Positions 1 through 64,000 of a stretch of DNA of 64,000 bases are shown here, piece by piece. The stretch comes from Myxococcota bacterium. Lineage in GTDB: Bacteria; Myxococcota_A; UBA9160; SMWR01. The stretch is from positions 1 to 64,000 of the forward strand of contig JBCCEW010000025.1 of the NCBI GenBank assembly GCA_039030075.1. Direction: 5' to 3'. The translations under genes were made by a program, and so were the position numbers. Numbering within the stretch: the stretch's first letter is position 1; every line of letters starts with the position of its first letter. The notes under the pieces were generated by a model. The model worked only from the letters and a program-made list of their open reading frames with translations, did not search any database and was not told the DNA's origin.

Positions 1-86
1 GCCGTCAACCAGCCCGCAGACGGGAAGAACGGATTCGGGCTTGGCTGTCGACACGGGCATCCTGGAGCTCCCTCTGGTCGCCTCTA

Positions 87-2192
87 GTGGCCATGCGGCG
101 ACCTAGCTCAATCGCTGCGGGTCGCGCCTGGTACGCGGCTGACCGTTCGAGATTCCTGGGCACGGACCAGGGCTCGATCGTCGCAGAGCTAGCCAGCTCA
201 GCCGCTTCGCAGGGCTGGCACGTGGAGAGTCAGCAACACCAAGAGTGGAGCGCCAGCGTCGGCATTCTGCAGAGTGAGATCCGTCAAGATATACCTGACG
301 AGATTGAGATTCTCCGGGATGCGCTCGAGGAATCCGGGCTTGCCGCCTACTCCGATGTGATTCTCGAGTACGACTTCAGGCGCCGGGGTCTTCGAATCGA
401 TTGCGTCCTCCTGGCCCCCGGCATGATCGCGGTCTTGGAGTTCAAGCGATCAAAACTCTCTGCGGCGGACGCGGATCAGGTGACGAACTACTGCGTGAAC
501 CTCGTAGAGTTCCATCAGGAGACGCGAAGAACCTGCGACGAAGAGTGCGCCATCGTCGTTCCGGTTCTTGTGCAGACCAATGGAGAGTTTGAGTATCGGG
601 GTCCCATCCGCGGCGAGTTTCTTTCGGAGCCATGGGCGCCCGTATTGCGAGAGCCGATTCGATGCGGGGGCGCAGACCTTGGAAAGGCTCTTCGTGATGT
701 TCTCGGGTTGAGGAAGGGGGCGACGGCGCTAAGCCGTGAAGCCTGGCTGTCGTCGCGGTTCTCTCCATCGTCGTCGATTCTCGACGCGGCGATCTCCCTC
801 TTTGGGGATCACGACGTCAGCGCGATCCATGAGCACGCCGGCTCAATCGAGCAGATCGAGTCCACCATCGTCGACGTGGCGGTTCAGATCGAACAGGCTC
901 GGGCGGGAAAGCGGAACACGGTCGTCTTCGTGTCGGGCGCCCCGGGTGCCGGGAAAACGCTGGTCGGACTGCGGCTCGCGTTCGACGAGCGGTTCCGCGA
1001 TGACGCAGTCTTCGTGACGGGAAACGCGCCCCTTGTCGACGTTCTCACAGAGGCGCTTAGGAGGTCCTACAAGAGGAGTGCTTCGCGCACCGTAGGCTCG
1101 ATCTCTGGATACCCGCGTGAGAACGCACGCCTGGTGATCGAGAACGCCGTGTTCAAGATCGTCAAGGCTCACAACTTTCTTGGCGAGCGAGGAAAGGAAA
1201 CTGCCTCGTCTGATGGCAGCATCGTGATCTTCGATGAGGCTCAGCGCACCTACGAGAAAGGGCGAGTAGTTGTCGGTCACCCCCTTGAGGATCACGAGGC
1301 GGATCTGATCCTGCACTCGTTGGAGCAGTCCTACGATGAAGGCGCCGTCGTTGTCGCCCTGCTCGGGCACAACCAAGCGATAAATCGTGGCGAGCGGGGT
1401 GCGATCGCGTGGCTGGAGGCTGCGGAGCGGCGTGGCTGGAACTACGCGATCTCGGACCCATCCCTGGAGCTAGGGGAGTTCGACGATCTGGCGCATTGGC
1501 GAGATCACCCGCTGCGAACGGTGCTCGATGCAGGTCACCTGCCCCATTCCCTTCGCTTCTATCGCAACCGCTTCGTGGAGGAGTGGGTTCACTGCGTGAT
1601 GGAGGATGACCAGATCGGCGCGCGCGTGCTGAGTGAGAGACTGGCAACTGAGGGACACCAGATCTGGATCACGCGAGATTTGCATGTGGCGCGAAGCTGG
1701 GCTCGCAATCACCGCGTGGGTGATGAGCGCGTCGGGCTAATCGCCTCTGGCCAAGCAAGGCGTCTCGCCGCAGAAGGGCTGTTCGTCGATCAGAAACCAT
1801 CCATTGCTCAGTGGATGCTGGCTCCGAGTGGCGATATTCGATCGTCGAATATGCTGGAGACTGTGCAGAACCAGTTTCAGATCCAGGGCCTCGAGCTGGA
1901 CTATACGGTCGTGTGCTGGGATGCCGATCTGCGGCGGGGCAAGGCGGGCTGGGAGGCTTGGAGGATCAGGGGAGGTGGCTGGCAGAAAAACAAGGCACTG
2001 GACGTAGCGAAGAACAGCTATCGAGTCCTTCTCACGCGGGCTCGGAAGGGAATGGTCGTGTTCGTACCCGAAGGGGATAGGAGCGGGCACGACGGCACCC
2101 GCCATCCGCGCTTCTACGATGGGATCGCGATGCACCTCCTGGCCTGTGGCGTCCGCAAGTTGCCGAGCGAGGATCAAGAAAACGAACAGTGA
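87..2192 (+). CDS. DUF2075 / Schlafen group 3-type nuclease-helicase
   Basis: This is a putative DNA/RNA helicase of the DUF2075 family, about 701 residues. Counting from the GTG at 87, a Walker A P-loop (GAPGAGKT) lies near residues 284-291 and a Walker B (IVIFDEAQ) near 379-386. Further helicase-like blocks follow, including NSYRVLLTRARKG near the C-terminus. The N-terminal region carries D105, then E118-F-K120, the D...ExK spacing of a PD-(D/E)XK nuclease, so a nuclease-helicase fusion is inferred. The start is uncertain: GTG at 87 and ATG at 93 are both weakly supported, and the frame stays open to the window edge. Proteins of this group are often found in defence or mobile regions, but no partner is visible here. 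Base composition looks less GC-rich than the neighbouring catabolic genes. Confidence 0.85.
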   Translation: MAMRRPSSIAAGRAWYAADRSRFLGTDQGSIVAELASSAASQGWHVESQQHQEWSASVGILQSEIRQDIPDEIEILRDALEESGLAAYSDVILEYDFRRRGLRIDCVLLAPGMIAVLEFKRSKLSAADADQVTNYCVNLVEFHQETRRTCDEECAIVVPVLVQTNGEFEYRGPIRGEFLSEPWAPVLREPIRCGGADLGKALRDVLGLRKGATALSREAWLSSRFSPSSSILDAAISLFGDHDVSAIHEHAGSIEQIESTIVDVAVQIEQARAGKRNTVVFVSGAPGAGKTLVGLRLAFDERFRDDAVFVTGNAPLVDVLTEALRRSYKRSASRTVGSISGYPRENARLVIENAVFKIVKAHNFLGERGKETASSDGSIVIFDEAQRTYEKGRVVVGHPLEDHEADLILHSLEQSYDEGAVVVALLGHNQAINRGERGAIAWLEAAERRGWNYAISDPSLELGEFDDLAHWRDHPLRTVLDAGHLPHSLRFYRNRFVEEWVHCVMEDDQIGARVLSERLATEGHQIWITRDLHVARSWARNHRVGDERVGLIASGQARRLAAEGLFVDQKPSIAQWMLAPSGDIRSSNMLETVQNQFQIQGLELDYTVVCWDADLRRGKAGWEAWRIRGGGWQKNKALDVAKNSYRVLLTRARKGMVVFVPEGDRSGHDGTRHPRFYDGIAMHLLACGVRKLPSEDQENEQ

Positions 2193-2375
2193 CGACGTAG
2201 CGGCTCGCCTGGCTAGAGTTTCCCTGGTTTCGCACGGCAGGAGAGTGACGCGCGGAGCGATCCCGATTCCTGGTAGGGTGGTCGCTGCCCACGCTCTATG
2301 GAGAGGGGGATCGCCCACCATCGCCGTGCGGGTTGGCGGGACGATCTCCGAAGGCTGAGAGGCAGAGGAGGTTTC

Positions 2376-3002
2376 ATGATCCCCGTGCGCGACTTCCGAC
2401 AACACCTCGGGAGCCGACGAATGGCCTCCGCGTGGCTCTTCGCGGCGGCGCTCGCGGTCGCGCTGCTGCCTCGACCCTCTGCGGCCGCGATGTTCATCAC
2501 CATCGCCCCGGTGGGGAACGATGTGGTGGCGTCGACGCTCGGCGGCACGCTGAACACGTCGGGTCTGTCCTTCTCGGGGAACGAGCCTGCCAGCGGCCCC
2601 ACGCTGTGGCCCGTGTTCGCGGAGATCGTGTTGGGCGCACCCGCCGGCTTCGACCGCTACGTGGCCATCACCGGGCCGTCCTCGTGGGGGCCGCCCACCA
2701 GCCCGTCGAACGCTGCGTCGAGCCTCGGGCCGCTGGTCGGCGTGAGCAGTGGTCAGTTCCTGGTCGTCCCCACCGGTTACGTGTCCGGTGCGCCCCTGGG
2801 CCCGGCCTCCGCGACATTCGCCAACGCCACCATCGCCTCGCTCGAGCTGACGCCGGGCGCCTACGTCTACAGCTGGGGCAGCGGCGGCAACGCGGACTCG
2901 CTCACGGTGACCATCGTGCCGGAGCCCGCGACCGGTGCGCTGCTCACGCTCGGCGTCGTCGTGTTGGCCGCGCGTCGCCGCACGCAGTTGGGGAACGCCT
3001 AG
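2376..3002 (+). CDS. Exported PEP-CTERM-like protein
   Basis: A 208-residue secreted protein of unknown function. AGGAGG lies seven bases before the ATG at 2376 and fixes the start. The protein has a signal peptide (hydrophobic stretch around residues 20-38 ending PSAAA). Its middle is rich in Gly, Ser, Pro and Thr. The tail reads VPEPATGALLTLGVVVLAARRR: a PEP motif, a membrane helix and a basic end, the tripartite signal recognised by exosortase/archaeosortase-type systems. The stop overlaps by two bases the stop of the convergent carotenoid oxygenase gene. No exosortase is in the window. The mature domain is not recognised. Confidence 0.8.
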   Translation: MIPVRDFRQHLGSRRMASAWLFAAALAVALLPRPSAAAMFITIAPVGNDVVASTLGGTLNTSGLSFSGNEPASGPTLWPVFAEIVLGAPAGFDRYVAITGPSSWGPPTSPSNAASSLGPLVGVSSGQFLVVPTGYVSGAPLGPASATFANATIASLELTPGAYVYSWGSGGNADSLTVTIVPEPATGALLTLGVVVLAARRRTQLGNA

Positions 3003-4471
3003 GCGCGGGCTGCTTCGTCCCCGTGCCAGAAGGCATGGGTCCCGGAACAGATGCGCTCCGGCAGTGAGACCCGCGCGAGCGGTCCGCCGGTCGGGTGGTC
3101 CGCATCGAAGATCCAGCACTCGGAACGGTCCCGGTTCATATCCATCGTGTAGGTGAGAACGTACCCGTCGGTCTCTCCCGTCGCGCCATCGCGCGGAGCC
3201 ACGACGGACTCGCTCGCGAAGACTCCTTCGGGCAACCGGACCACGTCTTCGCGACCGGTCTCGAGGTCCTGTCGAACGAAGCCCTCGAAACCGAACCAAC
3301 CCGCACAGGGCAGGGCGTTGAAGGAGTAGCGGTAGCGGCGGCCGCCGTAGCGGCCGTTGATCATCCCGAACTCCATGATCCGGTCCGAGAGCCGTTCTTC
3401 CTTGCAATCGCCCGTACGCAGATTGAACCGCCAGCGGTGCGCTCTGGCCTTCATCTCGTGGAGGTCGAGGAACCGGAAGAGGTTGAAGTTCACCCCCTTC
3501 TCGGGGATCGGTTCGGGCGCGGGGTTCTCCTGGAAGAACCCGTCGAGAATGATCTCGTCCCCCTCTTCGTACGCGTTCATCCAGTGCAGGACGTAGGTGG
3601 GCGCTGCTTCGAACCAGCGGACCTCATGGCCCTCACCGCGTCGCGGCAGGATGCCGAACCGCGTCGGAAGCTCGGGGAAATAGCGCGTGGCGTGAACGCC
3701 CTTCTCCAGGGCGGCCGGGTCCCAGAACATCGGGCAGTCGTTCACGATCGCGTAGTTCTCGGTGAACGCCATGTCATGGGGAAGGCGCGGGCCCGGGAGC
3801 TCGATGCCCGTGTAGTGCGCCAGCTTTCCCGAGGCGTCGACGACGCCGTAGTGCATGTAGGGCGCCTGCTTCCCGTAGTTGAAGAAGAGCATCTCGCCCG
3901 TGTTCTCGTCGATCTTCGGATGCGCCGAGATCCCCTCGGCCGGGAACTGGCCGTCGAAGTCTTCCTTGCCGAGCGGTTCGAGGGTGCGCGGATCGGTGCG
4001 GTAGAGGTCGCCGCACTGCCAGAAGCTCGAGAGCGCCACGCCGTTGTGGACCACCACATCGGTGCTCGACGTATCCTTCATCAGCTCCCGGGCGCCCCAG
4101 CCATGCTCGCGCTTGGCGGCGGTGGGCGGTTCGGCCACGCCGGCCCACAGCGCCTCGCCGGCTTCGCGCTCTTCCCGCAGGCCGTCCGTCGGAACGAAGC
4201 GGTTCCGGTAGGTCGCCTCGCCGTCCGCGAACGACATGGCGTGCAGCATCCCGTCGCCGTCGAAGGGGTGGTAGCGCTTGATCGGCAGGAAGACCGGGTT
4301 CTCGGTGTTCCGCAGGTAGGTGCCGGACAGATCGCGAGGAATCTCGCCTTCGACATCGAGATCCCAGGCGTCGTATTCCGTGGTCTGGGGGCGCCAGGCA
4401 CCGGTTCGATAGGGATGGTCGTCGTCGGCCGGGAGGTGGTTCTCGTGGCGAGCGTGGATCTGGGTCTTCAC
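2999..4471 (-). CDS. Carotenoid oxygenase (RPE65/CCD family)
   Basis: A 490-residue non-haem iron dioxygenase of the carotenoid / lignostilbene cleavage family. These enzymes split a C=C bond of carotenoids, apocarotenoids or stilbenes to give aldehydes. The four expected iron-ligand histidines can be placed at H184 (AHPK), H232 (PHDM), H296 (VLHW) and H479 (GTHAFWHG). Other family landmarks are YLRNTENPVF and FDGDGML near the N-terminus. The start is GTG at 4471 with GGAGA upstream. It lies 37 bp after the thiolase gene and is probably co-transcribed with it and the TetR gene, suggesting a small regulated catabolic operon. The substrate cannot be read from sequence. The protein ends soon after the last ligand, a little earlier than usual. 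Confidence 0.88.
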   Translation of the reverse strand: MKTQIHARHENHLPADDDHPYRTGAWRPQTTEYDAWDLDVEGEIPRDLSGTYLRNTENPVFLPIKRYHPFDGDGMLHAMSFADGEATYRNRFVPTDGLREEREAGEALWAGVAEPPTAAKREHGWGARELMKDTSSTDVVVHNGVALSSFWQCGDLYRTDPRTLEPLGKEDFDGQFPAEGISAHPKIDENTGEMLFFNYGKQAPYMHYGVVDASGKLAHYTGIELPGPRLPHDMAFTENYAIVNDCPMFWDPAALEKGVHATRYFPELPTRFGILPRRGEGHEVRWFEAAPTYVLHWMNAYEEGDEIILDGFFQENPAPEPIPEKGVNFNLFRFLDLHEMKARAHRWRFNLRTGDCKEERLSDRIMEFGMINGRYGGRRYRYSFNALPCAGWFGFEGFVRQDLETGREDVVRLPEGVFASESVVAPRDGATGETDGYVLTYTMDMNRDRSECWIFDADHPTGGPLARVSLPERICSGTHAFWHGDEAARA

Positions 4472-4508
4472 AAAGGTTCTCCGATGCGGGGTGGCGGGGC
4501 CGCGAACG

Positions 4509-5720
4509 CTACGGTCGCTCGACGATGAAGCTCACGGTGGTCGCCGTGCTGCCGCCGATGTTCAGCGTAGCCGCACGGCGCGCGCCGCCGACCTGATACT
4601 CGCCCGCGCGCTCTGCCACCTGCGCCGACGCATCCAGCAGCATGCGCACGCCGGTCGCTCCGACCGGGTGTCCCCCTCCGATCAGGCCGCCGCTCGCGTT
4701 GACGGGGATGCGGCCGTTGCGTTCGAGCTCGCCCGCCTCGATCGCGCGGTAGCTCTCGCCGGGCGGCGTGATTCCGAAGTGGTCGATGGCCATGTACTCG
4801 GAAGGCGTCATGCAATCGTGGGTCTCGATCGCGTCGAGCGCGGACACGCCCTCGATGCCGGCGCGCTGCCACGCATCGGTGATCGCCCGGCGCACGTGGG
4901 GCATCACGAACTTGCCCTCGTCGGGACGCTGCAACTTCTGATCGAGCGAGAGGCCGACCGTCGTGTGACCCCAGCCCGCGATGTGCGCGCGGGGCTGGCG
5001 CCCGTTCTTGCGCGCCAGCCAGCGGTCCGAGACCAGCACCACCCCCGCGCCACCGTCCGTGATCTGGCAGACGTCGTTGCGGCGGAGGCGGCCGGCGACG
5101 ACCGGGTTCGCCTCGTCGTCGGCCTGGAAGGACGCGTCGCTCAGCTTCCAGTCGCGCGTCTGTGCGTTCGGGTTGTCCTTCGCATTGCGTAGATTGAGTT
5201 CACCGACCGCCCGCAGGTGCGCTTCGTCGAGTCCGAAGCGGTCCGCGTAGGTCTGCGCGACGCGGTCGAAGACGCCCGGCCACACGACGGCGCGGGGCGG
5301 CGTCTCGTGTCCCACCCAGGCGGCCGCCGCCTGGACCTCGGCAGCCTCCTGGCCCGGGAGCGTCTTCTCGAGCTCGACCCCCAATACCAGGGCGCAGTCG
5401 TATCGACCGGCTTCGAGCTCCGCCATCGCCGCCAACGCCGCGATCGAGCTAGACGCGCATGCCGCCTCGTGTCGCATCGCAGGGACGCCCCACAGCTCGG
5501 GCACGACGCTCGCGGGCATCGCGCCGAGGTGTCCCTGCCCGGTGTAGAGCTGGCCGAACGCGTTGCCGACGTGAATGGTGTCGATCTCACTCGCGTCGAC
5601 GTCCGCATCGGCGAGCGTTCCTTCGATCGTCTCCTTGACGAGAGCTCCGATGTCGAGCCTCTCGCGCCGCCAGTTCCGCGCGAAGTCCGTCTGGTGTCCG
5701 CCCATGATGGCTGTCTTCAT
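4509..5720 (-). CDS. Thiolase family protein (SCP2/acetyl-CoA acetyltransferase type)
   Basis: A 403-residue thiolase-fold enzyme expected to catalyse thiolytic cleavage or condensation of acyl-CoA in beta-oxidation. The nucleophilic cysteine is C88 in HEAACASSS. The second block (ETHDCMTPSEYMAIDHFGI) and the C-terminal NASGGLIGGGHPVGATG with the GHP histidine are intact, so the protein looks catalytically competent. This contrasts with the degenerate paralogue at 16.9 kb. CAGGAG before ATG at 5720 supports the start. It sits between a TetR gene and a carotenoid oxygenase in the same orientation. The likely role is processing CoA-activated cleavage products, but the substrate is unknown. Confidence 0.88.
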   Translation of the reverse strand: MKTAIMGGHQTDFARNWRRERLDIGALVKETIEGTLADADVDASEIDTIHVGNAFGQLYTGQGHLGAMPASVVPELWGVPAMRHEAACASSSIAALAAMAELEAGRYDCALVLGVELEKTLPGQEAAEVQAAAAWVGHETPPRAVVWPGVFDRVAQTYADRFGLDEAHLRAVGELNLRNAKDNPNAQTRDWKLSDASFQADDEANPVVAGRLRRNDVCQITDGGAGVVLVSDRWLARKNGRQPRAHIAGWGHTTVGLSLDQKLQRPDEGKFVMPHVRRAITDAWQRAGIEGVSALDAIETHDCMTPSEYMAIDHFGITPPGESYRAIEAGELERNGRIPVNASGGLIGGGHPVGATGVRMLLDASAQVAERAGEYQVGGARRAATLNIGGSTATTVSFIVERP

Positions 5721-5789
5721 GACTTGCTCCTGTGTTGCGACGGTCGCGCCGTCGCTGCCGACGGGACCGCCAGGCTCAATCGAGTCGGG

Positions 5790-6419
5790 CTACTTCGATT
5801 CGGTTTCCGGCGCCAGCATCGCCTGCACCGAGCGAGCCAGCTCCACATGAAACGCGTCGCCGCGGGTCATCCGCAGGACGAGGGGATGGTTCCAACCCTC
5901 TGAAACCAACATCAGGACCTCGGCCAGGGCCTGGGGATCTCCATCCCGCGCGATCCCTGCGCGCTGAGCGAGGCGCACGAAGCGCACGTAGTGCACCAGG
6001 GCTTCGGCTTCGCGTGTCCGGTAGACGGTCCGGAACTCGGGCGAGCCCGGCATCTGACTCCGCGCCGCCGCGAAGACCACCGAGTTGTCGTGGAAGAACT
6101 CGGCGCTCTGCCAGGTCCAGTCCGCGAGGAAGTCGGCAAGCCCCATCTCTAGAGCGCGAGCGACGTCCAGCGTGCGGCCGACGAACGAGACCAGATCGAC
6201 CATGACCGCGTCGAAGGCCGCGAGGATCGCGTCACTCTTCGACGGGAAGTGGTTGTAGAAGGTCGCCGGCGAGCTCTCGGTCCGCTCGGCGACGGACTGG
6301 GCGGAGAAGCTGCCCTCGGATTGGATCTCTGCGCGGACCGCATCGACCAGGCGCAGGCGGGTCCGCTCGGCCTTCCCGATGCGGGTGAGCCCATTCTCAG
6401 CAGGGTCGATCGCGGCCAA
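5790..6419 (-). CDS. TetR/AcrR family transcriptional regulator
   Basis: A TetR-type repressor of about 209 residues. The N-terminal HTH is clear: FSAQSVAERTESSPATFYNHFPSK, followed by an all-helical ligand-binding domain. No ATG lies in a sensible place. The frame runs far upstream, but an in-frame TTG at 6419 (LAAIDPAEN...) gives the usual TetR length and is preferred. A 17-bp imperfect palindrome lies just upstream at 6444-6460, between this gene and the divergent amidohydrolase, and could be its operator. It probably controls the downstream thiolase and carotenoid oxygenase genes, and perhaps the amidohydrolase. The start codon is the least certain part. Confidence 0.85.
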   Translation of the reverse strand: MAAIDPAENGLTRIGKAERTRLRLVDAVRAEIQSEGSFSAQSVAERTESSPATFYNHFPSKSDAILAAFDAVMVDLVSFVGRTLDVARALEMGLADFLADWTWQSAEFFHDNSVVFAAARSQMPGSPEFRTVYRTREAEALVHYVRFVRLAQRAGIARDGDPQALAEVLMLVSEGWNHPLVLRMTRGDAFHVELARSVQAMLAPETESK

Positions 6420-6443
6420 AACTGGTGTCGCACTCCAGAAACG

Positions 6444-6460
6444 GGAACCAAATTTGTACC
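6444..6460. promoter_or_regulatory. Candidate TetR operator palindrome
   Basis: GGAACCAAATTTGTACC is an imperfect 17-bp inverted repeat with six of eight arm positions matching around a central base. It lies in a strikingly AT-rich patch of an otherwise GC-rich divergent intergenic region, between the TetR gene and the amidohydrolase gene. Its role as operator is inferred from position and symmetry only. Confidence 0.45.
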
Positions 6461-6597
6461 AAGATTGGACCTCGCGTGGCAACCCCCGTGGCGCCCCGGG
6501 CCCCGCCGATCGCGCCTTTCGGGGTTCCCCGCCGAGGCCGGGGCCGTCCCGGTACCCTGTCCGGCCATCGCGCCACACGCGATTCCGAGGGAGACGC

Positions 6598-8307
6598 ATG
6601 AGCCACCTACTGGTGAAGAACGGCGTGCTGATCGACGGCACGGGCAGCCCCGGACGTCGCGCCGACGTCCGCATCCGCAACGGGATCGTCGCCGAGGTCG
6701 GCCCCGACCTGGCGCCCGATGGAGAAGAGGTGTTCGACGCGGCGGGCGCCACCGTCTGCCCTGGGTTCATCGATTCCCACACGCATCTCGACCCTTCGAT
6801 GTTCTGGGATCCCGGCTGCGATCCGATGCCGCAGCACGGCGTCACGACGGCGCTGATCGGGAACTGCTCGCTCTCCCTTGCGCCGGTCAAGCCCGAGCAC
6901 CTCGACGAGGTGATGGACGTCTTCTGTTACATCGAAGACATGCCCATCGAGGACTTCCGTCAGGGAATCCCGTGGAACTGGGAGACCTGGCGCGAGTACC
7001 GGGACTCGATGAACGCGAACGGCGCGGCGGTGAACATGGCGTCGCTGATCGGCCACTCGATGCTGCGCATCTACGTGATGGGGGCCGACGCCTGGAAACG
7101 CGCCGCCACCGACGCGGAGGTCGATTCCATGTGCGCGGAGTTGTCGGAAGCCCTGGAGGCCGGCTGCTTCGGGATCTCGACCTCGTTCTTCGACGTGGAC
7201 CGCGCCGGGCGGTTCGTGCCCACGCGGTTCGCCGAGCAGAAGGAGTTCGACGCGCTCGCAGCGACCATGGGCCAGGCCGGGCACGGGCTCGTCGAGTTCA
7301 TCCCGAACTTCACCGGCGAGACGCCGCTCGAGGAGATGAAGCAGATCGCCGACGCCACCGCGCCCCACGACGGCGTGACGGCCGTTTGGAACGGGCTCCT
7401 TCATACGGAACTGGCGCCCGAGCGCAGCGACGAGCTGATCGCCTATTCGCAGGGTCTGCGCGACGCCGGCGCCGACATCTGGCCGATCGCTTCGCCGCGC
7501 ACCGTGGACTTCAACGTCAACTGGGAGCAGACCATGGTCTTCATGATGCTCCCGGAAGGTTGGAACCAGATCATGCTCGTCCAGGGCGACGAGCGGGCCG
7601 CGAAGCTCCGGGATCCCGAGTGGCGGAAGGTCGCGCGTGAAGAGTGGGACCGCGTCGACAAGTCGCTCTTCCCGAATACCCGGCCCGAGTACGCGCGGTT
7701 CACGTCGGTGACGAAGCCCGAGAACGAGCGCTGGCTCGCGAAGAGCCTGCAAGACCTCGTCGACGAACGAGGCGGTCACCCGAGCGACGTCTTCGCTGAC
7801 TGGATCCTCGAGAACGATCTCGAGCCGGGTGTCGTGGCTGCCGGCGTGTCCAACAGCGACGTCGAGGGCGTGGCGAAGATGCTCGTGGACGATCGCGTCA
7901 TCGTCTCGGCCAGCGATGCGGGGGCGCACGTCCAGATGATGTGCGCCGCGGGCGATACGACGCTGCTCCTCACCCGACACGTCCGCGAACGCGGCGACTT
8001 CACCCTCGAAAAGGCGATCTACGAGTTGACCGGCGCGCAATCCGAGCGGCTGGGCTTCAAGGATCGCGGCATCCTCGCGCCGGGCTACGCGGGCGATCTC
8101 ACCGTCTTCGATCTCGCCGAGCTGGCCTGGGAGCCGGACACTTTCGTTTCCGATCTCCCGAGCGGTGGCGCGCGCCTGCGTCGGCCGCCGGGCGGCTACC
8201 GGCTGACGGCGGTCGGCGGCGTCATCACCCCGCGCGACGGCGTCTTGACTGGCGCGAACCCGGGCCGCGTGATCGACGGCGGCGCGCAGCGGCCCGCCGG
8301 ACACTGA
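6598..8307 (+). CDS. Amidohydrolase family protein (D-aminoacylase-like)
   Basis: A 569-residue amidohydrolase-superfamily protein related to N-acyl-D-amino-acid deacylases. These are metal-dependent hydrolases of amide bonds on a TIM-barrel fold with a flanking beta-sandwich. The opening LVKNGVLIDGTGSPGR and AGATVCPGFIDSHTHLD (metal-binding HxH) are typical. Further marks are a downstream SASDAGAHVQMM (metal-ligand Asp) and the closing LGFKDRGILAPGYAGDLTVFD. The ATG at 6598 follows GGGAGA. It is divergent from the TetR gene with a shared control region. Many homologues are annotated as D-aminoacylase without evidence, and the real substrate is open. Confidence 0.88.
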   Translation: MSHLLVKNGVLIDGTGSPGRRADVRIRNGIVAEVGPDLAPDGEEVFDAAGATVCPGFIDSHTHLDPSMFWDPGCDPMPQHGVTTALIGNCSLSLAPVKPEHLDEVMDVFCYIEDMPIEDFRQGIPWNWETWREYRDSMNANGAAVNMASLIGHSMLRIYVMGADAWKRAATDAEVDSMCAELSEALEAGCFGISTSFFDVDRAGRFVPTRFAEQKEFDALAATMGQAGHGLVEFIPNFTGETPLEEMKQIADATAPHDGVTAVWNGLLHTELAPERSDELIAYSQGLRDAGADIWPIASPRTVDFNVNWEQTMVFMMLPEGWNQIMLVQGDERAAKLRDPEWRKVAREEWDRVDKSLFPNTRPEYARFTSVTKPENERWLAKSLQDLVDERGGHPSDVFADWILENDLEPGVVAAGVSNSDVEGVAKMLVDDRVIVSASDAGAHVQMMCAAGDTTLLLTRHVRERGDFTLEKAIYELTGAQSERLGFKDRGILAPGYAGDLTVFDLAELAWEPDTFVSDLPSGGARLRRPPGGYRLTAVGGVITPRDGVLTGANPGRVIDGGAQRPAGH

Positions 8308-8404
8308 GACCCACGAACGCGGCCCCCTGCGGCGGGTGCGATGCTGGCCGGGGCGCGCGTCAGGCCCTCTTGGGTTCCTGAGCCCTGGCCTGGCTTCGCC
8401 TGGC

Positions 8405-9190
8405 CTACGACGCCGCATCCAGGTCCGGCGCCCACGCCGAACCGTTGATGTGGCTGCCGCCGTCGACGAAGAGCGTGTTCCCGGTGAGGTAGCGACTGCC
8501 CTCACTCGCGAGAAAGAGCGCCACGGGCGCGATGTCTTCGTAGCAGTCGCCGATCCGGCCCATCGGATTCGCGGCATCCGCAGCGGCGATGAGCTCCGGG
8601 TGCGCCGCCATCGTCGATGCGAACGAGGCGGACTTCGCGGCCGGACAGATGATGTTCGCCGTGATTCCCGTGTTCGCCCACTCGCGGGCGGCGGTGCGCG
8701 TCGCGGAGCGCAGCGCTTCCTTGCTCGCGTTGTACTCGACCGTCCCCATGTGCGCATTCACGCCGTTGAGCGAGCAGATGCTGATGATCCGGCCGTATCC
8801 GGCGGCCTTCATGATCGGGTGCGCCGCCAGCATCGCCCAGAAGGGGCCGAGGAAGCCCATGTTCACGCCGTGCTGCATCAGCTCGACCGGCTTCGATTCG
8901 ACGCGGCCCAGCTTCCCGCCGCCCCACGCGTTGTTCACGAGGATGTCGAGGCGTCCCCAGCGGTCGACCGCGTGGGACACCATCGCCTCGACGTCGCTCT
9001 TCGACGACGCATCCGTTCGCGCGAACTCCGCGTTCGCGCCCAGCTCCTTGGCGGCCATCTCGCCCGCGTCGACGTCGATGTCGGCGACCAGGACGCGCGC
9101 GCCCTCTTCGATGAACCTCTGCGCAATCCCTCGACCGATGCCGAGGGCCGCTCCCGTCACGATCGCGACGCGGCCATCCAACTCACCCAT
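8405..9190 (-). CDS. Short-chain dehydrogenase/reductase (SDR)
   Basis: A 261-residue classical SDR oxidoreductase using NAD(P)(H). The cofactor motif is TGAALGIG near the N-terminus and NNAWGG replaces the usual NNAG. The catalytic Ser is in SICSLNG and the YxxxK is VEYNASK. The C-terminal LTGNTLFVDGGSHING is family-typical. The start at 9190 is chosen because GGAGG lies just upstream; the longer open frame overlaps the divergent DacB-like gene. Substrate not identifiable. Confidence 0.87.
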   Translation of the reverse strand: MGELDGRVAIVTGAALGIGRGIAQRFIEEGARVLVADIDVDAGEMAAKELGANAEFARTDASSKSDVEAMVSHAVDRWGRLDILVNNAWGGGKLGRVESKPVELMQHGVNMGFLGPFWAMLAAHPIMKAAGYGRIISICSLNGVNAHMGTVEYNASKEALRSATRTAAREWANTGITANIICPAAKSASFASTMAAHPELIAAADAANPMGRIGDCYEDIAPVALFLASEGSRYLTGNTLFVDGGSHINGSAWAPDLDAAS

Positions 9191-9236
9191 TGCCTTCGAC
9201 CTCCAGCGAGTGTCCGGTGGTAAGCTAGCTCGCCTC

Positions 9237-10442
9237 ATGCGCACCCGGATGGCTCTGCTCATCGCCTGCAGCATCGCCTCGCTGAGCGCGCCCGCCGGCG
9301 CTGCCTCCTGGGAGGACGAGGTCCGCTCCCTCGCCGGCAGCAAGGGCGTGGTCTACGTGCTCAGTGGCTCGGGCCAGCCGCTGTTGCAGCTGGGAACGCG
9401 GGAGCCCTTCATCCCCGCCTCGACGCTGAAGATCGTGACCGGGTTGCTCGCCGCCGAGTACCTCGGCCTCGATTCCCACTTCGAGACCCACTTCTGGATC
9501 GAGCCCAGCAATGCCGGTGACCTGCTGGTGGTCAAGGGCTTCGGGGACCCCTTCCTGGTCTCGGAAGAGCTCGACCGGGTGGCCGAGGCGGTGAAGGCTT
9601 CGCTGCCCCAGGGTCAGACGCTGGCCGGTGTGGCGATCGACGACAGCTACTTCGCTCCGGACATCACGATCCCCGGTGTCGGGCGTTCCGACAATCCCTA
9701 CGACGCGCTCAACTCCGCCGTTGCGGTGAACTTCAACACCGTCCACGTCCAGCGCTCGAAGGGGAAGATCACGAGCGCCGAGCCCCAGACCCCACTGACG
9801 CCTCTGGCGCGGCGCGTGGCCCGGCAACGCGGAGTGAAGGGGAAGGAGCGCATCAACCTCTCGAGCCGTCCGGAAGACGTGCGCCGTTACGCCGCGGAGC
9901 TGATCGCCGCCAAGCTCCGAGGCGTCGGCGTCTCCGTCGGCGATCACTTCGAGACGCGCCGTGCCCCGGGCCGACCCGCTCGGGTCGTGCACGCGAGCAG
10001 CAAGAGCGTCGGCGACTGCGTCGGCGCGATGCTCTACTACTCGAACAACTACGTCGCCAACCAGGTGTTCCTGGCGATCGGTGCCCAGGAGAGAGGGGCA
10101 CCTGCCACGCTCGCGAAAGGCGTGGCGGTGGCGAACGAGTTCCTCGACCGGCACTCCGAACTCTCGGGCATCGTGATGACCGAGGGCTCCGGGATCTCCT
10201 ACGACAACCGGGTGACAGGTCCCGCCCTCGCGGGAGCGCTGAGCCTCTTCACTCCTTACAAGCACCTGCTGCGCGAGAAGCACGGGAGCCCCAACAAGAC
10301 CGGCACCCTGAAGGTCACGAAAACCGTCGCGGGCTACCTCGACACCCGAGAACACGGAACCGTGCGCTACGTGATCAGCCTCGGGGGTGGCGGCGCTGCA
10401 CGGCGCTGGAAGATCGTCGACGTGCTGCGCAAGGCGCTCTAG
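9237..10442 (+). CDS. dacB: D-alanyl-D-alanine carboxypeptidase/endopeptidase (peptidase S13, PBP4-type)
   Basis: A periplasmic serine peptidase that trims peptidoglycan cross-links. The signal peptide covers about residues 1-22. The SxxK motif is S62-T-L-K65 in IPASTLKIV, the SxN-like motif is in YYSNNYVANQ, and the KTG triad is in PNKTGTLK near the C-terminus. At 401 residues it is short for the family (often 450-500), so the inserted domains are probably reduced. No good ribosome-binding site precedes ATG 9237; ATG at 9249 is an alternative. It diverges from the SDR gene with only 46 bp between starts. Confidence 0.85.
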   Translation: MRTRMALLIACSIASLSAPAGAASWEDEVRSLAGSKGVVYVLSGSGQPLLQLGTREPFIPASTLKIVTGLLAAEYLGLDSHFETHFWIEPSNAGDLLVVKGFGDPFLVSEELDRVAEAVKASLPQGQTLAGVAIDDSYFAPDITIPGVGRSDNPYDALNSAVAVNFNTVHVQRSKGKITSAEPQTPLTPLARRVARQRGVKGKERINLSSRPEDVRRYAAELIAAKLRGVGVSVGDHFETRRAPGRPARVVHASSKSVGDCVGAMLYYSNNYVANQVFLAIGAQERGAPATLAKGVAVANEFLDRHSELSGIVMTEGSGISYDNRVTGPALAGALSLFTPYKHLLREKHGSPNKTGTLKVTKTVAGYLDTREHGTVRYVISLGGGGAARRWKIVDVLRKAL

Positions 10443-10602
10443 GCAGGGGACACCGGCCGCGCCACCGACGGTGGGCGCCGCGTCCAACCGAGCGTTTCCG
10501 TCGAATCCGCGGTGCGGCGGTCCCCGAATGTGCCCCGCGTCACAGCCGGATCGCGCGACTTCCCCTGCAATGCGCCCGGGCGGTGGGCCAGCGAGGGGTA
10601 CG

Positions 10603-11946
10603 ATGCAGGGGCTGCGCGGTCGACGACCGTCTACTTCATGGATCCGGTGCGAGGTGCCGCAGCGGTGCGTCGCGATCGCCTTCCTGTCGGGCGCTGCCCT
10701 GGCGTTCACGCTCGCGGCTGCCGCAACCGCGCGTGCGGACGAACCGACCTCGGTGCATCAGGGACCGAACGAACGGCGCATCTTGCGTCACGAACCGATG
10801 CGCCCGCTGATTTCCGAGCGCGCCCGCCCCGGACGTTCTTCCGCGGCGGACCCCGCCCCGCCGACGGCGCTCGCCTTCAACGCCTTCCAGCGGCGCTTCG
10901 AGGTCGTCCTCGAGCCGAACGACCAGCTCCTCGCGGGCTGGAGCGAAGCCGCCCGATCCCAGCTCGAGGGTGTGCGTGTCTATCGCGGGGAGCTCGCGGG
11001 AACACCCGGGTCCTGGGTTCGCCTGGTCGAACGAGACGGCGGCTGGACCGGCATGATCTGGGACGGTGTCGAGCTCTATGCGATCGATCGCACCCGCGAT
11101 CTCGGTGACACCCTCGCCGACGTCACCGAAGGCGAAGCCAACGTCGTCTACCGCATGGCCGACGTCGAGCACGCGGAGCCCACCCACTGCGGCGTGGATC
11201 CCGACGCGCCGCGGATGGAAGAGGGCGACGAGCGCCCGAGTCGGTATGGCGCGCTGCGCGAGGAGCTGTCTTCGCTCCAGGCGTTGACCGCGACGGCCGG
11301 CTCCCTGCTCGAAGTGTCCGTGGTCGCGGACGCCGACTACGTGGCGATCCACGGCAGTGAGAGCGCCGCTGCGGTCGTGGCCCGCATGAACATCGTGGAC
11401 GGGATCTTCGCCGAGCAGGTCGACGTGACGCTGCGCCTCGCCGAGATCCAGACCCTGGCTTCGAACGGCAGCCTCACGGCCACCGGCGCGAGCGCCCTCC
11501 TCAGCCAGTTCTCGATCTTCACCAACCAGGGGAACGTCTCGAACCCGGGCCTCGCGCATCTGTTCACGGGACGGAACCTCTCCGGCTCCACCGTCGGGAT
11601 CGCCTACCTGGGGACGCTCTGCAGCCGCGCCTTCGGCGTCGGCTTGAGCGAGACGCGCTTCGGCGGCACCAGCGGTTCCCTCACCATCGCCCACGAGATC
11701 GGCCACAACTTCGATGCGCCCCACGACAACCAGTCGGGCTCGCCCTGCGCCGGGACGCCGGGGAACTTCCTGATGAACCCGAGCCTCAACGGCAGCGACG
11801 ACTTCTCGAGCTGCAGCCTGCAGCAGATGGCGCCGGAGATCGCGGGCGCCAGCTGTGTGGTGCCGCTCCCCGAGCCCCCGGGCGTGATCTCACTGGCGCT
11901 CGGCGCTGCCGCGCTGGGCTTCCTGGCGCGCTCCCGCCGCGCCTAG
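10603..11946 (+). CDS. Secreted reprolysin-like zinc metalloprotease with PEP-CTERM-like tail
   Basis: A 447-residue exported protein. After a hydrophobic signal segment (about residues 23-45) comes a propeptide-like region and then a metalloprotease domain. Its zinc-binding signature is H364-E-I-G-H368-NFDAP-H374-D375, the extended HExxHxxGxxHD-type motif of M12B/M84 metzincins. The C-terminus, PLPEPPGVISLALGAAALGFLARSRRA, is a PEP-CTERM-like sorting signal, so the protease is probably processed at or anchored in the membrane and then released. GAGGGG precedes the ATG at 10603. Targets are unknown; homologues often act on extracellular proteins. The combination of metzincin and sorting tail is notable. 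Confidence 0.85.
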   Translation: MQGLRGRRPSTSWIRCEVPQRCVAIAFLSGAALAFTLAAAATARADEPTSVHQGPNERRILRHEPMRPLISERARPGRSSAADPAPPTALAFNAFQRRFEVVLEPNDQLLAGWSEAARSQLEGVRVYRGELAGTPGSWVRLVERDGGWTGMIWDGVELYAIDRTRDLGDTLADVTEGEANVVYRMADVEHAEPTHCGVDPDAPRMEEGDERPSRYGALREELSSLQALTATAGSLLEVSVVADADYVAIHGSESAAAVVARMNIVDGIFAEQVDVTLRLAEIQTLASNGSLTATGASALLSQFSIFTNQGNVSNPGLAHLFTGRNLSGSTVGIAYLGTLCSRAFGVGLSETRFGGTSGSLTIAHEIGHNFDAPHDNQSGSPCAGTPGNFLMNPSLNGSDDFSSCSLQQMAPEIAGASCVVPLPEPPGVISLALGAAALGFLARSRRA

Positions 11947-12431
11947 CGCGCGGGTAACATCGCGCGGATCGCCCCCCCCCCCGAGCGCGCGCCCAGGCGC
12001 ACGACTCGACGCGCCCTGCCGAACCCCCGACGTACGCTGGGCCTCACTGGGATTCGCGAGGCGGCCTCTGCTGCCCGTCGTTCACGACACCCACTCGAAT
12101 CCGAACGGTGCCCGATGGGGTCGCGCGCTGGGCCGGGCGGGCCTTCCGGAGGGTCGAACGGCGCCCAGCGGCGTGGCCCCGCGCTGCGAGATCGGACGCT
12201 TTCGGCGCTGGGTCGGCCCGGCCGCCCCGTGTATACGGCTTTACGGCGCGGGGCACATAGCGCGAATAGGCTGGCCGCGGCTGGTGGCAGCACCAGCCCG
12301 GGCAGGGCGGGATCACGCCCTCCCGAAACCGAACCCCGCTTCCACGACGTCGACCCAACGCGTCGTGGAGGCCAGCGGAGGGGCTCTCCTCTAGCGCGAG
12401 GCCGAGTCGGCAACGCAGAGGAGGCAACACG
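11947..12431. other. Non-coding gap of 485 bp with an 11-base C run
   Basis: No convincing gene is seen between the metalloprotease and the lipoprotein hydrolase. Open frames on both strands overlap each other and have the Arg/Pro/Gly-rich composition of GC shadows. An uninterrupted run of 11 C lies at 11972-11982, 26 bp after the protease stop. The far end holds the ribosome-binding site of the next gene. No promoter could be assigned with confidence. Confidence 0.5.
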
Positions 12432-14246
12432 ATGCGGTTTCTCGTTCGACGCAGCTCTGTTCGGGTCGCGGCGCTCTTGCTGGCCGGGGCCCTGCTCGGC
12501 GCCTCGGGGTGCAGTACCCGCCCGATCCGTCCCGAGATGGCTCCGTACATGCTCCGGGTCGCGGCGAACGGGGCCGCACACCCCGTCGACACCCAGAGAC
12601 TTCCTGCGGCGACCGGGCGCTGTACCGGGATCCGCGCGCAGGTCGACCGGGTCATGCAGGGTTTCGAGGCCTACTACGCCCGCGAAGAGAAGCCTCACGT
12701 CGGGCTCTTTCTCCACGGCGGCCTCGTGAGCCTGGACGCCTCGGCCGCCGCTTCTCGGGACAGCTTGAACGCCCTGCTCGACGAGAAGCTAGGGAACCAG
12801 AACGACAGGCGTTCGGAGCCGCGGGATTGGCTCAGCGAGCTGAAACCGGAGGAGGTTCACCGAGCCCTCGATTTCTACCCGATCTTCGTCGGTTCCAGCA
12901 CCGAGTTCTGGAGTTCCTACTCGGACTACGCGTTCTCGATTCGCAACGGCGAAGAGAACCGCGCGTACGCACTCCTCACCTTCCCATTCCTCCTGCTCGC
13001 GGACACCGGGCGCGCCATCGCGAGGACGCCTCAGCTCGTCGAGCGGCAAATGGGGGCTGCGCTCCGGGCGAGTCGCTTCGGCGAGATCGAAGAGTCACCC
13101 GATGGCTGGGAACACATCGAGGATGTGGAGCTCCCGTCGGCAGACTTGACGGCAAACTTGAACCTGTCGAACGGGGTTCGAGTCCTGACCTTCCCGTTCC
13201 TCCTCGTCAGTACGCCGCTGCTCGATCTGCTCGGGCAAGGGGCGTATCAGAACATGCTGCGTCGAACGCACCTGCTCATCCAGCTCGACTCGGACACCGA
13301 AGGCACGACCTTCGGTGAGTGCGGGGTGCTGAACCAGCTGATGGCGCGACTGCGCCGCTTCGAGGAAACCCAGCTCCTCGATCGGAAACCCGTAGACCGG
13401 CACAGCCGCAACCGGGGTGTGGACGCCGTCACGCGGATGCGGGTGCTCGAAGTCGCACGCCGTTCTCTGGAGGAAGCGTCAGAGGGTGATCGCTGCGAGG
13501 AGCGTCGCCTCGCCGAGTGCATCGCGGCCATCGAACGGGGCCCGCTGACTTCGGGCGAGGAGAAACGGTGTTCCCGCCCATGGCGGCCGACGCCGAATCG
13601 CACTCCGTCGTGTGATCCCCTCGAGGATCAGGCGCGCGTGTCCACCGGAGACCGCGAGGCGAATTCGGCGCGCGAGAAGGAGCCGCGTCGCCAGCAAACG
13701 AAGACCCGCGAGGATCGCCTTTCGATCCGCCTCGTGGCACACAGCATGGGCGCGATCGTCGCCGATCGTCTCCTCGACCGGCACGACGACCTCTACTTCT
13801 CGGAAGTCGTGTACCTCGGCGCCGCTTCCACGATCAAGGACTTCTCCGAGCAGGCCCTCCCCTATCTCGTCAACAACCCGAGCACCCGCTTCTCCGCCCG
13901 CACGCTCCATCCGACCAACGAAGCGCACGAATGGTGGCGTTGGTACGGGTTCTTCGGGTTCCTGCCGCGGGGGAGCCTCCTGGAGTGGATCGACCTCTAC
14001 CTGACCGAACCGCGGTCGAAGGTCGACCGGACGTTCGGCAGCTGGAACAACGTGGCCGACCTGCTTCCTCAGATTCGATTCATGGAGTCGAGCTCTCGAG
14101 AGCGGCTGTGCATTCGCGGGTTCGGCCTGAAGGACGGGCCCCGGGAGCACGGCCAGCTCAACGATCCCCCGGAACCCGGCGACTCCTATCGCTATTGGGA
14201 AGGCTTCGACTGCCCGGCCACGAGCGAGGAAGCCACCGCTCCGTAG
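12432..14246 (+). CDS. Lipoprotein with alpha/beta-hydrolase (lipase-like) motif
   Basis: A 604-residue predicted lipoprotein. It starts MRFLVRRSS, has a hydrophobic stretch and a lipobox around GASGC, so it is probably anchored through that cysteine. An early VGLFLHGGLVS resembles the oxyanion-hole strand of alpha/beta hydrolases. Near residue 438, VAHSMGAIVADRLL matches the nucleophile elbow of PGAP1/lipase-like esterases, and VVYLGAASTIKDF follows. The rest is unrecognised. GAGGAGG precedes ATG 12432. The 647-residue exported protein downstream is in the same direction, 90 bp away, and may be a functional partner. Hydrolase activity is inferred from the elbow motif only. Confidence 0.7.
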   Translation: MRFLVRRSSVRVAALLLAGALLGASGCSTRPIRPEMAPYMLRVAANGAAHPVDTQRLPAATGRCTGIRAQVDRVMQGFEAYYAREEKPHVGLFLHGGLVSLDASAAASRDSLNALLDEKLGNQNDRRSEPRDWLSELKPEEVHRALDFYPIFVGSSTEFWSSYSDYAFSIRNGEENRAYALLTFPFLLLADTGRAIARTPQLVERQMGAALRASRFGEIEESPDGWEHIEDVELPSADLTANLNLSNGVRVLTFPFLLVSTPLLDLLGQGAYQNMLRRTHLLIQLDSDTEGTTFGECGVLNQLMARLRRFEETQLLDRKPVDRHSRNRGVDAVTRMRVLEVARRSLEEASEGDRCEERRLAECIAAIERGPLTSGEEKRCSRPWRPTPNRTPSCDPLEDQARVSTGDREANSAREKEPRRQQTKTREDRLSIRLVAHSMGAIVADRLLDRHDDLYFSEVVYLGAASTIKDFSEQALPYLVNNPSTRFSARTLHPTNEAHEWWRWYGFFGFLPRGSLLEWIDLYLTEPRSKVDRTFGSWNNVADLLPQIRFMESSSRERLCIRGFGLKDGPREHGQLNDPPEPGDSYRYWEGFDCPATSEEATAP

Positions 14247-14336
14247 GCGCCGACGCGGCGAAGCGCGAACCAAACTCCACCGCCGATCCGTGGGGTCGGC
14301 GCGTACCCACCACCCGAAGAAGCGGAGATCGAAGCG

Positions 14337-16280
14337 ATGCGCGTGAATCCTGTAGCCGTGAGCGTTGGCCTACTTCTGATGATGGCGTTCTCGTCCGCCG
14401 TGGCACTCGAAAGCTCGGAACAGGAGGACACCGAGGCCAAAGCGAAACCGGGAGAGGTCGTGCCGGCGAGCGTCGCCAAAGCGACCGTCGACATGGTCGA
14501 CACCTTCGTCCGCCGAGAAGCCGAGCGCGAGTCAGCGCGCAACCAGTCCGAGAACGCCGTGGTGGCGGACGCCTCGACCGCCGTGGTCGAGCGGAGCTCG
14601 GTCTCCGACTTCATCGGCGTGGGGCTCGCGCTGGCCGGGTTGCAGGCGCAAAGCGGTGACGAGGAACGCGCGACCTCCGCGTCTGCAACGATCAGCGCGG
14701 CGGCCCTCGGTTCGATTCCACTGGGACGTTCGTTCGACGACGCCTGGTTCGACGAGCGCAGCTTCTGGCGAAACGTCGCGTTCACGATCGGATACGACGA
14801 TCCCGAGGACAACGACATCGAAGACGCCACGATTCTCGGGGTCGAGGTGCGTCTGATCTCCGATGGCCAGACCTGGTGGGGGAAGGATCCGTTCCAGTTC
14901 GCACCGGCCGTGCTGCTCGATGCGCCGGCCCGCGCCGTGTTCCGACCCCAAGATGTCAATCTCGGCTCCTGGTGGGCGGCCGACGCGTACTTCAAAGACG
15001 AGATCGCCGCGGAGAAGAAGGCGCTGGATCAACTGGTCGCGCAAGGCCGGAGTTTCGACTGGGGCAACCGGGTCTGCAACTGGGGCGTCGGCAACACGTC
15101 GCGGGCGCAACAGGAACGTGATCTCGGCTTCGTGGGTTTCTTCTTCCGGAGCTCAGCGTCTCAGGAGCGCCTCGAACAGCCATTGGAATTCGCCACGAAC
15201 TACATGAGCTGGCTCCTCTGTCAGGACCCCGACTCGCGGACACGCGCGAGCGGCGAGGCGAAGCCTGCGGGTTTCGTCGCACTCCTGAAGCCGGACATGA
15301 AGGAGGAGGATCGCGAGCAGCTAGAGGCACTGCTGAAGTCCGAGATCGGAGAAGTCGAGACGAAGTTGAAGGGCGCCCCAAAGCCGGCGCGCCTCGGCCT
15401 GGCCTTCAACCTGCTGCTCGATCGAGCGGCTCAGGCGTCGGAGGAAGAGCCCGAGCCCGAGGTGCCGATGGCGAACACCGCTCCTCCCCAGCCCGACGTC
15501 TGGGGCAACGAAGAGGCTTTTCGAACCCTCGATCGCCTCGAGGATGACAAGCTTGCGGGGAAGGTCCTGACGACCTTCGGCCGAGCGGTTCGGCTCTGGG
15601 CGCTGGGGAAGAAGCGCGAGAGCCTGGAGCTGCTGAAGAAGTACATCGAGCAGCACTCCGAGCAGCTGGGACCGAAGCGCAAGGACAGGCTCAAGGCCGT
15701 GGGGGGCAGCCTTGTCGGTGAGATGAACAAGCGCACGGAGCTCTCGATCGACTTCGATTCGAAGCTCCGAAACGGAGGGGACGACGAGTTCTCGGTCAAG
15801 ATGATCCTCGAGGCTTCCCCGTTGAAAGACTGCGATACCCACCTCGGGCTCGCCTTTTCGTCGAACTGCAACTACTTCCGCTACCTCAACTTCACGCTCA
15901 ACGCAGGGGTCGACTACATCGAGCAATCGCGCGACGACGACTCGGTCGGCGGCTTCGCGGGCGTCGAGATGCAGATCCCGGTGTCGCTCGATTCGATCTG
16001 GTACGGCACGGAGTACTCCCCCACGGTGGGTCAGAACGATCCGATGTTCAGCCTCAGCGGTCTGGCGAAATGGCAGCGGAACATGGGCGACAGCTATGTC
16101 GGTCAGGCGAAGCTGGAGATCCCCATCGCGGGTGGCATCAAGGTGCCCATCAGCGTCTCGGTCGCCAACCGGACCGAGCTCGTGCAGGAGCGCGAGACCG
16201 AAGTGCGCGGCATCGTGGGGTTCACGATCGATACGAATCTGCTCGCGAACGCCCTCTCGACCGGCCTGGTGGCGGAATAG
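14337..16280 (+). CDS. Large exported protein of unknown function
   Basis: A 647-residue protein with a signal peptide (hydrophobic GLLLMMAFSSAVAL then acidic residues). It does not match a family I recognise. The middle is charged, Glu/Lys-rich and probably helical (about residues 310-470). The last ~170 residues show alternating polar/hydrophobic segments with aromatic residues, for example FTLNAGVDYIEQ, VGGFAGVEMQIPVSL and KLEIPIAGGIKVPISVSV. These look like membrane-type or sandwich beta strands, so an outer-membrane or periplasmic location is inferred. GGAG precedes the ATG at 14337. It follows the lipoprotein hydrolase gene in the same orientation. Confidence 0.7.
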   Translation: MRVNPVAVSVGLLLMMAFSSAVALESSEQEDTEAKAKPGEVVPASVAKATVDMVDTFVRREAERESARNQSENAVVADASTAVVERSSVSDFIGVGLALAGLQAQSGDEERATSASATISAAALGSIPLGRSFDDAWFDERSFWRNVAFTIGYDDPEDNDIEDATILGVEVRLISDGQTWWGKDPFQFAPAVLLDAPARAVFRPQDVNLGSWWAADAYFKDEIAAEKKALDQLVAQGRSFDWGNRVCNWGVGNTSRAQQERDLGFVGFFFRSSASQERLEQPLEFATNYMSWLLCQDPDSRTRASGEAKPAGFVALLKPDMKEEDREQLEALLKSEIGEVETKLKGAPKPARLGLAFNLLLDRAAQASEEEPEPEVPMANTAPPQPDVWGNEEAFRTLDRLEDDKLAGKVLTTFGRAVRLWALGKKRESLELLKKYIEQHSEQLGPKRKDRLKAVGGSLVGEMNKRTELSIDFDSKLRNGGDDEFSVKMILEASPLKDCDTHLGLAFSSNCNYFRYLNFTLNAGVDYIEQSRDDDSVGGFAGVEMQIPVSLDSIWYGTEYSPTVGQNDPMFSLSGLAKWQRNMGDSYVGQAKLEIPIAGGIKVPISVSVANRTELVQERETEVRGIVGFTIDTNLLANALSTGLVAE

Positions 16281-16481
16281 CCCCGCGTAGCCCAGCGCGA
16301 CAATCGGCTGGCGGAGGATCGGAGGGCCGGTGCTAGTCCGTCGGCCCCGGCCGGCCCGCGGGTACACAGCTCTCCTTGACCGATTTCTCGGCGCGCTTGG
16401 ACGTGCACGCCGCATGGAACCGCCGCTGGAACGCGGTAGCTTGCTGTCGCGCGTAGCCGCGGCAACCGCGAGCGAGGAACC

Positions 16482-16928
16482 ATGAGCGAGACCGTGTCCG
16501 ATACCGAGCTGGTCGAGCGCTTCCCGTGGGTCGTCTTGTCCCACGATTCGAAGCACCACTTCCGTGGTTGGCTCGACAAGCGTCTCCTGATCAATCGCTG
16601 CAGCGACTGCAGCGCGTTCCACCATCCGCCGAAGCCGATCTGCCACGTCTGCTGGTCCGAGAACCTCGTGCCGACCGAGGTCGAGGGGACGGGCACCGTG
16701 CATCTCGCGATGCACCTGCATCAGGGTGCGCCGGCGCCGGACGTCGACTACGCGAAGGGCCCCCACCCGGTGGTGACGGTCGATCTCGATGGGACGGACG
16801 GCGTTCGCTTCAGCAGCACCGTGGTCGATCTCCCCGTCGAAGAAGTCGTGATCGGGTTGCCGGTGAAACTCGACTGGATCGAGCGCTACGGCCAGCCCTT
16901 CCCCGTCTTCCGCAAGCGGGAGGCCTGA
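16482..16928 (+). CDS. DUF35 OB-fold / zinc-ribbon protein (thiolase partner)
   Basis: A 148-residue protein with the N-terminal helix and rubredoxin-like zinc ribbon CSDCSAFHHPPKPICHVC, then an OB-fold (GTGTVHLAM..., VVTVDLDGTDGVRFSSTVV). DUF35 proteins act as obligate partners of thiolase-like proteins in acyl-CoA metabolism, including steroid side-chain cleavage, where they form an acyl-CoA-binding half. Its stop is three bases before the start of the next gene, a Cys-less thiolase, so the two are almost certainly co-translated and form a complex. GAGGAA precedes ATG 16482. Confidence 0.9.
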   Translation: MSETVSDTELVERFPWVVLSHDSKHHFRGWLDKRLLINRCSDCSAFHHPPKPICHVCWSENLVPTEVEGTGTVHLAMHLHQGAPAPDVDYAKGPHPVVTVDLDGTDGVRFSSTVVDLPVEEVVIGLPVKLDWIERYGQPFPVFRKREA

Positions 16929-16931
16929 GCC

Positions 16932-18122
16932 ATGGCCAGCCGAAACCCGATGCGAGACGAGATCGCGATCGTCGGCGTGGGCTCGACCGAGTTCTCGCGC
17001 GACGCAGGCGGGATCTCGCCCGCGAAGCTCGGCGCTCGCGCCTGCATGGCCGCGATCCACGACGCGGGGATCGACCGCGACGCCATCGACGGCGTCGTCG
17101 GTGTGCTCGAGCCGGGCGCGCCCCGCTCGAACGAGATGTCCTCGATCCTGGGCCTCTCCGACATCACCCACCACTCGAGCCCGATGCCGGTGGCGATGTT
17201 CGGGCTGATCGACGCGATGACGGCGATCTTCTCGGGACAGTGCGACACGGTCCTGGTCTACTACGCGTTCACCCGTGCGCCCTGGAACTCGCGTTCGGCC
17301 GCGCAGGATCCATTCCGGAGCTACCTCGCCGGGATGATGGGCGGCGGCCTCAAGGCGCCCCCCGTCCCCGAGTGGATCGACCCGTCGATGGCGTACACCG
17401 CCTGGGCCGCGCGCTACATGCACGACTACGACGTGTCGCGCGAGGCCTTCGGCCGCGTGGCGATGAACATGCGGGCGAACGCAGCCCGCAACCCCAAGGC
17501 CGCCATGAAGAAGCCGCTCACGATGGAGGGCTATCTCCAGGCGCGGATGATCCGCGACCCGCTGTGCATGCTCGACATGGACATCCCGGTCGATGGCGCG
17601 GACGCGTTCGTGCTCACGACGACCGAGAAGGCGAGGGAGCTCACGAAGAACCCGGTGGTGGTGCACGCCGCGACGGCGGGCATGGTCGGCCGGAACGTCG
17701 AGGATCAGCTGCCGTCCCTCGATCGACACGGCCAGCACGTCGTCGTCGAGGCGCTGAAGGCGCGCAGCGACGTCTGGATCGACGACATCGACGTCTTCTT
17801 CCCCTACGACGGCTTCAGCATCATCACCCTCGGCTGGATCGAGAACATGGGTTTCGCCAAACCCGGCCAGGCCGGTCGCTGGATGCAGGAGAACTGGGAC
17901 GACGAGCGCGGCAGCGTGATGATCGACGGCCGGGTGCCGATGAATCCGCACGGCGGGTCCCTCTCGGAAGGGGCGTCGCGGGGGACGGGGCATCTCCGGG
18001 AAGCGGTGACCCAGCTGCGTGGCGACGCCGGCGAACGCCAGGTGGCCGACGCGAAGACCGCCCTGATCGGCTGTGGCGGCTTCTTCTTCAACTCCCAGGG
18101 TGCGATCCTGAAACGGCTCTAG
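16932..18122 (+). CDS. Thiolase-like protein lacking the catalytic Cys (Ltp2-like aldolase candidate)
   Basis: A 396-residue thiolase-superfamily protein of the SCP2/lipid-transfer type. In the region where the active thiolase at 4.5 kb has its Cys (C88), this protein reads HHSSPMPVAMFG with no cysteine. The C-terminal GHPxGATG is altered to EGASRGTG. These losses match Ltp2-type proteins, which with a DUF35 partner perform a retro-aldol cleavage of steroid side-chain hydroxyacyl-CoA rather than thiolysis. A VFFPYDGFSIITLGWIENMGF segment, with the tyrosine typical of that group, is present. The DUF35 gene is immediately upstream. Aldolase function is inferred; a non-catalytic structural thiolase is the alternative. 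Confidence 0.85.
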   Translation: MASRNPMRDEIAIVGVGSTEFSRDAGGISPAKLGARACMAAIHDAGIDRDAIDGVVGVLEPGAPRSNEMSSILGLSDITHHSSPMPVAMFGLIDAMTAIFSGQCDTVLVYYAFTRAPWNSRSAAQDPFRSYLAGMMGGGLKAPPVPEWIDPSMAYTAWAARYMHDYDVSREAFGRVAMNMRANAARNPKAAMKKPLTMEGYLQARMIRDPLCMLDMDIPVDGADAFVLTTTEKARELTKNPVVVHAATAGMVGRNVEDQLPSLDRHGQHVVVEALKARSDVWIDDIDVFFPYDGFSIITLGWIENMGFAKPGQAGRWMQENWDDERGSVMIDGRVPMNPHGGSLSEGASRGTGHLREAVTQLRGDAGERQVADAKTALIGCGGFFFNSQGAILKRL

Positions 18123-18155
18123 GCTGGGATCGAGGCCACCCGACGAGGATCCACC

Positions 18156-19076
18156 GTGCGCAATAGAATGCGGGCGTCCAGAAGTCTCCGGAGCTCCTAC
18201 GTCCTGTTGCCGCTTCTGCTCGCTGGCTGCACGGGCATCCTCGGCCAGTCGAACTCGGATCCGAAGGACACGACGGAAACGACCGTCGCGCCCGTCGGCG
18301 CTTCCGCCGGCAGCGATGCGTCCCTGCTCTCTGCGTTCTACGGCCTGGACGATGCGCTGCCGTTGCTCGCCCGCTTCCTCGTTTGTGACGGGTCGGTGGG
18401 GAGCGACGGGATGCCGGTCGTCTTCTCCGAGGAACTCGACCTCGAGACGGTGCAGGCGGGCGACTTCGGCGTAGTCCTAGCCGATGGGAGCGCGGGAGAG
18501 ATCGTCTGCGTCACGCCCGCACCGGCGAACGACGTCGGGGAGTTTCGCACCATCCTGATGATCGGAGATTTCGGGTCCGCGGCGAACCAGCCGGCGCGTG
18601 TCGAGATCCGGGGCAACGTCCTGTCCCTGGACCAGCAATCCAACTTTCGTGGCGCTCGGGTCGACGCGGTTCCGTTGGAGAGCGGACCGAGCCTGGTGCT
18701 GTCAGAGATCGTTCCGACAGAGGAGTGGGAACTCGGCAAGGCGGCCACCCGCTTCCCCTTCGGCGGCGGGAGTGGTTGCCCCGAGGCGACGCGGCAGGTC
18801 GTTCGCGTCGTGTGGAACGGCGGCGTCACCAAGCCAGGCGGCAGCGAGATCGACGACGTCGAGAGGCGCGCGTATCAGGTGTTCGTCGACGGCGGCGATG
18901 GAGAGGCGGGTGAAGTCACTCCTTTCGCGATGGGCGATCTCGGCGACGGAGACAACAACCATGAGCTGTGTCTCGATACGGAGGCGCCCGCCGTTCGCGT
19001 CACCTTCCCGGCCGGGCTGCTGACGGATCCTCGGGAAGATCTCAATCTCGCGACGGAGATCACGGTGGCGCGCTGA
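18156..19076 (+). CDS. Putative lipoprotein, unknown function
   Basis: A 306-residue protein with a basic N-terminus, a hydrophobic segment and the lipobox LLLAGC, so it is probably a lipoprotein. GTG at 18156, preceded by GAGGAT, is preferred; ATG at 18168 is possible. The mature part is acidic and beta-rich, with a likely Ig-like or protease-inhibitor-like fold, but no family is recognised. It contains a few Cys (CDGS, VCVTP, GCPEA, LCLDT) that could form disulphides. It lies between the thiolase and glyoxalase II genes. Confidence 0.7.
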   Translation: MRNRMRASRSLRSSYVLLPLLLAGCTGILGQSNSDPKDTTETTVAPVGASAGSDASLLSAFYGLDDALPLLARFLVCDGSVGSDGMPVVFSEELDLETVQAGDFGVVLADGSAGEIVCVTPAPANDVGEFRTILMIGDFGSAANQPARVEIRGNVLSLDQQSNFRGARVDAVPLESGPSLVLSEIVPTEEWELGKAATRFPFGGGSGCPEATRQVVRVVWNGGVTKPGGSEIDDVERRAYQVFVDGGDGEAGEVTPFAMGDLGDGDNNHELCLDTEAPAVRVTFPAGLLTDPREDLNLATEITVAR

Positions 19077-19158
19077 CCCTCGGCGTCCCCCCGGCCGATC
19101 CGCAGGCTCGGGGCTCGTCGATGCTAGGCTTCTCCCGCTCGCCCCCTTCGAGGAGAAC

Positions 19159-19929
19159 GTGTCCATGCTCGAGATCCACCAGTTCGGATGCCTCTCCGAC
19201 AACTACGGATTCCTGGTCCATGACGCGGACGCCGGACTGACGGCCTGCATCGACACGCCCGACGCCGGTCCGACCCTCGCGGCGCTCGACGCCAAGGGCT
19301 GGTCGCTCACGCACATCTGGAACACCCACTGGCACCCCGATCACACCGGCGGGAACCTCGAGCTCCGGGAGAAGACGGGCTGCGCGATCCTCGGCCCGCG
19401 CAACGAGAGCGAGCGGATTCCGGGGATCCAGACCGAGCTCACCGAGGGCAGCCGCTTCGATTTCGGTGCGCACCCCGTTCGCGTCTTCGATGTTCCCGGC
19501 CACACGTCGGGTCACATCGCCTACTACCTACCGGACGACGCCGTCGCCTTCGTGGGCGACACCCTCTTCGCGCTGGGTTGTGGGCGCCTCTTCGAGGGTA
19601 CCGCCGAACAGATGTGGCATTCGCTCGGAAAACTGATGGCACTTCCGCCCGAGACCGTCGTGTACTGCGCCCACGAGTACACCCAGGCGAACGCGCGGTT
19701 TGCGCTCAGTGTCGACCCCGAGAACGAAGCCCTGGCCGAGCGCTCCAAGGAGATCGACGCACTTCGCGATCAGGGTGTCGCGACGGTGCCCACGACGATC
19801 GGCGCCGAGCTGGCGACGAACCCGTTCCTGCGTGCGGAAGACTCCGGCTTGCAGCGTGCGCTCGGCATGGAGGGTGCGGACCCCGTGTCCGTGTTCGCCG
19901 AAACGCGCAAGCGCAAGGACAACTTCTGA
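19159..19929 (+). CDS. gloB: Hydroxyacylglutathione hydrolase (glyoxalase II)
   Basis: A 256-residue metallo-beta-lactamase-fold hydrolase that converts S-D-lactoylglutathione to lactate and glutathione. The binuclear metal motif THxHxDH is at H57, H59, D61, H62. Later ligands are in DVPGHTSGHIAYYL and FVGDTLFALGCGRLFEGT, and YCAHEYTQANARFA is a glyoxalase II signature. The length matches the family. Start GTG 19159 or ATG 19165, with GAGGAG upstream of both. It stands alone, convergent with the wax ester synthase gene. Confidence 0.92.
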   Translation: MSMLEIHQFGCLSDNYGFLVHDADAGLTACIDTPDAGPTLAALDAKGWSLTHIWNTHWHPDHTGGNLELREKTGCAILGPRNESERIPGIQTELTEGSRFDFGAHPVRVFDVPGHTSGHIAYYLPDDAVAFVGDTLFALGCGRLFEGTAEQMWHSLGKLMALPPETVVYCAHEYTQANARFALSVDPENEALAERSKEIDALRDQGVATVPTTIGAELATNPFLRAEDSGLQRALGMEGADPVSVFAETRKRKDNF

Positions 19930-19992
19930 GCCCAGCGCTAGGCCACGGTCGAGGCTCGAGCGCGGCACTGCGACCGCGACGCGGCCCGCTGG

Positions 19993-21420
19993 TCAGACCA
20001 ACGCCACCGGCGGCTGGGAGCCCGGCTCGAGCGCCAGCACCTCCGAGAAGCCCGCGCTCAGACACTCGGTGAAGAGCGCCTGGTCGGTGACCGCCGCGGG
20101 ATCGACGTTCGCGGCGATGCAGCAGGTGTCGCCGTGGGTGACGAGCGTGATCATCGACGCGCATCCGGGCAGCGGGCCGAAGCCGTAGGAGCGCAGGATC
20201 TTTGCGCCCGCGAGGTACACGTCCTCGCGAATCCCCGGCACGTTGCTCGCCTGGAGATCGTTGCTCTTCGTGAGGCTCCCGGTGAACGCGGTGAGGAGTG
20301 GCGACGGGAGACGCACGAGGGCGGGCGCGAGGAGTGAAGCGCCGTCGATTGCCGGCTCGTCGCGGAAGCGGCGCACGGTTCTTCCCACGGCGTGCATGCG
20401 CTCGCGGGGATCGACGATGCCCACGGGTGCAGCAAAGCGGGCGCCCGCGAAGCGATTCCCGCCGGCGTCGTCGTCGTCGGAACGCACCGAGATAGGAATC
20501 GCGATCGGCATGGTCTCGATCGGTGTTCCGAGCTTCTCGTGGTAGAGACGGAACGCGCCGAGCAAGGCGGCGAGGAACGCATCGTTGAGCGAGGCGCCGG
20601 CCTGCTTCGAAGCTCCGCGCAGGTCAGCGAAGGCGACGTCGAGGGCGGCGAAACGCCAGGACAGGCTTCGCTTCCCTAGCAGCGGGGAGCCCTCGCCATC
20701 GGGCTCGGCCAGCATGCGGCGCAGCGACGACGCGAACTCCAGCGCCTCGTTCGTGCTCGCGACCGGATCGGCCGCTGCGCGCGCGGCCTTGCCGGCGAGT
20801 CCCAACAGATCAGGCAATGCCTGCAGGTCGCGCGCAACGCGATCGCGGAGCACCTCGAAGGGGGTCGCCTGCTCGGGCGGCGGCGGGGGCGGCTGGGGTT
20901 TGCGCGGGTTGTGCTCGCGGGTGCGGGAGTGCAGCTGAGAGAAGAGCTGGACGCTGCCCATCCCGTCCGTCGTCGAGTGGTGCATCTTCAAGAAGAAGGC
21001 ACCGCGTCCGTCGGGGAGGCCTTCGAAGAGGATCGCCTCCCAGGGTGAGCGTGCGCGGTCGAAGGGAGGCATGGCCGCCTGCTCGGCCGCGCGCAGCAGC
21101 TCCTGGTAGGTGCTCCCGGCCGGGAGCGCGACGCGCCTCACGTGGTAGTGCAGGTCGAAATCGGGATCGTTCACCCATGCGGGGCTGCCCAGCCCGAAGG
21201 CGGGCTCCACCACCTTCTGTCGGAAGCGCGGCGCCATGCGGGAGCCCCAGTCGACCGCCGCGACAAAGCGCTCCCAGTCGGGCACGCAGTCGAGGATCTC
21301 GAGGCCGCAGATCGTCGAGCGCAGGCGCGGGTCCACCTCGGCGCGCCACATCAGCGCTTCGAGCGGGTTCATCTCGCGCGACTCGGACCAGGAGAGCGGA
21401 GCGTCGGGGGAGGGGGACAT
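19993..21420 (-). CDS. Wax ester synthase / diacylglycerol acyltransferase (WS/DGAT)
   Basis: A 475-residue acyltransferase that makes wax esters or triacylglycerols from acyl-CoA. The catalytic motif is H147-H-STT-D152-G (HHxxxDG). The NDPDFDLHYHVRRVALP segment and the C-terminal SNVPG (ITxSNVPG-like) block are also present. The length is typical. The hotdog thioesterase gene lies upstream in the same orientation, 60 bp away. It suggests the organism stores neutral lipids, in keeping with a lipid-degrading lifestyle. Confidence 0.9.
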   Translation of the reverse strand: MSPSPDAPLSWSESREMNPLEALMWRAEVDPRLRSTICGLEILDCVPDWERFVAAVDWGSRMAPRFRQKVVEPAFGLGSPAWVNDPDFDLHYHVRRVALPAGSTYQELLRAAEQAAMPPFDRARSPWEAILFEGLPDGRGAFFLKMHHSTTDGMGSVQLFSQLHSRTREHNPRKPQPPPPPPEQATPFEVLRDRVARDLQALPDLLGLAGKAARAAADPVASTNEALEFASSLRRMLAEPDGEGSPLLGKRSLSWRFAALDVAFADLRGASKQAGASLNDAFLAALLGAFRLYHEKLGTPIETMPIAIPISVRSDDDDAGGNRFAGARFAAPVGIVDPRERMHAVGRTVRRFRDEPAIDGASLLAPALVRLPSPLLTAFTGSLTKSNDLQASNVPGIREDVYLAGAKILRSYGFGPLPGCASMITLVTHGDTCCIAANVDPAAVTDQALFTECLSAGFSEVLALEPGSQPPVALV

Positions 21421-21480
21421 CGCGAAAGTGTAGCGTGAGGGGTGGGCGCGAAGCCGGTGCAGCGTCGGCGAGCCGCGGGT

Positions 21481-21903
21481 CTAGCTGCTCCGCGGCAGCA
21501 CGTAGGTGCCCTGCGCCGTCGCGACGGGGCGCTCGGGCGCGTCGTCCATCCAGATCTTCACGGTTCCCACGACCATCAGGCGCCCGGCCTTGTCCAGGTC
21601 GGCCCGGGCGTAGGCGGTGTTGCCCTGCGCGGGGCGCAAGAAGCGGATCGACAGGTCCGAGGTCAGCGCCATCGGTTCGATGCGGTCGATGGCCCCGAAG
21701 GTGAGGTACCAGAGGGCGAGATCCGCGAGCGCGAACAGGGTCGGGCCCGGGACGAAGTTGCCGGGACGCAGCTGGGTCTGATCGATCGCCTGGGCCGCGA
21801 CCGCGTGGGTAGGGGAGATCTCGATGCAGCGGTTGGGCCGCTCGGTCCAGCCTTGCTGGACGGCTTCGTCGACGGTCTGGGGCGTGAGGGAGAACGTGCT
21901 CAT
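21481..21903 (-). CDS. PaaI-type hotdog-fold thioesterase
   Basis: A 140-residue hotdog-fold protein likely to hydrolyse acyl- or aryl-CoA thioesters. The hotdog helix region (PGPTLFALADLALWYLTFGAI) and the second strand block (SDLSIRFLRPAQGNTAYARADL) fit the PaaI/YbgC group. It is upstream of the wax ester synthase gene, so it may influence acyl-CoA supply. Start ATG 21903. The specific substrate is unknown. Confidence 0.82.
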   Translation of the reverse strand: MSTFSLTPQTVDEAVQQGWTERPNRCIEISPTHAVAAQAIDQTQLRPGNFVPGPTLFALADLALWYLTFGAIDRIEPMALTSDLSIRFLRPAQGNTAYARADLDKAGRLMVVGTVKIWMDDAPERPVATAQGTYVLPRSS

Positions 21904-21968
21904 CGCGCGATCTTCGCAGCACCCGCCAGAGATCGCACGCGCGCTTCAACCGGGAATCGACGAAGCGC

Positions 21969-23018
21969 CTACTCCACTCTGGCGACGATCCGCCCCGAGA
22001 CGCGACGCCCCGCGAGCGCGCGCAGGCCTTCGGGAATGTCGTCGAACCCGATGACGCGACCCACCTGCGGCTGGTATCGCCCGTCCTCGACTAGCGACAG
22101 GAGGTGCCGGTGGGCCGTGTCCTCGATCTCGGGCAGACGGTCGCCGTAGCCGCTTCCCATACAGCAGCCGATCAGCGTCCAGTTCTGCACGTAGAACTCG
22201 TTCGGGTGGATCGGGATCAGGCCGCCCGCATGCCCGGCCATGACGTGCCGACCTTCGACCGCCAGCAGGGGCCGCGCGCGCGCGCCGGCTTCGCCCTGGA
22301 CGAAATCCACGATCATGTCGATGGAGTTCGGGCCACACGCTCGGTGTACCGCGGCGACGAAGTCCTCGGCGCGGTGATCGATGACGAGCGTTGCGCCGAG
22401 CTTGCGGCAGAACTCGGCTTTCTCGGGCCCGCCCGCCACCGCGACGACCTCCGCTCCCGCGGCCACGCAGAGCTGCACCGCGGACGACGGTACGCCGCCG
22501 GCCGCCCCGAGCACGAGCACCCGCTCTCCGGGTTGGACCTTCCCGCGTCGATGGACTGCCTGGTAGGCGGTGTGTCCGGCGATGACGAACGCCGCGGCTT
22601 CCTCGTCACTCATGGACTCGGGCGCCTCGTACAGCGCACTGCCGAGCGCGACGCACTGCTCGGCGAAGCATCCCCAGGGCTGTGGTGTGAACCCGACCAC
22701 GCGCTTCCCGATCAGATGGCGCAGGTTCTCGGTCGCCTCCTCGACGATCCCGACGGCCTCTTGCCCCGACACGTAGGGCCGCTCGATCGGAATCGGATAC
22801 TCGCCCGTGGCCATCGTGATGTCGGGCGTCGCGAGGGTCGCGGCCCGAACGCGCATGAACACATAGTCGTCGGCGGGCGGCTCTCCCTCGTTTCGGGTCC
22901 GGAGACCGGCCAGGTCGACCGTGTACCCCGTCAGGGCCTCGTGGGTCGGGGCGGGAAAGTCTCCCATCTCGAAGACGTCCCACGGGTCTCCCTTTCCTCG
23001 GACGATCCAAGCCTTCAT
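21969..23018 (-). CDS. Zinc-independent MDR-family quinone oxidoreductase
   Basis: A 349-residue medium-chain dehydrogenase/reductase of the NADPH:quinone reductase type. It has the GroES-like N-terminal domain, then the Rossmann motif VLVLGAAGGVPSSAVQLC, and lacks the structural zinc Cys cluster. The ATG at 23018 is chosen because GGAGA lies just upstream; an 8-residue longer frame exists. The thioesterase gene follows, 65 bp away. It diverges from a Baeyer-Villiger monooxygenase gene across 152 bp, consistent with shared regulation of ketone or enoyl metabolism. Substrate unknown. Confidence 0.87.
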   Translation of the reverse strand: MKAWIVRGKGDPWDVFEMGDFPAPTHEALTGYTVDLAGLRTRNEGEPPADDYVFMRVRAATLATPDITMATGEYPIPIERPYVSGQEAVGIVEEATENLRHLIGKRVVGFTPQPWGCFAEQCVALGSALYEAPESMSDEEAAAFVIAGHTAYQAVHRRGKVQPGERVLVLGAAGGVPSSAVQLCVAAGAEVVAVAGGPEKAEFCRKLGATLVIDHRAEDFVAAVHRACGPNSIDMIVDFVQGEAGARARPLLAVEGRHVMAGHAGGLIPIHPNEFYVQNWTLIGCCMGSGYGDRLPEIEDTAHRHLLSLVEDGRYQPQVGRVIGFDDIPEGLRALAGRRVSGRIVARVE

Positions 23019-23170
23019 CGCACGGTCTCCAGCTGCGTCCATCGACGTCGGGAGTTCAGCGCAACGATATCGGCGTCTTTTGCGAGTTCGCTACCGCCAC
23101 GCACGCGGCAGAAGTTCACTTCGTTCCGCCTTCGACGTAGAATGGCTCTCCCCCGTCTAGGAAGGACTGC

Positions 23171-24835
23171 ATGACCAGCACGACGGATCCGTCGGAAGGC
23201 GGCGCAGCGGAGCATTACGACGCCGTCGTCATCGGTGCCGGGGTGAGTGGTCTCTATGCCCTTCACCACTTGCGCGGGATGGGTCTCTCGGTGCGTGCCT
23301 ACGACGGGGCGCCCACCGTCGGCGGCACCTGGTGGTACAACCGCTATCCGGGGGCGCGCGTCGATGGCCCGAGCGCACCTCTCTACGGCTACACCTTCTC
23401 CGACGAGCTCGTGAAGGACTGGGACTGGACCGAGACCCAGTCGTCTCAGCCGGAAGTGCTTTCGTACCTCGAGCACTTCGCAGACCGTTTCGACCTGCGT
23501 CGCGACATCCAGCTCGAGACCTGGATCGAGAACGCACGCTACGACGAGGCGGTACAGCGCTGGACGGTCGAGACTCACACGGGCGCTCGGATCTCGGCGG
23601 AGTTCCTGATCTGCGCCGTCGGGGCTCTCTCCACGCCGAACACACCCGACATCCCGGGGATCACCGAGTTCGCAGGAGAATGGGTCCACACGGGTCACTG
23701 GCCCGAGGAGCCGATTTCGTTCGCCGGGAAGCGCGTCGGTGTGATCGGTACCGGCTCTTCGGGCGTGCAGGCAATTCCTGAGATCGCGAAGGAGGCCGAC
23801 CATGTCACGGTCTTCCAGCGCACGCCCCAGTACACCGTGCCCGCGCGCAACCGCCCGCTGGCGGACGAGGAGCTCGCCGCCGTCCGCGAGAACTGGGAGA
23901 AGATCCGCGGTGGGATGGTGGCCCTCCCGTCGCCGGACGCGCATCTCCCCATGGCGCCGGGCAACGGGCGCTCGGCGTTCGACGAAACCCCCGAGCAACG
24001 CCAGGCGCTCTACGAAGATCTCTGGACGCAGGGCACCCTGGCTTTCGTATACGGCAACTATCCAGAGCTGCTCGTGAATGAGGAGATCAACCGCGAGGTC
24101 GGTGCCTTCATTCGCGGCAAGATCCGCGACACCGTCCGCGACCCTGAGACGGCCGAGAAGCTCCTGCCCGACCATTTCTACGGTACGAAGCGGCCGATCC
24201 TCGACGCTGGCTACTACGAAACGTACAACCGCGACAACGTGACCCTCGTCGATCTGCGCGAAGACCCGATCGAAGCGATGACCGCGGACGCGGTGCGCAC
24301 GGCGAGTGGCGAGCACCCGATCGACGTGCTCGTGCTCGCGACGGGCTTCGATGCGATCAGCGGATCGATGCTGCGCCTCGACCCCGAGGGTCGCGGGGGC
24401 GTTTGTCTGAAGGAACGGTGGAAGAGCCAGTTTCACAACTATCTCGGTCTGATGGTGAGCGGGTTCCCCAACCTCTTCATGATCCACGGTCCGGGGACGC
24501 CGGGCGTGCTCTACCTCATGCCCCTCGGCGCCGAGCTCGAGACCGAGTGGATCGCGAACTGCGTACGTCACTTGCGAGCGCAGGGTTTGGGGACGGTCGA
24601 GCCGACGGTGGCGGCCGAAGCCGCCTGGGATCGAGAAGTCACCGAGCTCGCCAACAGGACGCTCTTCCCTCGCACCGATTCCTGGTACACGGGCGCGAAC
24701 ATCGAGGGGAAGTCCCGGCATTTCGCGGTGCATCTCGGCGGTCCGGCCTATTTCCATCGCATCGCCCAGATCGCCGAGAAAGGCTACGAGGGCTTCGTGT
24801 TCGAACCCGAGCGAAACGCTTCTACGGCCGATTGA
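23171..24835 (+). CDS. Baeyer-Villiger flavin monooxygenase
   Basis: A 554-residue FAD/NADPH monooxygenase expected to insert oxygen next to a ketone, giving an ester or lactone. GAGVSG at about 22-27 binds FAD. GGTWWYNRYPGARVDGPS follows. The family fingerprint FxGxxxHxxxWP is present as FAGEWVHTGHWP (167-178). The second Rossmann GxGxxG is VGVIGTGSSGVQ. The start has AGGAAGGA upstream. A VOC protein gene follows 35 bp downstream. The substrate may be a cyclic or steroid ketone given the neighbourhood, but this is inference. Confidence 0.92.
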   Translation: MTSTTDPSEGGAAEHYDAVVIGAGVSGLYALHHLRGMGLSVRAYDGAPTVGGTWWYNRYPGARVDGPSAPLYGYTFSDELVKDWDWTETQSSQPEVLSYLEHFADRFDLRRDIQLETWIENARYDEAVQRWTVETHTGARISAEFLICAVGALSTPNTPDIPGITEFAGEWVHTGHWPEEPISFAGKRVGVIGTGSSGVQAIPEIAKEADHVTVFQRTPQYTVPARNRPLADEELAAVRENWEKIRGGMVALPSPDAHLPMAPGNGRSAFDETPEQRQALYEDLWTQGTLAFVYGNYPELLVNEEINREVGAFIRGKIRDTVRDPETAEKLLPDHFYGTKRPILDAGYYETYNRDNVTLVDLREDPIEAMTADAVRTASGEHPIDVLVLATGFDAISGSMLRLDPEGRGGVCLKERWKSQFHNYLGLMVSGFPNLFMIHGPGTPGVLYLMPLGAELETEWIANCVRHLRAQGLGTVEPTVAAEAAWDREVTELANRTLFPRTDSWYTGANIEGKSRHFAVHLGGPAYFHRIAQIAEKGYEGFVFEPERNASTAD

Positions 24836-24870
24836 CCAGCGGCCTGATTCACCCAGAAAGGAACCACGAC

Positions 24871-25296
24871 GTGGGAAACACCCTGGCCCAGTTCTGCATC
24901 AACGTGAGCGACCTCGACCGATCGGTTCGCTTCTACACCGAGGTCCTCGGTCTGGAGGAGCACAGCCGTACGGACATCCCGGGCACCCGTGAGGCGATCG
25001 TCTGGGGCCGGGGAACAGGTTCGGCGCTCCAGCTGGCCCAGCACCTGGACCGGGACGACAAGATCGATCCGGCCGGCGAGGGGTTCAAGAAGGTCGGCGC
25101 CCTCTGGAAGCTCTACCTCAACACGGACGACTGCAAGGGGCTCTACGACAAAGCGATCGCGGCGGGCGCGAAGAGCGTCACAGAGCCCACCCATCTCGAG
25201 GAGTGGGACGTGTGGGTCGCCTTCGTCGAGGATCCGGATGGCTACCAGATCGAGCTGATCCAGGGAATGGACCTCGACGCGAACGCGCCGAGCTGA
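24871..25296 (+). CDS. VOC/glyoxalase-family protein
   Basis: A 141-residue vicinal oxygen chelate protein. It shows the paired beta-alpha-beta pattern: FCINVSDLDRSVRFYTEVLG at the N-terminus and FVEDPDGYQIELIQ near the end, where the Glu is a usual metal ligand. It starts with GTG after AAAGGAA and lies 35 bp behind the Baeyer-Villiger monooxygenase, probably in one operon. It could be a glyoxalase I-like, isomerase or dioxygenase-type enzyme. Confidence 0.85.
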   Translation: MGNTLAQFCINVSDLDRSVRFYTEVLGLEEHSRTDIPGTREAIVWGRGTGSALQLAQHLDRDDKIDPAGEGFKKVGALWKLYLNTDDCKGLYDKAIAAGAKSVTEPTHLEEWDVWVAFVEDPDGYQIELIQGMDLDANAPS

Positions 25297-25366
25297 TCGC
25301 GCTCCCTGCCTCGGCCACCCGGAGCGTTCGCCCGGTGCCGTCCCAACCACGAGAGGAGAGGAACCC

Positions 25367-25921
25367 ATGGCTCACGAAGAACTCGGACCGCTCGCCGGTC
25401 TCGTCGGCACCTGGCGCGGCGATCAGGGCGTGAACGTCTCCTACGACTACGCCCAGGAGAAGATCATCGAGGAGACCTACACGGAGGAGATGACCTTCAA
25501 GGTCGTTGGCGACGTCGACAACGGTGCCCAGAAGATCTGGGTGATCGACTACATCACGGCCGCGAAGCGCACGGGCTCGGACGAGGTCTTCCACACCGAG
25601 CTCGGTTTCTGGGGGTGGGACCCGGTCCGCAAGGAGGTGATGCGCTGCTTCATGGTGCCGCGCATGTCGACCATCCTCGCCGGCGGCACCTGCGAGCCCG
25701 ACGCGAAGACGTTCTCGATGAGCGCCAAGGCCGGCGCCGGTGACTGGGGCGTGCTCTCGAACCCCTATCTCATCGAGAACGCGAAATGCACCCGCTACGA
25801 GTCGAGCTACACGCTCGACGGCGATACCTTCTCCTATGAGGAGAACACGGTCATGGACATGAAGTCCCTCGGCGGCAAGTCGATGGACCACACCGACCGG
25901 AACACGCTCACCCGCTGCTGA
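25367..25921 (+). CDS. Small beta-barrel (nitrobindin/FABP-like) protein
   Basis: A 184-residue cytoplasmic protein beginning LGPLAGLVGTWRGDQG, a lipocalin/nitrobindin-like GxW motif. Alternating strands follow throughout, with FHTELGFWGWDPVRKEV in the middle. Such proteins bind haem or fatty acids in a ten-stranded barrel. GAGAGGAGAGGAA precedes ATG 25367, a strong ribosome-binding site. It is 70 bp after the VOC gene in the same direction. Ligand not determined. Confidence 0.65.
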   Translation: MAHEELGPLAGLVGTWRGDQGVNVSYDYAQEKIIEETYTEEMTFKVVGDVDNGAQKIWVIDYITAAKRTGSDEVFHTELGFWGWDPVRKEVMRCFMVPRMSTILAGGTCEPDAKTFSMSAKAGAGDWGVLSNPYLIENAKCTRYESSYTLDGDTFSYEENTVMDMKSLGGKSMDHTDRNTLTRC

Positions 25922-25975
25922 GCGCGTCGCAGCGCCACGCCTTCCCGGGGTGCTGCGTCCCGATTCGCGCCACGG

Positions 25976-25987
25976 TCGAACGTTCGA
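25976..25987. promoter_or_regulatory. Perfect 12-bp palindrome upstream of the metal-related ABC operon
   Basis: TCGAACGTTCGA is a perfect palindrome 108 bp before the first gene of the His-rich / ABC operon. It could be a repressor site. It does not resemble a standard AT-rich Zur box, so regulator identity is open. Confidence 0.3.
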
Positions 25988-26094
25988 GGAATGCTGCCAG
26001 CGATCGCCAGGGGCTCGAGTCCCGCCGTTCTCGTGCCGATGAAACCTTCGAGACCCGCTCCCCAGGGTCTCCGCGTCCTCCCGGTTTTCCGCCC

Positions 26095-26631
26095 ATGGGC
26101 TCGACGATCGCCATGAATCCTCGGACACGGAGAAAGCCCCGGCTCGCCACGGCGCTGGTGGCACAAGCTGCGGCTGCCGCGCTGTGGGCCGCTGCTGCGG
26201 CGGCCAGCGGGGCGCACGGCCACCACGACCACCACCACCACCACGTCGCACCGCACGGCGGCACATTGGTCGTGCTGGGCGAGGAGTTCGCCCATCTCGA
26301 GTTGGTCGTGGATCGGAAGACCGGAGCCATGACGGCCTACGTCCTGGACGGCGAGGCCGAGCGCGGCGTGGCCATTTCGCAGACCCTGCTCGAGATCGAT
26401 GCGGCGCCGAGCGGTGGGGATCCCTTCACCGTGCAGCTGGCGCCGGTCGAGAACGTCCTCACCGGCGAGACGAGCGGCAACACCTCCCAGTTCGCCGGAG
26501 AGGCGGACCCGCTGAAGACGCTACGTCGCTTCGAGGGCGAAGTCCGCCAGATCGAGGTCCGCGGGCAGCGCTTCGAAGCCGTCGCGTTCCGGTTCCCGGA
26601 AGGCAACGAAGACGGGGAGGATGCCAGGTGA
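26095..26631 (+). CDS. His-rich periplasmic metal-binding protein
   Basis: A 178-residue exported protein. After a signal peptide (Ala-rich core, about residues 19-40) comes the cluster HGHHDHHHHHVAPHGG, an obvious zinc/nickel/copper chelating stretch. A compact beta domain follows (LVVLGEEFAHLELVVD...). It begins a four-gene operon in which every junction overlaps as GTGA. This resembles zinc-responsive periplasmic proteins encoded with MacB-like ABC transporters and DUF3299 proteins (for example the Pseudomonas PA4063-4066 and Vibrio zrg groups, from memory). The start is 26095 or 26113; neither has a clear ribosome-binding site. Confidence 0.75.
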   Translation: MGSTIAMNPRTRRKPRLATALVAQAAAAALWAAAAAASGAHGHHDHHHHHVAPHGGTLVVLGEEFAHLELVVDRKTGAMTAYVLDGEAERGVAISQTLLEIDAAPSGGDPFTVQLAPVENVLTGETSGNTSQFAGEADPLKTLRRFEGEVRQIEVRGQRFEAVAFRFPEGNEDGEDAR

Positions 26632-27239
26632 CGGGGGAGGCTCCTCCCGCCGCGCAGACGCGGCAGGAACGTCCGCTCGTCCGACGCGGGTTCAAGTACG
26701 CGCTCGTCGCCACCTATCTGGGGTGGCTCGTGTTCGTGCCCGAGTGGGCCTTCCTCGGTTTCCGGAGTGGGCCCGTGGCCGAGGAGGCGACGCTCGAGCA
26801 GAGCGAGGCCGAGCGCTACCCGCCGATCTCCTGGGAAACGCTCGGCGGCTTCCCCTACGAGTTCGAGGTGCCGGGCACCCTCGACAACATGACGCCCGCG
26901 GCCCTCACCGAACGCCACGAGCGCTTGATTCCATCGCACGTGCGCGCGCTCGATCGCCGCACGGTGGCGCTGCGCGGGTACGTGATCCCGATGGTGATCG
27001 AGCGGGGTCGCGTCACCGAGTTCATCCTCGCTGCGAAGAACGAGCTCGGCTGCTGTTTCGGGGACGGTCTCGCCATGAACCAGTGGGTGCGCGTCGCCGT
27101 GCCCGAGGGGGAGAAGGTCGAGTTCGGCAAGCCGAAGCTCGCGACCGTGCTCGGCGTGCTCGAGGTGGGCGAGGAGGTGCTGGAAGGCACCGTCATGAGC
27201 CTCTACCGCATGCACGACGCGACGGTGCGCTCCTGGTGA
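26628..27239 (+). CDS. DUF3299-type membrane-anchored protein
   Basis: A 203-residue protein with one N-terminal membrane segment (YALVATYLGWLVFVPEWAFLGF) and a periplasmic domain containing VALRGYVIPMVIERGRVTEF and ELGCCFGDGLAMNQWVRV. The latter matches the DUF3299 pattern. It starts with GTG overlapping the previous TGA by three bases, showing translational coupling. DUF3299 genes recur next to zinc-regulated MacB-like ABC transporters. The two adjacent Cys may bind metal. Confidence 0.75.
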   Translation: MTGEAPPAAQTRQERPLVRRGFKYALVATYLGWLVFVPEWAFLGFRSGPVAEEATLEQSEAERYPPISWETLGGFPYEFEVPGTLDNMTPAALTERHERLIPSHVRALDRRTVALRGYVIPMVIERGRVTEFILAAKNELGCCFGDGLAMNQWVRVAVPEGEKVEFGKPKLATVLGVLEVGEEVLEGTVMSLYRMHDATVRSW

Positions 27240-27913
27240 GCGACGCGCTGCACATCGAAGGGCTCCGCAAGAGCTACGCGACACCCGAGGGCCCTTCCCA
27301 GTCGATCATCGACCTGCCGAACCTCGCGATCGCCGAGGGCGAGCACGTCGCGCTGCACGGCCGGAGCGGCTGCGGCAAGACCACGCTCCTGCATCTCATT
27401 GCCGGCATCCTCCGCCCCGACGCCGGTCGGATCCGCGTGGCAGGCGAGGAGATCACCGCCTACGGCGAGGCCGACCGCGACCGTCTGCGCGGCCGGCTGG
27501 TGGGCTACGTCTTCCAGAGCTTCAACCTGTTGCCCGCCTACTCGGCCCTCGAGAACGTCCTCCTGGCCATGCACTTCGGCGCCGGCGAAGACGAGGAACG
27601 CGCTCGGCATCTGCTCGAGCGCGTCGGACTCGCGGATCGCATGCACTACCGGCCGGGCCAGCTGTCCCTGGGCCAGCGACAACGGGTGGCCGTCGCCCGC
27701 GCGCTCGCGAACCGGCCCGCGCTCGTGCTCGCAGACGAACCGACGGGAAACCTCGACCCCGCGAACGCTGCCTCGGCACTCGCATTGCTGCAGGAGACGG
27801 CGGCCGAGATGGGCGCGGCGATGCTGCTCGTGAGCCACGACCGCGAGATCCTGGGCGCCTTCGAGCGCTGCGAGCGGTTCGACGAGATCGCGCGCACGAG
27901 GGAAACACCGTGA
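27236..27913 (+). CDS. ABC transporter ATP-binding protein (LolD/MacB type)
   Basis: A 225-residue ATPase. Walker A is GRSGCGKT at about 43-50, the Q-loop region is VGYVFQSFNLLPAYSALENV, the signature is LSLGQRQRVAVARAL and Walker B is ALVLADEPTGNLD. The closing H-loop is LLVSHDRE. The GTG start overlaps the previous stop and its own stop overlaps the permease start. With the FtsX-like permease it should form a mechanotransmission-type transporter, here probably linked to metal-binding periplasmic partners. Confidence 0.92.
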   Translation: MSDALHIEGLRKSYATPEGPSQSIIDLPNLAIAEGEHVALHGRSGCGKTTLLHLIAGILRPDAGRIRVAGEEITAYGEADRDRLRGRLVGYVFQSFNLLPAYSALENVLLAMHFGAGEDEERARHLLERVGLADRMHYRPGQLSLGQRQRVAVARALANRPALVLADEPTGNLDPANAASALALLQETAAEMGAAMLLVSHDREILGAFERCERFDEIARTRETP

Positions 27914-29166
27914 AGGCGGGCCTGGCGCTGCTCGTGCGTCGCGGCCTGCGCGAGCACGCCTTCTCGAGCGCGATCACCGTCGCGTCCGTCGGGCTCGCGA
28001 CCGGTCTCGTCCTCGCCGTCTTCGCGATCCAGGAACAGAGCCTGCGCGCCTTCGCGGGAGGCCCGCTGGGTTTCGACGCGGTCCTCGGGGCGCGCGGTAG
28101 CCAGCTCCAGCTCGTCCTGAACGCAGTGTTCCATCTCGAGACATCTCCCGGAAACATCCCGTGGGCGCTCTACGAGGCCGTCTCCGACGATCCGCAGGTC
28201 GAGCGGGCGATCCCCTACGCCGTCGGCGACAACTACCGCGGGTTTCGCATCGTCGGCACGGTCCCCGAACTCTTCAGCGACCCGCCCGACGGCAGCGCTT
28301 CCCTGCAGATCGCTCCCGGCGGGCGACTCTTCGATCCGAAGCAGCGCGAAGCCTTGATCGGGAGCAGCGCGGCACGAGAGACCGGGCTCGCGCTGGGCGA
28401 CCGCTTCCATCCCTATCACGGGCTCGTCTTCGACGAGACCGCGCGCCACAACGAGGAGTACGTCGTGGCGGGCATCCTGGAGTCGAGCAACACGCCTGCG
28501 GATCGCGTGATCTGGATCCCGCTGGACGGGATCTATCGCATGGCGGGCCACGTGCTCCGTGGTGCGGGCGACGCCTACGAAGCCGCGCCGAACGCCGAGA
28601 TCCCCGACGAGCACAAGGAGCTGAGCGCGGTGATGCTCGACCTCGCCGCTCCCCAGGCCGGCTTCTTCCTCGACCAGACGATCAACAAGCAGGGGAAGGC
28701 AGCGACCCTGGCCTGGCCGATCGGCGGCGTGATGGCCGAGCTCTTCGACAAGCTGGGATGGGCGGTCCGGGTGCTCGGGCTCGTCGCCTATCTGGTCGTG
28801 CTCGTCTCGGCCGGCTCTATTCTCGCGAGCATCGTGAACACGATGCAGGAGCGACGTCGTGACTTCGCCGTGCTGCGGGCCCTAGGAGCCCGCCGGAGAA
28901 CCGTTTCCGCGGCGATCGTCGGCGAGGCCGCCAGCATCGGGGCGCTCGGCGCGGTGCTCGGATTCTTCGTCTACGCGGCGATCTTCGCATTGGCACGCGG
29001 GGTGGTGCGCAGTCAGACCGGTGTCGTACTCGACCCCTGGGCGTGGCACCCGGTCTTCGCGATCGCGCCTGTCGCCGTGGTGATCGTCGCGGCTCTCGCC
29101 GGCGCGATTCCCGCCCGGCTCGCCTATCGCACCGACGTCGCCACCCACCTGCAGCCGCCGAGCTGA
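27910..29166 (+). CDS. FtsX/MacB-like ABC transporter permease
   Basis: A 418-residue permease. One N-terminal helix follows ITVASVGLATGLVLAVFAI. A large periplasmic domain (about residues 50-275) is followed by three C-terminal helices (VRVLGLVAYLVVLVSAGSILAS, GALGAVLGFFVYAAIFALA, HPVFAIAPVAVVIVAALAGA). The cytoplasmic MQERRRDFAVLRALGARRRTV is the FtsX-type coupling motif. This is the four-helix MacB/LolCE architecture. It ends the operon and faces a COG0523 GTPase gene 42 bp away. Confidence 0.9.
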   Translation: MKAGLALLVRRGLREHAFSSAITVASVGLATGLVLAVFAIQEQSLRAFAGGPLGFDAVLGARGSQLQLVLNAVFHLETSPGNIPWALYEAVSDDPQVERAIPYAVGDNYRGFRIVGTVPELFSDPPDGSASLQIAPGGRLFDPKQREALIGSSAARETGLALGDRFHPYHGLVFDETARHNEEYVVAGILESSNTPADRVIWIPLDGIYRMAGHVLRGAGDAYEAAPNAEIPDEHKELSAVMLDLAAPQAGFFLDQTINKQGKAATLAWPIGGVMAELFDKLGWAVRVLGLVAYLVVLVSAGSILASIVNTMQERRRDFAVLRALGARRRTVSAAIVGEAASIGALGAVLGFFVYAAIFALARGVVRSQTGVVLDPWAWHPVFAIAPVAVVIVAALAGAIPARLAYRTDVATHLQPPS

Positions 29167-29208
29167 CCTGCACGGCGCCGCACACCTCGCAGCGCACCGG
29201 GCGGCACC

Positions 29209-30441
29209 CTATTCAGCGGGCACCTCGAACTCCGGGAACGGGTTCGGAAGCTCGGCCCAGGCCATGCCGTCCGCGTTCGCGAGCCGATCCTCGAGGAGGC
29301 AAGCGTCCAGGCGCGCGCGAATCGCGGCTTCGGGCATCTCCTGGCCGATGAAGACGATCTCCTGGGCACGATCGCCGTAGCGCGGGTGCCAGCCCGGCTG
29401 CTCGTCCGGACGTTGGCCCTCGGGGTGGCTCCAGTGCTCTCGAGGCACCGACGCCCACCACACCCCGGCCGGGTTCACGTTGCTGACGCCACCGGCCTGC
29501 GCCCACTCGTAGGCGACCCGGTGGTCCGCGGCGACCCAGAAGAAGCCCTTCGAACGGAGCACCCCGCGCCAGTTCTCGTCGTCGTGGAGGAATGCCCAGA
29601 ACTTCTCGGCGTCGAAGGGGTGCGACGTCCGATAGGTGAAGCTCGAAATCCCGTACTCCTCGGTCTCCGGCGTGTGCTCGCCCTGGAGCTCACGAATCCA
29701 GCCCGCAGAGCTCGCCGCCTTGTCGTAGTCGAACAGGCCCGTGTCCAGCACGGATCCGAGCGGCACTTGTCCCTGTGTCGCCCGGAGGCGTTTCGCGCCC
29801 GGGTTGAGTGCCTTCACGATGGCCTCGACTTCGCGGGCCTGCTCCGGGGTCACGAGATCGAGCTTGTTGAGCACGATGACGTCGGCGAACTCGATCTGGT
29901 CGATGAGCAGATCGGTCACGGTGCGGTGATCGTCCTCGCCGAGCGACTCACCGCGGTCCTGGAGCGCCTCGGCGGCGTTGTAGTCGCGGAGGAACGACGC
30001 GACGTCCACGACGGTGACCATCGTGTCGAGCCGCGACACCTCTCCCAGGCTCACGCCGTCTTCGTCTTCGAAGGTGAAGGTCTGGGCGACTGGGATCGGC
30101 TCCGAGATGCCGGTGGACTCGATGAGGAGGTAGTCGAAGCGGCCTTCCTGCGCGAGCCGTGAGACCTCGGCCAGCAGATCGTCGCGCAACGTGCAGCAGA
30201 TGCAGCCGTTCGACATCTCGACGAGCTTCTCTTCGGTCCGCGAGAGCGCTGCGCCGCCGCGCTCGACGAGAGCGGCGTCGATATTGACCTCGCTCATGTC
30301 GTTCACGATCACCGCGACGCGCCGCCCCTCTCGGTTGTTGAGGACCTGATTGAGCAGCGTGGTCTTGCCGGCTCCGAGGAAACCGGAAAGAACGGTGACC
30401 GGAAGGCGCGGCGCTTCGGCGGTGTCTTGTGTCGTCGTCAT
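29209..30441 (-). CDS. COG0523/CobW-family GTP-dependent metal chaperone
   Basis: A 410-residue G3E P-loop GTPase. GFLGAGKT is at 20-27, the metal-binding CxCC is C80-I-C-C83 and NKLD is present ([10 protein letters not shown]). The CobW C-terminal domain includes [13 protein letters not shown] and [17 protein letters not shown]. Members such as ZigA/ZNG deliver zinc or other metals to enzymes during scarcity. The ATG at 30441, preceded by GAGGAC, is preferred. It ends a minus-strand run with an iron-type alcohol dehydrogenase just upstream, a possible client. Confidence 0.92.
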
Positions 30442-30513
30442 CGAGTCCTCGTCGGCGTGGCTTGGCAACTCAGTGCCATCTGGCTCCCTCGAGTTCCCGA
30501 CCGGACGACCCGT

Positions 30514-31701
30514 TCACATCGCGCGCTCGTAGAGCGCCTGCACGTCTTCGCGGTTCGGGTAGCGCGGCGTGTTCAAGATGATCATGTCCCGCAGCGCATC
30601 CGTGGTCAGGGCGTCGACGTCGGCCGGTGACGCACCGAGGTCGCTCAGGCGGCGATCCGTTCCGACGCTGGACGAGAGCTTCTCCACCGCTTCGATCGCG
30701 GCGTGCGCGTCGGAGGCCGCACCGAGCGCGAGACCGATGTCGGCGTAGCGCTCCGTGACGGTCTCGAGATTGAAACGCATGACGTGGGGAAGCATGGTGG
30801 CGAGGGTCTGACCGTGAGCGACGCCGAAGGTGCCCGAAACCGGGTGCCCGGTGGCGTGGACGAGGCCCAGGAGCGGGCCCGACGAGAACGCGCGGCCGGC
30901 GAGATGGGAGGCCATCTGCATCGATGCGCGCGCCTCGACATCCGTGCCGTCGGCGATCACGCGCGGGAGCCACTTTCCGGTGAGCCGGATCGCCTGCAGG
31001 GCGAGGCCGTCCGCATAGGGGTTGGCCGCCGTCGAGGTGTAGGCCTCGATCGCGTGAGTCAGGACGTCCATGCCGCAGGCGGCCGTCGCGCCAGCCGGAA
31101 GGCCCACCGTCAGCAGCGGATCCAGCACGATGGCCCGCGGCTTCACGTCCGGGTGGCTGAAGGTCAGCTTGCGGTGGTCCGCGCTCCGCGTGATCAGCCC
31201 CCCGCCGTTGGTCTCGGAGGCGGTCCCCGAGGTGGTGGGTACGGCGACCGTGGGCACGCAGGGCGCACTCACGCGGACAGCCGGGGCCAGGGTGGAGAAG
31301 TCGATGCGATCCGACGCGTCGAGCTCGGGCGAGAAGGCGAGCGCGGTGTCGTCGACGCCCGACGGCGCGGCCATGGCGATGTACTTGCCACAGTCCATCA
31401 CCGATCCGCCGCCGACGAGCACCATGACGACCCCTTCGGTGCCGAACTCCCGCAGCGCCGCGACGCCAGCGGCGACGTTCACGTCCGTCGGGTTCGGGTC
31501 GACGTCCACGAAGCTCGTCCATTCGAGGTTCGCGCCCGTCAGCGCGTCGGTGACCGTGTCGAGGATGCCGGCACCTTGGACGCCCGAGTCGCTCACGACG
31601 AAGGCTCGGCTTCCGCGGGCGCCCACGTGCTGGGCGAGGCTCGAGATGCTTCCCGCTCCGACCGCGGTCACACCCATGGGTTCGAGTTCGAAGGGGGTCA
31701 T
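30514..31701 (-). CDS. Iron-containing alcohol dehydrogenase family protein
   Basis: A 395-residue group III (metal-dependent) alcohol dehydrogenase. The NAD(P)-binding GGGSVMDCGK, VPTTSGTASETNGG and the metal-ligand His in GMDVLTHAIEAY and LVHATGHPVSGTFGVAHGQ are all visible. It oxidises or reduces an alcohol/aldehyde of unknown nature. It sits 16 bp behind an SDR gene and 72 bp ahead of a COG0523 metallochaperone gene, so the three are likely one transcript. Confidence 0.9.
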   Translation of the reverse strand: MTPFELEPMGVTAVGAGSISSLAQHVGARGSRAFVVSDSGVQGAGILDTVTDALTGANLEWTSFVDVDPNPTDVNVAAGVAALREFGTEGVVMVLVGGGSVMDCGKYIAMAAPSGVDDTALAFSPELDASDRIDFSTLAPAVRVSAPCVPTVAVPTTSGTASETNGGGLITRSADHRKLTFSHPDVKPRAIVLDPLLTVGLPAGATAACGMDVLTHAIEAYTSTAANPYADGLALQAIRLTGKWLPRVIADGTDVEARASMQMASHLAGRAFSSGPLLGLVHATGHPVSGTFGVAHGQTLATMLPHVMRFNLETVTERYADIGLALGAASDAHAAIEAVEKLSSSVGTDRRLSDLGASPADVDALTTDALRDMIILNTPRYPNREDVQALYERAM

Positions 31702-31717
31702 GTCGAAGACTCCTGGT

Positions 31718-32530
31718 TCAGGCGAGGCCCGAGAAGTCGAGCTGGCCGGTCGTCATGAAGGCGTTGAAGCCCATGTCGACATTCAGGTTCACGCCGTTCA
31801 CGTAGCGCGACGCGTCCGAGCCGATGAAGGCCAACGTCATCGCGATGTCGCGCGGCGTCGCGATCGTTCCGCCGATCTGATCGATGGTCCAGTTCATCGT
31901 CTTCTCGGTCATCGTCTTGTTGAAGTCCGGGAGCAGCGGCGTGTCGATGGGCGCAGGGCACACGCTGTTCGTGCGCACGTGTCGGGCGAGCGTGTCCTTT
32001 GCGCTCTTCATCGTGTAGACCTGGACGCACTCCTTCGAGAACGCGTAGCCGTCGCCGACGAGGTCCGCGTGATCCCGGCACCAGCCGAAGAGCTCGTCCC
32101 GGCCTTCGATGGCGATGCAGTCGAGGACGTCCTGGAGGTGGCCCGGCCACTGACCGCCGGCGATCGACGCCGTGTTCGCGATCGCGCCGTCCCTGCTGAT
32201 CTTTGGCAGGAGGCCCTCGGAGAGCTGGCGGAGCCCCAGCCAGTTCACGGCCATCACGTCCTCCACCGGGTTCGTCGCTGCGATCCCGGCGTTGTTGAAG
32301 AGCGCGTCGACCGGGCCGTCGATGGCTGCGATGGCCGCATCCACCGACGCGGCGTCGCCCATGTTCGTTTCGATGAATCGGTCGACGGGTCCGTCGGGCG
32401 ACTTGATGTCGAGCGCGATCACCTCGGGGCGGCCGAGCTCCGCAAGCACGTCGAGGAGCGCCGCACCGACGCCGGAGTAGGCGCCGGTGATCACGACGCG
32501 CTTGTTGGAGTAGTCGAAGCAATGAGACAT
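31718..32530 (-). CDS. SDR oxidoreductase (coniferyl-alcohol/3alpha-HSD-like)
   Basis: A 270-residue SDR with TGAYSGVG cofactor loop, LFNNAGIA, catalytic ANTASIAG and a Tyr-Lys in DGYAFSKECVQV. The long insertion between Ser and Tyr (about 40 residues) is characteristic of the 3alpha-hydroxysteroid/coniferyl alcohol dehydrogenase group. The ATG start has only a distant GGAG. It precedes the iron-type alcohol dehydrogenase gene by 16 bp. Confidence 0.87.
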   Translation of the reverse strand: MSHCFDYSNKRVVITGAYSGVGAALLDVLAELGRPEVIALDIKSPDGPVDRFIETNMGDAASVDAAIAAIDGPVDALFNNAGIAATNPVEDVMAVNWLGLRQLSEGLLPKISRDGAIANTASIAGGQWPGHLQDVLDCIAIEGRDELFGWCRDHADLVGDGYAFSKECVQVYTMKSAKDTLARHVRTNSVCPAPIDTPLLPDFNKTMTEKTMNWTIDQIGGTIATPRDIAMTLAFIGSDASRYVNGVNLNVDMGFNAFMTTGQLDFSGLA

Positions 32531-32689
32531 GAGGATCTGGACTCCCGTCGTGGGCCGTCTCCGGCCAATGTGGACCCGTGGGAACCTGGCACGACGGGAT
32601 CTGGCTGTCGCCAGGCCGCCTCGTGCCTTCGGCCCCGAGACTCGGTGCCGTCCGGGGCTGCGGAGTTCCGATCCCGACGAGGGACGGGG

Positions 32690-33910
32690 TCAGGCGGCCG
32701 AGCGCGCCTCGATCGCCACCGCTGCGAGCCGCTCGCCGGCCCGCTGAGCGCCGGAGAGGTTTCGCGAGACGGGTCCGAGCTCGAGCTCTGCGAGCGGGCC
32801 GGTCACGAAGAGCTGGCGGTGCCAGCGCAGCTCCCGGTCGAGGATCGGGTAGCCGCAGTCTGCGCAGGGCAGGTCGAAGGCCTCGATGGCTTCATCGAGC
32901 CAGCCGCCACCGGGGCGCCGGAACGGGAAGCCCGTCGCGAGAACGACCCGGTCCACGGGGACTTCCTTCCCCTCGAGCTCGAGCGCGACGCCCTGCTCCG
33001 TGATGCGCGCGGCCGAGACCTCGCTTCCCTCGATGAGCTCGAGGGTCCCCTCGTTCTGAGCGCCGCGCAGCGCGAGGTGCACGTCTCGCGGCATCGATCC
33101 ACGATGCCGTGCCGCCCGGATCTGCGCGCGACGTTCGTTGGGATCCTGGATCCGGGCGAATGCCGCCATGTTCTTCGGCCCGAGCCAACCCGGGTCGCTG
33201 TCGAACTGGTGAATGCGCAGCGCGTGTCGCGAGACGAGGATCACGCGCCGGCCCTTCTGGACGAGCCGGAGCGCCAGTTGGGCTCCCGAGATGCCGGCCC
33301 CGACGACGGCGATCGCGGTGTCGCCCGGCGCGTCCTCCAGCTCGAAGCCCGGGTCGAACAGGTGTCGAATGCGGCCCCGAGCCTCGGTGTCGGAGTCGAG
33401 TGCGCGCCGCGCCCAGTCGGGCCACGCCGGCTCCTGTGGTGCGCCGATCGCCAGGATGACGTTGCGCGCCCGCAGCTCTCCATCCTGTCCGGCGCCTGTC
33501 GGGTCCTCGAACCCTACCCGGACGCTCGGTTCCGAGAGATCGAGATGTCGGGCCCGACCCCGCACGTGGAGCGAGTGGAGCTCGTTCCGCTCGATCACGT
33601 CGTCGCAATGGAGATCGAAGAGTTCGAGCGCCGGGCGCGCGTAGGGCCGCGTGAAGGGTTTCCCGACGCGTCGGCCCCCGCGGCTCGCGAAGTGCGAGAG
33701 CGAGGTCGAGGACACGTCGATGTGGTGGACGCTCGGCGAGCGCAGGAACTGCATCCCCGTGTTCCGGGTGGAGCGACGCCACCGCGCCAGCAGCCGCTCT
33801 TCGTCGTCGACGATGCGGATCGAGTCGCGGGGGACACCCCCGTCCTCGAGCAACCGGAGCGCCACGTGGACGCCGTGCGGGCCGCCGCCGACCACGAGCC
33901 AATCGAGCAT
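32690..33910 (-). CDS. FAD/NAD(P)-binding flavoprotein monooxygenase-like
   Basis: A 406-residue two-dinucleotide-domain flavoprotein related to the lysine/ornithine N-hydroxylase fold. WLVVGGGPHGVHVALRLLED binds FAD near the N-terminus, AIAVVGAGISGAQLALRL is the second Rossmann and DRVVLATGFPFRRPGG the ATG-containing third block. Start: GTG at 33913 then ATG at 33910; TGATG overlap with the upstream stop favours 33910. It is translationally coupled to the motif-less COG0523 paralogue. Substrate unknown. Confidence 0.85.
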   Translation of the reverse strand: MLDWLVVGGGPHGVHVALRLLEDGGVPRDSIRIVDDEERLLARWRRSTRNTGMQFLRSPSVHHIDVSSTSLSHFASRGGRRVGKPFTRPYARPALELFDLHCDDVIERNELHSLHVRGRARHLDLSEPSVRVGFEDPTGAGQDGELRARNVILAIGAPQEPAWPDWARRALDSDTEARGRIRHLFDPGFELEDAPGDTAIAVVGAGISGAQLALRLVQKGRRVILVSRHALRIHQFDSDPGWLGPKNMAAFARIQDPNERRAQIRAARHRGSMPRDVHLALRGAQNEGTLELIEGSEVSAARITEQGVALELEGKEVPVDRVVLATGFPFRRPGGGWLDEAIEAFDLPCADCGYPILDRELRWHRQLFVTGPLAELELGPVSRNLSGAQRAGERLAAVAIEARSAA

Positions 33911-34977
33911 CACTGCAACCGGGTGACGGGGTTCGCCAGCGCTTCGGCGTCAGTTCCGGGCGCCGTGGCGAGCGCCACGGCGACATCGTCCTCGGCGACC
34001 AGGCACGCGTCGAGTCCCGCACAGAGGCGATCGGGGTCCAGGTCGATGCCCGAGAACACCAGCTCCTGGCGTCGATCGCCGAAGCGCGGGTGCCAGCGTT
34101 CGAGAAGCCGCTTGCGCTGCGAGGCACAGCGCGGCCAGGTGCCCTCGGGCCGACTCGCCCACCAGCGGCCCGCCGGAAAGATCCGGTGGACCGCACCGGC
34201 ACACGAATACCCGAAGCTCAGATCCGGTTCGGTCGCCATCCACACGTTTCCCTTGCCGCGCACGAGCTCCTTCGGCGGGTCCTCGAGCCAGTTTCCGAAG
34301 CGGATCGGATCGAATGGGCGCGCGCGGTGGTAGACGAAGAGATCCGATCCGCGCGTCGGTACACGCTCGCCTTGCAGGACCTCCAGCCAGGGCGGGACGA
34401 CCGGCGCGTGATGCGTCTCCGACGCACTCGGCTCGAAGTCGATTCGGTGGGAAGGAAACCGCGCGGCCTCCGGGTTCAGCAACGCGAGAGAGCGCGCGAC
34501 CGCGTCGGGGAGCGGAGCCGCACCCACGAGCACGAGGTGGGTTGCGGACTCGATCTGCCCGACGAGGATGTCGGCGACGGTGCGCCCGTCGAACGGGCTC
34601 TGCCCCCAGCCGAGCTGCGACAGCGGCACGGCGGAGGCCAGCTGCTCCGCCGCGCGATCCGCGTCGACGAAGGTCGAGACGCCCTCGATGTGGGCGGGGC
34701 GACCAAAGCGATTCGAGAGGAAGTCGCAGTCGATCCAGTTCTCGACGATCAGCGAGGGTTCGGCAAAGGGTGGGAGCAGAACGCCGATGCGGGTGGCGTT
34801 CTGCGCATCGAGCTGGGCCAGAGTGTCCAGCCCGTGGACCGGCAGGAATGCGCGTGCCTGCTCGAAGCCGCGTTGCACGGCGGCCGTGGGCAGGCCGACG
34901 AGCAGGTGGACGCCAAGAGAAGCCGTGGCGGGGGCCTCGGCGGCCGAACCCGCCTGGAATTTCGTGGAACGATCCAT
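33910..34977 (-). CDS. COG0523/CobW-like protein that has lost GTPase motifs
   Basis: A 355-residue paralogue of the intact metal chaperone at 29.2-30.4 kb. The two align through TVADILVGQIESATHLVLVG (versus [20 protein letters not shown]) and the whole C-terminal CobW domain (GRWWASRP, WHPRFGDRRQELVFSGID, LDACLVAEDD). Where the P-loop should be it reads LLVGLPTAAVQRG. The CxCC region is absent and NKxD has become VGAAP. It therefore probably cannot bind GTP in the standard way. ATG 34977 is chosen because GGAG lies seven bases upstream. Its stop overlaps the flavoprotein start. Confidence 0.82.
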   Translation of the reverse strand: MDRSTKFQAGSAAEAPATASLGVHLLVGLPTAAVQRGFEQARAFLPVHGLDTLAQLDAQNATRIGVLLPPFAEPSLIVENWIDCDFLSNRFGRPAHIEGVSTFVDADRAAEQLASAVPLSQLGWGQSPFDGRTVADILVGQIESATHLVLVGAAPLPDAVARSLALLNPEAARFPSHRIDFEPSASETHHAPVVPPWLEVLQGERVPTRGSDLFVYHRARPFDPIRFGNWLEDPPKELVRGKGNVWMATEPDLSFGYSCAGAVHRIFPAGRWWASRPEGTWPRCASQRKRLLERWHPRFGDRRQELVFSGIDLDPDRLCAGLDACLVAEDDVAVALATAPGTDAEALANPVTRLQ

Positions 34978-35164
34978 CCGCTGGCTCCGCCCGAATGCCG
35001 AGGCACGCGAAAGATGCGTGGACACGGTGAATCGATCGACGGGAGAACCCGCTCGTTCGGCCGAATCCGCTCACCCGTATCGTGAGAGAGGTGCCGATGG
35101 CGCCCTCCGGGTTCCGCGGAGCGCGGCATTTTGCGGATTGGATCGGAGGGGGTGGGAGCGAGCG

Positions 35165-36544
35165 CTATGCGATCGGTTGGCGCACGGCGTGCTCGCCTGC
35201 GCCGAGCGCTCCCTGCATCAAGCGCTCCTCGCGTACGGCGTGCCGGTGGAAGTAGCGAACCAGCCGCTCTTCCTGGTGGTCGGAGAGGGAAGGCGACTCC
35301 ACGAACTCCTCGAGCTGGGCATTGCCCGTCGCCACGTCTGCGGGACGCTGGCCCAGGAGTGCCCCCATCTCCTTAAGCTCGGCCGCCTCGAAGGCGGGCC
35401 CGAGCCGCTCGATATTCCTGGCGTAGGTCGCCAGCCGCCGCGTCAGGCCGACGCGGTAGCTGTGGAACGCGTCTTCCACCATGCCGGGGATCGCATTCTC
35501 GAGCTCGTGCTCGAGGATCTCGAAGACCGGTGCGCGCAGACTCGCCGGTGGCTCCTCGGGCGCGTAGGGTTCGAGCTCGATTCCCGCCGCCTCGGCGAGC
35601 GCCTCGGCGACGCCGCGCTGGTAGCTCACGTCCTGGGCGTACCACTCGGCGTGGTCGAGGGACGGGTGCATGCTGTGGACCGGGCCGGCCAGCGCTAGCG
35701 GCGTGATCAGCATCGCTTTGACGGTGTAGTAGCGGAGCCGCGGTAGATCGACCGGCAACCCGCTGTACTCCGCGTAGTACGCGAACCACTTCTTCAGATC
35801 TGCGCCCGGGTTGTACCAGTCGCGAGTCCGGATCTGAGCGAGGTCGAGCATCGGGTCGCCCAGGTGGGCGAACTCCCAATCGATGATGCCCGTCAGTGCG
35901 CCACCTTCGAAGAGAAACTGCCCCGGGCCGGTATCCCCCTGGATCAGCACCGCGCGCTCGGGCATCGCGGGAACGTGCCCGTGCAGCCAACGCAGTGCGA
36001 AGCGCACCAGCGGCACCGGGCGCTTGGCGCCGTACTGGAACGCCTTCTCCCAGTGGGCGAGATCATTCAGCGCGAACTCGTCCTGCGTCTTCGGAGCCCG
36101 GAGTCCCCGCGATTCGAAGCGACCGACGTCGAGTGCATGCACCTTCGCGATCTCGGCCACGAAGGCGCGGTCGATGGCATCTCGCCGCGCTTCGTCGTCG
36201 ATCGCGGCGTAGTCGAAGTCGCCGGGGAGACACTCGAGCAGGAGGCACTCCGGATCGGGGCAGAGCCCGAGTGGCTCGGGAACCGCGATCCCGGCGGCGT
36301 GGAGCTCCTGCAGTACCGCGTGTTCGGCCGAGAGCGAAAACGGCCCGCCGCTCCCCATGCCGCGGCTCATGCGGGCGTAGAGGCGCTTCGCTTCGCCGCC
36401 GGGTGTCTCGACTTCTACGAAATAGGCGGGACGACCCCCGCTCCGGCGGTCCCCCTGGCGATCGCACGAGGTCACGCGCCCACCGAGCAAATCCTCGATC
36501 CACGGCAGCAGTCCCTGATGCTGCGCGTCGACCGAGCCGCTCAA
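35165..36544 (-). CDS. Phosphotransferase (APH/FadE36-like) family protein
   Basis: A 459-residue protein-kinase-fold phosphotransferase of the aminoglycoside phosphotransferase-like group common in acyl-CoA catabolic clusters. The catalytic loop reads QGDTGPGQ (Q202, D204, Q209) where HGDxxxxN is classical, so the catalytic Asp is kept but the flanking His and Asn are Gln. The metal-binding DFG equivalent IIDWE (D222) is present. The start is TTG at 36544, overlapping the previous stop; no nearby ATG fits. It is the last gene of the TetR-led operon. Substrate unknown. Confidence 0.82.
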   Translation of the reverse strand: MSGSVDAQHQGLLPWIEDLLGGRVTSCDRQGDRRSGGRPAYFVEVETPGGEAKRLYARMSRGMGSGGPFSLSAEHAVLQELHAAGIAVPEPLGLCPDPECLLLECLPGDFDYAAIDDEARRDAIDRAFVAEIAKVHALDVGRFESRGLRAPKTQDEFALNDLAHWEKAFQYGAKRPVPLVRFALRWLHGHVPAMPERAVLIQGDTGPGQFLFEGGALTGIIDWEFAHLGDPMLDLAQIRTRDWYNPGADLKKWFAYYAEYSGLPVDLPRLRYYTVKAMLITPLALAGPVHSMHPSLDHAEWYAQDVSYQRGVAEALAEAAGIELEPYAPEEPPASLRAPVFEILEHELENAIPGMVEDAFHSYRVGLTRRLATYARNIERLGPAFEAAELKEMGALLGQRPADVATGNAQLEEFVESPSLSDHQEERLVRYFHRHAVREERLMQGALGAGEHAVRQPIA

Positions 36545-36957
36545 GCGAAGAACTCGGCCGCGTAGCGGGTGTCGACGTGCTCGCGCAGCTCGCGGATCTT
36601 CTCGCCCTCGAACTCGAAGACGAACACGTAGACGTTCTCGTAGGCGCGTCCGTCGACGCCTTTCGCGGTCACGCGCGCCTCCGCCATGACCGCATTGCTC
36701 TCCGCGACGAGCAAGCCGAGGCTCACTCGCTGGCTCCCCGGGACGAAGGTGTTACCGACGGCCGAGAGCATCGTGTCGAAGACCCGCTCCGCCCCGCGGT
36801 GGGTTCCCGCGTGAAGGGCTGCACCGGCCGGGACCACCCAGGCGAGGTCGGGGGTGCAGAGCTCCCCCAACGCCTTGCGATCGCCCCGGCCGAGCGCGGC
36901 GAAGAACGCGTGGACCGCGGTCTTGTTCCGATCCGTCGTCGCTTCGCTGCCCGTCAT
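36541..36957 (-). CDS. NTF2-like (ketosteroid isomerase-fold) protein
   Basis: A 138-residue SnoaL/NTF2-fold protein: AVHAFFAALGRGDRKALGELCTPDLAWVVPAG at the N-terminus, then the curved sheet, ending ENVYVFVFEFEGEKIRELREHVDT. Such proteins may be isomerases, dehydratases or ligand binders. ATG 36957 follows GGAGG; a longer upstream frame overlaps the amidohydrolase gene. Its TGA overlaps the TTG of the phosphotransferase gene. Confidence 0.85.
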   Translation of the reverse strand: MTGSEATTDRNKTAVHAFFAALGRGDRKALGELCTPDLAWVVPAGAALHAGTHRGAERVFDTMLSAVGNTFVPGSQRVSLGLLVAESNAVMAEARVTAKGVDGRAYENVYVFVFEFEGEKIRELREHVDTRYAAEFFA

Positions 36958-36976
36958 GACGCTCTGCCCTCCCGGA

Positions 36977-38146
36977 CTAGATCTCCACGTTGTAGAGCCG
37001 GGCCGGGGTGTCCTGGAGGACGCCGCGCACCACGGCCTCATCGACGCCCGCGAGCGCTTCCTCGGCGTAGTCCGCGGGTCGGATGGCCGAGCTATTGGGG
37101 CTCGGGTACTGGCTGGTCGGGTGCGGGTAATCGGTCTCCCACATCAGGTTGTTCGGGAACGCCTCGAGCGCCGACTCGACCTCGCGCCGCTCGAACCAGA
37201 ACGAGCCGTAGACCTGGCGCTTGAAGTACTCGGAGGGCAGCAGGTCGTACTCGGGGTGTTCCTTCGCGACGTCGCCATTGGTCCACTGCCAGTCGAACAT
37301 CTCGAGCACGCAGGAGATCCAACCCACACCGCTCTCCACCGAAACGAAGTCGAGCTTCGGGAAGCGCGCGCAGACGCCGCCGAAGAGCAGGTTCGCCAGG
37401 CAGTTCTGATTGTCGAGCAGCGCCAGCGAGCCGCCGCGGGCGAAGTTCGCCTTCATGCCCATTTCAGAGGCGTCGTTCATGATGTCGCTGATGTCGCCCG
37501 AGCCGATGTGGAAGCTGATCGGGAGGCCGGCTTCCTGGCTGGCCGCCCAGATCGGGTCCCAGTGCTTGTGGGCGAGGGGCGGCTCGCCGAAGGTCTCGGG
37601 CCGGCTGCCGAAGAGCACGGCGCGGTGGCCTTTCGCGGCGGAGCGATGGATTTCCTTCACGGAAGCCTCGATGTCCCAGAAGGGCAGCGCCATCACCGGC
37701 AACAGCCGGTTCAGGTCTTCGCTCGACCAGTCCACCAGGAAGTCGTTGTAGGCCGTCACGCACTCGAGCATCAGCTCGGGTTCCTCGAGCTTGAGGAAGC
37801 CGCCCGAGCCGAAGCCGCCCAGGTTCGGGTAGAGGACCATCCCGTGGATGTTCTCTTCGTCCATCAGCGCGAGCCGGGCCTTCGCGTCGTAGGAGGCCGC
37901 GGGAATGTCGGCATATCCCATCGGAACGTTCGGGTACGTGTCGTCGTGGCCGGCCATGGTGTAGAAGCCGGGGCCACCGGCGGGGTCGTCACCGATGAAC
38001 CACATGTCGCGGCCCTCGATCTGGCGGATGTGCGGGATCTTGTTGCCCCACTTGCTGGCGACGCGGTCGGTCCAGACGTTCGCCGGCTCGGTGATATGGG
38101 TGTCGACGTCGATGACCTTGTACTTCTCGAAGAGCTTCTGGCTCAT
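36977..38146 (-). CDS. TIM-barrel amidohydrolase (ACMSD/decarboxylase-like)
   Basis: A 389-residue amidohydrolase-2 family protein of the aminocarboxymuconate-semialdehyde decarboxylase group. VIDVDTHITEP supplies the first metal ligands, PISFHIGSGD the barrel His, and LMWETDYPHPTS the late Asp. These enzymes decarboxylate or hydrate aromatic and CoA-derived intermediates. AAGGAG precedes ATG 38146. It lies in the operon between a cupin-like and an NTF2-like gene. Reaction not determinable. Confidence 0.88.
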   Translation of the reverse strand: MSQKLFEKYKVIDVDTHITEPANVWTDRVASKWGNKIPHIRQIEGRDMWFIGDDPAGGPGFYTMAGHDDTYPNVPMGYADIPAASYDAKARLALMDEENIHGMVLYPNLGGFGSGGFLKLEEPELMLECVTAYNDFLVDWSSEDLNRLLPVMALPFWDIEASVKEIHRSAAKGHRAVLFGSRPETFGEPPLAHKHWDPIWAASQEAGLPISFHIGSGDISDIMNDASEMGMKANFARGGSLALLDNQNCLANLLFGGVCARFPKLDFVSVESGVGWISCVLEMFDWQWTNGDVAKEHPEYDLLPSEYFKRQVYGSFWFERREVESALEAFPNNLMWETDYPHPTSQYPSPNSSAIRPADYAEEALAGVDEAVVRGVLQDTPARLYNVEI

Positions 38147-38236
38147 GGGTTGGGCTCCTTGATCGTTCGGTGATGCGCTGGCCCACGACAGGGGGCCTGG
38201 CGCTCTAGAGAGTGGGAGATGCGGCGGGCTGCGCGT

Positions 38237-38698
38237 TCAGCGCGTGCCGAGGGTCGGCGTCGTGGCCATCTCGGCGACGGTCGCTGCGTCCAGGACGTTC
38301 ATGTCCTTGTCGAGGGTCTCGAAGACGGGCCCGTCCCCGGCGTAGAGTGAGAAGAAGACGAGGGCGCCCTCGGGGCCGCCGTGTTCCATGTGGGCTTCGC
38401 CGCCGGGGCTCATCAGGTAGGTGCCCGCCGGGCGCACCTTGTGCTCGCCGTGGCTCCCGTCGTCATGGACCTCGATCACGTGCTGTTCCCCCTCGAGCAC
38501 GAGAATCGCGGTGTCGGCGACATGGCGGTGGAAGTGGCAGTACGAATTCGGCGGCCACTTCACGATCAGGTCGAGGCGGCCGGTCTCGGGATCGGCCCCG
38601 AGGACCGACATCCAGTACTTGCAGGGGTAGTCCTGGGTCGGATCGTCGATCTCGGTCCAATCGATCTTGTCACAGTCGAACTGGTAGGCGGGGTTCAT
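38237..38698 (-). CDS. Cupin-like metal-binding protein
   Basis: A 153-residue single-domain cupin. Motif 1 is near SYCHFHRHVADTAILVLEGE (three His and Glu, the usual metal set) and motif 2 is in GTYLMSPGGEAHMEHGG. It could be a small dioxygenase, isomerase or sensor. AAGGAG lies eight bases before ATG 38698. It is between the Baeyer-Villiger-type monooxygenase and the amidohydrolase in the same operon. Confidence 0.82.
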   Translation of the reverse strand: MNPAYQFDCDKIDWTEIDDPTQDYPCKYWMSVLGADPETGRLDLIVKWPPNSYCHFHRHVADTAILVLEGEQHVIEVHDDGSHGEHKVRPAGTYLMSPGGEAHMEHGGPEGALVFFSLYAGDGPVFETLDKDMNVLDAATVAEMATTPTLGTR

Positions 38699-38771
38699 GG
38701 TCGAGCTCCTTGTGAACCGACTCCCGTGTGCGGATGAGCGCACCCGGTGGGACGAGTCGGCGTTCGTGTGT

Positions 38772-40571
38772 CTAGCGTCGTTCGATTCCCTCGAACTCTC
38801 CGGCCTCGCGCCAGGCCTCGAGTCGTTCGGCAAACTCGGTGGGGCCGCCGAAGAAGAAACCGCCCTGACGGCTCCGCGCATCCGCGCTGCCCTCGTTGTT
38901 GTAGTAGCCGGGCGTGCAGTTCTCGGAGAACTCGGTGGTCTGCCCACCGCGCGCGACGATCTCGTCCACCCAGGCGGCCTCGGCCTCGGCGGTCACTTCG
39001 AGCCGCTTCCAGCCGGCGCCCTGGGCGCGCTCGATGATCCAAGCGATGTGCTGGGCCTGGAGGTCGAAGGTGTAGGGGAAGTTCACGGTGAACCCCGACT
39101 GGGCGATGCTCATCATGAAGCAATTCGGGAAGCCGTGGATGTGGATTCCGTGGAGGGTGCGCACGCCGTCGGCCCAGGCGTCGGTGAGCGCGCGCCCTTC
39201 GCGCCCCAGGACGGCGTAGCCCGAGCGGCTCGAGAAGTCCGTGCCAACCTCGAAGCCGGTGGCGAAGATCAGGCAGTCGAGCTCGTACAGGGCGCCGTTG
39301 GCGACGACTCCCTTCGGCGTGATGCGCTCGACCCCTTGGCCGAGTGTGTCGACGAGCGTGACGTTCGGGCGGTTGAATGTCTGCAGGTAGCCGTCGTGGA
39401 AGCAGGGTCGCTTGCAGAACTGGCGATACCACGGCTTCAACGCTTCGGCGGCCTGGGGATCGTCGACCAGGGAGTCGACGCGCGCCCGGATCTCTTCCAT
39501 CTGCATGAAGTCGGCGAGTTCGGCCATCTCTGCGATGGCTTCGGGGGAGGCATCGGGGTTCGTCTGGCCGAGCATCAGGTTCAGGATCTTCCGGACCACT
39601 TCGGTCCAGCCGTCGTCGACGAGGTCTTCCTCGGCGTAGCCGCCGGCCGTCAGCGTCTGGAAGTTGTCGATGCGCGTCTCTTGCCAGCCGGGTTCGAGGT
39701 TCTTCCACCAATCGGGGTCGGTGGCGCGGTTCGCGCGCACACCGATCGAGGAAGGCGTCCGCTGGAACACGAAGAGTTCGCCCGCGCTCTCGCCCAGGTA
39801 GGGAATGCACTGCACCGCGGTCGCGCCCGTTCCGATGATGCCGACGCGTTTGTCGCGGAGACCCTCGAGGTTCCCGTCCGCGTCACCGCCGGTGTAGCCG
39901 TAGTCCCAACGGCTCGTGTGGAAGCTCTTGCCTTCGAAACTGTCCAAGCCGGGGACGCCGGGTAGCTTCGGCTTTTGCAGGTAGCCGTTCGCCAGGCAGA
40001 CGAAGCGTGCGCGCATGCGATCGCCGCGGTTCGTCTCGATCGTCCAGCGCGCCGTGCTCTCGTCCCAGCGGACCTCGGTCACCTCGGTCTGGAAGCAGGC
40101 GTCGCGGTAGAGGTCGTACTTCTGGGCGATCGCGCGGCAGTGCTCGAAGATCTCGGCGCCACGGCTGTACTTCTCGGCAGGCACCGTGCCGATCTCTTCG
40201 AGCATCGGCAGGTAGACGTAGGACTCGACATCGCACGCCAGACCCGGATAGCGGTTCCAGTACCAGGTACCACCGAAGTCGCCGCCCTTCTCGATGACAC
40301 GGACGCCTTCCACGCCGAGCTGGCGGAGTCGCGCGCCGGTCAGCAGCCCCGAGAAGCCACCGCCGATGATCGCGACGTCGATCTCGTCGGTGAGGGGCTC
40401 GCGCGTGAAGCCCGGCTCGACCCAAGGGTCGTGCTCGAAGTGGTCGAGCTGGCCCTTCATCTCGACGTACTGCCCGAGCCCGTCGGTGCGCAGCCGCTTG
40501 TCGCGCTCCTCGCGGTACTTCGCGCGCAGTGCGTCGGGATCGAAGCCGAGCTCTTCTCTTCGGTCGGTCAT
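38772..40571 (-). CDS. Baeyer-Villiger-type flavin monooxygenase (long form)
   Basis: A 599-residue FAD/NADPH monooxygenase with an N-terminal extension of about 60 residues, as in 4-hydroxyacetophenone monooxygenase-type enzymes. VAIIGGGFSGLLTGARLRQ binds FAD, followed by GGTWYWNRYPGLACDVES. The Baeyer-Villiger fingerprint appears as FEGKSFHTSRWD (final Pro replaced by Asp), and VGIIGTGATAVQ is the NADPH Rossmann. Start ATG 40571 has GGGAG upstream; a GTG 54 bp earlier would overlap the TetR gene. It is the first structural gene of the TetR-led operon. Confidence 0.9.
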   Translation of the reverse strand: MTDRREELGFDPDALRAKYREERDKRLRTDGLGQYVEMKGQLDHFEHDPWVEPGFTREPLTDEIDVAIIGGGFSGLLTGARLRQLGVEGVRVIEKGGDFGGTWYWNRYPGLACDVESYVYLPMLEEIGTVPAEKYSRGAEIFEHCRAIAQKYDLYRDACFQTEVTEVRWDESTARWTIETNRGDRMRARFVCLANGYLQKPKLPGVPGLDSFEGKSFHTSRWDYGYTGGDADGNLEGLRDKRVGIIGTGATAVQCIPYLGESAGELFVFQRTPSSIGVRANRATDPDWWKNLEPGWQETRIDNFQTLTAGGYAEEDLVDDGWTEVVRKILNLMLGQTNPDASPEAIAEMAELADFMQMEEIRARVDSLVDDPQAAEALKPWYRQFCKRPCFHDGYLQTFNRPNVTLVDTLGQGVERITPKGVVANGALYELDCLIFATGFEVGTDFSSRSGYAVLGREGRALTDAWADGVRTLHGIHIHGFPNCFMMSIAQSGFTVNFPYTFDLQAQHIAWIIERAQGAGWKRLEVTAEAEAAWVDEIVARGGQTTEFSENCTPGYYNNEGSADARSRQGGFFFGGPTEFAERLEAWREAGEFEGIERR

Positions 40572-40602
40572 CGGGCCGCTCCCCTGTTCTCGTGGGCCGG
40601 GC

Positions 40603-41244
40603 TCATCGCGCACCCAGGCCGTCACGCAATAGGTCGAGGAAGGAGTCGACGACCTCCTCGTCGCTCAGACTCGCGTCGCTGTCGACGAGCTGTTCGAGCG
40701 AGTGTCGGGCTCCGACGATGAAGTTCGCCTTGCGCGCGATCTCGCCCGCATCCATCGGGCGCAGGGACCCTTCGGCGATCCCTGCGCGAATGCGCTCGGC
40801 CATGCGCTCCGTCCAGAGCGCCGCGCCCCGACGATAGAGCTCGGGTTCGTGGAGCTTGATCTCGTCGGCGAGTCGCACATAGGCCGGGTTGCGACGCACG
40901 TGGGCCACATAGGCGAGCAGCACGGCCCGCTCGCGGGCGAAGTAGTCACCGGCGCTCTGGGCCTCGGCGGCTTGGACGCGAGCCTGGTAATCCGTCATGA
41001 GCTGGCGCATCAGCTCGCGGATCAGCTCCGCGCGTGACCCGAAGTGGTAGTTCAGGCTGCCGATGGCGACGCCGGCGCGCGCCGCGATCCGCGCCACCGA
41101 TGTCTTCTGGAAGCCCGACTCGCCGGCCTCCTCGAGGGCGGCCGCCAGGATGCGTTCCCGGGTAGTCCGCGACTTCGCGTACCCCGAAGTCGGGGCTTCG
41201 GCTTCGACGGTCTCGGACGGGGGCAGAGACGAGGCTTGGCTCAC
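40603..41244 (-). CDS. TetR/AcrR family transcriptional regulator
   Basis: A 213-residue repressor. The HTH is TSVARIAARAGVAIGSLNYHFGSRAELIRELM and the rest is an all-helical ligand domain. Start GTG 41244. It heads a run of six minus-strand genes down to 35165 and is likely autoregulated through the palindrome at 41254-41269. The predicted -10 sits so close to the GTG that the mRNA could be leaderless. Confidence 0.88.
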   Translation of the reverse strand: MSQASSLPPSETVEAEAPTSGYAKSRTTRERILAAALEEAGESGFQKTSVARIAARAGVAIGSLNYHFGSRAELIRELMRQLMTDYQARVQAAEAQSAGDYFARERAVLLAYVAHVRRNPAYVRLADEIKLHEPELYRRGAALWTERMAERIRAGIAEGSLRPMDAGEIARKANFIVGARHSLEQLVDSDASLSDEEVVDSFLDLLRDGLGAR

Positions 41245-41249
41245 GGGTG

Positions 41250-41279
41250 AATATTGAACCGATTTTCAAAATCTTGCAA
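41250..41279 (-). promoter_or_regulatory. Candidate promoter and TetR operator
   Basis: On the minus strand, TTGCAA (41274-41279) and AATATT (41250-41255) are separated by 18 bp, a plausible -35/-10 pair. Between and overlapping them lies TTGAACCGATTTTCAA (41254-41269), an inverted repeat with TTGAA/TTCAA arms spaced by six. A repressor bound there would block the promoter. The transcription start would fall at or next to the GTG of the TetR gene. Confidence 0.45.
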
Positions 41280-41449
41280 GAAAGAAACGGGCCCTGGCTC
41301 CCAAGGGTCGGAAAAGACGAGCCAGGTCGAGGGCTTGCTCGAGAGGCCCGGGTTCCAGAGTGGGCCCGGCGGACGCCACGCCGCCCCGATTCGAGGCGTC
41401 CGCGACCGCGATCGTGGTGCTCCTCGCGGTCGCGGCGCGGCTCGACTTC

Positions 41450-42748
41450 TCACGGGAACACGCCGCGCCGGCGTTTCGCCTCGGCCACCCTGCCAATGCC
41501 GAGCATCATGGCGGCCGTGCGCAGATCGACCCCTTCGCTCTTCGATCGCTCCAACACGCTGTGGAAGGCGCGCTGCATGAGCGTGATCAGGCGGTCGTTC
41601 ACCTCCTCCTCGCTCCAGAAGAACTGCTGCACCCCCTGAACCCATTCGAAGTAGGAAACCGTGACACCGCCGGCGTTGGCGAGGATGTCGGGCACCATCA
41701 TCACGCCGCGTGCGTTCAGGATGGCTTCGGCTTCGAGACTCGTCGGGCCATTCGCGGCTTCGACGACGGCCCGACACCGCAGCCGGTCGGCGTTCTGTTC
41801 GGTGATCTGGTTCTGCACGGCGGCGGGGATCAGGATCTCGCACGGCAGCTCGAGCAGCGCGTCGTTGTCGATCGGCTCTGCGCCCGGGAAGCCCTCCAGG
41901 TACTGGTGCTCTTCCACCCAGCGTTCCACTTGCTCGATGTCCAGACCCGCCTCGCGAACCAGACCCCCTTTGACGTCGGAGATCCCGATGATGGTTGCGC
42001 CGAGGTGCCACGCGATGCGAGCGGCGGCGCGTCCGACCTGGCCGAACCCCTGGATCACCACCCGTGCACCCTCGAGCGGAATCGAGAGCGCTCGACACGT
42101 CTCGACCACGCAGCTCACGACCCCTCGGCCCGTCGCCTCGGCTCGCCCATGGGAGCCCCCCACCTCGATGGGCTTGCCGGTCACGACGCCCGGCACCGCG
42201 TGCCCTTTCTGTTGGGAGTAGGTGTCGAGGATCCACGCCATCGTCTGCTGGTCGGTGCCGAGGTCCGGGGCGGGGATGTCGCGATCGGGACCGATCATGT
42301 CGATGATCTCGGACGTGTAGCGACGCGTGATGCGCTGGAGCTCGGTCCGCGAGAGATCGCGCGGATTGATGCGCACCCCGCCCTTCGCCCCGCCGAAGGG
42401 CAGCCCCATCAGGCCACACTTCCAGGTCATCCACATGGCAAGTGCCGTGACCTGCCCGAGTCCGACGTCGAGGTCGTACCGAAGACCTCCCTTCGTCGGA
42501 CCCATGGTGAGCAGGTGTTGCACCCGGTACCCGTACACCGTCTCGACGGTGTCGTAGTTGTCGCGTCGGAACGGGAACGAGACGACCAGGGCTCGCTGGG
42601 GCGAGCGCAGTCGCTCCCAGATGTTGTCGTCGAGCTGCATGCGCCCCGCGGTGCGATCGAGCTGGGCGACCGCGAGGTCGTGCATGCCCGAGGCCCATTC
42701 CGCCGGGGGGTTGGGTGCCGTCGCCGTGCGGTCTGCCGTCTCGTCCAT
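41450..42748 (-). CDS. gdhA: Glu/Leu/Phe/Val dehydrogenase (glutamate dehydrogenase type)
   Basis: A 432-residue NAD(P)-dependent amino acid dehydrogenase, most like glutamate dehydrogenase, interconverting glutamate and 2-oxoglutarate. K110 (MTWKCGLMGLPFGGAKGG) and K122 are the substrate/catalytic lysines, PAPDLGTDQQTMAW follows, and VVIQGFGQVGRAAARIAW is the Rossmann motif. AAGGAGGGGAC precedes ATG 42748. It diverges from the cytidine deaminase gene. The exact amino acid and cofactor preference are not certain. Confidence 0.92.
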   Translation of the reverse strand: MDETADRTATAPNPPAEWASGMHDLAVAQLDRTAGRMQLDDNIWERLRSPQRALVVSFPFRRDNYDTVETVYGYRVQHLLTMGPTKGGLRYDLDVGLGQVTALAMWMTWKCGLMGLPFGGAKGGVRINPRDLSRTELQRITRRYTSEIIDMIGPDRDIPAPDLGTDQQTMAWILDTYSQQKGHAVPGVVTGKPIEVGGSHGRAEATGRGVVSCVVETCRALSIPLEGARVVIQGFGQVGRAAARIAWHLGATIIGISDVKGGLVREAGLDIEQVERWVEEHQYLEGFPGAEPIDNDALLELPCEILIPAAVQNQITEQNADRLRCRAVVEAANGPTSLEAEAILNARGVMMVPDILANAGGVTVSYFEWVQGVQQFFWSEEEVNDRLITLMQRAFHSVLERSKSEGVDLRTAAMMLGIGRVAEAKRRRGVFP

Positions 42749-42842
42749 GTCCCCTCCTTGTGTGTTCGGGAGCATGCCGCACCGGGCCAGACGAGAGGAT
42801 GGGTGTGTCGCCACTCTCTCCCGCTCGGATAGGGTCGGTTCG

Positions 42843-43256
42843 ATGCAATTCGACGATCCGCGCGCAGCCGGAGCACTCGAGGACGCCGAGCACGCACGCC
42901 AGCGTGCCTACGCACCCTATTCGCGCTTCAAGATGGGCGCCGCGGTGGTGACCGAGCGGAACGAGGTCGTTCCCGGGGCCCTGGTCGAGAACGTGTCGCT
43001 CGGGCTCGCCATGTGCGCGGAGCGGACCGCGTTGTTCTCGGTCGTCGCGCAGGGGCTCGGCCGGCCGGAGGTCTTGGCGCTGGCGGCGCCCCGCACCTCG
43101 GGCGAACTCACCTGGCCCTGCGGCGCGTGTCTCCAGGTGGGCCTCGAGCTCGGCGGTCGAGACCTGCTCATTCTCGTTTCGGATGGCAAGGGAACCTCGG
43201 CGCAGGCCCGGCTCCACGAGCTGGCCGTGCAGTTGCCCTTCAAGGGAGCGCGCTAG
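42843..43256 (+). CDS. cdd: Cytidine deaminase
   Basis: A 137-residue zinc enzyme converting (deoxy)cytidine to uridine for pyrimidine salvage. The active-site block is C58-A-E60 (LAMCAERTALF) and the PCxxC zinc motif is P-C93-G-A-C96. YAPYSRFKMGAAVVT is the family opening. The length is that of the homotetrameric form. No strong ribosome-binding site is seen before ATG 42843. Confidence 0.93.
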   Translation: MQFDDPRAAGALEDAEHARQRAYAPYSRFKMGAAVVTERNEVVPGALVENVSLGLAMCAERTALFSVVAQGLGRPEVLALAAPRTSGELTWPCGACLQVGLELGGRDLLILVSDGKGTSAQARLHELAVQLPFKGAR

Positions 43257-43258
43257 CC

Positions 43259-43272
43259 GCGCTGCGCAGCGC
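43259..43272. terminator. GC palindrome between convergent genes
   Basis: GCGCTGCGCAGCGC is a perfect 14-bp palindrome in the 42-bp gap between the convergent cytidine deaminase and esterase genes. It could fold into a short bidirectional hairpin. It lacks a T run, so terminator activity is a weak inference. Confidence 0.3.
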
Positions 43273-43298
43273 CGATTCGCGGGTCCGGCCGGGGGTTC

Positions 43299-44315
43299 CT
43301 AGAGCGCCGGCGCGGGCGTCTCGCGCACCGAGAGCAGGGGGGCGTCCTTTCCGATCCAGCGGTCGAGGAAGGCGATCGCTTGCCGTTCCTGATCGGTTCC
43401 GAAGAGCCACGTGCTGAAATGTCCGAAGAACCCGAGGTCGAGCTGACTGGGGACGCCCTCACGGGCAAAGGCCTGCTGCAGGCGACGCGACTGGTCCGCC
43501 GGGATGAAGAGGTCGAAGCGTCCGTGGTAGAGGAACGCCGGGGGATCGTCGGGCGTGACGAACGAGACCGGGGAGGCCGCAGCCGCGAGGTCGGGCAGTT
43601 CGTCGGCAGACCCACCGAGTAGCTGGGGCACGACCGGGTTGGGTCCGAGGTTCGAGAGATCGGTGGGGGAACCTCCGGCAACCAGGGCCTGCACTTCGCT
43701 GGAGACACCCGGGAATGCGGTCGGGCCTTCGAGGCCGTCTTCCGGATCGCTCGTCGCGAGCAAGGCCGCCAGGTGTCCACCCGATGAGTACCCGAAGGCC
43801 GCAACGCGCCGCTCGTCGATGCCCAGCTCCTCGGCGTGCACGCGCATCCACCGCACGACTTCCTTCAGGTCGTGGAGCTGCGCCGGGAAGCGATGCGTGG
43901 GCGCCAATCGATAGCGCGGCGCGACCGCTACGTAGCCGGCCTCGGCCAGACGACGCGCAAGACGCCCGACGTTCGACTTGTCGCCGCTGACCCAGCCTCC
44001 GGGGTGCACCACCACCACCGCGGGACGGTCGCGGCCGGGAAGGCGGTACACGTCCGCGCGGAGCGCACCCCCCTGGCGTACGGCGAAGACGAGGTCGCGC
44101 TCGACGATCAACGTTTGGCGCGTCGTCTCGGGTAGCGCGGCACAGCCCGCGAGGAACGGGAGGGCGCCGAGCAGGAGCCACCGCGAGCGCGCCGCGCGCG
44201 TTGCACGGCCAGCTTCGCTTCGTGCAAAGCCGAGGGCGGTGGCGATGACGCGCAAGCCCGTGACGGCCAGCGTCGACAGGGCGGTCGGCGGCTGAGAAGA
44301 AGAAGTGGCGTTCAT
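43299..44315 (-). CDS. Alpha/beta-hydrolase (BD-FAE/HSL-like) exported esterase
   Basis: A 338-residue esterase with a hydrophobic stretch and lipobox-like LPFLAGCAAL (about residues 52-61), so probably a lipoprotein. VVVHPGGWVSGDKSN is the oxyanion-hole region, GYSSGGHLAALLA the nucleophile elbow, and the late Asp and His are in FLYHGRFDLFIP and FGHFSTW. Start ATG 44315 overlaps the stop of the SRPBCC gene, implying coupling. Substrate unknown. Confidence 0.85.
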   Translation of the reverse strand: MNATSSSQPPTALSTLAVTGLRVIATALGFARSEAGRATRAARSRWLLLGALPFLAGCAALPETTRQTLIVERDLVFAVRQGGALRADVYRLPGRDRPAVVVVHPGGWVSGDKSNVGRLARRLAEAGYVAVAPRYRLAPTHRFPAQLHDLKEVVRWMRVHAEELGIDERRVAAFGYSSGGHLAALLATSDPEDGLEGPTAFPGVSSEVQALVAGGSPTDLSNLGPNPVVPQLLGGSADELPDLAAAASPVSFVTPDDPPAFLYHGRFDLFIPADQSRRLQQAFAREGVPSQLDLGFFGHFSTWLFGTDQERQAIAFLDRWIGKDAPLLSVRETPAPAL

Positions 44316-44869
44316 GAGGAGCTCGCCGCCCGCTTCGGGCCCGGCGAAGCGGGGCGCCGCTTCGTGTTCGTCGTTCGTTTCACACGCGAAGCGCGCTTCG
44401 CTATCGAAACGCATCGCGGCCCGGACTCCCGTGCGTCGACGTTTGCCCACCGTTCGCGCAGTCCGCGCACCGCGAGCCGACCGACGCGCTGGAACAAGAC
44501 CTGGAGCACCGGCTCGGCCAGTTGCCGAATGCCCAGGAGCTCGACCTGCGCCTCATAGGTGACGCGGGTGCCATCGGGTCTCGCGACGAAGGTGATCTCG
44601 TCGATCGAGCGAAGGGAGGCGTCGCCGCCGGTCAGCACGAGCCGGGACGGTCGTTCGTACTCGGTGATCTCGTACTCGAACGGAACCCGGCGCCCGAGGA
44701 ACGAGACGGTCACCTCGAAGCGGCTGCCTTTTCGGACCTTGCCACGGGTGATGCGCCGCGCCCGGGCGACCCCCGGGTCCCATTCGGCGGTCTTGCTGAA
44801 GTCGGCCAGGTAGTCGAAGGCCTCTTCGATCGGGATGGGAAGATCGATCGCGTCGACGTATCGGGCCAT
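44312..44869 (-). CDS. SRPBCC/START-like (polyketide cyclase family) protein
   Basis: A 185-residue helix-grip protein: VDAIDLPIPIEEAFDYLADFSKTAEWDPGV at the N-terminus, then strands VTYEAQVELLG, and a long C-terminal helix. Such proteins bind hydrophobic ligands or act as cyclases. The tail of about 30 residues is basic and probably disordered. GGAGG eight bases upstream supports ATG 44869. It overlaps the esterase gene. Confidence 0.82.
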   Translation of the reverse strand: MARYVDAIDLPIPIEEAFDYLADFSKTAEWDPGVARARRITRGKVRKGSRFEVTVSFLGRRVPFEYEITEYERPSRLVLTGGDASLRSIDEITFVARPDGTRVTYEAQVELLGIRQLAEPVLQVLFQRVGRLAVRGLRERWANVDARESGPRCVSIAKRASRVKRTTNTKRRPASPGPKRAASSS

Positions 44870-45107
44870 GTTCGGCACCTCCCGCTGGGCTGAGCCCCTA
44901 CGCTAGGCAGCCTGCGGGTTTCGTCCATTTTTCCCCGGAGCGCTCGAGCCAGGCTCCCGAGCGGCGATCGGCTCTTCGAGAGAAGACGCAGCGGAGCCGG
45001 CCAGTTGAGCGTGGAGGTGCGAGGTCCGCTCCGATCCCCTGCCCTCGGATCGCTGGCCACCGCGCCCTCACGGGCCGGCCGGAGCCGGGCGGACCAGAGC
45101 GAGGTGA

Positions 45108-46007
45108 CTAGACGGACACCTGTCGCGACCGAAGCTGCTCTCGCATCCACTCCAGAAACACCCGCACGCGCGCCGTGACGAGACGCGATCCGGGATACAC
45201 GAGGCTGACCGGTCGCGGCGTGGGTTCGAAGTCGGCGAGCACCACCTCCAGGTCGCCCGATCGCACCATGGGGGCGGCCTGGTAGCCGAGGAGGAGGCAG
45301 AAGCCGAGGCCTTGCGCGCACGCTTCGGCGGCGACGAGCGCTTGATTGCAGGTGAACGCCGCCGGAGGTTGGACCGTCGCATCGTCTCCCTCGGCATCGA
45401 AGTGCCAGGTGCCGCTCGCTGTCAGCGGCTTGAAGTCGATGCTCGGACGCGTCTCGAGGTCCGCAGGCCGCAGCGGGGTTCCGACCTCTTCGAGCAGGCC
45501 TGGGCTCGCGCATACGACGCGCCGCATCCGCGCGACCGGGACCGCGATCATCGAGGAGTCGGCGAGGCTGCCGATCCGCACGGCGACGTCCACCGATTCC
45601 TCGACGAGATCGACCACGCCGTCGCTGAGCACGACGTCCACTTGAACGTTCGGGTACCGCTTTGCGAACTCGGCGACGAGAGGCGCCACGTGCCAGCTGC
45701 CGAAGACGACCGGGGCGGTGACGCGGAGCTGACCTCGCGGTTCGGCGGCCGCGTCGGTGAGCGCGGCCTCTGCTTCATCGAGGTCCGCGAGGATGCGGCG
45801 GCAGGCTTCGAGGAAGGTCCTGCCTTCTCCGGTCAGGGCGTGCCGGCGGGTCGTCCGCTGGATCAGCCGGACCCCGAGCTCGCTCTCGAGCTGGGCCAGG
45901 CCCCGAACCACCGTCGTCTGGGACCGCCCGAGCGATCGGGCCGCCGCGGTGAGACTGCCCTGATCGACGACCTCCACGAAGGTCTGCATCGCCGCGAGCT
46001 TGTCCAT
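45108..46007 (-). CDS. LysR family transcriptional regulator
   Basis: A 299-residue LysR regulator. The N-terminal winged HTH is FVEVVDQGSLTAAARSLGRSQTTVVRGLAQLE, followed by the periplasmic-binding-fold effector domain. Length is typical. It is divergent from a flavin-oxidase-like gene across 142 bp containing an inverted repeat, so that gene is its likely target. Confidence 0.9.
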   Translation of the reverse strand: MDKLAAMQTFVEVVDQGSLTAAARSLGRSQTTVVRGLAQLESELGVRLIQRTTRRHALTGEGRTFLEACRRILADLDEAEAALTDAAAEPRGQLRVTAPVVFGSWHVAPLVAEFAKRYPNVQVDVVLSDGVVDLVEESVDVAVRIGSLADSSMIAVPVARMRRVVCASPGLLEEVGTPLRPADLETRPSIDFKPLTASGTWHFDAEGDDATVQPPAAFTCNQALVAAEACAQGLGFCLLLGYQAAPMVRSGDLEVVLADFEPTPRPVSLVYPGSRLVTARVRVFLEWMREQLRSRQVSV

Positions 46008-46066
46008 TTCGTCCGAGACCCCAAAAACGATTCATGCGATTAGCGCAGTAATCATATCCATACATG

Positions 46067-46088
46067 CTCGTTTATATCCACATACGAG
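46067..46088. promoter_or_regulatory. Inverted repeat, candidate LysR-binding site
   Basis: CTCGT (46067-46071) and ACGAG (46084-46088) are perfectly complementary arms separated by 12 bp of AT-rich sequence. They lie in the LysR divergent region. The spacing fits a LysR-type site. Function inferred from position. Confidence 0.4.
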
Positions 46089-46149
46089 ACCGATAAGTTG
46101 CTCCACAGCTGCTCACCGGATTCTGGTGGGAGTGACCTCGGAGCGTGTC

Positions 46150-47091
46150 ATGGACGGTCGAAATCTCTTTCATCTCGGGGAGTTCGAGACCCAGCGGGCG
46201 CTCGGTACGAGGTCGGAGGCGTCCTCCCGCGCGCGCGAGATGTTCCGCGCCTCCCTCACCCGCGCCCAGGCCGCGTTCCTCGGCCGGGTCTCCTTTCTCG
46301 CGGTGGCCGCACGCGACGCCGCCGACCGACCCTGGGCCACGCTCGTCTTCGGCAAACCTGGCTTCGCCTTCACGACGGCCCCGGACGCGCTCGCGGTGAC
46401 GACGCACCGCGACCCCCGTGATCCGGCCTATCGAACGCTGAGCTCCTCCGGTGATGTCGGGCTCCTCGCGATCGATCCCCGCAGTGGCCGACGGCTGCGG
46501 GTCAACGGTCTCGCCCGCGCCACGGAAGTCGGCTTCGACGTGGCGATCACCCAGGTGTTCCCGAACTGTCCGCGCTTCGTCTCATTGCGCGAACTCTGGG
46601 CGAGCCCGTCGCTCGCGCCTGGCGTGCACGCTGTCACCGATCTTCACGACCCCGCGATCGCGTGGATCGCTTCGGCGCGCTCGTTCTTCCTCGCGACCGG
46701 GTATGGCGCGTGTGATGCCGGAGCCCCCTACGGCATGGACGTGTCTCATCGCGGTGGCGAGCGGGGTTTCGTTCGCATCGAAGGTCCGCGCGATCTGAGC
46801 TTCCCGGACTACACGGGGAACGATCTCTTCTCTTCGATCGGAAACCTGGTCAAGGACCCAATGGCAGGGTTGGTGTTCGTGTCGCTCGAGACGGGCGATC
46901 TCGTGCAGCTCAGCGGAACGGCGGCGATCGAATGGCGCGCTGCCTCTGCTCCGAGCGACGGAGCAACGCGCCGAATCCGTATCCATATCGACAACTTCGT
47001 GTGTCGCCCCGGTGTGATCGCCCGGGTGCGAATGAAGGGTGCGTCGATGAAATCGACGAACTACGCAAAAAAGTTTGTCACCGAACGGTGA
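46150..47091 (+). CDS. Pyridoxamine 5'-phosphate oxidase-related flavin-binding protein
   Basis: A 313-residue protein with a split-barrel FMN-binding fold of the PNPOx-related group. FLAVAARDAADRPWATLVFGKPGF and DVGLLAIDPRSGRRLRVNGLARA are characteristic. The C-terminal half repeats the pattern (GLVFVSLETGDLVQLSGTAAIEW), so it may contain two barrels. ATG 46150 follows GGAG. The LysR gene is divergent. The stop codon lies inside a GTCACC-GAAC-GGTGAC hairpin (47077-47092). Confidence 0.82.
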   Translation: MDGRNLFHLGEFETQRALGTRSEASSRAREMFRASLTRAQAAFLGRVSFLAVAARDAADRPWATLVFGKPGFAFTTAPDALAVTTHRDPRDPAYRTLSSSGDVGLLAIDPRSGRRLRVNGLARATEVGFDVAITQVFPNCPRFVSLRELWASPSLAPGVHAVTDLHDPAIAWIASARSFFLATGYGACDAGAPYGMDVSHRGGERGFVRIEGPRDLSFPDYTGNDLFSSIGNLVKDPMAGLVFVSLETGDLVQLSGTAAIEWRAASAPSDGATRRIRIHIDNFVCRPGVIARVRMKGASMKSTNYAKKFVTER

Positions 47092-47092
47092 C
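47077..47092 (+). terminator. Short hairpin over the stop codon
   Basis: GTCACCGAACGGTGAC forms a perfect 6-bp stem with a 4-base loop covering the stop of the flavin-binding protein gene. No T run follows. It may be a weak terminator between this gene and the RTX operon. Confidence 0.3.
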
Positions 47093-47151
47093 TCAGAACG
47101 TAAGCAGCAAAACAACCACAACGCGGGCATTCAACCGCTGGAGCAGAAACC

Positions 47152-50100
47152 ATGTCTCGAAGAAACCGAACGAACATTCCCGACGGAACCAACATCACGG
47201 TCACCACGAGTCGACGCGGGGAGCAGATCCGCGTCGACAAGGGTGATCGCGTCGAAGTCGACGGCGCACCCGCCGTCGTCCTCGACGACGATCGGAGCTC
47301 GCTCCGCAACGAGGGAACAATCGCGACGACGGGTGACACGGAGACGGTGCGTGTCGACGCGGATCGCGTCGCCGTGAAGAACACGTCACATGGCGCGATC
47401 GAGGCCGAGGACACGGCCGTCGAGATCACCGGCGAGCGCGCCTTCGTCGCGAACGACGGGCGCCTCGAGGGTGATGTCAACGGCGTGAACTTCGTCAACG
47501 GTGGCGAGTCCTCCGGGACGCTCGTGAATCGCGGTGTCATCGAGAGCGACAGTCGCGCCGTGAACATCGGCGGCGAGAACATCCTCGTCGTGAATCAGGG
47601 CGACATCATCGGTACCGGAGATCAGCGCAACGGCACCATCTACTCCGACGCGAGCGCCGAGCGCTACGCCATCGTGAACGACCACGGCGCCACGATCGAC
47701 GCCGGGGAAGGCAATCAGGGCGCGGGCATCGCTCTCCAGACGGGCGACGAAGACGGCGAGAGCGTGCGCGCATCGATCGTCAACCGCGGCGAGATCGACG
47801 GTCGCGGGCAGGCCGCTTCCAACGTGGGGCTTGCTGGCGACGGGATCCGCATCTTCTCGGGCACACCCGGCGGTGAGGACGAGAGCTTCCGCGGCAACCT
47901 CGTGAACTCGGGTCGCATCTCCTCGGAGAGCAACCAGGGCACGACGGCGGGCGTGCGCGTCGCCGACGGCGTCGGGTTCGACGGCACGATCGCCAATCAG
48001 CACGGCGGTGTGATCGAGGGGGCCAACAACGGCCTCTACTTCGGCAACGCCGAGCACGATGCGCGTGTGCTGAACGACGGGACGATCCAGTCGGACTCGC
48101 GGGCCGTCAACATCGACGGCACCGGCGTCGACCTGGTGAACCGCGGCGAGATCCTCGGCACGGGCAACCAGCGCAACGGCACGATCTACTCGGACGCCAC
48201 CGCGGACGACTACTCGATCGTGAACGAGCGCCACGCGACCGTGGACGCCGGAGAAGGCAACCAGGGCGCCGGGATCGCGCTTCAGACCGGGGACGTCGAC
48301 GGCGACACGGTCGAGGCTTCGATCGTGAACCGCGGAGAGATCGACGGTCGCGGCCAGGCCGCTTCGAACGTCGGCCTTGCGGGCGATGGTGTCCGGATCT
48401 TCTCGGGCACGCCGGGAGGTGAAAACGAGACCTTCGAGGGTCACCTCGTGAACTCGGGTCGCATCTCCTCGGAGAGCAACCAGGGCACGACCGCGGGCGT
48501 GCGCGTCGCCGATGGCGTCGGCTTCGACGGCACGATCGCCAATCAGCGCGGCGGTCTCATCGAGGGCGCGAACAACGGTCTCTACTTCGGCAACGCCGAG
48601 CACGACGCGCGCGTCGTGAACGACGGGACGATCCAGTCGGATTCGCGGGCCGTCAACATCGACGGCACCGGCGTCGACCTGGTGAACCGCGGTGACATCC
48701 TCGGCACGGACAACCAGCGCAACGGCACGATCTATTCGGACGCGACGGCGGACGACTACTCGATCCGGAACGAGCGCCGCGGGGACGTGGATGCCGGCGA
48801 AGGGAACCAGGGCGCGGGAATCGCATTGCAGACCGGCGACGTCGATGGCGACACGGTGCATGCGCAGATCGTGAACCGCGGCGAGATCGACGGCCGGGGG
48901 CAGGGGGCCGCGGACAGCGGACTCGCCGGCGACGGGATTCGCATCTTCTCGGGCACGCCCGGGGGAGAAGACGAGACCTTCGAGGGCTATCTGATCAACT
49001 CGGGCCGCATCTCCTCGGAGAGCACCCAGGGGCCGACCTCCGGGGTGCGGATCGCGAACGGCGTCGGCTTCGACGGCACGATCGCGAACCGGCGCGGTGG
49101 CTTGATCGAAGGGGCCAACAACGGCCTCTACTTCGGTGATGCCGCCCACGACGCCCGGGTGATCAACGACGGCACGATCCGTTCGGACTCCCGCGCCGTG
49201 AACATCGACGGCTCGGGCGTCGAGCTCGTGAACCGGGGCGACATCGTCGGCACCGGGAATCAGCGCAACGGCACGATCTACTCCGACGCAACCGCCGAGG
49301 ACTACCAGGTCGTGAACGAGCGCCGGGGGCTGGTGGACGCGGGCCATGGCAACGACGGCGCGGGGATCTCGCTCCAGACGGGGGACGAGAACGGCGACAT
49401 CGTCTCGGCTTCGGTCCGGAACTCGGGCCGCATCGTCGGGCGCGGGGACGGCGAAGGGAACCTCGAGGGCGACGGCGTCCGGATCTTCTCGGGCGCGAGC
49501 GAGGCACCCGATGGCGTGATCTTCCAGGGGGATCTGGAGAACTACCGCGACATCCTCGGCTCGGATGACGCCATCGACATCCGCGCGGGCGTGACCCTCG
49601 ACGGCGACATCGTGAATACGGGTCGTCTGGTGGGCGACGACACGGGCATCGAGATCACGGGAGCCGTGGACGGAGTGATTCGCAACCACGGCATCATCGC
49701 GGGCGGCCGCGCCGCCATCGATGCCTCCGAGGCCGAAGCCGGAGTCGAGGTCCTGAACCGGGGTCGGATCGACGGCGACGCCCTGCTCAGTGCCTTCGAC
49801 GACGTCTTCGTGAACGACGGTTTCGGCCGCATCCACGGCGACGTCCTCGGCGGTGCGGGCGACGACCGCATCGAGGGGGGGCGCTTCGGCGACCGTCTCT
49901 TCGGAGGCGCCGGAAACGACGAGCTCCGCGGAGGCGGCGGCGACGACTTCCTGCAGGGAGGCGGTGGCAGCGACCTGACCGACGGCGGCTCGGGGAACGA
50001 CACCGCGTCGTTCGCCGACATCGGGAGCAGCGTCACGGCGGACCTCTCGGAAGGAGAGGCGAGCTACGCGGCACCGAACGGCAACACGGTGACGGACCAG

Positions 50101-50415
50101 CTGGTCTCCATCGAGAACCTGGTCGGCTCGAGCAACGCCGACTCTCTGGCAGGCGACGAAGGGAACAACGTGCTCACCGGCGGTGACGGGGAAGACACCT
50201 TCGTCTTCCGGGCCAACGCCGGCCGAGACGTGGTGACCGACTTCGAGGAGGGAGACCGCCTCGACGTGAGTGACCTGTTCGACTCCGCGGAGGACGCGTT
50301 GACAGCGGCGCGTCAGGTTGGCGCCAACACGGTCGTGGACCTGGGGTCCGGCGACCGTGTCACGCTCGTCGGCGTGCAGGCTGACGACCTCGACGCGGAC
50401 GTGTTCCTCGTCTAG
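47152..50415 (+). CDS. RTX-type secreted protein with 182-residue beta-helix repeats
   Basis: A 1,087-residue protein without a Sec signal. Residues ~132-855 consist of four tandem repeats of about 182 residues rich in N-x-G-x-I motifs (VNRGEIDG, VNSGRIS, VNDGTIQ), suggesting a right-handed beta-helix as in adhesins. Residues ~898-955 hold GGxGxDxL nonapeptides that bind calcium (GGAGDDRIEGG, GGAGNDELRGG). A final RTX block near 1001 leads to a hydrophobic C-terminus typical of type I secretion signals (DADVFLV). The exporter ATPase and adaptor genes follow directly. GGAG precedes ATG 47152. It is probably an extracellular adhesin or surface-layer protein; toxicity is not supported by any enzymatic domain. 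Confidence 0.9.
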   Translation: MSRRNRTNIPDGTNITVTTSRRGEQIRVDKGDRVEVDGAPAVVLDDDRSSLRNEGTIATTGDTETVRVDADRVAVKNTSHGAIEAEDTAVEITGERAFVANDGRLEGDVNGVNFVNGGESSGTLVNRGVIESDSRAVNIGGENILVVNQGDIIGTGDQRNGTIYSDASAERYAIVNDHGATIDAGEGNQGAGIALQTGDEDGESVRASIVNRGEIDGRGQAASNVGLAGDGIRIFSGTPGGEDESFRGNLVNSGRISSESNQGTTAGVRVADGVGFDGTIANQHGGVIEGANNGLYFGNAEHDARVLNDGTIQSDSRAVNIDGTGVDLVNRGEILGTGNQRNGTIYSDATADDYSIVNERHATVDAGEGNQGAGIALQTGDVDGDTVEASIVNRGEIDGRGQAASNVGLAGDGVRIFSGTPGGENETFEGHLVNSGRISSESNQGTTAGVRVADGVGFDGTIANQRGGLIEGANNGLYFGNAEHDARVVNDGTIQSDSRAVNIDGTGVDLVNRGDILGTDNQRNGTIYSDATADDYSIRNERRGDVDAGEGNQGAGIALQTGDVDGDTVHAQIVNRGEIDGRGQGAADSGLAGDGIRIFSGTPGGEDETFEGYLINSGRISSESTQGPTSGVRIANGVGFDGTIANRRGGLIEGANNGLYFGDAAHDARVINDGTIRSDSRAVNIDGSGVELVNRGDIVGTGNQRNGTIYSDATAEDYQVVNERRGLVDAGHGNDGAGISLQTGDENGDIVSASVRNSGRIVGRGDGEGNLEGDGVRIFSGASEAPDGVIFQGDLENYRDILGSDDAIDIRAGVTLDGDIVNTGRLVGDDTGIEITGAVDGVIRNHGIIAGGRAAIDASEAEAGVEVLNRGRIDGDALLSAFDDVFVNDGFGRIHGDVLGGAGDDRIEGGRFGDRLFGGAGNDELRGGGGDDFLQGGGGSDLTDGGSGNDTASFADIGSSVTADLSEGEASYAAPNGNTVTDQLVSIENLVGSSNADSLAGDEGNNVLTGGDGEDTFVFRANAGRDVVTDFEEGDRLDVSDLFDSAEDALTAARQVGANTVVDLGSGDRVTLVGVQADDLDADVFLV
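47545..49182 (+). repeat. Three exact-period 546-bp tandem repeats
   Basis: Taking the Ser codon of SDSRAVNI as phase, units start at 47545, 48091, 48637 and 49183, exactly 546 bp (182 codons) apart each time. Units two and three are almost identical in DNA, and unit one is more diverged. A fourth, degenerate unit begins at 49183 and fades out near 49715. The identical spacing indicates recent in-frame duplication. Confidence 0.93.
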
Positions 50416-50425
50416 CGGAGGCCCC

Positions 50426-50458
50426 GGGGTGGAGGGGCTTCGGCAGCCCCTCCACCCC
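50426..50458 (+). terminator. Strong hairpin between RTX gene and exporter genes
   Basis: GGGGTGGAGGGGCT pairs perfectly with AGCCCCTCCACCCC (14-bp stem, 5-base loop TCGGC) just after the RTX stop. There is no T tract. It may act as an attenuator or mRNA stabiliser, keeping the substrate mRNA abundant while letting some read-through into the secretion genes. Confidence 0.65.
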
Positions 50459-50517
50459 ACTCGCCGGATCTTCCGCGATTCACTCGACGGCCCGGCCAAG
50501 AGAAAAGGAACCACCCG

Positions 50518-52248
50518 ATGAACGCCAAAGACGCTTCTCTCGGAGCGATGCTCCGCGACGCCAGGCCGGCCCTCCTGGGCGTGGCCGCCTTCAGCTGCGT
50601 CGTGAACGTCCTGATGCTCGCGAGCCCGCTGTACATGATGCAGCTCTACGATCGGGTCCTCCCGAGTCAGAGCGTTCCGACGCTGATCGCGTTGTCTCTC
50701 TTGCTCGTGGGCGTCGTCGCCGTGGTCGGCGTCTTCGAGTTCCTGCGATCCCGTGTGATGGTGCGGTTGGGACTCGGCCTGGACCAGCGCGTGGCGAGCC
50801 GCGTCTTCGAGGAGATCGTCGAGCGCGAGCCGCGGTCGGGGGCGCAGCATCGCGACCTGCCCCTACAGGACCTCGCACAGCTTCGCGGGTTTCTGACCGG
50901 GCCCGGCCTCTTCACCTTCTTCGACGCGCCCTGGGTCCCTATCTACCTATTGGTGATCACGCTCCTGCATCCGCTTCTCGGCGCGATCGCGCTCGCCGGC
51001 GCGGTCTGGCTCTTCGGGTTGGCGCTCGCGAGCGAGCGATGGACGCGGAAGCCCCTCGAAGCCGCGGCCGAAGCACAGGATCGCGAGTCCGCGTGGGTCG
51101 AGAGCGTACGGCGCGGCGCGGACACCCTGATCGCGATGGGCATGACCTCCGGCGCGAAGACGCGCTGGCACCGCGAGCGCGAGGAGACCCTGCAAGGGCA
51201 GGCGTTCGCGTCGGATCGCGCAGGTCTGCTCGCCGCGGTCTCGCGCTCGTCTCGTCTGCTGCTGCAGTCCGCCATGTTGGGGACCGGGGCGGCGCTGGCG
51301 ATCCAGGGCAGCGTCAGCGCGGGCGCCATGGTGGCCGGTTCGATCCTGCTGGGTCGAGCGCTGTCTCCCGTCGAGCAGGCGATCGCGCACTGGAAGAGTT
51401 TCCTTGCGGCGCGCCGAGCGCATCGCCGGTTGGCGGCCCTCGTCGGCGAGGCCGCCGAAGAGAACGGCGCGCTGCGACTGCCTGCACCGTCGGGGCATCT
51501 CGCGGTCGAAGGCGTCACTGCCGGACCGCCGGGTGCGCGCCGCGCGACCCTGAAGCAGGTGCGGTTCGCACTCGAGAAGGGAGAGGTGCTCGGGATCATC
51601 GGCAAGAGCGGGGCCGGGAAGTCCACGCTCGCGAAGATCCTGGCGGGTATCTGGACACCGCAGCAAGGTGAGGTCCGCCTGGACGAGACCTCGCTCGCCC
51701 ACTGGCACCCCGACGACGTATCCCGCGCGGTGGGGTACCTCCCGCAGCAGATCGAGCTCTTCGAAGGCACGGTGCGCGACAACATTGCGCGCCTCGACCC
51801 CGACGCGCGCGACGAGGAGATCCTGCGGGCCGCAAAGCTGGCCGGCGCTCACGAGCTGATCGCTCACCTCCCCGACGGCTACGAGACCGAGATCGGCCGA
51901 GACGGAATGAGCCTCTCGGGAGGACAGCGACAGCGCATCGCGCTCGCGCGCGCCCTCTATGGCTCCCCCTCAGTCGTGATCCTCGATGAGCCGAACTCGA
52001 GCCTCGACGCCGAGGGCGACCGCGCCCTGACGCGCGCCATCGAGGCGCTCAAGGAACAGGGCAGCACCGTCGTCGTGATCGCACACCGCCCCAGCGCGGT
52101 GGCTGCGGTCGACCGCGTGCTCGTGTTGGAGAGCGGCAAGGTGGCCGCATTCGGACCGCGGGACGAGATCATGAGCCCGCGCGGCGCCAAGGCTTCCACG
52201 GTCCGAACTCGATCGAACGTCCGCCAGCTGGAGAGGGCCCAGGCATGA
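50518..52248 (+). CDS. Type I secretion ABC transporter (PrtD-type permease-ATPase)
   Basis: A 576-residue fused exporter. The N-terminal membrane domain (about residues 18-300) is followed by an ATPase with Walker A GKSGAGKS (about 362-369), signature LSGGQRQRIALARAL and Walker B VVILDEPNSSLD. It lacks an N-terminal C39-type peptidase domain, as PrtD-type RTX exporters do. AAGGAA precedes ATG 50518. Its stop overlaps the adaptor ATG. It should export the upstream RTX protein. The outer membrane TolC partner is not encoded nearby. Confidence 0.93.
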   Translation: MNAKDASLGAMLRDARPALLGVAAFSCVVNVLMLASPLYMMQLYDRVLPSQSVPTLIALSLLLVGVVAVVGVFEFLRSRVMVRLGLGLDQRVASRVFEEIVEREPRSGAQHRDLPLQDLAQLRGFLTGPGLFTFFDAPWVPIYLLVITLLHPLLGAIALAGAVWLFGLALASERWTRKPLEAAAEAQDRESAWVESVRRGADTLIAMGMTSGAKTRWHREREETLQGQAFASDRAGLLAAVSRSSRLLLQSAMLGTGAALAIQGSVSAGAMVAGSILLGRALSPVEQAIAHWKSFLAARRAHRRLAALVGEAAEENGALRLPAPSGHLAVEGVTAGPPGARRATLKQVRFALEKGEVLGIIGKSGAGKSTLAKILAGIWTPQQGEVRLDETSLAHWHPDDVSRAVGYLPQQIELFEGTVRDNIARLDPDARDEEILRAAKLAGAHELIAHLPDGYETEIGRDGMSLSGGQRQRIALARALYGSPSVVILDEPNSSLDAEGDRALTRAIEALKEQGSTVVVIAHRPSAVAAVDRVLVLESGKVAAFGPRDEIMSPRGAKASTVRTRSNVRQLERAQA

Positions 52249-53552
52249 ACGCAGAGAACTCGGATCGGATCGAGGTCTCGACGGACACGAAGCCGTACGT
52301 GAAGGGCGGCCTGCTGGGTCTGCTCGGACTCGCGGCAGCGTTCATCGGCTGGGCGACGCTCGCCGAGCTCGACGGCGCCGTCATCGCGCCGGGGAAGGTG
52401 GCCGTGGAGGGCAGCCGGAAGACGGTGCAAGCCACGGGCAGCGGCGTGGTGAGCGAACTGCTCGTTCGCGACGGCGAGCACGTCACAGAGGGTCAGGTGC
52501 TCGTGCGTATCGACCACACGGTCAGTCGCGCCGTCCACGAGAACGCGCGCGCGCGCTTCGAAGCACTGCTCGCAGCCCAGAGTCGACTCGACGCGGAGCG
52601 CTCGGACGCCACCACGATCACATTCGGAGAGGAGCTATCGAGTGGCGAGCCCAGCGCACAGCGCGCGATCGAGACGGAGGAGGCGCGATTCCATGCGCGG
52701 CGCGAGGAGCGTCGGGCGGCCCACCGGGCGATCGAGGCGCGGATTCCACGACTCGAAGCGACCCGAGGCGGTCACCGGGCGCGCTGGGAAGCGGCCCGCA
52801 TCGAAGCGAGCGCGGTGCAGGAAGATCTCGAGAGTGCCCGGGCGCTGTTCGATCGCGGCTATCTCTCGAAGACCCGGCTGCGCGCCCTCGAGCGAGACCA
52901 CGCGCGTGCCAGAGGCCAGGCCGCGAGCAGCCTCGCCGAGGCGAACAGCACCGCGCAGGAGATCGAGGAAGCGCGCCTGGAGCTGGCCCACGCCGAAAGC
53001 CAGTGGCGCGAGCGGGTGACCAGCGAGCTCGAGACGACGCGGCGGGCGCTCCTCGACGCGCGACGGGCGCTGGTCGAGGCCGAGCGCGGTCTCCACTACA
53101 CCGCCGTGCGCGCCCCGACCACGGGCCATGTCTTCGGACTCGCCGTCCACACGGAGGGGGGCGTGGTGCGCGAAGGGCAGGAGCTGCTTCAGATCGTGCC
53201 CGACGAGGCTCCGTTGATCGTCGAAGCGCGGATCCCGGTGCACGAAGTCGATCGCATCTCCCAGGGACAGTCGGCGCGCGTGCAGTTGACCGCGTTCGAT
53301 GTGGAGACGGTCGCGCCGGTCGAGGGCACGGTCGAGTCGATCTCGGCAGACCGTGTCGAGGATCCCGCGCTTCGCACGGGCTTCTACGTCGCTCGCATCC
53401 GCATCGAACACGCGGTGGCGAACCTGTCGAGTGTCGAACTCCGCGCGGGCATGCCCGCGGAAACCTGGATTCGGACCGGGCAGAAGAGCGCGGTTCGATA
53501 CCTGATGGAGCCGCTCACGAGCAGCTGGGAACGGGCCTTCACCGACGGGTAG
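52245..53552 (+). CDS. Type I secretion periplasmic adaptor (HlyD/PrtE family)
   Basis: A 435-residue membrane fusion protein. One N-terminal helix (GLLGLLGLAAAFIGWATLA) precedes the first half of the lipoyl domain (GAVIAPGKVAVEGSRKTVQATGSGVVSEL). A long Glu/Arg/Ala-rich coiled coil covers about residues 85-285. The second lipoyl half (LHYTAVRAPTTGHVFGLAVHTEGGVV) and the beta-barrel domain end it. The ATG overlaps the ABC gene stop (ATGA). Confidence 0.93.
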   Translation: MNAENSDRIEVSTDTKPYVKGGLLGLLGLAAAFIGWATLAELDGAVIAPGKVAVEGSRKTVQATGSGVVSELLVRDGEHVTEGQVLVRIDHTVSRAVHENARARFEALLAAQSRLDAERSDATTITFGEELSSGEPSAQRAIETEEARFHARREERRAAHRAIEARIPRLEATRGGHRARWEAARIEASAVQEDLESARALFDRGYLSKTRLRALERDHARARGQAASSLAEANSTAQEIEEARLELAHAESQWRERVTSELETTRRALLDARRALVEAERGLHYTAVRAPTTGHVFGLAVHTEGGVVREGQELLQIVPDEAPLIVEARIPVHEVDRISQGQSARVQLTAFDVETVAPVEGTVESISADRVEDPALRTGFYVARIRIEHAVANLSSVELRAGMPAETWIRTGQKSAVRYLMEPLTSSWERAFTDG

Positions 53553-53616
53553 TGGAGTCACTCGGGCCCGTTCGCACGAACTCCGCGTGCTAAACGGTTG
53601 GGAACGGTAGAGGACC

Positions 53617-54054
53617 ATGCAGTCGCCCTCGTCTGCGACTGATGTCGCCAGGAAGCTGCGTCGGCTTGCCGCGAGCGCGGGGTCCGTGGCGTGCGAGGAG
53701 CAAGGCGCTCGACTGCTGCTGGGTGTGGGCGATCTACTGGAGCTGCCGATCGCGTTCTGGGTCGGCCGGCTGTCCCGCCGGAGTCGAGAAGACGAGCGCG
53801 CGACCATCGCGTCCTTGTGTCGGCCGGAGACGAGAATGGCCGAGAACTGGGATCGCCATTGTGTCGCGGCCGATGTAAGTACGAGGCACCGCAGGAGCTC
53901 TTCGGGGGCTTTCAAAAAGAAGAGATCGATCAGTCCAATGGCTTACCGGCCGGGTGGTCAACGCCTTCCCTTCTCGCTGATCCCACCTCGACGTAGTGCG
54001 ATCTCGGGCAGCGCTCGGATCACCCAGACCGGCCCAGAGCCGTGGTTATCTTGA
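53617..54054 (+). CDS. Uncertain small ORF in the 516-bp gap
   Basis: The 516 bp between the adaptor gene and the next operon hold one open frame of 145 codons with GAGGACC just before its ATG. The first ~60 residues look protein-like (ATDVARKLRRLAASAGS..., VGDLLELPIAFWVGRLSRR) but the rest is Arg/Ser/Pro-rich and resembles a shadow or decayed gene. No family recognised. It may be a gene remnant at the border of the unrecognised operon. Confidence 0.25.
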   Translation: MQSPSSATDVARKLRRLAASAGSVACEEQGARLLLGVGDLLELPIAFWVGRLSRRSREDERATIASLCRPETRMAENWDRHCVAADVSTRHRRSSSGAFKKKRSISPMAYRPGGQRLPFSLIPPRRSAISGSARITQTGPEPWLS

Positions 54055-54074
54055 GCGTAGAACCGACGCTACGC
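54055..54074 (-). terminator. Inverted repeat at the end of the unknown operon
   Basis: GCGTAG (54055-54060) and CTACGC (54069-54074) are complementary arms with an 8-base loop, overlapping the stop of the membrane-anchored protein gene. There is no T run on the minus strand, so it is a weak terminator candidate. Confidence 0.3.
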
Positions 54075-54599
54075 ACAGATCGCAACGTGCGTCGTTGCGG
54101 CAACCTCAACATCAGACAACCAAACTCGCCCATCGTTCCGAAGCCGATAGATCTGCTCGATGAACTCGTGGAACCCAAACGAGCGGTGTACCAGCGACCA
54201 AACCTGAGCCGCCGTGGGGTCGCGGTCGTCGCTAGACGCAGCGATGGTCGCCTCCAAGATCGCGTCACAAACGGACTCGGTTCGAGCAGAAGCGCCGCGA
54301 CTCGACCCCACTCGCACATCGGTCTGACCGCGGAGGGCGCGATTCGAGGGGTGCGGAGGCTGAAGCACTCTCATGACTACGTCTCGCATCATCGCAAAGA
54401 CCTCTTCCTCATGAGAGCTTCTCTCATCAAGAAGTGCCCGCATCTCCGAAAGCGCAACGGCCGCTTTCTGGTTGAGCCAGAACCCACAGACCAACGAAAG
54501 CACGCCAACCAGCAAGGCGACTGCACCCACTACTAACCCTAGAAAGCTCGAGAGGCCTCCCCAGATCGAAACAGTCTCGACGTTCAGAAATTCAGCCAA
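54069..54599 (-). CDS. Small membrane-anchored protein, unknown operon gene 3
   Basis: A 176-residue protein with one N-terminal membrane helix (WGGLSSFLGLVVGAVALLVGVLSLVCGF), then a likely coiled segment (NQKAAVALSEMRALLDERSSHEEE) and a soluble tail. The start is TTG at 54599, supported by AGGAGGTGA directly upstream; that ribosome-binding site overlaps the stop of the preceding gene. No family recognised. It could anchor the helical-repeat protein to the membrane. Base composition is less GC-rich than the catabolic genes nearby. Confidence 0.7.
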   Translation of the reverse strand: MAEFLNVETVSIWGGLSSFLGLVVGAVALLVGVLSLVCGFWLNQKAAVALSEMRALLDERSSHEEEVFAMMRDVVMRVLQPPHPSNRALRGQTDVRVGSSRGASARTESVCDAILEATIAASSDDRDPTAAQVWSLVHRSFGFHEFIEQIYRLRNDGRVWLSDVEVAATTHVAICA

Positions 54600-54602
54600 G
54601 GT

Positions 54603-57473
54603 TCACCTCCTGACCTTTGATCCCGTGTGCACTGGCAGCAGCCCTGCGCTGCACGCTAGGTCCTTCAAGTCGTCGCCGAGGGCTTCGAGCTGCTCACGCC
54701 CAAAACGCCGCTCAATAAGTCGGCGAGCATGTAGCGCCGCCCCCTCGGCAATCGCCTTGTTCGCGGGCGACGCACTTGAAGCGATCGCGGTCGCTTCGAT
54801 CGCCTCGCGGAGACTCTTGCCGGCCTCATCGATCGAGAGTTCGATGCTGCCCAGCGTTCCCCGCGCTCTGGCAGAGTCAATCAACGTATGAATCCGATCT
54901 CTGGGGGCGTCGATACGGCTGAACAGCCTTCCCGCTCTCCTCAACGATCTCTTCGCGTGCCTAAGGTGCTCCGACGTCTGGGTCATCTCGCCGAGCGCCA
55001 ACTGACACTGACCCATGAGGTGAATCGACCGCGCCAGCTCAAGGGGACGTCTTCGGACACCAAAGCCCTCTACGGCCTTGTTCGTGTAGGTAATCCCAGC
55101 TCGATACGCGAAGACGTCGGCTCCCGTCTCTCCGACTGCGAACTCCACGCGCGCCAGGCCAAGAATGGCAAGTGCCCATCGCGCCGACTGTCCAGCCCTT
55201 CCAGACCTGGACAACGCCCTGGCGAGTTCCTGTCGTGCATGCGCAAAGCACTCTCGCTCGTCAGAGACCAGTCCAATCAGCCGGTACACATCGCCGGCAA
55301 CGAGATCACACGCGATAGAAATGCCGGGGCTCTCTTCGGCGCTGACGAGGCCCCGTGCTCGCTCGACGAATGAGAGAGCTCTTTCCGCCATTCTAGTAGT
55401 CGCATCTGCAAGCTTCGCATCCGGCTCCTTGCGAGTCGCCCACGGGCTCCGCATGGCACCGCGAGACAGACGGCCAAAGGAGTCAGTCATCGCGAGCTCC
55501 CATTGAAGCTGCATCGCTCGAGCAGACCGGACGAAGCAATCCGCTGCGAAATCGGTCTCGCCAGTCTCGAGGAACTTGTTGCCCGCTGTCACCAAGAGCC
55601 GGTCGGCAGGACCTAGATGATCGGCATCTCCGGTGAGTTCTCCGAGCGAGACCCGGGTGGAACCAAGTTCGCGCAACGCCATCGGTGTGGGCGCTTCGAT
55701 GGCGCTAAGTGTCTCAAGGCACCACTCGTTAAGTTGCAGTGCTCCTTCAAGCATTGCGCGGTTTCCGCATCGCCAACCCTCGGCGCGAGCGGCTCGTCCG
55801 AGCGCTAGAGCGCGTTGGCTCCACAGCCGCGGTTGGAGATTCCGATCTGTGTTGCGTTCGGCGGTGCGAAGGTCCGCGATCAGGCTCGTACGCTCACTCC
55901 GCGCGACCACAGAGTTTCCACGTCTCTTCTTCGGCTGCGTCCGCGATTTCGCCCGCTCGTCCAAGAACAGCGCGATCGCCGAAGGGATCCGAAGCGCTGT
56001 CGGCTCGTCGAGTCGGATTGGGGAGCTCCGGGTCGGTGACATGCTGGCAGGGATCGCCAGCGCGAGTCCGGCTCGCTTAGCCACTTCTGATTCCATGAAG
56101 GTCGCGCCGGCCGAATCCGAGACCTCTCTGTACACCGACTCCATGAGTAGACACTCAGACAACCGGGAGCCTCCGTCCTCTGAATAGATGCGCTGCGAGA
56201 GAGCGGCCGCTACCGGGTCGAACGCCTCACCGGTTCGCTCCAGAGCAGTTCGCACCTTGAACAGCAACAGCCGAAAGAGGCAAGACGCGAGCAATGACGC
56301 CATGGACTCTCCAGCGTTGCACTCACGAACTAGCGCGAATACATCCTTTGTCTCTTCGACGTCGCTGAGGATCTTGGCAGCTATTCCTTCGGAGATCGGT
56401 CTGTCCGCATCGGTTGCTCGCGACCAGCACAAGGAGAACGAGTCGTGTGCAGATGAGAAGATGCGTTCGATCCGATCGGCGCGATCTACTCCCGAACCGC
56501 GCGAGTCGTAGTTTGCCTCGATCAGGCCAACGCGAAGTTGAGCGTGCGTCTGTCCTAGAGCCCAGAGCGCAGCATGGGCGTGTTCGGGAAGCGTTCGTTT
56601 GCGTGCCGCGGCGGAACAGACAGAAGCCGCAAGGTCTACGACGTTGGGACGCGGACTGTCGGTCATGAACGACAGAGCGAGCGCCAAGTGAAACGTGTCG
56701 GATTCTACGAACGAATGCTCGAGAAGCGACGCGTACCAATTCTTGAACAGCGCTTCGAGGTCCGCGAACCCAGCCACTTGACCTCCGATCCTGGAAATCA
56801 CTCGGGCTTGTCGGAGGGGGTCACCATGGATCGCCGGGCTTGCTGTGGACGGAAGCCCCTCGCTGATTCCCGCGAGTACGGCCTTCACGATACGCGCTCG
56901 TTCCACCGCGTCAGAAAGTTGGTCGATCGCGAGAGACACCACCATTTCAGGCGCGCACCCTGCGATGAGGGCCGAGGATGTGTCATCGAATGGCGAGGCG
57001 AGGGCCGCGGAGATGGACGCGGCGAGGTTGTGTTCGCTTGAAGCCGTGCGGTCCTCGATACGGAGTTCATGGAGGAGGCTCTGGCGGGACTGATAGATCG
57101 CGTTGAGCCAGGGAGCGTTTGAGGCGAACGAGTCTGAGAAAACGCCCGTAGCGCGAATCTGCGTAAGGCCCGCTTGCTCCTCACACAATCTCCCAAGTGC
57201 GGCGGCAAGCGCTTGCTCGGGGGCTCGTGTCGTCGACACGAGCGCCGCAACCGGCTTCCGAGGGAGCCAAGCTACGTCGCTCACCCGTAGATGCGTAGGC
57301 CTGTCCGTTCCACTGTCGACGTGGACGTCGGATGGGCGCACCAGAGGAAGCGTGTCCATCGGGGCCACTGCGACAAGGCTGCGGTCCGCCACGTCCGCAA
57401 TGATGACCCATCGGATCAAGTCTTCTGAGCGGGAGAGGCGAAGGATACGTCCGAACACGGTTGATGTGGTCAT
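54603..57473 (-). CDS. 956-residue helical-repeat (TPR-like) protein, unknown operon gene 2
   Basis: A large protein with no catalytic motif that I can see. The N-terminal ~250 residues are mixed alpha/beta (TVFGRILRLSRSEDLIRWVIIADV...). Helical segments dominate afterwards. From about residue 560 the pattern of paired helices (LWSQRALALGRAARAEGW..., LGPADRLLVTAGNKFLETGETDFAADC, ELARSIHLMGQCQLALGEMTQTSEHL) suggests TPR-like repeats used for protein binding. A basic linker (RTQPKKRRG) lies mid-protein. ATG 57473 has GGAG upstream and is two bases after the stop of gene 1. It could act as a scaffold. Confidence 0.75.
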   Translation of the reverse strand: MTTSTVFGRILRLSRSEDLIRWVIIADVADRSLVAVAPMDTLPLVRPSDVHVDSGTDRPTHLRVSDVAWLPRKPVAALVSTTRAPEQALAAALGRLCEEQAGLTQIRATGVFSDSFASNAPWLNAIYQSRQSLLHELRIEDRTASSEHNLAASISAALASPFDDTSSALIAGCAPEMVVSLAIDQLSDAVERARIVKAVLAGISEGLPSTASPAIHGDPLRQARVISRIGGQVAGFADLEALFKNWYASLLEHSFVESDTFHLALALSFMTDSPRPNVVDLAASVCSAAARKRTLPEHAHAALWALGQTHAQLRVGLIEANYDSRGSGVDRADRIERIFSSAHDSFSLCWSRATDADRPISEGIAAKILSDVEETKDVFALVRECNAGESMASLLASCLFRLLLFKVRTALERTGEAFDPVAAALSQRIYSEDGGSRLSECLLMESVYREVSDSAGATFMESEVAKRAGLALAIPASMSPTRSSPIRLDEPTALRIPSAIALFLDERAKSRTQPKKRRGNSVVARSERTSLIADLRTAERNTDRNLQPRLWSQRALALGRAARAEGWRCGNRAMLEGALQLNEWCLETLSAIEAPTPMALRELGSTRVSLGELTGDADHLGPADRLLVTAGNKFLETGETDFAADCFVRSARAMQLQWELAMTDSFGRLSRGAMRSPWATRKEPDAKLADATTRMAERALSFVERARGLVSAEESPGISIACDLVAGDVYRLIGLVSDERECFAHARQELARALSRSGRAGQSARWALAILGLARVEFAVGETGADVFAYRAGITYTNKAVEGFGVRRRPLELARSIHLMGQCQLALGEMTQTSEHLRHAKRSLRRAGRLFSRIDAPRDRIHTLIDSARARGTLGSIELSIDEAGKSLREAIEATAIASSASPANKAIAEGAALHARRLIERRFGREQLEALGDDLKDLACSAGLLPVHTGSKVRR

Positions 57474-57475
57474 GG

Positions 57476-58483
57476 CTAGCTGCTCCGCATGTACTGCTTG
57501 ATGGCCGGCATTCCGGCCATCTCGTCGATAGAAATGCGCGCCAGAGCTTTGAGGTAGCCCTGGTAGGTTCGCTCGGTCACCCCCAGTCGAGCCGACTCGG
57601 CAGTGGGGTGTCTTCCCGAAGTCGCACCGTAGAGAGTCAAGAGAAGTCGGGCTTTGCGGTCCCATTGCGCGGCTGAACTCTTGATGAATACCGAGACGCG
57701 CGCAGTCAGGATTTCTCGGATTGCTCTTGGCAAGAAGCGCTGACGCTCGATCACTGACTCGATGGCCGTAGCGGACTCACGCCGCGCGCTGGGTATCGCG
57801 GCTTGTTCCGTTGCACGAAACCGGATCACGGCAAGAATCGACGACCTCATGAACTCACGAAGTGTGAACTCTTCGGCCCCGGAGGTGCGCAGCGAGTCCA
57901 CGAGGGTGCGCGAGTGACGATCTTGCTCTGGGTCGATCAGGGTGATTGGCTCGGCCGAGAGAGCGAGGTGCGACAAGGTCGGCCATACATGTCGGGGGAA
58001 GTCGATCGCACCGTGAGATGTACAGCCGTTCGAGTCGGGGAAGCGAATGGCGGAATCGTCGCGGATCGCGTCCCCGTCTGGCTTTCCTCCGTCGACCTCA
58101 AGAGTTTGCGTCATACACTGCGCAAGAAGCCACTCGTGGGAGAATCGGGTGAAAGCCTGGATTTCCGGGGAGAAGACGCGGAGGCGGTGACCGACCCAGT
58201 AGTCGACGTAGAACTGGAGCGCCGCATCGGCCGAGCGACACTGGTCGATATCGTTGAGAATCGCGACACGAGCTCGGAGGAATTCATCGGCGAGCTCTCG
58301 CCCAGCTGCTTTGCGAGCTCGAGCCCCGAGCGTTTCTCCATCACCTAGCCCCAAGAGAACGGCGGGCTCAATACTCGAGCCCAGGATCTCAGTTAGATCG
58401 TTCGAGACAATGGAGGTAAGTGCTTCAGGGTCAGTTCGCCTACGAAGGTGTCGCGTGATGACGTCCGCTATCCGAGTGTCCAT
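57476..58483 (-). CDS. Protein with C-terminal HTH-like segment, unknown operon gene 1
   Basis: A 335-residue protein, first of the three-gene operon. No family recognised. Near the C-terminus (about 285-320) the segment KARLLLTLYGATSGRHPTAESARLGVTERTYQGYLKAL resembles a helix-turn-helix, as in sigma-factor region 4 or LuxR-like domains. The remainder is helical with many Arg and Asp. AAGGAA precedes ATG 58483. It may be a regulator or nucleic-acid-binding component. The two downstream genes follow with 2-bp and coupled spacing. Confidence 0.7.
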   Translation of the reverse strand: MDTRIADVITRHLRRRTDPEALTSIVSNDLTEILGSSIEPAVLLGLGDGETLGARARKAAGRELADEFLRARVAILNDIDQCRSADAALQFYVDYWVGHRLRVFSPEIQAFTRFSHEWLLAQCMTQTLEVDGGKPDGDAIRDDSAIRFPDSNGCTSHGAIDFPRHVWPTLSHLALSAEPITLIDPEQDRHSRTLVDSLRTSGAEEFTLREFMRSSILAVIRFRATEQAAIPSARRESATAIESVIERQRFLPRAIREILTARVSVFIKSSAAQWDRKARLLLTLYGATSGRHPTAESARLGVTERTYQGYLKALARISIDEMAGMPAIKQYMRSS

Positions 58484-58552
58484 TGCGAGTTCCTTTTCGT
58501 ACTTCGCTCGGTGCTGCAGGGAGTCGCCGTGCAGTAGGTCCAAGAAAACGAA

Positions 58553-58580
58553 AAGGCCGGGGCGCGTGCGCCCCGGCCTT
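58553..58580 (-). terminator. Rho-independent terminator upstream of the unknown operon
   Basis: AAGGCCGGGGCGC pairs perfectly with GCGCCCCGGCCTT, separated by two bases. On the minus strand it is followed by TTTTCGTTTTC, so it should end transcription coming from the alpha/beta hydrolase gene (58682-59521) and isolate the unknown operon, which would need its own promoter in 58484-58552. Confidence 0.75.
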
Positions 58581-58681
58581 CAGTACTCCGAACTTACCGC
58601 GAACCATGCGCAGGTCCGCGCATACCTGTCAAGCCTCAATTCCACCGTCTGGACGCGCTCGGATGCGTCTACCGACCGGGG

Positions 58682-59521
58682 TTAAAGGCCCCCACGGTAC
58701 ACTTGGGCGCTCGATCTCAATTCCTCGACTCCTTCCTGGATCGTCCGCACCACCCGCTCCGGGTCGTCCCGCTGCACGTAGTGACCGCACGCGTCGCAGG
58801 TCTCTTGCGAGCCGCGAGGCGAGAGCCGCGCCAGGTCGGCCTGGGCGCGCGCCCACTCCCGGCGCAGGTTGGGCATGCTCGCCGGGCGCTGTCCCGCGCT
58901 CAGCACACGTACCGGAATGGGCGGGAAGGGCGCCGCGGCCCGCAGCTGTGCCTCGGTTCGCGCCGACGCGGCGAGCTCGGCGCGGGCTCCAGCCGGCATG
59001 AGCCACCGCACGAACCAGGGCACGCCGCAGCGCTCGACCTCCTGCGCGACACAGCGCTGGCTGAAGTCCACGTGGCGGGCATCGACGAAGACGACGCCGG
59101 CGACCTCCTCGGGGTGCTCCCGCGCGAAGAGCTCGACGAAGTGACCGCCGAGGGAGTGTCCTACCAGGAGGTAGGGCGGCGCGAGGTCGAGCGCGCGGAG
59201 CAGGCGGCGCAGCTCGGCGACGACCGTGGCGCCGTCGCGCAGGGCCGCGGACGAGTGGCTCCCACCGTAGCCGGCGCGGTCGTAGGCGAAGGCGCGCGCG
59301 AACCCGGAGACCGGTTCGAAGACACCGCTCCAGGAATCGCGCCCGTCCCCCAACCCCGATTCGAATACGACGACGGGTCCGTCTGCGCCGGCGAGGGCGT
59401 AGGTGTGGGTGGCGTCGCCGACGCGCCGCGACGCCTCGGGCAGGGATGCGCACGCCCAGAGCGCGATGAACGGCAGCACCCATGCCATCCCTCGAACGAC
59501 ACGCGTGGGCGGCCGGCTCAT
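58682..59521 (-). CDS. Alpha/beta hydrolase (exported)
   Basis: A 279-residue hydrolase with an N-terminal signal or lipobox-like stretch (WVLPFIALWACASL). The nucleophile elbow is VGHSLGGHFVELFA (Ser). DRAGYGGS lies before it and the C-terminal His is in CGHYVQRDDPE. Its ATG overlaps the stop of the GST gene (ATGA). Substrate unknown. Confidence 0.87.
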   Translation of the reverse strand: MSRPPTRVVRGMAWVLPFIALWACASLPEASRRVGDATHTYALAGADGPVVVFESGLGDGRDSWSGVFEPVSGFARAFAYDRAGYGGSHSSAALRDGATVVAELRRLLRALDLAPPYLLVGHSLGGHFVELFAREHPEEVAGVVFVDARHVDFSQRCVAQEVERCGVPWFVRWLMPAGARAELAASARTEAQLRAAAPFPPIPVRVLSAGQRPASMPNLRREWARAQADLARLSPRGSQETCDACGHYVQRDDPERVVRTIQEGVEELRSSAQVYRGGL

Positions 59522-60147
59522 GCAGGAATCGCGTCGATCGAGACGTGCCCGTCCTCGCTCCGCACCCGCTCGAGCCAGGCACCGACCGCCGGATAGCGAC
59601 CGAGGTCGAAGCCGCCTCCTTCGGCCACGTGGACGTAGCCGTACACGCTGATGTCCGCGGCGCTGTAGCGCTCGCCCACCAGGAACGACCGCGCCGTGAG
59701 GTGGCCGTCCAGGACGCCGAGGGTCCGGTTCCCCATCCCCGTCCAGAGCCCGAAGTCGCGCTCGGTGGCGAATCCCTCCACCACCTCTGGGAAGGTGCGG
59801 CAGAAGCGCGCTCGTCCGATCACCCGGTCGATGTTGCTCTGCTCGAAGAACATCCAGCGGAGCACCTGGGCTCGCTCCAGTGAGTCGACGGGCATCAGGC
59901 GCGAACCGTCGGTCAGCCAGCACAGGATCGCGTTGGATTCCACGAGATGGGTGCCGTCCGACAGCGCGAGGACCGGGATCTCGCCGTTCGGGTTCTTGCG
60001 CAGGAACGCCTCGCTGCGCGTTTCGCCGGCGAGGATGTCCACGCGCTCGTAGGCGAACGGAAGCTCCAGCTGGGCGAGGGCGAGACGAATCTTGTAGCCG
60101 TTGCCCGAGAACGGGTAGTCGTAGAGTTTCGTCGCGCGGATCGACAT
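59518..60147 (-). CDS. Glutathione S-transferase family protein
   Basis: A 209-residue GST. The thioredoxin-fold N-terminal domain includes LYDYPFSGNGYKIRLALAQL and the glutathione-binding NPNGEIPVLALSDGTHLVESNAIL (Pro-Val and Glu-Ser). The C-terminal helical domain has the capping motif YSAADISVYGYVHVA. It is upstream of and coupled to the alpha/beta hydrolase, suggesting a joint detoxification or ring-opening role. Acceptor unknown. Confidence 0.92.
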   Translation of the reverse strand: MSIRATKLYDYPFSGNGYKIRLALAQLELPFAYERVDILAGETRSEAFLRKNPNGEIPVLALSDGTHLVESNAILCWLTDGSRLMPVDSLERAQVLRWMFFEQSNIDRVIGRARFCRTFPEVVEGFATERDFGLWTGMGNRTLGVLDGHLTARSFLVGERYSAADISVYGYVHVAEGGGFDLGRYPAVGAWLERVRSEDGHVSIDAIPA

Positions 60148-60269
60148 CGGGCGACTCTCCCTCTCCCAGAGCCCGGGGGAGTAGACCCGACCCGGGACGC
60201 GCGAGCAAGGGGCCAGCGGCCCTCCGGACGTGCCATGCTACGGGCGCGAGGAGGTCTACGGGCCCAAGC

Positions 60270-61031
60270 ATGCCGACGCTCGAGCGTGACGGAACGCATC
60301 TGTACTACGAGGTCCACGGCAGCGGGCCCGCGATTCTGTTGACCCACGGCTTCAGCGCGACGTCACAGATGTGGGCCCCCCAGATCGAAGCGCTCTCGCG
60401 GGAACACACCCTCGTGCTCTGGGATCTCTGCGGCCACGGCAGGAGCGGCGCTCCGGAGCAGACCTTGCGCTACCGCGAAGCGCCGGTCGTGGCCGACCTG
60501 GAGGCTCTCCTCGATCAGGTGGGCGCAGACCGGGCCGTGGTCGGGGGGCTGTCGCTCGGCGGATACCTCTCACTCGCCTTCGCGCTCGATCACCCGAACC
60601 GTGTGGCCGGGCTGTTGATCATCGACACCGGGCCCGGTTTCAAGCGCGACGACAAGCGGGAAGAGTGGAACGCGATGATGCTCGAACACGCCGACGCCAT
60701 CGCGACGCGCGGCTTCGACGCGCTGCTCGGCAACGGAGATCCCCGCCTGGGGTCCCACTCGGCCACGCGGGGGCTCGAACTCGCGGCGCGCCACATGCTC
60801 GTTCAACACTCGCCCAGGGTGATCGAGGGGCTCCCGCGCCTCGACGTGCCGGCGCTCGTCGTGGTGGGCGCCGAAGACACCTCCTTCCGCGCGGCCGCCG
60901 ACTACATGGCGCAGGAGCTCCCGCGCGCGACGAAGGCGGTCATCGAGGACGCCGGTCACACGGTCAACCTCGACCAGCCCGAAGTCTTCGACCGGGTGGT
61001 GCTGGACTTCCTCGAGAGCCACGGCCTCTGA
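60270..61031 (+). CDS. Alpha/beta hydrolase (3-oxoadipate enol-lactonase-like)
   Basis: A 253-residue hydrolase: ILLTHGFSATSQMW is the oxyanion loop, VVGGLSLGGYLSLAFA the nucleophile elbow, and EDAGHTVNLDQP carries the catalytic His. The single compact domain matches enol-lactonase/carboxylesterase-like members. Start ATG 60270; GGAGG lies 15 bp upstream. The HSL-type esterase gene follows in the same orientation. Confidence 0.88.
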   Translation: MPTLERDGTHLYYEVHGSGPAILLTHGFSATSQMWAPQIEALSREHTLVLWDLCGHGRSGAPEQTLRYREAPVVADLEALLDQVGADRAVVGGLSLGGYLSLAFALDHPNRVAGLLIIDTGPGFKRDDKREEWNAMMLEHADAIATRGFDALLGNGDPRLGSHSATRGLELAARHMLVQHSPRVIEGLPRLDVPALVVVGAEDTSFRAAADYMAQELPRATKAVIEDAGHTVNLDQPEVFDRVVLDFLESHGL

Positions 61032-61048
61032 GCCAGGAGCGCATTCCC

Positions 61049-62074
61049 ATGGCCCGTTTCTTTCTTCGTTTCGGTGTCGGCCTCGCGCTGCTCGCGGTCA
61101 TCGGCTTCGGCATCACCTACAGCTGGACCTTCACGCCGCACGGTCGGCTCGACTACGCGGCAGCGTTGATCGCGAAGCTCGCAGCGTCCCAGGACCGGCC
61201 GCTCGTGATGACGCCCGAGGCCCGCGCGCGATCGAACGCCGCGACCCGAGACCTGCTGCCCCGCTTCGACACGCCCCCGCTCGCTTCGGTAGAGGACCGC
61301 GAGATTCCCGGCCCGGGCGGCGAGCCTCTGGTCGTACGCATCTATACGCCCGACGCACCCGGGCCCCTGCCGCTCTATCTGAACCTCCACGGCGGCGGCT
61401 TCTGGATGGGCAACGAGTACGTCTTCGATGCGCCCAACCGCTCCTTTGCTGCGCAGGCCGAAGTGATCCTCGTGTCGCCCGACTACCGGCTGGCGCCCCA
61501 GCATCCCTATCCGGCCGCCGTCGACGACGGCTACGCGACACTCTTGTGGATGCACGCGAACGCCGAGGCCCTGGGTGGCGACGCCGCGCGCATCGCCATC
61601 GGGGGCGCGAGCGCCGGCGGGAATCTGGCCGCCGCGCTGGCGTTGCGTGCCCGCGATCAAGGCGGGCCCGACCTCGCGTTCCAGTACCTGAACGTCCCGG
61701 TCACGGATCTCGTCGGCGACGAGCCCTGGCCGTCCTTTGCCGAGGCGGGCGACGACTACCTGCTCAAGGTGTCCCAGCTGCCGGTCATGCTCGAGGCCTA
61801 CGTGCCCGACCCGGCCGAGCGCTCCCACCCCTACGTCAGCCCGCTCTGGGCGACGAACCTGCGCGGCTTGCCGCCCGCGCTGATCGTCACCGCCCACTTC
61901 GATCCGCTGCGCGACCAGGGCGAGGCGTACGCGCAGAAGCTCGAGGCCGCCGGCGTTCCGGTCACGCTCCACCGGGAGCCCGGAGCCATCCACGGTTTCC
62001 TGGGCTCCCCCGAACGCATGCGCCGCCTGCAGGCGATGGCCGCGCGGGCGGTGAGCGCGGCGCTCCGGCGCTGA
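61049..62074 (+). CDS. HSL-family alpha/beta hydrolase (membrane-anchored esterase)
   Basis: A 341-residue hormone-sensitive-lipase-type esterase. One N-terminal hydrophobic segment (GVGLALLAVIGFGITYSW) suggests a membrane anchor. HGGGFW (114-119) is the oxyanion hole, GASAGG carries Ser188, the HFDPLRDQG Asp and AIHGF His complete the triad. CAGGAG precedes ATG 61049. Likely hydrolyses short acyl esters. Confidence 0.9.
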   Translation: MARFFLRFGVGLALLAVIGFGITYSWTFTPHGRLDYAAALIAKLAASQDRPLVMTPEARARSNAATRDLLPRFDTPPLASVEDREIPGPGGEPLVVRIYTPDAPGPLPLYLNLHGGGFWMGNEYVFDAPNRSFAAQAEVILVSPDYRLAPQHPYPAAVDDGYATLLWMHANAEALGGDAARIAIGGASAGGNLAAALALRARDQGGPDLAFQYLNVPVTDLVGDEPWPSFAEAGDDYLLKVSQLPVMLEAYVPDPAERSHPYVSPLWATNLRGLPPALIVTAHFDPLRDQGEAYAQKLEAAGVPVTLHREPGAIHGFLGSPERMRRLQAMAARAVSAALRR

Positions 62075-62668
62075 TCAGCGCGGTCGCTCGCCGGCGCGTC
62101 GTCGCTGCGCGGCTGCGAGAACCAGCGCACCCACCAACCCGAACTGCGCCGGGGCCGAGAGCGTCGGCGCCGCGTCGATCGCCACGGGTGCCAACCAGAA
62201 CGAGCCGACGACGGGCACCTCGCCCTCACCGATCAGGATCGCCAGGGCATTGCGATCGATCACATAGTCGTTGGGTCCGGACGCGGGGCAATCGGCGACA
62301 CAGATCACATCGGCAAAGGTGGTTCCCGAGCCGGTGTCGATCTCTTCGACCAGCTGGATCTCGGTGTCGATGATCGTGCCCGTTGCGTCGGTCTGGATCC
62401 GGATCCGCGTCAGCGGGTGGAGCGGCGTCGCGTCCGAGATCGTCACCGGTCCGGCCGAGAACGAGAACGCGACCGGGGTGACGTCGCCGAAGGGAAGATT
62501 CTCGACGGGGCCCTGCAGGACCAGGCTTCCCGAGACGGAACTCCCCGGTGAGACCGTCCCGCTCGTGGTCGAGAACGCCGGTCCGTTCCATAGATAGAGG
62601 AACTGCTGGGCCCCGGCGGGAGTCGCCAGCAAGAGGATCGAGAGCGCGAGCGGCGCGAACCGGCGCAT
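62075..62668 (-). CDS. Exported protein with hydrophobic, basic C-terminal tail
   Basis: A 197-residue secreted protein. The signal peptide ends TPAGA; the mature part is beta-rich with Val/Ser/Thr and a possible disulphide (CVADCPA). The C-terminus, LSAPAQFGLVGALVLAAAQRRR, resembles a sorting tail (hydrophobic helix plus Arg cluster), related to the PEP-CTERM-like tails of other proteins in the window, though the PEP motif is replaced by APAQ. Its stop abuts the esterase stop tail-to-tail. Function unknown. Confidence 0.7.
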   Translation of the reverse strand: MRRFAPLALSILLLATPAGAQQFLYLWNGPAFSTTSGTVSPGSSVSGSLVLQGPVENLPFGDVTPVAFSFSAGPVTISDATPLHPLTRIRIQTDATGTIIDTEIQLVEEIDTGSGTTFADVICVADCPASGPNDYVIDRNALAILIGEGEVPVVGSFWLAPVAIDAAPTLSAPAQFGLVGALVLAAAQRRRAGERPR

Positions 62669-62912
62669 GCGCCAGCTCTATCACGCCGCAGCGGTCCGAG
62701 GCCAGGGAGCGTTGCCTTCCCCTCGGGCACGCGCTCCGCGCCCGTAACGCGGGGGCGGATCCCGTCGACCTACTGGCGGCGCGCTGCGCCGATCTCCCTC
62801 GACCCGCCACGACCGCGCTCCGCTCCGGATTGTGGAGACGCTGCACCCGCACATCGTGCAAGCTGGGCCGCAGGCCGACCCCGCTTCGGATGCCCCTGCA
62901 GAGGAGATGCTC

Positions 62913-64000
62913 ATGCGCTCGTTCCCCGTGCTCCCGTCGATCGTCCCGTTCACGCGCTTCGCCGTCGTCGGTGTGGTGGCGCTGTTCGCGTCGCTTGCTT
63001 TCGCAGCGGAGGCCGAGGTTCCGCGCGCGCTGCCCACGCCCGACCTGTTCTTCGAAACCAACCTCGGACAGTACGAGCGCGACATTGCCTACGTCGCGCG
63101 GGGCACGGGCTACCGCGTGGTCTTCGACGCTGCCGGCGCGCGCTATCTCGTTGGCGACGCCGCCAACCCGCACAGCTTGCGCGTCGTCACCGCCGGCGGA
63201 AACGCGCCCGAAGCGATCGTGCCGAGTGAACTTTCGCCCACGCGCACCCACTACTTCTTCGGCGAAGACCCGTCGCGCTGGGTCGCGGGGGCCCCGACCT
63301 GGTCGCGGCTTACGCTGCCTTCGGTCTACCCCGGGATCGACATGGTCTATCGCGCCGAGGGACCGCGCGCGGAGTACGACTTCGTGGTCGCGCCCGGCGC
63401 AGACCCGAAACGGATCGCACTCGCCTTCGAGGGGGCGGAAGCCGTGTCGATCGACGGCGAGGGCCGACTCGCGATCCACGTGGGGGGCGGCGTGCTCTGG
63501 ACCGCACCGCCGGTGGCCTACCAGGAAGACGGCTCGGATCGCACGCCCGTCGCCGTGGCGTTCCGGCGCGCGGACGGCGATCGCGTCGGCTTCGAGGTCG
63601 GCGACTACGACCCGAGCCGAACCCTCGTGATCGATCCCGTCGTGCTCGAGTACTCGACGCGACTCGGAGGCTCGGGGACCGACGTCGCCACCGGTCTCGC
63701 CGTCGGCAGCGACGGCTCGATCTACGTCTCCGGTCGCACGACGTCCACGAACTTCCTCGGCACCAGCATGATGGGCGCCGGCATGAACGACCTGTTCGTT
63801 ACGCGCCTTTCCGCCGACGGTTCGACGGCTCTCTACATCACCTACTTCGGCGGCGCGATGTCCGAGTTCCCGCTGGACCTGGCGGTGAACGCGGCGGGTG
63901 ACGCCTTCGTCGTGCTCCAGACGGATTCCGCGATCACCCTGCCGAACGCCTTCGACGGCATGGTGAACGGCATGGACTACCTCGTCGCGCGCTTCAACGG
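62913..64000 (+). CDS. DUF7948 / SBBP-repeat beta-propeller protein (runs off the window)
   Basis: The reading frame from ATG 62913 is open to the window end (362 codons). GAGGAG six bases before it favours this ATG over 62907. The signal peptide is VVGVVALFASLAFAAEA. Next comes the DUF7948-type N-terminal domain (FFETNLGQYERDIAYVARG, TYFF-like THYFFGEDPSRWV, YPGIDMVYRAEG, LVIDPVVLEYSTRLGGSG). SBBP/beta-propeller repeats then begin (GTDVATGLAVGSDGSIYVSGRT). The family is common in large extracellular proteins of unknown ligand. The C-terminus lies outside the window. Confidence 0.82.
   Translation, partial: MRSFPVLPSIVPFTRFAVVGVVALFASLAFAAEAEVPRALPTPDLFFETNLGQYERDIAYVARGTGYRVVFDAAGARYLVGDAANPHSLRVVTAGGNAPEAIVPSELSPTRTHYFFGEDPSRWVAGAPTWSRLTLPSVYPGIDMVYRAEGPRAEYDFVVAPGADPKRIALAFEGAEAVSIDGEGRLAIHVGGGVLWTAPPVAYQEDGSDRTPVAVAFRRADGDRVGFEVGDYDPSRTLVIDPVVLEYSTRLGGSGTDVATGLAVGSDGSIYVSGRTTSTNFLGTSMMGAGMNDLFVTRLSADGSTALYITYFGGAMSEFPLDLAVNAAGDAFVVLQTDSAITLPNAFDGMVNGMDYLVARFN

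Follow-up and report, generated by a model that had tools for sequence, protein, structure and literature searches.

Three genes lie head to tail on the minus strand of the 64,000-nucleotide stretch of Myxococcota DNA analysed here (contig JBCCEW010000025.1; hereafter the window). The initial annotation had described them as tightly coupled, and all three open reading frames are present as reported: gene 1 (57476..58483) runs from an ATG at 58483 to a stop at 57476 and encodes 335 aa, gene 2 (54603..57473) from an ATG at 57473 to a stop at 54603 (956 aa), and gene 3 (54069..54599) from a TTG at 54599 to a stop at 54069 (176 aa). Only 2 bp separate genes 1 and 2, and 3 bp genes 2 and 3, a spacing which suggests that the products are co-translated partners. 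The ribosome-binding sites of the operon genes are plausible, and the Shine-Dalgarno sequence AGGAGGTGA (54599..54612, minus strand) that precedes the TTG of gene 3 does overlap the stop of gene 2, as had been noticed. The upstream neighbour of the operon is an alpha/beta hydrolase gene, downstream of which sits an intrinsic terminator (58552..58581, minus strand) of 13 pairs, 10 of them G-C. This strong terminator, earlier named as one boundary of the block, is real and, from its position, would both end the hydrolase gene and insulate the operon. The operon start is therefore expected in the 68-bp leader that follows (58484..58551, minus strand), which also carries the ribosome-binding site of gene 1, AAAAGGAA. 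No sigma-70 consensus promoter was found in this leader, an absence that says little for this organism.

The composition of the block departs from that of its surroundings. The GC content of the three genes is 0.59-0.62 compared with 0.67-0.73 in neighbouring genes, and the GC profile runs at ∼0.61 from roughly 53,850 to 58,600 against 0.67-0.75 on either side. At third codon positions (GC3), no other called gene of the 42 in the window has a value as low as those of the operon genes (0.655-0.677), the median being 0.85. This ranking is approximate, since the genes were called with a simple heuristic that is biased towards high GC3; the annotated neighbours, however, lie at 0.84-0.89, a contrast that is independent of the caller. 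The tetranucleotide distance of the block is 0.316, where the window median is 0.139, and it exceeds that of every sliding 4.4-kb window, making the block the strongest tetranucleotide outlier in the window. These measures agree with the earlier impression of a less GC-rich, possibly acquired segment. Because the lowest GC3 coincides with the strongest tetranucleotide deviation, we consider acquisition from another lineage to be well supported and the simplest reading of these compositional data.

A gene remnant had been proposed next to the operon at 53617-54054. This proposal was not supported: the segment has no Pfam match, and its second half is without coding periodicity, with GC2 above GC1. 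Neither a tRNA, an Rfam RNA nor a long flanking direct repeat was found. Of the flanking genes, the one for HlyD lacks a close counterpart within the family, where weak and partial matches alone were detected, in 4 of 16 other genomes; for the GST gene there are many paralogues. The HlyD-type protein belongs to a region at 47152-53552 (plus strand) in which an RTX-repeat protein is followed by an ABC transporter and the HlyD-type protein, and which resembles a type I secretion cassette. Between 45000 and 51400 the dinucleotide distance rises to ∼0.1 (median 0.037), for which the repetitive RTX gene may be responsible. A gene at the start of the window (87-2192, plus strand) encodes 701 aa, including a Schlafen group 3 DNA/RNA helicase domain, and its product matches the PADLOC candidate defence family PDC-S41 (E 2e-161); only the operon genes have a lower GC3 than its 0.717.

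Gene 2 had been put forward as a large, probable TPR scaffold, a description that fits one part of the protein. Residues ∼560-935 have the character of TPR-like helical repeats, whereas searches gave no family assignment, TPR or other, for residues 1 to ∼540. Three lines of evidence bear on the C-terminal part. An internal repeat scores 65 in Smith-Waterman comparison, the maximum among 300 shuffles being 51; a Pfam fragment scan returns a weak TPR_9 match (E 0.0055), its 17.1 bits falling below the Pfam cut-off of 35; and the model computed for residues 540-956 from the single sequence is helical throughout, with a mean pLDDT of 46 and better values at ∼620-760. Foldseek matches of this low-confidence model are mostly TPR proteins (LGN, KLC1, Pins and Rap) at E ∼0.006-0.04, none of them below E 0.001. 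Taken together, the repeat, the TPR_9 match and the helical model with its mostly TPR matches make it likely that the C-terminal part is TPR-like. Gene 2 would nevertheless differ from the TPR proteins it resembles in its sub-threshold score and in its additional 540-residue N-terminal part, a comparison to be read at the low confidence of the model.

Gene 1 is mostly helical by prediction and, as the initial annotation had indicated, carries an HTH-like motif near its C-terminus (LGVTERTYQGYL, residues 300-311), which we take to resemble the HTH of sigma region 4 or LuxR regulators. When the protein was shuffled 20,000 times, the pattern recurred in 3 cases. It was chosen after the sequence had been seen, however, and we therefore regard the motif-level call as suggestive only. 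Gene 1 is the sole match to the pattern among the called genes of the window, which is no evidence in its favour since the pattern is narrow and misses the true Pfam HTH of a LysR-type regulator at 45108-46007. Pfam reports no HTH domain in gene 1, nor did its fragment scans to E 10 give a sigma-factor-like match. Gene 1 also differs from regulators of the sigma region 4/LuxR type in having no recognisable N-terminal regulator domain, and its AlphaFold model (pLDDT 37) is unreliable. The membrane helix reported for gene 3 is clear by hydropathy: there is one strong N-terminal helix at about residues 17-41, with a mean hydropathy of 2.76 over 19 residues, followed by a soluble tail for which there is no family assignment.

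That the proteins could not be assigned to a family, as the initial annotation had stated, was borne out by four profile libraries: Pfam, NCBIfam, PHROGs and PADLOC matched none of the three convincingly, and neither did PDB sequences; for the PADLOC defence profiles this extends to E values up to 1. Walker A, HExxH and HxxHD motifs are absent from all three, as is any Pfam NTPase. Genes 1 and 2 have no credible homologue in 91 genomes of the class, and none of the three genes has one in 284 sampled genomes of the phylum; a 378-genome phylum sample overlapping the latter yielded nothing for gene 1, a result that shows little, there being no known-matching genome in the set. When 84,980 species genomes were scanned by pattern, no relative of gene 1 or 2 emerged, and no relative of any of the three was found by pattern scans of viral contigs or by tblastn of phages and plasmids. 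The pattern scans can detect close relatives alone, and in the genome searches few candidates were scored in each genome, so that distant relatives may have been missed.

A few candidates were set aside. For gene 1, a match to L006 runs antisense to a gene of cysteine-rich repeats, and for gene 3 a match to L033 (E 9e-5) is in an alternative frame and overlaps a second long ORF; both were taken as chance. The match between gene 2 and L005 reflects a generic similarity of the TPR type. Other matches at E 0.001-0.01 were as numerous as chance would give when hundreds of genomes are searched. The operon, of which one copy was found across all searches, is a real orphan gene cluster with no relatives detected in the collections searched. 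Its parts appear to be of known kinds (TPR-like, HTH-like and membrane anchor), while the combination of these orphan sequences is apparently new, a limited literature search having found no report of it.

The explanation we favour, though tentatively and at less than even odds, is that of a horizontally acquired, lineage-orphan accessory operon encoding a membrane-tethered TPR module that controls an HTH regulator. The single helix of gene 3 would act as an anchor at the inner membrane; the TPR-like half of gene 2 would serve as a scaffold binding gene 3, gene 1 or both, with its N-terminal half perhaps a sensing part; and gene 1, through its C-terminal HTH, would provide the DNA-binding output. 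We infer that gene 2 sequesters or releases gene 1, although the direction of control, like the interactions themselves and DNA binding by gene 1, is putative. In Rap-type regulators a TPR protein controls a DNA-binding partner. The structural match of gene 2 to proteins of this type (for example, pLS20 Rap; E ∼0.02) offers a working analogy only, since no sequence similarity was detected and both architecture and operon differ. The reading draws on the tight gene spacing, the TPR-like region of gene 2, the HTH-like motif of gene 1, the membrane helix of gene 3 and the foreign composition. A scaffold or regulator also fits the missing Walker A, HExxH and HxxHD motifs better than an enzyme does, and the lack of Walker A and of common metal-hydrolase motifs makes an NTPase-driven system mildly less likely. 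Against such a regulatory module stand the lack of any homologue of known function, the poor gene 1 model, the missing Pfam HTH and the dependence of the Foldseek matches on a model of low confidence.

A somewhat less probable reading is a fast-evolving anti-phage or conflict cassette, in which gene 2 would be a TPR-like sensor, gene 3 a membrane effector and gene 1 the component that represses or triggers the system. Foreign composition, single occurrence, the absence of close relatives and the presence of TPR-like and membrane components would all fit such a cassette, conflict systems combining parts of this sort are described (PMC7159879), and the Schlafen-type candidate defence gene has a similarly low GC3. 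That gene is, however, the only defence candidate noticed and lies 52 kb away, the near flanks being ABC/HlyD/RTX secretion and metabolic genes. The operon proteins moreover differ from known anti-phage systems in matching no PADLOC family, from STAND/NTPase conflict systems in the want of a P-loop domain, and carry no common effector motif. A defence role for the operon is possible.

The compositional anomaly and orphan genes would also suit cargo of a decayed phage or integrative element, serving the element and without a host role; we think this rather unlikely, given that neither a tRNA, a long flanking direct repeat nor a phage or plasmid homologue was found. No better placed is the proposal that the proteins are divergent members of known families (a sigma-factor-like regulator and its TPR partner, for instance), related to these too faintly for searches with one sequence to reveal it. 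The limited sensitivity of such searches, the putative sigma region 4/LuxR-like motif of gene 1 and the TPR-like region of gene 2 speak for it, whereas the lack of any such match in the Pfam fragment scans of gene 1 to E 10 speaks against it. We give similarly low credence to a three-component system of new families, in which an orphan HTH-like regulator, a TPR scaffold whose 540 N-terminal residues would be a new part, and a membrane-anchored partner would constitute a new kind of signalling or conflict module in bacteria.

With one copy and putative functions, the operon remains a lead. If its proteins do work together, they would make up a coupled set for which the collections searched contain no detectable relative in sequence, an unusual situation for a protein of 956 aa; if true, this would suggest that the donor belongs to an unsampled lineage and that a signalling or conflict system has escaped the profile libraries.
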